IMG/VR virus record: IMGVR_UViG_3300045994_000173
Span: 1-22,509 of that record
Source of the DNA: a virus
Reading direction: 5' to 3' (one strand)
Length of the DNA: 22,509 bases
Part shown: positions 1 through 22,509 of the stretch, one piece after another
How positions within the stretch are numbered: position 1 is the stretch's first letter
How the letters are laid out: every line of letters starts with the position of its first letter
Translations under genes and position numbers: made by a program
The notes under the pieces: generated by a model
Told to the model about the DNA's origin: nothing
Database searches by the model: none
The model's input: only the letters and a program-made list of their open reading frames with translations

Positions 1-1134
1 ACTTTTGCTTTAGCATTTCAATATAAGAGCAATCTTGAAGATGTGTTTAAAACTGTTCTACCATGGGAAACACTTATATTCAATTATCTTGCGTCTAAGA
101 AAATTGCAGTTCCTCCTAGAATGAATATTCCAGATGGTGCATTTGAAGGTGCATATGTTAAACAACCTAAACAGGGTATGTATGGTTGGACAATGAGTTT
201 TGACTTTAGTGCATTGTACAGTTCTATTATGCAGCAATGGAATATTTCACCTGAGACATTTGTTTCACCTGATATTGATTTGAATGTTGATATGTGTTTA
301 AGTAATTCTTCTGAATATGTCAATGCTCAGGAAATTGCAAAAGAACGAAACTGTACATTAGCTGCAAATGGTGCGATGTTTGATAAGAGTATAAACGGAT
401 TTCTTCCTACAATTCTTAAAGAACTAAAAGCAAATCGCGATGCTGCTAAGAATAAGATGCTTGAATTTGAAAAATTATATGAAGTCAATGGTGATAAAAC
501 ATTAGTACCAAACATATCAAGTCTTAACAATGAACAGACTGCATTAAAACTTCTAGGTAACGGAGTATATGGTGCAGGCGGTAATAAAGGGTTTCATTAC
601 TATAATTACAAAGCAGCCGAAGCTATTACTTTATGCGGTCAATATTCAAATAAACACTTAGAGAAATCTTTAAATGTTGCTGTGAATAAAATTCTTGGTA
701 CTACTGATGTTGATTACATTATCTACTGCGATACGGATAGTGTGGTAGGAGATTCTATTGTCAATGTAAATGGGATTGATATTACAATAGCAGATTTATA
801 TGACCAATTTAATGAGTTTGCAGAATTTAACGATTTGAAAAAATCATATGTTAAGGTTTGTAATAATTCATTTGTTAATAGTGTAAATTCTAATGGTGAA
901 ATTGAGCCTAAGGAAATACGTTATATAATGAAGCATCGTGTTAAAAAAGAGATGTTTAAAATAAGTTTTAATGGTAAGTCTGTTATTGTGACTGAAGATC
1001 ATGCGATTATAGTTAAACGAGATGGTATGTATATATCTGTTAACCCTAGAGAAATTTTAGGAACAGATTTATTAATAAATATTTCATCACAACAGTCGGT
1101 GTCGCAATATGAAAGTAATTTGCCAAGAGTGTAA
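1..1134 (+). CDS. 43: Family B DNA polymerase (T4 gp43 type), N-terminal fragment fused to N-terminal half of a split intein; 5' end cut by window
   Basis: This is the larger part of the phage replicative DNA polymerase, ending in an intein half. The frame is open from base 1, so the true start lies upstream. Palm motif A (FDFSALYSSI) is at 199-228, motif B (LKLLGNGVYG) at 544-573, and motif C begins as YCDTD at 724-738. The reading frame then leaves polymerase homology and enters an intein (Ser1 at 739). It stops at 1132-1134 with the catalytic motif unfinished. The rest of the polymerase is a separate gene at 2050-2985, so active enzyme should need protein trans-splicing. The stop overlaps the start of the endonuclease gene by 26 bases. 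Family assignment rests on the three motifs and on UvsX and gp41-type helicase downstream. Confidence 0.93.
   Translation, partial: TFALAFQYKSNLEDVFKTVLPWETLIFNYLASKKIAVPPRMNIPDGAFEGAYVKQPKQGMYGWTMSFDFSALYSSIMQQWNISPETFVSPDIDLNVDMCLSNSSEYVNAQEIAKERNCTLAANGAMFDKSINGFLPTILKELKANRDAAKNKMLEFEKLYEVNGDKTLVPNISSLNNEQTALKLLGNGVYGAGGNKGFHYYNYKAAEAITLCGQYSNKHLEKSLNVAVNKILGTTDVDYIIYCDTDSVVGDSIVNVNGIDITIADLYDQFNEFAEFNDLKKSYVKVCNNSFVNSVNSNGEIEPKEIRYIMKHRVKKEMFKISFNGKSVIVTEDHAIIVKRDGMYISVNPREILGTDLLINISSQQSVSQYESNLPRV
739..1131 (+). other. N-terminal half of split intein (IntN, 131 residues) at polymerase motif C
   Basis: The intein starts with Ser1 directly after the DTD of motif C. SVVGDSIVNVNG fits the intein N-terminal block A pattern (Ser/Cys1 followed by a GDS/GDT turn). 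GKSVIVTEDHAIIV is block B with the conserved T-x-x-H (TEDH). No DOD or HNH endonuclease domain is embedded. The half runs to the stop codon. Its partner is the 43-residue IntC at 2050-2178. Position and asymmetric split match natural split inteins, and the insertion site is the one known in family B polymerases as pol-c. The junction is inferred from motifs. Confidence 0.88.
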
Positions 1135-2089
1135 TAGGGAATTCAATCAGATAACATATAAACATTTAAAACGTCATAATTTAACAACTGTTGAATATTT
1201 AATTAAATATCCACGCGCTATGTTAGTATCAGAAGAAACCCGCCTCAAAAAGGATGTTGCAAGTTTGGAATCTTTTATCCGTCGCTTTGGTGAAAGTATA
1301 GGCACTATAAAATATGATGAATATGTTAAATTTCATAGTTATAAGAATTCATTTACGAGTAAATCTGCGAAGTATGGGTGGTCTAAAGACGAATTTGATA
1401 TGTTTAATAAGAGTAGGGCTGTAACATTAGAAAATCTTATTCTGAAGCATGGGGAAATTTCTGGTAATATTAAATTTATGGAGTATTGTAATAAACAAAA
1501 AGATGCAGGGTGTAGTCTATCATATTTTGTTTCAAATTATGGAGAAGTTGATGGTCTGTTAAAATATGAGACTTTAAATAAATCAAAAGCGAATTCGCTT
1601 GAAAATTATATGTTAAAATACGGAGAAGACGCTGGAATTTTAAAATATGAAGACTATTGTAATGCGGTAAGGTCACCATATTCTAAAATATCTCAAAAAT
1701 TATTTGACAGGATATTCGATAAAATTCAACTTGATGATGTATATTATGCTACTAAAACTATTGAATTTGGTAAACTTGATATTAAGAATGGTACGTACCG
1801 AAAATATGACTTTGTTATACCTTCACTTAAATTTTGTATTGAATTTAATGGAGATTTGTATCACGGAAACCCTAGACTTTATTCTGAAAATGATATTCCG
1901 AAATTTAAAGGTAATATTGATACTACTGCAGGTGATTTGTGGAAAAGAGATAAACAAAAAACTGAACTGCTAGAGTCTTTTGGTTATGATATTAGAGTTG
2001 TTTGGGAATGGGATTATAATAATGATTCAGAAAAGGTGGAGAATGAAATATGCAACTTAATTACACAGAAGCAAAAAACGCAACAATAG
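1109..2089 (+). CDS. Free-standing Vsr-like (EDxHD-type) homing endonuclease in the split intein gap
   Basis: This 326-residue protein is a probable DNA endonuclease that spreads the intein locus. Residues 5-23 form a putative C2H2 zinc finger (C5, C8, H19, H23) followed by TTVEYLIKYP, resembling Ros/MucR-type fingers found on phage homing enzymes. Residues 52-187 contain about four degenerate repeats with the core SLE-N-[YF]-x-x-K-[YF]-GE-x-x-G-x-[IL]-K-Y, likely DNA-binding. The C-terminal nuclease core has YDFVIPS (233-239), CIEFNGDLYHGNP (243-255) and WKRD (278-281), matching the E...D-x-x-H...D pattern of Vsr-related homing enzymes found in fractured phage genes. It is in a different frame from the polymerase, overlapping the N fragment by 26 bases and the C fragment by 40. 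The start ATG has no strong ribosome site, so coupling to polymerase translation is likely. Confidence 0.85.
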   Translation: MKVICQECNREFNQITYKHLKRHNLTTVEYLIKYPRAMLVSEETRLKKDVASLESFIRRFGESIGTIKYDEYVKFHSYKNSFTSKSAKYGWSKDEFDMFNKSRAVTLENLILKHGEISGNIKFMEYCNKQKDAGCSLSYFVSNYGEVDGLLKYETLNKSKANSLENYMLKYGEDAGILKYEDYCNAVRSPYSKISQKLFDRIFDKIQLDDVYYATKTIEFGKLDIKNGTYRKYDFVIPSLKFCIEFNGDLYHGNPRLYSENDIPKFKGNIDTTAGDLWKRDKQKTELLESFGYDIRVVWEWDYNNDSEKVENEICNLITQKQKTQQ

Positions 2090-2178
2090 AGTCTCTTGGT
2101 ATCCTAGATATAGATGTATATGATATAGAAGTTGACGCTAATCACAATTTTTTTGCAAATGATATACTTGTACATAAT
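2050..2178 (+). other. C-terminal half of split intein (IntC, 43 residues)
   Basis: Residues 1-43 of the downstream polymerase gene carry block F (VYDIEVDANHNFFAN) and block G (ILVHN) ending in His-Asn, followed by Ser at +1 as the extein nucleophile. These are all the residues needed for Asn cyclisation and transesterification. It pairs with IntN at 739-1131, and no in-frame continuity exists between the halves. Confidence 0.88.
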
Positions 2179-2985
2179 AGTGATTATGTTAATTGTCAGG
2201 CATTAGTTGATAGGTTTTGTGTTGGTAAATCTAAAGATGAAATTGTTGCGTTTTTAGATAAATTTGCAAAAACTGTTTGTCAGCCTGTTGTTAATAAGTC
2301 TGTATCAGAAATATTTGATAAGATGAATTGTAAGAATCGAGTAATGGGTTCTAAACGTGAAGCTATCGCATCTGGTGCATTATTTCGTGGTAAAAAGAAT
2401 TATGCGTTATATGTTCACAATTCAGAAGGTGTTTCATATAATCCCCCAAAACTTAAAACAATTGGTATTGAAATTGTACGTTCTTCTACCCCCGGTTGGT
2501 GTAGAAAGAAACTAAAAGAAGCTTTGATGATGTTGTTTGAAAAACCTGAAGAAGAATTTAAAGAGTACTTTGCTAAGATAGAACAAGAATTTTTATCTTT
2601 ATCTGCTGCCGAAATTGCATTTCCTAGAGGTGTTAATAATATTGATAAGTGGCATGATAAGTTTAAGATAAAGAAAGGGTGTCCTATTCATGTTCGTGGT
2701 GCAATAGTTTTCAATAAAGCTATTACTGAGTTGCATGGACTTTCTGGTATTCAATCTGGTGACAAGATTAAATTTGTTTACATGAAGTTACCAAATCCTC
2801 TTAGAGAAAATGTATTTGGATTTCCGTCAAATGTTAAATTTCCATCTGAATTGAAATTGGAAAAGTATATTGATTATGACACTCAATTTATTAAAACATT
2901 TGAGAGTCCTATGAGGTCATTGACTGACGTAGCCGGATGGAAATTAAGAGATGAAAGTTCATTAGAATCCTTTTTTGGAGGTTAA
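2050..2985 (+). CDS. 43: Split intein C-terminal half fused to C-terminal fragment of DNA polymerase
   Basis: This 311-residue protein begins with a 43-residue IntC and continues as the polymerase thumb and C-terminus. A GGTGGAG ribosome site at 2035-2041 supports the ATG. After the intein Asn, the extein starts with Ser44, so splicing would restore YCDTD-S-DYVNC, a complete motif C with both catalytic aspartates upstream of the joint. Further family B signatures include the VMGSKREAIASGA stretch and KKNYALYVHN near residues 115-125. The C-terminal SSLESFFGG resembles the short clamp-binding tail of T4 gp43. With the fragment at 1-1134 it makes one polymerase. Confidence 0.92.
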   Translation: MQLNYTEAKNATIESLGILDIDVYDIEVDANHNFFANDILVHNSDYVNCQALVDRFCVGKSKDEIVAFLDKFAKTVCQPVVNKSVSEIFDKMNCKNRVMGSKREAIASGALFRGKKNYALYVHNSEGVSYNPPKLKTIGIEIVRSSTPGWCRKKLKEALMMLFEKPEEEFKEYFAKIEQEFLSLSAAEIAFPRGVNNIDKWHDKFKIKKGCPIHVRGAIVFNKAITELHGLSGIQSGDKIKFVYMKLPNPLRENVFGFPSNVKFPSELKLEKYIDYDTQFIKTFESPMRSLTDVAGWKLRDESSLESFFGG

Positions 2986-2986
2986 C

Positions 2987-3379
2987 ATGTTTGAATTGTT
3001 GAATTTTAGAAATATACTAAAATTACTTGAACGAGGTAATGGTAAAACATCTTATATCAAACAACAAGCAGTTGAGCATTTAATGATTGGTAATGGAGTT
3101 TTGTTTATTGTAGTTAGAAATTCAGCGTATATTGGAACTCTTAAACATGAGATATATTCCGTATTACCAGAAGCATATAAAGGTATTCTTGTTTCAATTC
3201 AAGGACATGAAATGAAAACTGATTATTCAACTGTTAGATTTATTACATATAATTCATTGTTATCAGATAGTCAACTTTGCGGTTTAAAATGTAATGATAT
3301 TTTATTTGACTGTCCAGAATTATTATTTGATATTAAGTTATTTGAAAAATTAATTCCAATATTATCTCGTGATAAATAA
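2987..3379 (+). CDS. Small P-loop NTPase-like protein, function unknown
   Basis: This 130-residue protein follows the polymerase stop by one base. GGAGG at 2977-2981 is five bases before ATG 2987, which decides this start over an in-frame codon at 2975. Residues 16-24 (ERGNGKTSY) resemble a Walker A/helicase motif I but lack the usual first glycine. VLFIVVRNS near residue 40 resembles a motif Ia strand. ILFDCPELL near residue 105 could be a degenerate Walker B (D-x-P-E). It is too short for a complete helicase or terminase core, so it may be a reduced accessory ATPase or a relic. Its place between polymerase and UvsX suggests a replication or recombination role, which is inference. Confidence 0.75.
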   Translation: MFELLNFRNILKLLERGNGKTSYIKQQAVEHLMIGNGVLFIVVRNSAYIGTLKHEIYSVLPEAYKGILVSIQGHEMKTDYSTVRFITYNSLLSDSQLCGLKCNDILFDCPELLFDIKLFEKLIPILSRDK

Positions 3380-3441
3380 ATTCATGGTTATATACAATCC
3401 ATGTAACAATCAAAATTGTAAATTGAAAATAGGGAAATAAA

Positions 3442-4476
3442 ATGAGTTTGTTAGAAAAATTAAAAGCAGCTGGAAGTATCAAATCAGAAACTATTGCAGA
3501 GTCTAGTTTCTTCAAACCTAAAGATATAATTCAAACAGCAATACCTATCATTAATTGCGCCTTTACTGGTGCACTAGATGGTGGTCTTGTATCAGGTCTA
3601 ACATGTATAGCAGGGCCTAGCCGACATTTCAAGAGTAATCTTGGATTGGTTGCAATCAAAGCTTATATGTCAAAATATAAAGATGCAATATGTCTTTTCT
3701 ATGATTCGGAATTTGGTATTACTCCAGAATATCTTGCCGCACATGGTATTGATATGACTAGAGTGATTCACTTACCAATTGAGCACATTGAGCAATTAAA
3801 ATTCGATTTAGTTAAAAAATTGGAAGAAATTAAGAAATCGGATAAGGTCATTATTTTTATTGATTCTATTGGAAATCTTGCAAGCAAAAAAGAAGTAGAA
3901 GATGCTAATGACGGTAAGAGTGTAGCGGATATGACTCGTGCAAAAAGTATGAAATCTTTATTCCGTATCATTACACCTCATCTCACATTAAAAGACATTC
4001 CTTGTATTGTGATTAACCATACTTATGAAACTCAAGAAATGTTTTCAAAGCAGGTTGTTAGTGGTGGCACTGGTGTAATGTATAGTTCCAATAATGTATG
4101 GATTATTGGTCGTTCTCAGGAAAAAGACGGTACGGATTTAGTTGGATATAGTTTCACCATTAATATTGAAAAATCTCGTTTTGTTAAAGAAAAGAGTAAG
4201 CTAAAATTTTTAGTTCGTTTCGATGGTGGTATTGATAAGTATTCAGGTTTACTTGACTTGGCATTAGAATCTGGACATGTGAAGAAGCCTTCAAATGGTT
4301 GGTATTCAAGAGTAGATACAACTACGGGTGAAATTGAAGAAAAGAAATACAGAGAGTTAGATACTCACAATAAAGATTTCTGGAAGCCAATTTTGCAAGA
4401 TAAAACTTATCATGATTTTGTTAGAAATAATTTTCAATTAGCCGTAACTTCGATTCAATTTGCAGAGGAAGAATAG
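3442..4476 (+). CDS. uvsX: UvsX-type RecA-like recombinase
   Basis: This is the phage strand-exchange ATPase that forms filaments on single-stranded DNA for recombination-dependent replication and repair. At 344 residues it is shorter than T4 UvsX (about 390), mainly in the C-terminal acidic region, although it still ends in FAEEE. Walker A is GPSRHFKS (58-65) in the characteristic UvsX form. The catalytic region FYDSEFGITPEYL (86-98), Walker B IIFIDS (137-142) and the loop region NHTYETQEMF (192-201) all closely match T4 UvsX. The 62-base leader carries AGGGAA before ATG 3442. The next gene starts on the last base of its TAG stop, so they are probably co-translated. Confidence 0.97.
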   Translation: MSLLEKLKAAGSIKSETIAESSFFKPKDIIQTAIPIINCAFTGALDGGLVSGLTCIAGPSRHFKSNLGLVAIKAYMSKYKDAICLFYDSEFGITPEYLAAHGIDMTRVIHLPIEHIEQLKFDLVKKLEEIKKSDKVIIFIDSIGNLASKKEVEDANDGKSVADMTRAKSMKSLFRIITPHLTLKDIPCIVINHTYETQEMFSKQVVSGGTGVMYSSNNVWIIGRSQEKDGTDLVGYSFTINIEKSRFVKEKSKLKFLVRFDGGIDKYSGLLDLALESGHVKKPSNGWYSRVDTTTGEIEEKKYRELDTHNKDFWKPILQDKTYHDFVRNNFQLAVTSIQFAEEE

Positions 4477-4784
4477 TGATTAATTTCCATGAATGGGCTG
4501 AAATATTACCAACTGAAGTAAATGGTTTTCAAGTTATAAAGATTAAAAAGGGATTATTTAGAAATCTTGAATATATTTACGGTGCAGTTTCTTTTGATGA
4601 AACCGAAGAAGAAATTCACCTTAAATTTGAATATGAAATTATGAATGGTCATGATATTGCTCCGTTGCATTTAGAGCAATTTAAAGTGTTGCTTGGCGAT
4701 TTATTGTGCAGTATAATTGATGCTCAAATGAAAAACGAGGAGGTTGTATATTATGGTGGTACAGATGGAGCAGTCAACAATTAA
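4476..4784 (+). CDS. Conserved-looking hypothetical protein in the T4 gene 40 position
   Basis: I do not recognise this 102-residue protein. It would start with GTG at 4476, sharing one base with the uvsX stop codon, which suggests translational coupling because no good ribosome site is present. It is acidic, with an EETEEEIHLKFEYEI-like stretch near residues 42-57 and no clear membrane segment or metal site. In T4 the head-vertex chaperone gene 40 lies between uvsX and 41, the same position. I see no sequence evidence for homology, so the comparison is positional only. Confidence 0.75.
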   Translation: MINFHEWAEILPTEVNGFQVIKIKKGLFRNLEYIYGAVSFDETEEEIHLKFEYEIMNGHDIAPLHLEQFKVLLGDLLCSIIDAQMKNEEVVYYGGTDGAVNN

Positions 4785-4986
4785 TTTACCTTTATATACA
4801 AAAACTAAGAATGGATTAGATGCTGTTGTATTTTTTGAACGAGCATCTATAAACTTTCCATTCTTAGGAATGTATTTCACCGAAGAACAGTGGTATCCTA
4901 TAAGATGGACTGCTGAAGGTAAAGCATACCCTGATAATGAACATCCATTAGATTTAATTCTAATGACAAAGGTGACTAATGAGTGA
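4753..4986 (+). CDS. Small hypothetical protein between uvsX and helicase
   Basis: This is a 77-residue protein of unknown function. A strong GAGGAGG at 4737-4743 lies nine bases before ATG 4753, making that the preferred start over an in-frame TTG at 4744. The gene begins 32 bases before the upstream stop and ends 8 bases inside the helicase gene. It has an aromatic segment, FTEEQWYPIRWTAEGKAY, followed by EHPLDLIL. It has no signal peptide or membrane helix. A short Trp-rich fold followed by a DLI strand recurs in phage small proteins, but no function can be assigned. Confidence 0.78.
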   Translation: MVVQMEQSTINLPLYTKTKNGLDAVVFFERASINFPFLGMYFTEEQWYPIRWTAEGKAYPDNEHPLDLILMTKVTNE

Positions 4987-6355
4987 TTTTACTGTCGAGC
5001 ATACTGTATTAGAGAATCTTATAAATTCTGATGAATATTTTAGGGCTGTTATACCTCATATCAAAGAAGAGTATTTTGATAGTAGAGTAGAACAAACTCT
5101 AGTTAAATTTATTCAAGCTTTTTCTGAAAAACATAATAAAGCTCCTAATCAAAGAATTCTAAGTTTAATGGCTAAAGAATACACCGGATTTTCTCAGGAT
5201 GAATATGTTGAAGCAAAAGAATATATTGATGTTCTTTCCGGTAAAGAAGAAAACACTGAATGGTTATTAGAAAGAACAGAGAAGTTTTGTAAGGATAAAG
5301 CTGTTTATAATTCTATCATGCAAGCCATCCAAATTCTTGATGGTAAAGATGAAAAGTTTAATAAAGAGGCAATTCCTTCAATTCTTCAAGAGGCTTTATC
5401 AATATCATTCGATAGGTCTGTTGGGCATAATTACTTTGAAAATGCAGAAGAACGCTTTGATTTTTATAGTAAGAAAGAAGATAAGATTCCTTTCAGACTA
5501 GACTATCTTAATAAGATTACATCAGGTGGAGCATCTAGAGGTACTTTACAAGCTGCTCTTGCTGGTGTGAATGTAGGGAAATCTATTTTCTTATGTGATT
5601 TATCGGCCGGTTACTTATCAATGGGTTATAATGTACTTTATATCACATTGGAAATGGCTGAAGAGAAGATTGCTGAACGCATTGACTGTAATCTTCTAGA
5701 CATTGAAATTGATAATCTTCATAAAATGAGTAAAGCTGACTTCTTGAATGGAGTCAAAGGAATTGAATCAAAGTCTCATGGTAAGTTGGTTATCAAAGAA
5801 TTTCCTACAGGTGGTGCCCATGTAGGTCACTTCAGAGCATTGATTGACGAATTAAAAGTAAAGCAGAATTTCAAGCCAGATGTTATTTGTGTTGATTATA
5901 TCAATATTTGTGCATCTCAAAAATACAAGAGTAATAATTATCAATCATATCAAGCTGTTAAAGCTATTGCAGAAGAATTGCGTGGTATGATGATGGAATT
6001 AAATTGTGTTGGTTGGACGGCTACACAATTAACTCGTGCGGGTTTGAATAATTCCGACTTTGATATGGCTGATACTTCAGAAAGTATAGGATTACCCGCA
6101 ACATTGGATATGTTCTTAGGTATTATTAGAACCGAAGAATTGGATAAAATGGGTCAGTTGATGTTTAAGCAATTAAAATCTAGATATGGTGATTTAAATC
6201 GCTATAAGAAGTTTTTGATTGGTATTGACATTCATAAATTCCGATTATATGATATACCGGAGAATCAACAAGGTTCTTTAGATGATGCCGGTTATACGGA
6301 TTCTACTTCACCTAGAAAAGCGCAATTCGATGTAAGTGAAATAAATTTTGATTGA
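4979..6355 (+). CDS. 41: Replicative DNA helicase, DnaB/T4 gp41 family
   Basis: This is the hexameric 5'-3' helicase that unwinds the phage fork and works with primase. Its 458 residues are close to T4 gp41 (475). Residues 1-150 are a helical N-terminal domain as in DnaB. The RecA-like motor begins with the GGASRGTL entry strand (183-190), Walker A AGVNVGKS (195-202) and catalytic Glu225 in YITLEMAEEK. Walker B is VICVDYINI (302-310, Asp306), and the ATQLTRAG sensor follows. Arg and Lys residues in KQLKSRYGDLNRYKK are candidates for the arginine finger. The TGA stop lies inside the -35 box of the next promoter, so the replication unit probably ends functionally here. Confidence 0.95.
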   Translation: MSDFTVEHTVLENLINSDEYFRAVIPHIKEEYFDSRVEQTLVKFIQAFSEKHNKAPNQRILSLMAKEYTGFSQDEYVEAKEYIDVLSGKEENTEWLLERTEKFCKDKAVYNSIMQAIQILDGKDEKFNKEAIPSILQEALSISFDRSVGHNYFENAEERFDFYSKKEDKIPFRLDYLNKITSGGASRGTLQAALAGVNVGKSIFLCDLSAGYLSMGYNVLYITLEMAEEKIAERIDCNLLDIEIDNLHKMSKADFLNGVKGIESKSHGKLVIKEFPTGGAHVGHFRALIDELKVKQNFKPDVICVDYINICASQKYKSNNYQSYQAVKAIAEELRGMMMELNCVGWTATQLTRAGLNNSDFDMADTSESIGLPATLDMFLGIIRTEELDKMGQLMFKQLKSRYGDLNRYKKFLIGIDIHKFRLYDIPENQQGSLDDAGYTDSTSPRKAQFDVSEINFD

Positions 6356-6380
6356 CATTTAATATAATATGTGTTATTAT
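6352..6380 (+). promoter_or_regulatory. Sigma70-type promoter P1 upstream of the 6408 gene
   Basis: TTGACA at 6352-6357, a 17-base spacer and TATTAT at 6375-6380 with an extended TG at 6372-6373. The helicase stop codon TGA (6353-6355) is inside the -35 hexamer. Its first 12 bases, TTGACATTTAAT, recur at 13797 and 16168. Confidence 0.85.
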
Positions 6381-6407
6381 ACAAGAAAATGAAATGCGGA
6401 GAACAAA

Positions 6408-6662
6408 ATGAAAAATATAAAAATTAGTGAAGAAGAGTTTGAAATTATTTCTGAAGATAGTGGAACTATCGTAAAAGAAATTGAAAAGCATTATCGTCAT
6501 AATGGTTCATTGTATGAATATGTATTTCAACGAGATAAGAAGTATTATATGATTAGTGAATACATCTTTGAAGAAACTGGTACTTCTGACTGGTTTTGGC
6601 CTGTAGATGCCTTTCAAGTTGAACCCTATGAAGTATTAACTACTGAATATCGAGCTGTGTAA
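6408..6662 (+). CDS. Hypothetical acidic protein, first gene after promoter P1
   Basis: This is an unrecognised 84-residue protein. CGGAGA at 6397-6402 is the ribosome site for ATG 6408. It is rich in Glu and aromatic residues, with segments such as EYVFQRDKKYYMISEYIF (residues 37-54) and SDWFWPVDAF. That pattern suggests a small beta-rich soluble fold; there is no signal peptide or membrane helix. It overlaps the next gene by one base (TAATG), so the two are probably translated together. Confidence 0.78.
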   Translation: MKNIKISEEEFEIISEDSGTIVKEIEKHYRHNGSLYEYVFQRDKKYYMISEYIFEETGTSDWFWPVDAFQVEPYEVLTTEYRAV

Positions 6663-6880
6663 TGGAAGTAATTCATTATCTCTCAAATTTAGCTACCCAA
6701 TTTGCGGGACCTTTAGGTTCACCTATATGGTATATTATAGGTGCAGTTGTTGTTACGATATTTCTTGCAAGATGGGCTAGTGCTATTAGAACTTTATTAC
6801 CTTTCTTTGGCGCATTTTCTCTCATATTCATTATTGTATGGATTTTAACCGGACTAGGAGTTTTACATTGGACAATTTAA
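6662..6880 (+). CDS. Small two-helix inner-membrane protein
   Basis: This 72-residue protein has two predicted membrane segments, roughly residues 22-38 (PIWYIIGAVVVTIFLA) and 46-66 (LPFFGAFSLIFIIVWIL). They are joined by a short loop containing two arginines (RWASAIRT), so the loop should face the cytoplasm. It has no lipobox or cleavable signal. The ATG shares a base with the preceding stop. Small hydrophobic phage proteins of this kind include holins and superinfection-exclusion proteins, but no lysin is adjacent and the role is unknown. Confidence 0.75.
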   Translation: MEVIHYLSNLATQFAGPLGSPIWYIIGAVVVTIFLARWASAIRTLLPFFGAFSLIFIIVWILTGLGVLHWTI

Positions 6881-7704
6881 AAATTCGTGTATATTCCGAC
6901 TTACATGAAGATCAATATGCGAGGTATGCTTCTACTAAAGGTGAGAAGTGTTTTTGGTATCCACCTGAGTTACCAGATGATAAAGAAACCATTCTTGTAT
7001 TGGCCGGTGACTTATGGGTTGGTACTAAATGGATTGAATGGGCTGGTTTCTCATGGATTTCTAAAGTTGCTCAAAAATTTAAACATGTTATAATTGTACT
7101 GGGTAATCATGATTTATGGGCGAATGGTGATTTAACTATTACAAATTGTGGTGATAAGTGTAATTCAATGTTATCAGATTATCAGTTACATAATGTAACA
7201 GTATTGGATAAATCTACATTTTCAATTGGTAATTATATTTTTGTTGGTGCTACTTTATGGACTGATATGAATCATGCTGACCCGCTTGCTATGATGCATG
7301 TAAATACTTACATGTATCAAGACGGTAAATGTAAATACCGTACTGGGGAAAATGGTTTATATGAAAAGTTTACTTCTGAAAGATGGATAAACACTCATAT
7401 AAAACATCGTGATTATATTGCGAAAATTGCAAGTGATAATAAAGATAAGAAGGTTGTTGTAGTAACACATCATGCCCCTCTTTGGTCTTTGGTGTGTCCT
7501 ATGTATATAGGTGACTCTGCTAATTGTTATTATGTTAGTGATTTATCTGATATTATTATTGATAATCAGAATATAGTTGCATGGATCTATGGACATGTTC
7601 ATTGTAGACACGATGATTATATGTTAAAGACCAGATTGATTAACAATGCTGTAGGATATATTGGTGAGTTAGATGAATCAACTCATGAAGTAATAATTTT
7701 ATAA
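6868..7704 (+). CDS. Calcineurin-like metallophosphoesterase
   Basis: This is a binuclear metal-dependent phosphoesterase of 278 residues, probably cytoplasmic. All five family motifs are present in order: SDLH (10-13, D-x-H), LAGDLW, GNHDLW, VVTHHAP and YGHVH. I prefer TTG at 6868 as the start because AGGAG at 6856-6860 lies seven bases upstream. The in-frame ATG at 6838 has no ribosome site and would add ten residues before the first beta strand. It overlaps the membrane-protein gene by 13 bases. The substrate could be a phosphoprotein, nucleotide or nucleic acid end. It lacks the nuclease capping domain of gp47/Mre11, so it is not the recombination nuclease. Confidence 0.9.
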   Translation: MDNLKIRVYSDLHEDQYARYASTKGEKCFWYPPELPDDKETILVLAGDLWVGTKWIEWAGFSWISKVAQKFKHVIIVLGNHDLWANGDLTITNCGDKCNSMLSDYQLHNVTVLDKSTFSIGNYIFVGATLWTDMNHADPLAMMHVNTYMYQDGKCKYRTGENGLYEKFTSERWINTHIKHRDYIAKIASDNKDKKVVVVTHHAPLWSLVCPMYIGDSANCYYVSDLSDIIIDNQNIVAWIYGHVHCRHDDYMLKTRLINNAVGYIGELDESTHEVIIL

Positions 7705-7716
7705 TGGAGGCGTAGA

Positions 7717-8208
7717 ATGAACAATCGAGCCGAGTTAGAAAAAGTTGATGCGGAAAACTACAGGTTATTTGATGTTGAGATTGAACTGAATGAAGAGATT
7801 GAAGTGTGTAACACTGTCATACACCTCCTAAAGAATAATAATGCTGTACTCCTAGCAGAGTTGGCTGAGCTGAGAAATCAAAAGCCTATTGCTACACTGT
7901 CACATGTAACTGGACTACGTGACTGGGGTACCAACGTGAGGCGTATCAATTTTCCATACGACGATTGTGGAAACTTCACTGGGTTTGACGTTTATGCCCG
8001 ACCAGTACCTGAAATCCCTGAAAGTGCAAGTCAATCAAACGGTATTGTTCCAGTACCAGAAGGTTACGCTCTTGTACCGATTAAGCCTAATGCCGAAATG
8101 TTGTCCGTTGGAGTAGGATATTTTAAAGACACCCACATGGATATATTCAATTCGGGAATTCATTACTCGTTAATGCTTGCCGCATCACAGAAGGATGTTA
8201 AGCTATGA
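7717..8208 (+). CDS. Mosaic phage accessory protein with coiled-coil N-terminus
   Basis: This 163-residue protein has unknown function. Residues 3-55 are a charged heptad-like region (likely coiled coil). A middle part ends in FDVYARPVPEIPE, and the C-terminal module PVPEGYALVPIKPNAEM...LMLAAS resembles the PxGYxLVPxxPTxEM cassette seen in many enterobacterial phage accessory proteins (from memory). GGAGG precedes ATG 7717. Its DNA looks more GC-balanced than its neighbours, with CTC, CTA, CTG, CGT and GTG codons used more often, suggesting recent recombination from another phage. It overlaps the next tiny gene by four bases (ATGA). Confidence 0.78.
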   Translation: MNNRAELEKVDAENYRLFDVEIELNEEIEVCNTVIHLLKNNNAVLLAELAELRNQKPIATLSHVTGLRDWGTNVRRINFPYDDCGNFTGFDVYARPVPEIPESASQSNGIVPVPEGYALVPIKPNAEMLSVGVGYFKDTHMDIFNSGIHYSLMLAASQKDVKL

Positions 8209-8297
8209 GTGAGTATTCAAGATGGGTGGCGGAACATGAAGCTAAACATACTGCTGAGATTGAACGGCTGAATGCGCTCGCGACATCAGAGCAATGA
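8205..8297 (+). CDS. 30-residue helical peptide coupled to the preceding gene
   Basis: A short frame starts at the ATGA overlap with the 7717 gene and encodes MSEYSRWVAEHEAKHTAEIE followed by RLNALATSEQ. The peptide is a single charged amphipathic helix resembling the N-terminal helices of phage accessory proteins. The base composition matches the upstream mosaic gene. It may be a genuine mini-gene or the remnant of a longer coiled-coil protein truncated by recombination. No function can be assigned. Confidence 0.45.
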   Translation: MSEYSRWVAEHEAKHTAEIERLNALATSEQ

Positions 8298-8320
8298 AAG
8301 TAAAGAAATCGAGGGTTTAG

Positions 8321-8503
8321 ATGTATGACAACAAAGAAATAGAAGGAAAACTATATCATACAAATTATGATGGTAGTTTAATTTTAGATGAAAATAATGA
8401 GCCCATTGAGGCTCATATTTGTCTGTGCGCTGCACATGATTCAAGTGAATGTTGTTGCGGTGCATGGGATCTTATTTTACTAGGAGAAAGAGAATGGAAT
8501 TAA
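8321..8503 (+). CDS. Cysteine-rich 60-residue hypothetical protein
   Basis: GAGGG at 8311-8315 precedes ATG 8321. The second half holds an unusual cysteine cluster, CLCAAHDSSECCCGAWD (about residues 34-50), with five Cys and one His, followed by LILLGEREWN. The first half (NYDGSLILDENNEP) looks like a beta hairpin. The cluster could bind zinc or an iron-sulfur centre, but the spacing is not a standard zinc ribbon. The gene overlaps the methyltransferase start by ten bases, so it may be translated with the modification cassette. A 7-bp hairpin lies within it at 8397-8416. Confidence 0.65.
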   Translation: MYDNKEIEGKLYHTNYDGSLILDENNEPIEAHICLCAAHDSSECCCGAWDLILLGEREWN

Positions 8504-9618
8504 AGTTTCCATATACATTAGAAGATGTGTATAAAAGTGCTGGTAGAAAACGCTTTACTGTTATATCTACTTTTAGTGGAGGTGGGGGTTCTTCTATAGG
8601 TTATAAGTTGGTTGGGGGTGATGTATTGTTAGCTAACGAGTTTGTTAAAACCGCTTACGAGACATATTGTTTAAATTTTCCTGAAACCCCTGTTATAATT
8701 TCTGATATTAAACTTTTAAATGGTAAAGATTTTTTAGACAAAATAGGTATAAATGTAGGTGATATTGATATTTTAGATGGGTCTCCTCCTTGTTCTGCAT
8801 ATTCTATGGCAGGTAAAAGAGAAAAGAATTGGGGTAAATCTAAAAAATATTCTGATGATAAAATTGTAGAAAACATAGAAGATCTGTTTTTTGAATTTAT
8901 TAGAATAGCTGGGGAGATTCAACCAAAAATAATAATTACCGAAAATGTAGAGGGTTTGCAAATGGGTGAGTCTATTAAAAAGTTAAATCAAATTATAAAT
9001 AAGTTTTCTTCTATTGGATATATAGCAAACTATAAGACTGTAAATGCTAAGAACTTTGGGGTTGCACAGAATAGACCAAGAACTATTATTATTGCTATTA
9101 GGAATGATATATTTGATAAATCAGGCAATTTCTTTCCAACCGACTTCTTTCCAGAATATTTAAATAAACCGTATAGAGTATTGAGTGATGTTCTTTCTAC
9201 ATTAGAGCAGACCGAATTGGAAATTCAGCAAGCAAGAGATATATGTAAACAAGAATCTGTTATTAATAAGGTTATACAGTCATTTCCATATGAAAATAGA
9301 ACAAATTCTTTATTTGATATTAATTATGCTGATGCAACTTTAACTAAAAATCATACAGCCTTTTTCTCTATGAGAAAAACTTCATGGAATTTAATCTCTC
9401 CATGTTTAACTGCGACTGTTACATTATCTGGTGCAATTCATCCTCTTGAGAATAGAAAGTTTTCATTAAAAGAATCGTATAGAATTATGGGATTACCAGA
9501 TGATTATAAAAATACTGGAACATATATACAACAATTGGAAAGAGTTGGGCGAATGCATTCACCTTTTTCTGTAGCTTATATAGCCGATCATATTGTTAGG
9601 AGATATTTAAATGTCTGA
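8494..9618 (+). CDS. C5-cytosine DNA methyltransferase homologue with Arg in motif X (candidate DNA carboxymethyltransferase)
   Basis: This 374-residue protein has the complete C5-cytosine methyltransferase core. Motif I is STFSGGGGSSIG (25-36), motif IV GSPPC carries catalytic Cys100, motif VI is ENV (150-152) and motif VIII is QNRPR (192-196). The variable target-recognition region lies around 200-315, motif IX is RKFSLKESYRIMG (321-333) and motif X is VGRMHSPFSVAYIADHI. Start ATG 8494 has AGGAGA just upstream; an in-frame ATG at 8449 lies inside the preceding gene. A gapless comparison from motif IX places Gly352-Arg353 on the Gly-Asn304 of M.HhaI, so the near-invariant Asn is Arg. At the equivalent position in M.MpeI, Lys or Arg was reported to allow use of carboxy-SAM. 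With a CmoA homologue two genes downstream, the likely donor is carboxy-SAM rather than SAM. No restriction enzyme is adjacent. It overlaps the next gene by eight bases. Confidence 0.93.
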   Translation: MELKFPYTLEDVYKSAGRKRFTVISTFSGGGGSSIGYKLVGGDVLLANEFVKTAYETYCLNFPETPVIISDIKLLNGKDFLDKIGINVGDIDILDGSPPCSAYSMAGKREKNWGKSKKYSDDKIVENIEDLFFEFIRIAGEIQPKIIITENVEGLQMGESIKKLNQIINKFSSIGYIANYKTVNAKNFGVAQNRPRTIIIAIRNDIFDKSGNFFPTDFFPEYLNKPYRVLSDVLSTLEQTELEIQQARDICKQESVINKVIQSFPYENRTNSLFDINYADATLTKNHTAFFSMRKTSWNLISPCLTATVTLSGAIHPLENRKFSLKESYRIMGLPDDYKNTGTYIQQLERVGRMHSPFSVAYIADHIVRRYLNV

Positions 9619-10453
9619 TTTATCGGAATTACCAAATAAATTAAGAGTAACCTTGATTGATGAAATTAAATCATATCAAGATACTGATGTGGCGGTTTTA
9701 CTATCATCTGGTGTTGATAGCCATACTATATTGTTTGCGGCATTAGCAGCGGGAAAAAATGTTCATTGTTATAGTTTTGTAATGGAGAATATTGAAAGTA
9801 GGGACTGTCGTATTGCTAAAAATACAGCTGACCTATATAAATTACCATTTACTAAAATTACATTACCTACTAGTTTAGATATATTAGTATCAGATTTAAA
9901 CTTTATAATAAATGAAATAGGTTGTTCTAAAAAGACTGATATAGAGTGTTTTTGGCCTATGATGTATTCTATGAATCAAATAAAAGAGCATACTATATTG
10001 ACTGGTCATGGAGCAGATCATTATTATGGTATAGGTAGAAAAGCTAACCAGCATTATCATGGAAGATTAGATGAATATAGAGAACTTTCATTTAATAATG
10101 ATGGGTGGAGTCAGAAAAAGTTTATTCACAAATATGGAAAACTTTGTAATAAATGGTTTGCATATCCATATCATACAAAAAAGATATTTGATTTATTTAA
10201 GGGAACGACTTATAATGATTTAAATAAACCTTTTCAAAAGAATATATCAAGAGAAGCGTTTAAATCAGAACTTTCAATTTGTAAAATTTTTAATAATTCT
10301 CCATTACAGTTAGGTGATAGTGGAATTGCATTACACTTTGAAAAATTATTAACAACTAATGAAAATAAAAATGCATCAAAGAGCGTTGTTGGAATTTACA
10401 ACAATATTAAACGAGAATATAATAAGGTTAAATTAAATGAATTCTTTAATTAA
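9611..10453 (+). CDS. AsnB-type PP-loop ATP-dependent amide ligase lacking the glutaminase domain
   Basis: This 280-residue protein matches the synthetase half of asparagine synthetase B. The PP-loop is LLSSGVDSHT (30-39), binding ATP pyrophosphate. The second signature TGHGADHYYG (131-140) aligns with the SGEGADE-FGG of AsnB and beta-lactam synthetase, which separates it from QueC, TilS and GuaA. The N-terminal Ntn glutaminase domain (Cys2 nucleophile) is absent, since the PP-loop starts at residue 30. Ammonia or another amine must therefore come from elsewhere. The family adenylates a carboxylate (Asp side chain, -CH2-COOH) and amidates it. Between a DNA methyltransferase and a CmoA homologue, the inferred substrate is a carboxymethyl group on DNA. 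Start ATG 9611 overlaps the methyltransferase stop. Confidence 0.85.
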   Translation: MSDLSELPNKLRVTLIDEIKSYQDTDVAVLLSSGVDSHTILFAALAAGKNVHCYSFVMENIESRDCRIAKNTADLYKLPFTKITLPTSLDILVSDLNFIINEIGCSKKTDIECFWPMMYSMNQIKEHTILTGHGADHYYGIGRKANQHYHGRLDEYRELSFNNDGWSQKKFIHKYGKLCNKWFAYPYHTKKIFDLFKGTTYNDLNKPFQKNISREAFKSELSICKIFNNSPLQLGDSGIALHFEKLLTTNENKNASKSVVGIYNNIKREYNKVKLNEFFN

Positions 10454-10464
10454 AGAGTGTGAAT

Positions 10465-11145
10465 ATGGAAAATAAATTTATATTCTCTGAATCTACTTCA
10501 GGTTTTGATTTACATATAACAAATAGTATACCAGGATATAATACATTAATTGAATTAACTTCAATGCTGAGTTCTCATTGGATAAATGAGGATAATAAAC
10601 CTGTTATTGATATTGGCGGTTCTACTGGAAAGCTTTTAAATTTAGTACAACAAACATGTGACATTAATATTCATAATAAGCTTTTCAATGTAGATCCAAC
10701 TACATTTAATGATAAAGTTAACAATAATTTAATAACCTTTATCGAAGATGAAGCCCAATATTATCTTAATTCTGTAAAAGATGTACAAGTATTCTTTTCA
10801 ATTTTTACTCTTCAATTTTTATCTGGTCAGAAACGTAAACAAGTTTTGCAGTTAATGTATGACAAGTTAGATTCTAATGGGGTTGTTTTTATTGCTGAAA
10901 AGTTTTTTATTGAATCTTCTGAGTTTCAAGAACTATTCTCGGTTGTTCTTAGAAATCTAAAGCTTAAACATTTTGAACCGTTAGAGATTTTAGAAAAAGA
11001 CTTTCTACTTTTAAAACATTTGAAACTTAAAACGGAAACCGAGTTTTTATATGAGTTATCTAGTGTAGGATTTAAAGTTAAAAAATACTGGCAATCTTTA
11101 CACTTCAATGGTTATATATGTGAGAAAAATGAAAAAAATAATTAA
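10465..11145 (+). CDS. CmoA-like methyltransferase-fold protein (putative carboxy-SAM synthase)
   Basis: This 226-residue protein aligns with E. coli CmoA, which turns SAM plus prephenate into carboxy-SAM. Matches are SIPGYNTLI (21-29) to SVPGYSNII, DIGGSTG (49-55) to DLGCSLG, FTLQFL (114-119) identical, AEKFF (144-148) to SEKFS, and SSVGF near the end to HKAGF. These are CmoA signatures rather than generic SAM-enzyme motifs. One key residue differs: gapless alignment puts Asp179 where E. coli CmoA has Arg199, which salt-bridges the carboxylate, although Lys178 is adjacent. The donor it makes may therefore bind differently or be a variant. No CmoB (tRNA carboxymethyltransferase) is present, so the DNA methyltransferase is the obvious user. 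ATG 10465 is preferred to GTG 10459; AAAGAG is a weak ribosome site. Confidence 0.85.
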   Translation: MENKFIFSESTSGFDLHITNSIPGYNTLIELTSMLSSHWINEDNKPVIDIGGSTGKLLNLVQQTCDINIHNKLFNVDPTTFNDKVNNNLITFIEDEAQYYLNSVKDVQVFFSIFTLQFLSGQKRKQVLQLMYDKLDSNGVVFIAEKFFIESSEFQELFSVVLRNLKLKHFEPLEILEKDFLLLKHLKLKTETEFLYELSSVGFKVKKYWQSLHFNGYICEKNEKNN

Positions 11146-11662
11146 TAGCAATCATGTAATGATTGACATAGAAACACTTTCAACTAGACCTAATGCTGTT
11201 ATAATTCAATTGGCTGCTGTTAAATTTAATAAAACAGGGATAATAGATAGGTTTAGTGCTAATATAGATCCAGTTGATTGTAAGAAATATAATTGTCATA
11301 TTTCAACCGATACTCTTAATTGGTGGAAAAATAAAGATATAGAAATTATAAAATCGTGGCAATCTGATATTCAGAAAACCGAGACGGTTATGTTAGATTT
11401 TATAGAATGGATGTCTGATGATAAAAAGCTTGTATGGTGCAACGGGGGTAGTTTCGATTTTCCTATTATTAGTTGGGTTTTATCAGAATTAAAGTTAAGT
11501 AAACCATGGAAATATTGGGAAGAAATGGATCTTCGTACAATATCAACTTTCTTTGATTATAAATTACCAAAAGGTAATACCCATAATGCAATACAAGATT
11601 GTGAACATCAGGTTCAACATATATTAAAATTATTTAACCAATTGCAAGGAGTAGAAGAATGA
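11129..11662 (+). CDS. dexA: DEDDh 3'-5' exonuclease, T4 DexA-like
   Basis: This 177-residue exonuclease should remove nucleotides from 3' ends of DNA or RNA using two metal ions. The acidic residues are visible: Asp13 and Glu15 in MIDIETLS, Asp110 in GGSFDFPII, and His152 with Asp157 in HNAIQDC (the H-x4-D that defines the DEDDh class). It is shorter than T4 DexA (about 227). The start is uncertain: ATG 11129 (weak GTGAGA upstream) is preferred to the in-frame ATG at 11108. It overlaps the CmoA-like gene by 17 bases and the next gene by four, placing it in the same translational unit as the modification cassette. Confidence 0.88.
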   Translation: MKKIINSNHVMIDIETLSTRPNAVIIQLAAVKFNKTGIIDRFSANIDPVDCKKYNCHISTDTLNWWKNKDIEIIKSWQSDIQKTETVMLDFIEWMSDDKKLVWCNGGSFDFPIISWVLSELKLSKPWKYWEEMDLRTISTFFDYKLPKGNTHNAIQDCEHQVQHILKLFNQLQGVEE

Positions 11663-11850
11663 CGGAAGAATTGTTATTAGAATCAGACGAACCGGTAGAA
11701 GTTATTTCAAAGTCAATTGGGTATAACTCATTTGATAGAATTGGACGACCTGTATGTGTATTTGACCAGAGAAGTAATAGTAATGAATCTATTATTCTAA
11801 ACTGGAGTAAACATTTGGAAATTTGGAAGAAAACTCAAGTATTTGCTTGA
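11659..11850 (+). CDS. Small hypothetical protein at the end of the cassette unit
   Basis: This is an unrecognised 63-residue protein. AAGGAG lies about a dozen bases upstream of ATG 11659, and the start overlaps the exonuclease stop (ATGA). The N-terminal part is acidic (EELLLESDEPVEVI), and the C-terminal part contains ILNWSKHLEIWKK. It has no signal peptide, membrane helix or metal motif. Its TGA stop (11848-11850) is inside the -35 box of promoter P2. Confidence 0.72.
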   Translation: MTEELLLESDEPVEVISKSIGYNSFDRIGRPVCVFDQRSNSNESIILNWSKHLEIWKKTQVFA

Positions 11851-11874
11851 CAATATATTCACTTCTGATATAAT
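11847..11874 (+). promoter_or_regulatory. Sigma70-type promoter P2 upstream of the RNA ligase unit
   Basis: TTGACA at 11847-11852, a 16-base spacer and TATAAT at 11869-11874 with an extended TG at 11866-11867. The stop codon of the preceding gene is inside the -35 box. TTGACAATATAT recurs at 20179, and the 17 bases from the -10 onward match those at 16190 with one difference. Confidence 0.85.
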
Positions 11875-11902
11875 GAATCATGTTCTTATATTGGAGGTGA
11901 TT

Positions 11903-12097
11903 ATGAAATGCCCTAATTGCGAGTATGAAGATATGTATGCAGGTGATACTGTTGCAGTAGATCAAGGTGCATATGGCGACTTCTTTACTCAAGATATGTC
12001 TCGTCACGAAAAGCATTGTTTTATGGGAACTGACACGATTAAGATTGTGGGTTGTCCAAAGTGTTTGCATATTTTTATGAGTCGTGAGAGGTATTAA
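11903..12097 (+). CDS. Small zinc-ribbon protein
   Basis: The 64-residue protein begins MKCPNCEYE and has a second CPKC knuckle near residue 52, a standard four-cysteine zinc ribbon. The insert between knuckles is long and includes QDMSRHEKHCFMG. GGAGGTGA at 11893-11900 fixes ATG 11903; an in-frame ATG at 11843 lies upstream of the promoter. It is the first gene after promoter P2. It could bind nucleic acid or a protein such as RNA polymerase; the sequence alone cannot decide. Confidence 0.82.
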   Translation: MKCPNCEYEDMYAGDTVAVDQGAYGDFFTQDMSRHEKHCFMGTDTIKIVGCPKCLHIFMSRERY

Positions 12098-12098
12098 T

Positions 12099-12446
12099 AT
12101 GTCAGATATTATGAATGATATTGTTAACTATTCTGATTTACAGTTGACTTTAAAGAAAACTCTTATCGACAATCGTATCATTTTAGGAAAACTTCAACAA
12201 GAAATTAATGATATTTTACATGTGATTGAATATATGAGTTTACCGGCTTCAAAATTATCTATAGTTATGAAGAAGCTAAAAGAATCATATGTAAAGCGAA
12301 GAGAATTGAAAGAGTCTATCATTATTATTCAGAATATTATTGAACATAATAAAAACGGATTTGTTGAAATTGAAGCGTCTAAAGTTAGAATGGGGAGATA
12401 TAAAACAGAATCTCTTGTGTCTTATAACAAAATAATGGGAAAGTGA
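12099..12446 (+). CDS. Helical hypothetical protein with coiled-coil character
   Basis: This 115-residue protein has unknown function. AGAGG at 12085-12089 supports ATG 12099; an in-frame GTG at 12084 is inside the previous gene. Residues 15-90 are strongly helical, with heptad-like Leu/Ile spacing (LGKLQQEINDILHVIEYM and RRELKESIIIIQNIIE). The C-terminus is basic (RMGRYKTES). It has no catalytic motif. It sits one base after the zinc-ribbon gene and ten bases before the RNA ligase gene, so the three are probably co-expressed. Confidence 0.72.
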   Translation: MSDIMNDIVNYSDLQLTLKKTLIDNRIILGKLQQEINDILHVIEYMSLPASKLSIVMKKLKESYVKRRELKESIIIIQNIIEHNKNGFVEIEASKVRMGRYKTESLVSYNKIMGK

Positions 12447-12455
12447 GAATATACT

Positions 12456-13616
12456 ATGCAAGAATTTCACAAGTTTTACGATGGACTCTATAAAAGCGGC
12501 GGCACTCAAGCTATTCGCGATGGATTTCCTACGATTGGTGTAGATGTAAAAGATTATCCAGAACATCAAATGTTTTTGTTGGACTATAATCAAATTGAGG
12601 CTAAAGATAATCATCCGGTGTCCGACCAATGCCGTGGTCTAATTGTATCATACGAAGGTTTTGTATTGCGAAAAGCTTTTAAGCGTTTTTATAACTTTGG
12701 ACAAGCCGGATGGAATGAATTTGATTTTGTTAATTCTGTCGTTTTTGAGAAAGCCGATGGAAGCCTCTGTTTTATTTGGTGGTGTCCTTCTACTGCTCAA
12801 TGGGAAATTGGTACTAGAGGTACTCCCTTCGCAGAAGGTTCTAATGAATTTCATGGCACGTTTCGAGGTTTCATGTTACATGCAATGGGGCGTACAGAAG
12901 AACAATTTCAACAAGATTGCCAAAAGCTTAACAAATGGCATACTTACACATTTGAAGCGGTAGGACCAGACAATCGTATCGTGACTCCATATGAGACAAA
13001 TCATTTGATTGAATTGTCGATGACTCAAAAGAAGTCGGGTATTGATTATCCCTGTATGGATGATGGTAAAGAATCTTGGTTCAAAACTGAGTTTAACTGG
13101 AATGTTCGTCCTATAAAGATTTATAAGTTCAATACAAATGAAGATTGTTTGCGTACTCTAAGTGAACTAAAAGGACTTCAAGAAGGTTATGTAGCGTTTG
13201 ACCCTATTACTAACAATAGAGTAAAGTTGAAGAATGCCACATATCTCGCCGCACACCGTTTGCGTGGTAATGGATTGACGATGAATTCTATATGTGAGTT
13301 GATTGTTACCAATGAACAAGATGAATATTTGGCTACATTTAAAGAAGATGCTCCTAAGTTTGAACGTGCGATGGATGAATTTGGTATTATGCTTGACCAT
13401 ATGAGAATGTTTTATAATAACGCTTGTATTGAAATTAGTAAACTTCCAAATTCCGACGTTCTTTCACATCAGAAGGAGTTTGCATTGTTGGTTAAAGATC
13501 ATCCTCAATCTGCTGCTATGTTTAAAGCTAAAAAGAATTTCAGTGATGTGGTACATGAATTTAATCAATTTACTGTTTCTAAGAGAGTTGACTGGTTGAA
13601 GGAGCGATTGGTATGA
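12456..13616 (+). CDS. rnlA: T4 RNA ligase 1 (Rnl1)-type ATP-dependent RNA ligase
   Basis: This 386-residue ligase (T4 Rnl1 is 374) joins 3'-OH and 5'-phosphate RNA ends, classically to repair tRNA cut by host anticodon nucleases. Nucleotidyltransferase motif I is K99-A-D-G-S, at the same residue number as T4 Lys99. CRGLIVS lies upstream (59-65), motif III is YTFEAVG (164-170), motif IV is QEGYVAF (242-248) and motif V is VKLKN (256-260). The C-terminal helical extension is of Rnl1 type. Polynucleotide kinase/phosphatase, the other half of the pathway, is at 17040-17921. ATG 12456 has GTGAGAA upstream. The stop overlaps the next gene's start (ATGA). Confidence 0.94.
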   Translation: MQEFHKFYDGLYKSGGTQAIRDGFPTIGVDVKDYPEHQMFLLDYNQIEAKDNHPVSDQCRGLIVSYEGFVLRKAFKRFYNFGQAGWNEFDFVNSVVFEKADGSLCFIWWCPSTAQWEIGTRGTPFAEGSNEFHGTFRGFMLHAMGRTEEQFQQDCQKLNKWHTYTFEAVGPDNRIVTPYETNHLIELSMTQKKSGIDYPCMDDGKESWFKTEFNWNVRPIKIYKFNTNEDCLRTLSELKGLQEGYVAFDPITNNRVKLKNATYLAAHRLRGNGLTMNSICELIVTNEQDEYLATFKEDAPKFERAMDEFGIMLDHMRMFYNNACIEISKLPNSDVLSHQKEFALLVKDHPQSAAMFKAKKNFSDVVHEFNQFTVSKRVDWLKERLV

Positions 13617-13807
13617 GTTATGCGGAGAGAATTGATGCGTTGAGTAGTCATTGTTTCAATATAGAAGCGTCTCTGCCGAAATTTGATATTGTTGGTGTAA
13701 ATTCTGAAAGTCAAGAATTTCGCAGAGCGTTATATCGTATTCGTATTGAAATTAACAATCTACTTAAACCTGCTAAATCGTTGGATGAAACAACATTTGA
13801 CATTTAA
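13613..13807 (+). CDS. Small helical protein coupled to RNA ligase
   Basis: This 64-residue protein starts within the ligase stop codon (ATGA), so it is likely translated by re-initiation. It is mostly helical, with a basic segment, FRRALYRIRIEINNLLK, near residues 36-52. It has no recognised domain. Co-expression hints at a ligase accessory role, but there is no direct evidence. The 3' end overlaps promoter P3, whose -35 box begins at 13797. Confidence 0.7.
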   Translation: MSYAERIDALSSHCFNIEASLPKFDIVGVNSESQEFRRALYRIRIEINNLLKPAKSLDETTFDI

Positions 13808-13825
13808 TTGTATCTAATGTATAAT
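13797..13825 (+). promoter_or_regulatory. Sigma70-type promoter P3 driving the envelope module
   Basis: TTGACA at 13797-13802, a 17-base spacer and a perfect TATAAT at 13820-13825. The stop of the preceding gene (13805-13807) falls in the spacer. TTGACATTTAAT is identical to the promoters at 6352 and 16168. Confidence 0.85.
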
Positions 13826-13862
13826 TGATACATGATTAACAATATTGAGAAAGGATTATAAG

Positions 13863-14249
13863 ATGATTAAAATTATTATTGGTGATAGAGTTTTAAATCA
13901 AATTCACCGAAGTGTGTTTATTGTTGAAATCAATCAAATGTCGGGTGATGCGGATTCTTATGAAATCGCAAAATTTACATTTCAATCAAAAGCTACAACA
14001 GATCTAGTTAATTTTGTTACATTAGCTAAGCAAATTCAAACCGCACAAAGTAATGGTTATAATAATACCCATAACACTGTTAAGGGGTTTCTAGGCGACG
14101 ATGCTCCGGTGGATGAAGATCTTATTGGAAGTATATGCGGGTATGATATTTTCAATGACGATTTTTTGTCAACCGTTGAAGATGTAAAAGTTTTCTGGTA
14201 TGATGAAGAAGGTATTCAGTATTATTGTGATGTTTATGAAGTACATTAA
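13863..14249 (+). CDS. Hypothetical protein, first gene of the envelope module
   Basis: This is a 128-residue protein without a recognised domain. GAAAGGA at 13849-13855 supports ATG 13863 rather than the in-frame TTG at 13845. It appears soluble, with beta-rich segments such as SVFIVEINQMS and VKVFWYDEEGIQYY, an acidic GDDAPVDEDLIGS stretch, and no signal peptide. It lies 11 bases before the prepilin-like gene. Its role is unknown. Confidence 0.75.
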   Translation: MIKIIIGDRVLNQIHRSVFIVEINQMSGDADSYEIAKFTFQSKATTDLVNFVTLAKQIQTAQSNGYNNTHNTVKGFLGDDAPVDEDLIGSICGYDIFNDDFLSTVEDVKVFWYDEEGIQYYCDVYEVH

Positions 14250-14260
14250 GGAGGCATAAT

Positions 14261-14401
14261 ATGAAAAATGGATTTACTCTTATTGAGCTTATTATTGTGA
14301 TTTCTATTATAGGTATTCTTGCGTCTATTGTAATACCGGCATATAGTAATTTGATTGGAAATGGTAATGATTTACCTCGTTATGAAAGGAATTGTCAATG
14401 A
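14261..14401 (+). CDS. 46-residue type IV prepilin-like peptide
   Basis: The peptide begins MKNGFTLIELIIVISIIG, a complete class III (prepilin) signal: a short basic leader, the peptidase site after Gly4, Phe at mature +1 and Glu at mature +5. A hydrophobic helix continues to about residue 30 and ends IPAYSN, as in real pilins. The globular head is missing: only 16 mostly polar residues follow before the stop. AGGAGG about five bases upstream of the ATG and an ATGA overlap with the next gene argue that it is expressed. If processed by host PilD/GspO it would yield a 42-residue headless pilin helix in the inner membrane. It could enter or poison pilus or type II secretion assembly; that is inference. 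Confidence 0.75.
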   Translation: MKNGFTLIELIIVISIIGILASIVIPAYSNLIGNGNDLPRYERNCQ

Positions 14402-14739
14402 AAGATTATTTTACAGCAATGTGGTATTGTGTGGCTGCTATTTTGTTTATCGCAGTATTAGGGTTTGTATCAAATTCTTTAGGTTTGGTTAGTTTTGCGT
14501 TCTTTTCTCCTAAAGTTGAACAAGTTCGATATAACACTTTTAAGCAGTCTCAATCATATAACGATGGTATGATTCGTGACCTTGAACAATTGAAATTGCA
14601 ATATATTACAGCGTTGCCTGAACAAAAAGTTGCATTGCGTGGTATCATTATTCATAGATTTAGTGTTTATGATACTAATGCTCTACCTCAAGACTTGCAA
14701 ACATTTTATTATTCAATTACACAAGGAGTACAACCATGA
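14398..14739 (+). CDS. Membrane-anchored hypothetical protein
   Basis: This 113-residue protein has one N-terminal membrane segment (about residues 8-28, AMWYCVAAILFIAVLGFVS). A soluble, probably periplasmic, part follows with a helical QLKLQYITALPEQKVALRG region. AAGGA and the ATGA overlap with the prepilin-like gene fix ATG 14398. It ends in another ATGA overlap with the lipoprotein gene, so the three genes form a tightly coupled envelope set. I do not recognise the family. Confidence 0.75.
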   Translation: MKDYFTAMWYCVAAILFIAVLGFVSNSLGLVSFAFFSPKVEQVRYNTFKQSQSYNDGMIRDLEQLKLQYITALPEQKVALRGIIIHRFSVYDTNALPQDLQTFYYSITQGVQP

Positions 14740-15230
14740 AATTTACTATTATCGCTTTAACACTGGTTTCAATTCTTTTGTCCGGTTGTCATTCTAGTCC
14801 GCTGACTTCTGACCAAGTACAGCGTCAGCAACAAGAAGCTATTGCAGCTCAAGGTAATGCGGTTGTGGGTATGCCTGCGATTGTAAATTATCAAGAAAAG
14901 CGTATTTTGAAGGATATTTATGAAATGCGTGATAATGCAATTGTTACCATTACATACACTCAAGATATGAACGGAAATTTGCATAAGTTATGTGATAGTA
15001 TCGGGTATGGTATCCCAACTGCAACCCAATATACAAATCCAATGAAAATTGTAAATGCATGTGCTGGTGCAAATTGTCCACAAGTTTTACCTCAAGCAGA
15101 TCCAAATGGATTGTTCTCCCCATCATCCGCTGAAGGTACATGGGTAATTTGTAAAGACCCAAATGGTACTAAGACTTCACCTGTGTACTCTGAACCTCGT
15201 ATTATTGTAAGTTCATTCGCTTTAAAGTAA
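14736..15230 (+). CDS. Putative outer- or inner-membrane lipoprotein
   Basis: This 164-residue protein carries a lipoprotein signal: basic MK, hydrophobic FTIIALTLVSI and the lipobox LLSGC with Cys18 as the lipidation site. The residues after Cys are HSSP, with no Asp at +2, which in enterobacteria favours outer-membrane sorting. The mature part has a Gln-rich helix (QVQRQQQEAIAAQG), a domain with several Cys (LCDSIGYG, NACAGANCPQV, WVICKDPNG) that may form disulfides, and a C-terminal strand. AAGGAG at 14723-14728 serves ATG 14736. No known phage lipoprotein (Cor, Rz1) is recognisable; the size is too large for Rz1. Confidence 0.82.
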   Translation: MKFTIIALTLVSILLSGCHSSPLTSDQVQRQQQEAIAAQGNAVVGMPAIVNYQEKRILKDIYEMRDNAIVTITYTQDMNGNLHKLCDSIGYGIPTATQYTNPMKIVNACAGANCPQVLPQADPNGLFSPSSAEGTWVICKDPNGTKTSPVYSEPRIIVSSFALK

Positions 15231-15239
15231 GGAGATAGC

Positions 15240-15806
15240 ATGAAGAATTTTATTATATTTATTTTGATGTTGTGTATGCTCGGTGTTACTGCAACAGCTG
15301 ATGCTAAGTTTGGAAGTTCATCTTCTAGTCCGTCAAGTTCTATGAGTCGATCTTCTAGTACACCTTCGGTATCTCGTCCATCTAGTTTTGGTGGAGGTGG
15401 TAATATTGGTATGCAGCGACAAACCGCTAGAGCTAATAATGCACCTGCATATTCATCTAACACATATCAACCTCGTACTGTATATCAGTCTAATACCGTT
15501 GTACATCAACCTGGTGTGAGTACAACCGGGGGATATGGTATGGGTTCACTTGCAATGGCGGCAATGGGTGGTTATATGTTGAATGGTATTATGCATGACC
15601 GTTCTGGTGCGGTATATAATGGACCCGGATATTCAAATGGTGCGCCAATTCAAGGTGGGCAATATGATTCTGCGCCGGTTCAAATGCAACCGCAATATGT
15701 ACAGACAAATTCTGGGTCAAGTTTCTTGTGGTTCTTTATTGGATTGCCATTTATATTGATTATTATCGCGGCTGTAGTGGTTTTCGTTCGCCGTGTATTT
15801 TTCTAG
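15240..15806 (+). CDS. Tim44-like membrane protein, N-terminal half (signal, low-complexity linker, membrane helix)
   Basis: The 188-residue protein has a cleavable-looking signal (hydrophobic to about residue 18, then ATADAKFG). A Ser-rich stretch (24-50) leads to a GGGGNIGMQRQ motif (51-61), then a Gln/Pro/Gly-rich linker. It ends in a strong membrane helix (about 163-183, FLWFFIGLPFILIIIAAVVV) and a short basic tail. This order, including the GGGG-x-x-G-x-Q motif, is what I recall for the N-terminal part of bacterial Tim44-domain membrane proteins. Those normally continue in the same chain into a Tim44 domain; here that domain appears to be the next gene. ATG 15240 has GGAG just upstream. 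Confidence 0.75.
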   Translation: MKNFIIFILMLCMLGVTATADAKFGSSSSSPSSSMSRSSSTPSVSRPSSFGGGGNIGMQRQTARANNAPAYSSNTYQPRTVYQSNTVVHQPGVSTTGGYGMGSLAMAAMGGYMLNGIMHDRSGAVYNGPGYSNGAPIQGGQYDSAPVQMQPQYVQTNSGSSFLWFFIGLPFILIIIAAVVVFVRRVFF

Positions 15807-15814
15807 GAGGTTGT

Positions 15815-16171
15815 ATGCTTAATATGTTTTCATCTGCAAGTGAAATTTTGGAACGCAATAAAGAATCCATTTTCACTGAGTTTCAAAATCACAATCATAA
15901 AGGTGGTTTGCCTTATATCAAAAAGAATTGTGTAGACTATTTCTATGATATTATCAAAGATATTGTACCGGATGGTATCCAAACGGTAAAAGTACTTTCT
16001 CTTGAAGCCAGTGTAATTGATATTACATCTGAAGGAATTGGTAAGGTTGCTAGTGTACATTATATCGCTAGATTATCAGTAAACGATGAAATTGAATTTG
16101 TTGATGAAATCTGGAATTTCGTTTATAATGGTTGGAATTGGAAATTGGCTGGTATGGAACAACCGGCTTGA
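15815..16171 (+). CDS. Putative Tim44-like domain as a separate protein
   Basis: This 118-residue soluble protein has the shape of a bacterial Tim44-like domain. Helices fill the first half (ASEILERNKESIFTEFQNH). Beta strands follow (VKVLSLEASVIDI, ASVHYIARLSV), and the end EIWNFVYNGWNWKLAGMEQ fits the W-x-F-V...W-x-L-x-G-I/M-x-Q ending of that fold. AGGAGG at 15805-15810 overlaps the previous stop and fixes ATG 15815; an in-frame ATG at 15728 would run through the upstream gene. With the 15240 gene it looks like one host-type protein divided in two. Its stop codon is within the -35 box of promoter P4. The assignment rests on pattern memory, not a search. Confidence 0.68.
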   Translation: MLNMFSSASEILERNKESIFTEFQNHNHKGGLPYIKKNCVDYFYDIIKDIVPDGIQTVKVLSLEASVIDITSEGIGKVASVHYIARLSVNDEIEFVDEIWNFVYNGWNWKLAGMEQPA

Positions 16172-16195
16172 CATTTAATATGAATGATGTATAAT
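16168..16195 (+). promoter_or_regulatory. Sigma70-type promoter P4 upstream of the YqeY/kinase unit
   Basis: TTGACA at 16168-16173, a 16-base spacer and TATAAT at 16190-16195. The upstream TGA stop (16169-16171) is in the -35 hexamer. The -35 side matches P1 and P3 (TTGACATTTAAT). The -10 side matches P2 over TATAATGAAT, then T or C, then ATGTTC. Confidence 0.85.
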
Positions 16196-16235
16196 GAATT
16201 ATGTTCATAATTTGATTAAAGGTGTTCATTAAAAA

Positions 16236-16589
16236 ATGTCAGTCACTATTAAGTTTTATACTGTAACAGAGCGAGTACCTAAACACGGAGAGGATATTAT
16301 TTATCTTAGACCTACTACATCGTTTGATTCTGAAGGGTTCGACCCTAATGAATGTTCGGTTGAATATGTTTGGATTGGTTTTGATCCTGAATATGGTGAA
16401 CCTACTGGTAATGATATTTGTTATGGTGTGGCTGTAGACGGTGTTAAAAATGTTGGTGATTGTATCATCTCCGATGAAGGAGATGTGTATCAATTAAAAT
16501 TACAATTTGATGGATATAGCCCGTCAAATGATTGGTTATGGTCTCCAATAGAGGAATATTGGGCTTCATTTGAGAATAAAGGAGAATAA
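16236..16589 (+). CDS. Hypothetical acidic protein
   Basis: This 117-residue protein is unrecognised. AAAGGTG lies about 11 bases before ATG 16236. It is acidic and aromatic, with VEYVWIGFDPEYGEP and SNDWLWSPIEEYW segments, beta-rich in appearance, with no membrane helix. It resembles small Trp-rich phage proteins often found upstream of metabolic genes. The YqeY gene begins one base after its stop, so they are in one unit. Confidence 0.75.
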   Translation: MSVTIKFYTVTERVPKHGEDIIYLRPTTSFDSEGFDPNECSVEYVWIGFDPEYGEPTGNDICYGVAVDGVKNVGDCIISDEGDVYQLKLQFDGYSPSNDWLWSPIEEYWASFENKGE

Positions 16590-16590
16590 A

Positions 16591-17043
16591 ATGTCATTAA
16601 TTGCTAAAATTAAAGCTACACAATTACAAGCACGAAAGAATAAAGATCAGGTTAAAGCTACATTGCTTACCACTTTAATTGGTGAAGCTGAAATGATTGG
16701 AAAGTCTGCGGGTAATCGTGAATCAACGGATGATGAAGTATTGAGTGTTATTCGTAAGTTTGAAAAGAATATGAAAGAAAACATTCGTATCTATTCTACG
16801 GCGGAAACATTAATGAAAAAATTGCTTGAAGTAGAAGCTGAACTTGAAATCTTAAAAGAATTTATTCCACAGAAACTTACTGACCTTCAAGTAGAAAAGG
16901 ACGTTTCAACGCTACTTGTAGCACTTGGATTACCAAAAGTTCAAAAGTCTATGGGTGTTATTGTTGCTGAATTGAAATTGCGGTACCTTTCTCAATTTGA
17001 TGGTAAACAAGTATCTGACATTTTTAAACGAGTTATTCAATGA
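16591..17043 (+). CDS. YqeY/GatB C-terminal-domain family protein
   Basis: The 150-residue sequence follows the bacterial YqeY pattern closely: MSLIAKIKATQLQARKNKDQ, then KATLLTTLIGEAE, DEVLSVIRKFEKNMKENI, a helical EAELEILKEFIPQKL and a C-terminal DGKQVSDIFKRVI. YqeY is the stand-alone form of the tRNA-contacting tail domain of GatB, the tRNA-dependent amidotransferase; its own function is poorly defined. AAAGGAGA supports ATG 16591. It overlaps the polynucleotide kinase gene by four bases (ATGA), so a role in recognising tRNA for repair is plausible but unproven. Confidence 0.88.
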   Translation: MSLIAKIKATQLQARKNKDQVKATLLTTLIGEAEMIGKSAGNRESTDDEVLSVIRKFEKNMKENIRIYSTAETLMKKLLEVEAELEILKEFIPQKLTDLQVEKDVSTLLVALGLPKVQKSMGVIVAELKLRYLSQFDGKQVSDIFKRVIQ

Positions 17044-17921
17044 AGGCTATTCTCACTGTAGGAGTTTCCGCTTCTGGTAAATCTACATTCGCTAAACACT
17101 GGGTAGAAGAATCCCCAATGAATCGAGTTGAATTAAACCGTGATACTATTCGTCAACAATTAGTAGAAGCTGATGGTAAAGAATGGTGTTGGGATAATTG
17201 GAAGTGGAAACGCGAAAAAGAAGTAACCGCTATCATTGAACCTCAATTAGGATTTTGTGCTAAAATTGGATTTGATATTATTATTTCTGATACAAACCTT
17301 GATGTTGAGCGTAATAAGACTTTAAAAGCAAAGCTTGTTTCATTGGGATATGAAGTTGAATTTAAAGTTTTTGGCATTACATTTGAAGAAGCTATTAAGC
17401 GAGACAATAAACGAGCTAATGGTGTTGGATATTCTGTACTTGCCACGCAATATGAGAAATATTTGAAGTTAATTGGTCGTAAAAAATATGTTCCTGATAC
17501 TAATAAGCCTAAAGCGATTCTAGTGGACATAGATGGTACTGCTGCACATTCTAATGGTGCTAGAGGGATGTTTGAGTGGCATAATGTTAAAATTGATACT
17601 CCAGATGAATATGTTAAAATGATTGTAAATTCTTTACCTGAAGATGTGCATATTATTTTTGTATCTGGTCGTGATGAAGTTTGTCGAGAGTTGACTCAGA
17701 AATGGCTGGAAACTCATTCATTTAGGAATGATGGACTTTTCATGCGAGAAGCTAATAATATGGAAAAGGACACTGTAATCAAAGAGCGTATATTTTGGAA
17801 ATATATTGCTTCAAATTATAATGTACTTTTTTGTATAGATGATAGACCTTGCGTGGTAAGATTATATCAAGAACTTGGTCTAAAAACATTTATTGTTGGG
17901 AATCCTTGGATAGAGTTCTGA
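17040..17921 (+). CDS. pseT: Polynucleotide 5'-kinase/3'-phosphatase, T4 Pnkp type
   Basis: The 293-residue bifunctional RNA/DNA end-healing enzyme (T4 Pnkp is 301) rephosphorylates 5'-OH and removes 3' phosphates so that RNA ligase can seal. The N-terminal kinase has P-loop GVSASGKS (8-15), Asp35 in NRDTIRQ (the general base in T4) and ISDTNLD (82-88). The C-terminal HAD phosphatase has DIDGT (163-167, nucleophile Asp163), VSGRDE (208-213) and CIDDR (265-269, metal ligands). Together with the ligase at 12456-13616 it completes a T4-style tRNA repair pathway against anticodon nucleases. It starts in an ATGA overlap with YqeY. Its TGA stop lies in the weak -35 region of the next promoter. Confidence 0.95.
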   Translation: MKAILTVGVSASGKSTFAKHWVEESPMNRVELNRDTIRQQLVEADGKEWCWDNWKWKREKEVTAIIEPQLGFCAKIGFDIIISDTNLDVERNKTLKAKLVSLGYEVEFKVFGITFEEAIKRDNKRANGVGYSVLATQYEKYLKLIGRKKYVPDTNKPKAILVDIDGTAAHSNGARGMFEWHNVKIDTPDEYVKMIVNSLPEDVHIIFVSGRDEVCRELTQKWLETHSFRNDGLFMREANNMEKDTVIKERIFWKYIASNYNVLFCIDDRPCVVRLYQELGLKTFIVGNPWIEF

Positions 17922-17934
17922 GTATTGTTATGTC

Positions 17935-17943
17935 TGTTATAAT
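17935..17943 (+). promoter_or_regulatory. Extended -10 promoter upstream of the 17988 gene
   Basis: TGTTATAAT at 17935-17943 is a perfect extended -10 element (TG, one base, TATAAT). The best -35 at 16-base spacing is TTCTGA (17916-17921), only a partial match and overlapping the kinase stop. It is about 45 bases before the next start codon, at a unit boundary like the other promoters. Confidence 0.6.
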
Positions 17944-17967
17944 ATATTTATTAATTATTATACTGTG

Positions 17968-17990
17968 AATTTTAAGGAGAATATATTATG
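17968..17990 (+). repeat. Translation-leader repeat, copy 1
   Basis: A 23-base segment that includes TTTTAAGGAGAATATATT and the ATG of the 17988 gene is repeated exactly at 18172-18194. It contains a strong AAGGAG ribosome site. A shorter version (TTTTAAGGAGAA) precedes the gene at 19550. Confidence 0.85.
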
Positions 17991-18179
17991 GCTAAAGTTG
18001 TTGGAGTTGATAATACCGTCGCAAAACGATGCACTTGTAAAAAATGTGCATCTATAATTGAATATTTACCGATTGATATTTTAACTGAAGTTAGTAAAGA
18101 CTATAGTGGTGGACGTGATGTATATTCATTTATCACTTGTCCTACCTGTTCAAATACCGTTTATGTGAGTAAATTTTAA
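17988..18179 (+). CDS. Small zinc-ribbon protein
   Basis: This 63-residue protein has two cysteine knuckles, CKKC near residues 17-20 and CPTC near 52-55, separated by a strand-rich insert. A further Cys precedes the first knuckle (CTCKKC). The AAGGAG in the repeated leader fixes ATG 17988. It looks like a four-Cys zinc ribbon and could contact nucleic acid or RNA polymerase. It is not obviously related to the zinc-ribbon protein at 11903 beyond the knuckles. Confidence 0.8.
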   Translation: MAKVVGVDNTVAKRCTCKKCASIIEYLPIDILTEVSKDYSGGRDVYSFITCPTCSNTVYVSKF

Positions 18180-18194
18180 GGAGAATATATTATG
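18172..18194 (+). repeat. Translation-leader repeat, copy 2
   Basis: This is an exact second copy of the 23-base leader at 17968-17990, spanning the end of one gene and the ATG of the next. Its first bases supply the TAA stop of the 17988 gene. Confidence 0.85.
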
Positions 18195-18419
18195 AGTAAG
18201 ACATTGTATGTATTGGTTTCAAATGGCGGTGATGGTTCATATTATCCTCGCTACACATTTAACGCTGAATGGATTAATGAACAAGAATCGCGAAATGACC
18301 TTGATTATGAATATGGGATTGGTGTAGATGGCGATGGTTTTCATTATGATACATTAACTGTACCAGATGAATGTACACTTGATTCTCTGGGCGTTTCTGA
18401 TTGTGCAGTAAATGACTAG
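18192..18419 (+). CDS. Small acidic hypothetical protein
   Basis: This 75-residue protein is very acidic, with LYVLVSNGGDGSYYPRYTFN at the N-terminus followed by a Glu/Asp/Tyr-rich region (NDLDYEYGIGVDGDGFHYD). The N-terminal pattern of a strand, then GGDGSYY, recurs in small phage proteins of unknown function. The AAGGAG in the repeated leader supports ATG 18192. The 3' end overlaps the AAA+ ATPase start by eight bases. Confidence 0.75.
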   Translation: MSKTLYVLVSNGGDGSYYPRYTFNAEWINEQESRNDLDYEYGIGVDGDGFHYDTLTVPDECTLDSLGVSDCAVND

Positions 18420-19524
18420 AGTAACTCTAACGAATATACGCGGACGAACCGGAAACCGATATAAGCGCGGTGATAAAACAGGGTTAAATCGAGTATGTTC
18501 TAAATTTAATTCCTATCAGGGAGAATATGTGATTAATACTAGTAACGAAATAATTCTTGGTGCAAATGATTATCGAGATTTGGTAATCTCCAAATTTGTA
18601 GAAGAACGTAGTAAAACTCGCATTCCAACTATAACCGAGACACTTGAAGTTTCTGGTAATATGCAATCGTCGCTTGCTTATATTAAAGATGTATATCCAG
18701 ACGAATATATGTTTAGTGCAGGGACTTCTCGTGTAGTCATTCAATTGAGTGATTGTTTGATTGAAATTGAATCCGGCGCTAGTACAATTGATTTCCGTTT
18801 TCATGGTACGTTTAAAGTAAACGAACTTCATAGAGTAAAGGCGCTTGAGAAATTTGACCAAATTTCAACTTATATTAGTTGGATTTATGATGAACATATG
18901 AACCGTGTTAATATTCCAATTGACAATTCAATGCTACCGGTTGATGAAATGTATAATTGCCTTGGTGATGAAACATTAGAAGAATATTACAACCGATTTA
19001 AAGAATCCTCCGCTGGTATTCTAATTCTTATAGGACCACCTGGTACTGGTAAAACTTCGTTTATCCGAGGTTATCTTGCATCAACTAACTCTAGCGCATA
19101 TGTTACATATGACCCTCGTATTATTTCGTCAGATGGGTTATTTGCTGAATTTATTGAGAGTAACTCAAATACATTAGTTATTGAAGATGCCGATTTGTTT
19201 CTTTCTGCTCGTAAAGATGGGAATGATATGATTCATCGTTTCTTGAATGTTGGTGATGGGTTGATTAAGATTCCTAATAAGAAACTTATATTCTCTACTA
19301 ATCTGCCTAGTGTAAGAGATATTGATGAAGCTTTAATTCGCCCGGGAAGGTGTCACGCAGTTTTACATTTTACTCCTCTCAACAATGAGGAAACTGATGC
19401 GCTAACAGAAAAATTCAATATCACTTACGATAAGTCAGAAAAGAGTGAACATACTATATCAGAAATTTTCTCTGGTATTAAGACTTCATCTCGTAAAGTT
19501 AAAAAGGGTTTTGGTTTCTGCTGA
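18412..19524 (+). CDS. AAA+ ATPase with uncharacterised N-terminal domain
   Basis: This 370-residue ATPase has the AAA module in its second half: Walker A GPPGTGKT (208-215), Walker B LVIEDAD (255-261), sensor 1 STNLPS (295-300) and ALIRPGRC (307-314), typical of the classical AAA clade (Bcs1/FtsH-like). The N-terminal 195 residues contain no domain I recognise; they should decide the substrate. It may remodel a protein complex, but no partner is evident. The start at 18412 overlaps the preceding gene and lacks a clear ribosome site, so a slightly later start is possible. C-terminal residues KTSSRKVKKGFGF are basic. Confidence 0.88.
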   Translation: MTRVTLTNIRGRTGNRYKRGDKTGLNRVCSKFNSYQGEYVINTSNEIILGANDYRDLVISKFVEERSKTRIPTITETLEVSGNMQSSLAYIKDVYPDEYMFSAGTSRVVIQLSDCLIEIESGASTIDFRFHGTFKVNELHRVKALEKFDQISTYISWIYDEHMNRVNIPIDNSMLPVDEMYNCLGDETLEEYYNRFKESSAGILILIGPPGTGKTSFIRGYLASTNSSAYVTYDPRIISSDGLFAEFIESNSNTLVIEDADLFLSARKDGNDMIHRFLNVGDGLIKIPNKKLIFSTNLPSVRDIDEALIRPGRCHAVLHFTPLNNEETDALTEKFNITYDKSEKSEHTISEIFSGIKTSSRKVKKGFGFC

Positions 19525-19549
19525 TAAATAATCTTTTAAGGAGAAACAT

Positions 19550-20182
19550 ATGGCGACAAAAATTGTACACTCCTCAGATTTGTTTTATGTAAATAGAGTT
19601 GGTTTTATCAAAAAATGTACAGTGTTTAAATGGTTACTTAGTATTATTTTGATATTATCAACTTTTACATATTATCATTTCATTGATTTGGATAAAAGTA
19701 AATTTGACTCAATGATTGTTACTTCTGAGAATATAGTAAAAGAAGATATTAAACAAGAAACTTTATTAGATAGAGTAGAAGATTATATTCATTCTAAAAA
19801 TCCAAACTTAGACGATGATACTAAATCCGCATTGGCTAAAACTATAGTTGATGAAAGCATTTCAAAGAAAATATCATTAGAATTAATTCTTGGTTTAGTT
19901 TACGTTGAAAGTAAATTTGACCAATATGCGGTTTCGAGTTCTGGTGCATTAGGATTTTTTCAAGTAAAACCGGGTGTCCATCGTGATAAAATTGCAATGC
20001 AAGATAATAGAGATTTATATGACCCTGTTACAAACACAAAAATTGGCTTAAAAGTTCTTGGTGATTGTATGCGAATTCATTCCGGTATTAGGAAATCGCT
20101 TTCTTGTTATAATGGTAGTGGTAATGATGAATCTGAATCCTATGCTAATAAAGTTATTAAAAGTGCCCCAAAGCATGTTTGA
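19550..20182 (+). CDS. Membrane-anchored lytic transglycosylase (SLT domain)
   Basis: This 210-residue protein has a cytoplasmic basic N-terminus, an uncleaved signal-anchor helix (about 26-45, KWLLSIILILSTFTYYHFI), a linker and a periplasmic SLT domain (about 95-210). The catalytic Glu120 lies in VYVESKFD, followed by SSGALGFFQVKPG (the family's GLMQ-type turn, here GFFQ) and the CYNGSG motif. It cleaves peptidoglycan glycan strands, forming 1,6-anhydro ends. The anchor suggests local wall opening or a signal-arrest endolysin; no holin is identified nearby. AAGGAG in a shortened form of the repeated leader precedes ATG 19550. The TGA stop is inside promoter P5. Confidence 0.88.
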   Translation: MATKIVHSSDLFYVNRVGFIKKCTVFKWLLSIILILSTFTYYHFIDLDKSKFDSMIVTSENIVKEDIKQETLLDRVEDYIHSKNPNLDDDTKSALAKTIVDESISKKISLELILGLVYVESKFDQYAVSSSGALGFFQVKPGVHRDKIAMQDNRDLYDPVTNTKIGLKVLGDCMRIHSGIRKSLSCYNGSGNDESESYANKVIKSAPKHV

Positions 20183-20207
20183 CAATATATCGTAATTGAT
20201 GTATAAT
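20179..20207 (+). promoter_or_regulatory. Sigma70-type promoter P5 upstream of the QueD unit
   Basis: TTGACA at 20179-20184, a 17-base spacer and TATAAT at 20202-20207. The transglycosylase stop codon (20180-20182) lies within the -35 box. TTGACAATATAT matches promoter P2, and a run of nearly pure A/T follows the -10. Confidence 0.85.
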
Positions 20208-20239
20208 ATATTATATAATATAATTTAAAAGGATATTCA

Positions 20240-20770
20240 ATGAAATGGATTATTGATAAAGAATTTACATTTGAAGCAGGTCATCGAGTGTGGGCACAAA
20301 AACTTGAACATGAAAATTTGAGTTTAACTACAGATTGTGCGTGTAAACATTTACATGGACATTCTTATACTGTTAAGGTTCATGTTGGAAGTGATAATTT
20401 AAACGAATCTGGTATGGTTACTGATTTTAAGAATCTAAACTTCTTTAAGAAGTTCTTGGATGATGTTCTTGACCATAAATTCATCATTGACGTTAATGAC
20501 CCACTGTTCGGTTATATTACGGGTGTTGCATTAGATTCTTATGGTAAGATTGATAATTTTACGAATCTTGGCACACTATTAAGTAAGTCTAACCCTTCGT
20601 GGTCTAATGATCTTATTGATTCTTTTGTATTGGTTAATTTCATCCCAACTTCTGAAAATATTTGTAAACATTTAAAATTTTATGCATCTTCTCAATTAGT
20701 AGGGGTTGCTACGGTAACTTCCGTTGAGCTTTGGGAAACTAAAAAATCTCATTGTGTATATTATGGGTGA
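20240..20770 (+). CDS. queD: QueD / 6-pyruvoyl-tetrahydropterin synthase family enzyme
   Basis: This 176-residue zinc enzyme would convert 7,8-dihydroneopterin triphosphate to 6-carboxy-tetrahydropterin (QueD) or 6-pyruvoyl-tetrahydropterin. Zinc ligands are His15 in FEAGHR plus His39 and His41 in the HLHGHSY segment. Cys35 is the catalytic Cys at the usual spacing. MVTDFKNL (59-66), LDHKF (77-81) and the C-terminal SVELWET glutamate are conserved. It is longer than bacterial QueD (about 120) owing to an insert around residues 88-130, as in several phage forms. In phages it can feed 7-deazaguanine synthesis for DNA, but QueC, QueE and DpdA partners are not in this window. Confidence 0.9.
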   Translation: MKWIIDKEFTFEAGHRVWAQKLEHENLSLTTDCACKHLHGHSYTVKVHVGSDNLNESGMVTDFKNLNFFKKFLDDVLDHKFIIDVNDPLFGYITGVALDSYGKIDNFTNLGTLLSKSNPSWSNDLIDSFVLVNFIPTSENICKHLKFYASSQLVGVATVTSVELWETKKSHCVYYG

Positions 20771-20777
20771 TTTTTTA

Positions 20778-20945
20778 ATGTCAGGTGGGTTTTCCATATT
20801 GTTTTATTGTATATGGACCTCATACGTTGGACCTGTTCATACTATCATTGAGTTTATGTCATGTGTTAGTATGTATTTTCTAACAAATATAATTCATAGC
20901 TTTATAGCTGAACATATAGATCCAAATTGGTCGGAGGAAGAATGA
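20778..20945 (+). CDS. Small membrane protein
   Basis: This 55-residue protein is mainly hydrophobic: a first segment FSILFYCIWTSYVG and a second IIEFMSCVSMYFLTNIIHSFI, followed by an acidic tail (DPNWSEEE). GGTGA at 20766-20770, overlapping the QueD stop, is seven bases before ATG 20778. An in-frame ATG at 20763 lacks a ribosome site. The stop overlaps the next start (ATGA). It probably lies in the inner membrane; function unknown. Confidence 0.65.
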   Translation: MSGGFSILFYCIWTSYVGPVHTIIEFMSCVSMYFLTNIIHSFIAEHIDPNWSEEE

Positions 20946-21442
20946 CAATTTTTGTAGACATGGATGGGGTAATTGTAGATTTGGAAGGTACGGCTCAACG
21001 ATTAATAGGCGCTGAAAGAGATTTTAGAACTGAAATTGAAAAGCCGAATTGGGGTATGTTGGGTGATATTCAGAATTTATTCTTAGTATTAGAACCAATG
21101 CCAGAATATAAAAAACTTTGGAATGCTATTAATTACTATTTTAAAGGTGAACCTATTGAAATTCTGACAGCAATGCCTAAGAGGGTAAATATGCCAGATG
21201 CAGTTAATCATAAGAGAGACTGGATTCATAAACATTTAGGTAAACATGTTAGAGTTAACTTCGGACCTTATGCATATGATAAACAATTTCATTGTAAGCA
21301 TAATGACGTATTGATTGATGATATGATACGCAATATTACTCAATGGCGTGAGGTAGGCGGTATTGGTATTCATCATATTGATGTTAATGATACAATTGAA
21401 ACAATTAGAACTGTAAGTGAAGGAAGAAATGCAAAACGCTAA
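20942..21442 (+). CDS. HAD-family 5'(3')-deoxyribonucleotidase-like phosphatase
   Basis: This 166-residue phosphatase has the HAD nucleophile motif VDMDGVIVD (Asp6 and Asp8) at the very N-terminus, a short helical cap, the Thr motif EILTAMPKR and the acidic metal motif VLIDDMIRN. Length and motif spacing fit the NT5C-type nucleotidases common in T4-like phages, which dephosphorylate nucleoside monophosphates. GGAGGA just before ATG 20942 decides the start. It could limit a nucleotide that the phage excludes from its DNA; that is inference. Confidence 0.87.
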   Translation: MTIFVDMDGVIVDLEGTAQRLIGAERDFRTEIEKPNWGMLGDIQNLFLVLEPMPEYKKLWNAINYYFKGEPIEILTAMPKRVNMPDAVNHKRDWIHKHLGKHVRVNFGPYAYDKQFHCKHNDVLIDDMIRNITQWREVGGIGIHHIDVNDTIETIRTVSEGRNAKR

Positions 21443-21662
21443 ACAATATTTTGAAGAACAATTGATAAAAGGTTATGCTTGTACGATTGTAATATACTTC
21501 ATCGAAGATGTGCTTAAACATTCAATCTTCTCGACTGCAAATCCTTCAGAGTTTGATGATGAATTTGAAAATTATGATTTTATTCACTATAGGGCTTTAG
21601 GTTCTATAAAGAATGCAATTCCTATGTTTATTCGTAGATACAACTTTGAGAATTTACCATGA
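21429..21662 (+). CDS. Small helical hypothetical protein
   Basis: This is an unrecognised 77-residue protein. GAAGGAAG upstream supports ATG 21429 over the in-frame GTG at 21417. It overlaps the phosphatase gene by 14 bases and the glycosyltransferase gene by four (ATGA). It is mostly helical, with an amphipathic AKQYFEEQLIKGYACTIVIY start and an acidic centre (SEFDDEFENYDF). No function can be assigned. Confidence 0.72.
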   Translation: MQNAKQYFEEQLIKGYACTIVIYFIEDVLKHSIFSTANPSEFDDEFENYDFIHYRALGSIKNAIPMFIRRYNFENLP

Positions 21663-22509
21663 CAGATATACTTTTTATTTTAAAGCGTAAAGATGGTTAT
21701 AACTGTGTAACTGATACTACAATCGGTCTTAGTACAGGTTTGTATAATTCTGCGTTATTTGTTTCTGATATGTTGAACTCAAATGGTATTAAATCTGAAA
21801 TTGCTGTTGCTATTGATAACAATTGTATTGATAGAATTGTATCTGAACATAGCCCTAGCTTTGTTATTATTGAGGCTTTATGGGTTGTACCTGATAAGTT
21901 TTCAATATTACAGAAACTACATCCTCATGTAACATGGATTATTAGATTGCATTCTGAAACTCCATTTATGGCAGGTGAAGGTATTGCTATGGACTGGGTT
22001 GGTGAGTATCTTGCATTTAAGAATGTGCTAGTTGCTGTAAACTCACCTAGAATGTATGCTGAAATTAATACGTTGGACAGACATATTAACTCATTCACTA
22101 CTAAAGTTATTTACTTACCAAATTGTTATCCTACAAATTTTAAGAAAAAGAGTTTAGATAAGAATAAAGATACAATTGATATTGGGTGTTTTGGCGCAGT
22201 TAGACCATTAAAGAATCATTTGATGCAAGCGTTCGCTGCAATTGAATTTGCTGATATTATTGGTAAAAAGTTGAATTTTCATATCAATGCATCTCGTGTA
22301 GAAATGAATGGTCAACCTGTAGTAAGAAATATTGTTGGGTTGTTTGGACATGTTTATTATAGTGGTCATAGATTGATTAATCATCCTTGGCAACCTAGAG
22401 ATAAATTCTTAGAATTATGTGGTCAAATGGATATTGGTATGCAAGTATCATTTTCTGAAACATATAATATTGTTGGTGCGGATATTATTAGTCAAGGTGT
22501 ACCTCTAGT
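21659..22509 (+). CDS. GT-B fold glycosyltransferase, 3' end cut by window
   Basis: The frame is open from ATG 21659 to the window end (283 codons visible). The N-terminal domain has a nucleotide-fold-like start, DILFILKRKDGY, and strands such as SFVIIEALWVVP and VTWIIRLHSE. After a linker, DIGCFGAVRPLKNHLMQAF starts the second Rossmann domain, like the G-x-x-R/P-x-K-N hinge of GT4 enzymes. MDIGMQVSFSETYNIVGAD matches the GT4 E-x(n)-E region where the donor sugar nucleotide binds. It probably uses an NDP-sugar; the acceptor could be DNA, a virion protein or a host glycan. It is not recognisably T4 alpha- or beta-glucosyltransferase. Its start overlaps the preceding stop (ATGA). Confidence 0.85.
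   Translation, partial: MTDILFILKRKDGYNCVTDTTIGLSTGLYNSALFVSDMLNSNGIKSEIAVAIDNNCIDRIVSEHSPSFVIIEALWVVPDKFSILQKLHPHVTWIIRLHSETPFMAGEGIAMDWVGEYLAFKNVLVAVNSPRMYAEINTLDRHINSFTTKVIYLPNCYPTNFKKKSLDKNKDTIDIGCFGAVRPLKNHLMQAFAAIEFADIIGKKLNFHINASRVEMNGQPVVRNIVGLFGHVYYSGHRLINHPWQPRDKFLELCGQMDIGMQVSFSETYNIVGADIISQGVPL

Follow-up and report, generated by a model that had tools for sequence, protein, structure and literature searches.

The cassette and its setting

The window considered here is the whole of IMG/VR record IMGVR_UViG_3300045994_000173, a phage fragment of 22,509 bases that represents an incomplete virus genome. Three genes within it, encoding a DNA cytosine C5-methyltransferase homologue, an AsnB-type ligase, and a CmoA homologue, are all intact and all lie on the + strand in that order (X-Y-A), with an overlap of 8 bases between the methyltransferase and ligase genes and a gap of 5 bases between the ligase and CmoA-homologue genes. 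Elsewhere in the window are T4-like genes for DNA polymerase, UvsX, the gp41 helicase, polynucleotide kinase, and RNA ligase, and the cassette belongs to a T4-like phage. In searches for near relatives of this phage, megablast with the whole window as query returned 56 bases of gp41 only, and a scan with the window RNA ligase as query returned none. Observed/expected dinucleotide ratios in the window (1.05 for GC and 0.81 for CG) are uninformative on a target motif.

A pathway composed of these three parts has already been described in the Synechococcus phage S-B43, in which CmoA makes carboxy-SAM, CmoX uses it to form 5-carboxymethylcytosine at GC motifs, and the glutaminase-free ligase SpCmoY ligates glycine, the phage DNA containing 5-glycylcarboxymethyl-dC (Yang et al., Nat Commun, 7 Dec 2025; PMC12783734). 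The window adds a further case. An earlier note on this DNA had held that no natural pathway with the three parts was described, a claim that the S-B43 report overturns; its recognition of a C5-methyltransferase, a glutaminase-free AsnB-type ligase, and a CmoA homologue in overlapping or adjacent genes is borne out by profile, PDB, and model evidence alike. The features on which the argument depends are as follows.

8494..9618, + strand: gene for a predicted CmoX-type DNA cytosine C5-carboxymethyltransferase, 374 amino acids (PF00145, match to 8yf3, start context)
8791..8793, + strand: codon of Cys100, catalytic nucleophile of the S-P-P-C motif, aligned with SpCmoX Cys98 and M.HhaI Cys81
9550..9552, + strand: codon of Arg353, aligned with SpCmoX Arg350 and M.HhaI Asn304
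9611..10453, + strand: gene for a predicted CmoY-type ATP-dependent amide ligase, 280 amino acids, AsnB synthetase domain (PF00733, phrog_26038, model)
9704..9721, + strand: PP-loop SSGVDS, the ATP pyrophosphate-binding loop of the ligase (sequence, alignment)
10376..10393, + strand: SKSVVG, ligase residues 256-261, aligned to R-x-R-x-x-D of the SpCmoY branch
10459..11145, + strand: gene for a fast-evolving homologue of CmoA-type carboxy-SAM synthases, start at GTG 10459 or ATG 10465
10999..11016, + strand: CmoA residues 181-186 (D181, L185, K186), covering the positions at which E. coli CmoA has Arg199 and SpCmoA its compensating Arg, both of them lost here

Active-site residues and relatives of the three enzymes

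The methyltransferase reading frame is open from 8449, and a Shine-Dalgarno-like TAGGAG precedes the ATG at 8494, which is probably the true start and agrees with that of SpCmoX. Matches to PF00145 (E 6e-53) and to the dcm profile TIGR00675 (E 2.7e-44) identify the protein as a C5-methyltransferase homologue, and its best PDB match is SpCmoX itself (PDB 8YF3, E 5.9e-87, residues 18-387), followed by M.HhaI (E 3.5e-18). Enzymes of the CmoX type are defined by the Cys of the SPPC motif and by Arg350, which in SpCmoX contacts the carboxylate of carboxy-SAM (PMC12783734). Both residues are matched in the window enzyme, by Cys100 and Arg353.

The column of M.HhaI N304 is Arg in 138 of 140 methyltransferases with CmoA nearby, the window counted, although this sample was fetched in part by CmoX similarity, so that the figure is not fully independent; those of its loci that were fetched by ligase or CmoA similarity carry no such selection. 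By comparison, 30 ordinary C5-methyltransferases from bacterial genomes have Asn (27) or Asp (3) in this column and Arg in none, the two further rows of the control alignment being the ligase-CmoX fusion enzymes described below. The M.HhaI reference sequence used in these alignments matches the PDB alignment in the key columns. In the engineered DNA carboxymethyltransferase M.MpeI N374K, cited in the S-B43 report, a basic residue at the position of the usual Asn motif switches the donor to carboxy-SAM (PMC12783734). The window enzyme likewise has a basic residue in place of Asn, but it is a natural Arg rather than an engineered Lys, and amide ligation is then proposed to follow. Judged from these alignments, Arg353 strongly supports the reading of the protein as a carboxymethyltransferase. 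In the CmoX tree the window falls on the side of S-B43, with Pseudomonas phage PaBG elsewhere; several branches are long, making the exact position unsure.

The ligase matches PF00733 (E 6.9e-9) and phrog_26038 (E 3e-66), and its AlphaFold2 model is confident (pLDDT 96), with the synthetase domains of asparagine, beta-lactam, and carbapenam synthetases as nearest folds (Z 20-23). The window protein shares with these enzymes the synthetase-domain fold and PP-loop chemistry but differs from them in that the N-terminal glutaminase-like domain is absent from its 280 residues, the PP-loop lying at residue 32, and in that the carboxylate of its substrate is presumably on DNA. A phylogeny built from 58 ligases places that of the window with PaBG, fHe-Yen9-02, phB78, and their relatives (10 rows, 95/91) inside a branch of 28 rows (100/99), outside the SpCmoY clade, which belongs to the other branch, of 30 rows (100/99). 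The closest named ligase is that of PaBG, at 45% identity.

The core residues K108, E112, D136, N205, and K210 are common to both branches. An R-x-R-x-x-D motif, adopted in this analysis as a mark of the SpCmoY branch and of unproven role, is found there as R251 (27/27), R253 (27/27), and D256 (24/27), whereas it is missing from the window ligase, which has S256, S258, and G261 in these columns; the remainder of its clade has similar non-charged residues. Since the window ligase is in the other branch and lacks this motif, glycine as its amine cannot be assumed. We infer that the missing motif may reflect a different amine pocket, though such a comparison of alignments is no proof, and a link of SpCmoY R251 and R253 to glycine binding is a guess.

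The CmoA homologue is divergent. It matches TIGR00740 over residues 5-220 with E 1.4e-16 and 60.9 bits, against a curated cut-off of 193.3 bits, as well as phrog_4752 (E 5e-33), and its only clear PDB relatives are the CmoA structures of E. coli and Haemophilus, with E 8e-13 for 1im8 and 2e-10 for 4iwn. Folded without an alignment it reaches a pLDDT of 40. In the CmoA tree it lies on the SpCmoA side at the end of a very long branch (2.62), and it retains 45 of 75 positions conserved in that branch, together with the SAM-site residues Y27, D51, G53, S55, and D79.

In E. coli CmoA the carboxy group is held by a salt bridge from Arg199 (PMC3663124). In this column the window protein has Asp181, and all members of the SpCmoA branch (29/29) have Glu; one helical turn on, in the column of E. 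coli E203, the branch has Arg in 29/29, taken in this analysis as its distinguishing mark, and the window has Leu185, adjoined by Lys186. The absence of Arg199 was considered as a sign against CmoA function and dropped: SpCmoA, which is active, also lacks it, so that Asp181 does not exclude activity of the window enzyme. From the residues it retains, the window CmoA is likely to be active, with less certainty than attaches to the other two enzymes.

Co-occurrence, fusion, and comparison with known systems

The recurrence of the three families in other phages, a check that the earlier note had called for, was addressed by alignment-based scans of viral_contigs; single-sequence scans of the same set with the window CmoA or ligase gave no matches. 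Among loci fetched by the ligase, a CmoX-type methyltransferase is found in 77/80 and CmoA in 66/80, within about 5 kb, and among those fetched by CmoA a CmoX-type gene is found in 73/77. After clustering at 90% identity, all three genes lie within a few kb of each other in 45 of the 59 ligase clusters, and the X-Y-A order of the window recurs in many IMG/VR contigs. The lack of co-occurrence that the earlier note had named as grounds for rejecting its reading is thus not borne out. These counts stand beside the 5,615 phage CmoX candidates previously reported (PMC12783734). Moreover, in two alphaproteobacterial MAG contigs the ligase and CmoX are joined in one reading frame, of 713 and 649 amino acids, in both cases with CmoA upstream. 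Such fusions are good evidence that ligase and methyltransferase act on a common substrate.

S-B43, to which the phage of the window is only distantly related, is the closest known system. Both have the three families in one cluster and a CmoX with the catalytic Cys and the carboxy-SAM Arg; in both, the ligase lacks a glutaminase domain, and their CmoA proteins fall in one branch. They differ in gene order, which is A-Y-X in S-B43, in the branch of the ligase and its R-x-R-x-x-D motif, and in the CmoA, that of the window being divergent and lacking the Arg of SpCmoA. Identities between the two are 44% for CmoX, 31-32% for CmoA, and 31-34% for CmoY. PaBG likewise has CmoX, CmoA, and the ligase together (CmoX/CmoY genes AGS82053 and AGS82056), but its CmoX is only 34% identical to that of the window and branches elsewhere among the CmoX sequences, its CmoA has Arg199 where the window has Asp181, and a ParB-like gene adjoins its CmoX, no such gene being found near CmoX in the window. 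By these sequence affinities the window is a mosaic: its ligase goes with that of PaBG, its CmoX and CmoA with those of S-B43. The disagreement between the ligase and CmoX trees suggests that the ligase gene has moved from phage to phage on its own, apart from CmoX.

The bacterial CmoA/CmoB system for tRNA wobble modification offers a further point of reference, sharing with the window CmoA homology and the carboxy-SAM donor. It differs in the partner enzyme, which in the window is a DNA C5-methyltransferase homologue. As the earlier note had stated, no CmoB is seen among the window ORFs scanned; because the record is incomplete at 22.5 kb, this absence means little.

The proposed pathway and its alternatives

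The reading that best fits this evidence is that the window genes form a CmoA-CmoX-CmoY DNA hypermodification cassette acting by carboxymethylation followed by amide ligation, to which we assign a probability of about 0.86. By analogy with the S-B43 experiments, the CmoA homologue would convert SAM and prephenate to carboxy-SAM, as characterized CmoA enzymes do. The CmoX-type enzyme would then follow the ordinary mechanism of C5-methyltransferases, Cys100 attacking C6 and Arg353 selecting carboxy-SAM, and would place a -CH2-COOH group on cytosine C5 at a short DNA motif. Finally, the CmoY-type ligase would use ATP to adenylate the carboxylate of this group and couple it to an amine; the resulting bulky amide would probably protect the DNA of the phage against nucleases of the host. 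Points that count against this explanation are the divergence of the window CmoA, the position of the ligase outside the branch of the assayed SpCmoY, and the lack of a close phage relative. The scheme of the earlier note, from carboxy-SAM through C5 carboxymethylation to an amide, survives in outline, given the S-B43 homologues and Arg353, though plain amidation, one of the outcomes it allowed for the last step, is not the likeliest.

The identity of the amine is where variants of the same pathway diverge. That the window ligase adds glycine, yielding 5-glycylcarboxymethylcytosine, is a serious contender that nevertheless falls somewhat short of an even chance: SpCmoY, the only assayed member, is glutaminase-free like the window ligase, which is 34% identical to it over 84% of its length and shares the core residues common to both branches, yet the two proteins sit in separate, well-supported branches, and the Arg pair R251/R253, present in every member of the SpCmoY branch aligned, is Ser/Ser in the window. 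A non-glycine amine, joined to 5-carboxymethylcytosine by the branch that includes PaBG, fHe-Yen9-02, phB78, and many uncultured phages, is put forward tentatively and at much the same level. The S-B43 report itself notes that some ligase clusters may take other amines (PMC12783734). Free ammonia, which would give the primary amide 5-carbamoylmethylcytosine, is a good deal less probable than either. The AsnB-type fold is in its favor, and an AsnB synthetase domain that lacks a glutaminase can in principle use ammonia. But the window ligase has no glutaminase domain, and in the published work the glutaminase-free ligase assayed takes glycine and ammonia is assigned to ligases with a glutaminase domain (cluster A0A7T0Q3R0) (PMC12783734), so that the -CH2-CO-NH2 product envisaged in the earlier note is not favored.

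Other explanations concern the source and nature of the transferred group. The phage CmoA could be degenerate or altered, with the host CmoA providing carboxy-SAM for CmoX; the long branch and the absence of the Arg characteristic of either CmoA type point this way, and for SpCmoX in vivo the CmoA of E. coli is by itself a sufficient source of the donor (PMC12783734). Against this are an intact reading frame within the operon, the retained SAM-site residues, and Lys186, which from its place beside the lost Arg could replace it, leaving this explanation unlikely, if a little less so than the use of ammonia. It is very improbable that the methyltransferase simply makes 5mC from SAM in the ordinary way, the other two genes serving something else, for example tRNA modification. 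Although its fold and motifs are those of C5-methyltransferases, Arg353 occupies a position at which Asn is near-invariant, SpCmoX with the equivalent Arg does not accept SAM (PMC12783734), and the conserved co-occurrence and the ligase-CmoX fusions also speak against it.

Read as a hypermodification cassette, the window thus extends a recently described DNA modification to a phage only distantly related to S-B43, and its mosaic makeup suggests that CmoX and CmoY have been exchanged separately among phages. The large ligase branch to which the window belongs includes the cultured phages PaBG, Yersinia phage fHe-Yen9-02, and Erwinia phage phB78. Should ligases of this kind indeed join an amine other than glycine, their product would be a DNA base so far undescribed, and the missing R-x-R-x-x-D motif would be the sign of a switch in substrate.

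Arrangements of the ligase and CmoX genes in other loci

Structural variation in the combination of the CmoY-type amide ligase with the CmoX-type DNA cytosine C5-carboxymethyltransferase is illustrated by two alphaproteobacterial metagenome-assembled contigs, one of them SAR116, in which a single reading frame encodes both enzymes (L200:3990-6128 and L201:4113-6059), with the carboxy-SAM synthase gene, CmoA, lying upstream of the fusion gene in each. Such fusions are not mentioned in the consulted sections of the CmoX paper (PMC12783734).

Another variation involves a tandem pair of CmoX-type genes, found in L002, L003, L004, L079-L082, L105, L109, L178 and L183, beside which a single CmoA and a single ligase occur wherever the contig extends far enough. 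The diagnostic Arg (Arg350 of SpCmoX) is present in those tandem copies that were checked, and the pair perhaps reflects two target motifs.

A ligase without an adjoining CmoX is found in Salmonella phage Sen-NF and in Erwinia/Dickeya jumbo phages (L035, L036, L038, L039 and L040), all of which except Sen-NF have CmoA near the ligase. Its other neighbors include an annotated "oxygenase" in Sen-NF and Y3, a DUF1611 protein in AD1, and large unnamed genes in SNUABM_3 and SNUABM_7, any of which might make or modify the amine. Yoloswag, SNUABM_5 and Yersinia fHe-Yen9-02, which are related to these phages, have a two-piece C5-methyltransferase match at a distance of about 13-18 kb.

Other genes of the window

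The family-B DNA polymerase gene (1-2985) is divided into two pieces (1-1134 and 2050-2985, each phrog_262) at the break point ...IIYCDTD / SDYVN.... Both have intein-like ends, with the N-part following CDTD and the C-part ending in VHN|S; a free-standing ORF lies between them, and the arrangement looks to us like a split-intein "fractured gene." This ORF and two further genes are as follows:

1109-2089, endonuclease-like ORF (phrog_22677, weak HNH match)
16570-17043, member of the GatB/YqeY-like "tRNA amidotransferase" family (phrog_1460, 7e-30)
20240-20770, QueD-like 6-pyruvoyl-tetrahydropterin synthase (PF01242, 1e-27)

Besides the QueD-like gene, no further 7-deazaguanine genes were seen in the 22,509-nt window.

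Staphylococcus phage methyltransferases

HhaI-like C5-methyltransferases adjoin CmoA and a CmoY-type ligase in Staphylococcus phage vB-SscS-F1 (L034, 5293-7820) and CmoA in PhiSepi-HH3 (L042, 5935-7664). In both enzymes, the position aligned with HhaI N304 is occupied by Gly instead of the diagnostic Arg. If these methyltransferases carboxymethylate DNA, carboxy-SAM would be held in some other way, and a filter based on Arg350 would overlook them.
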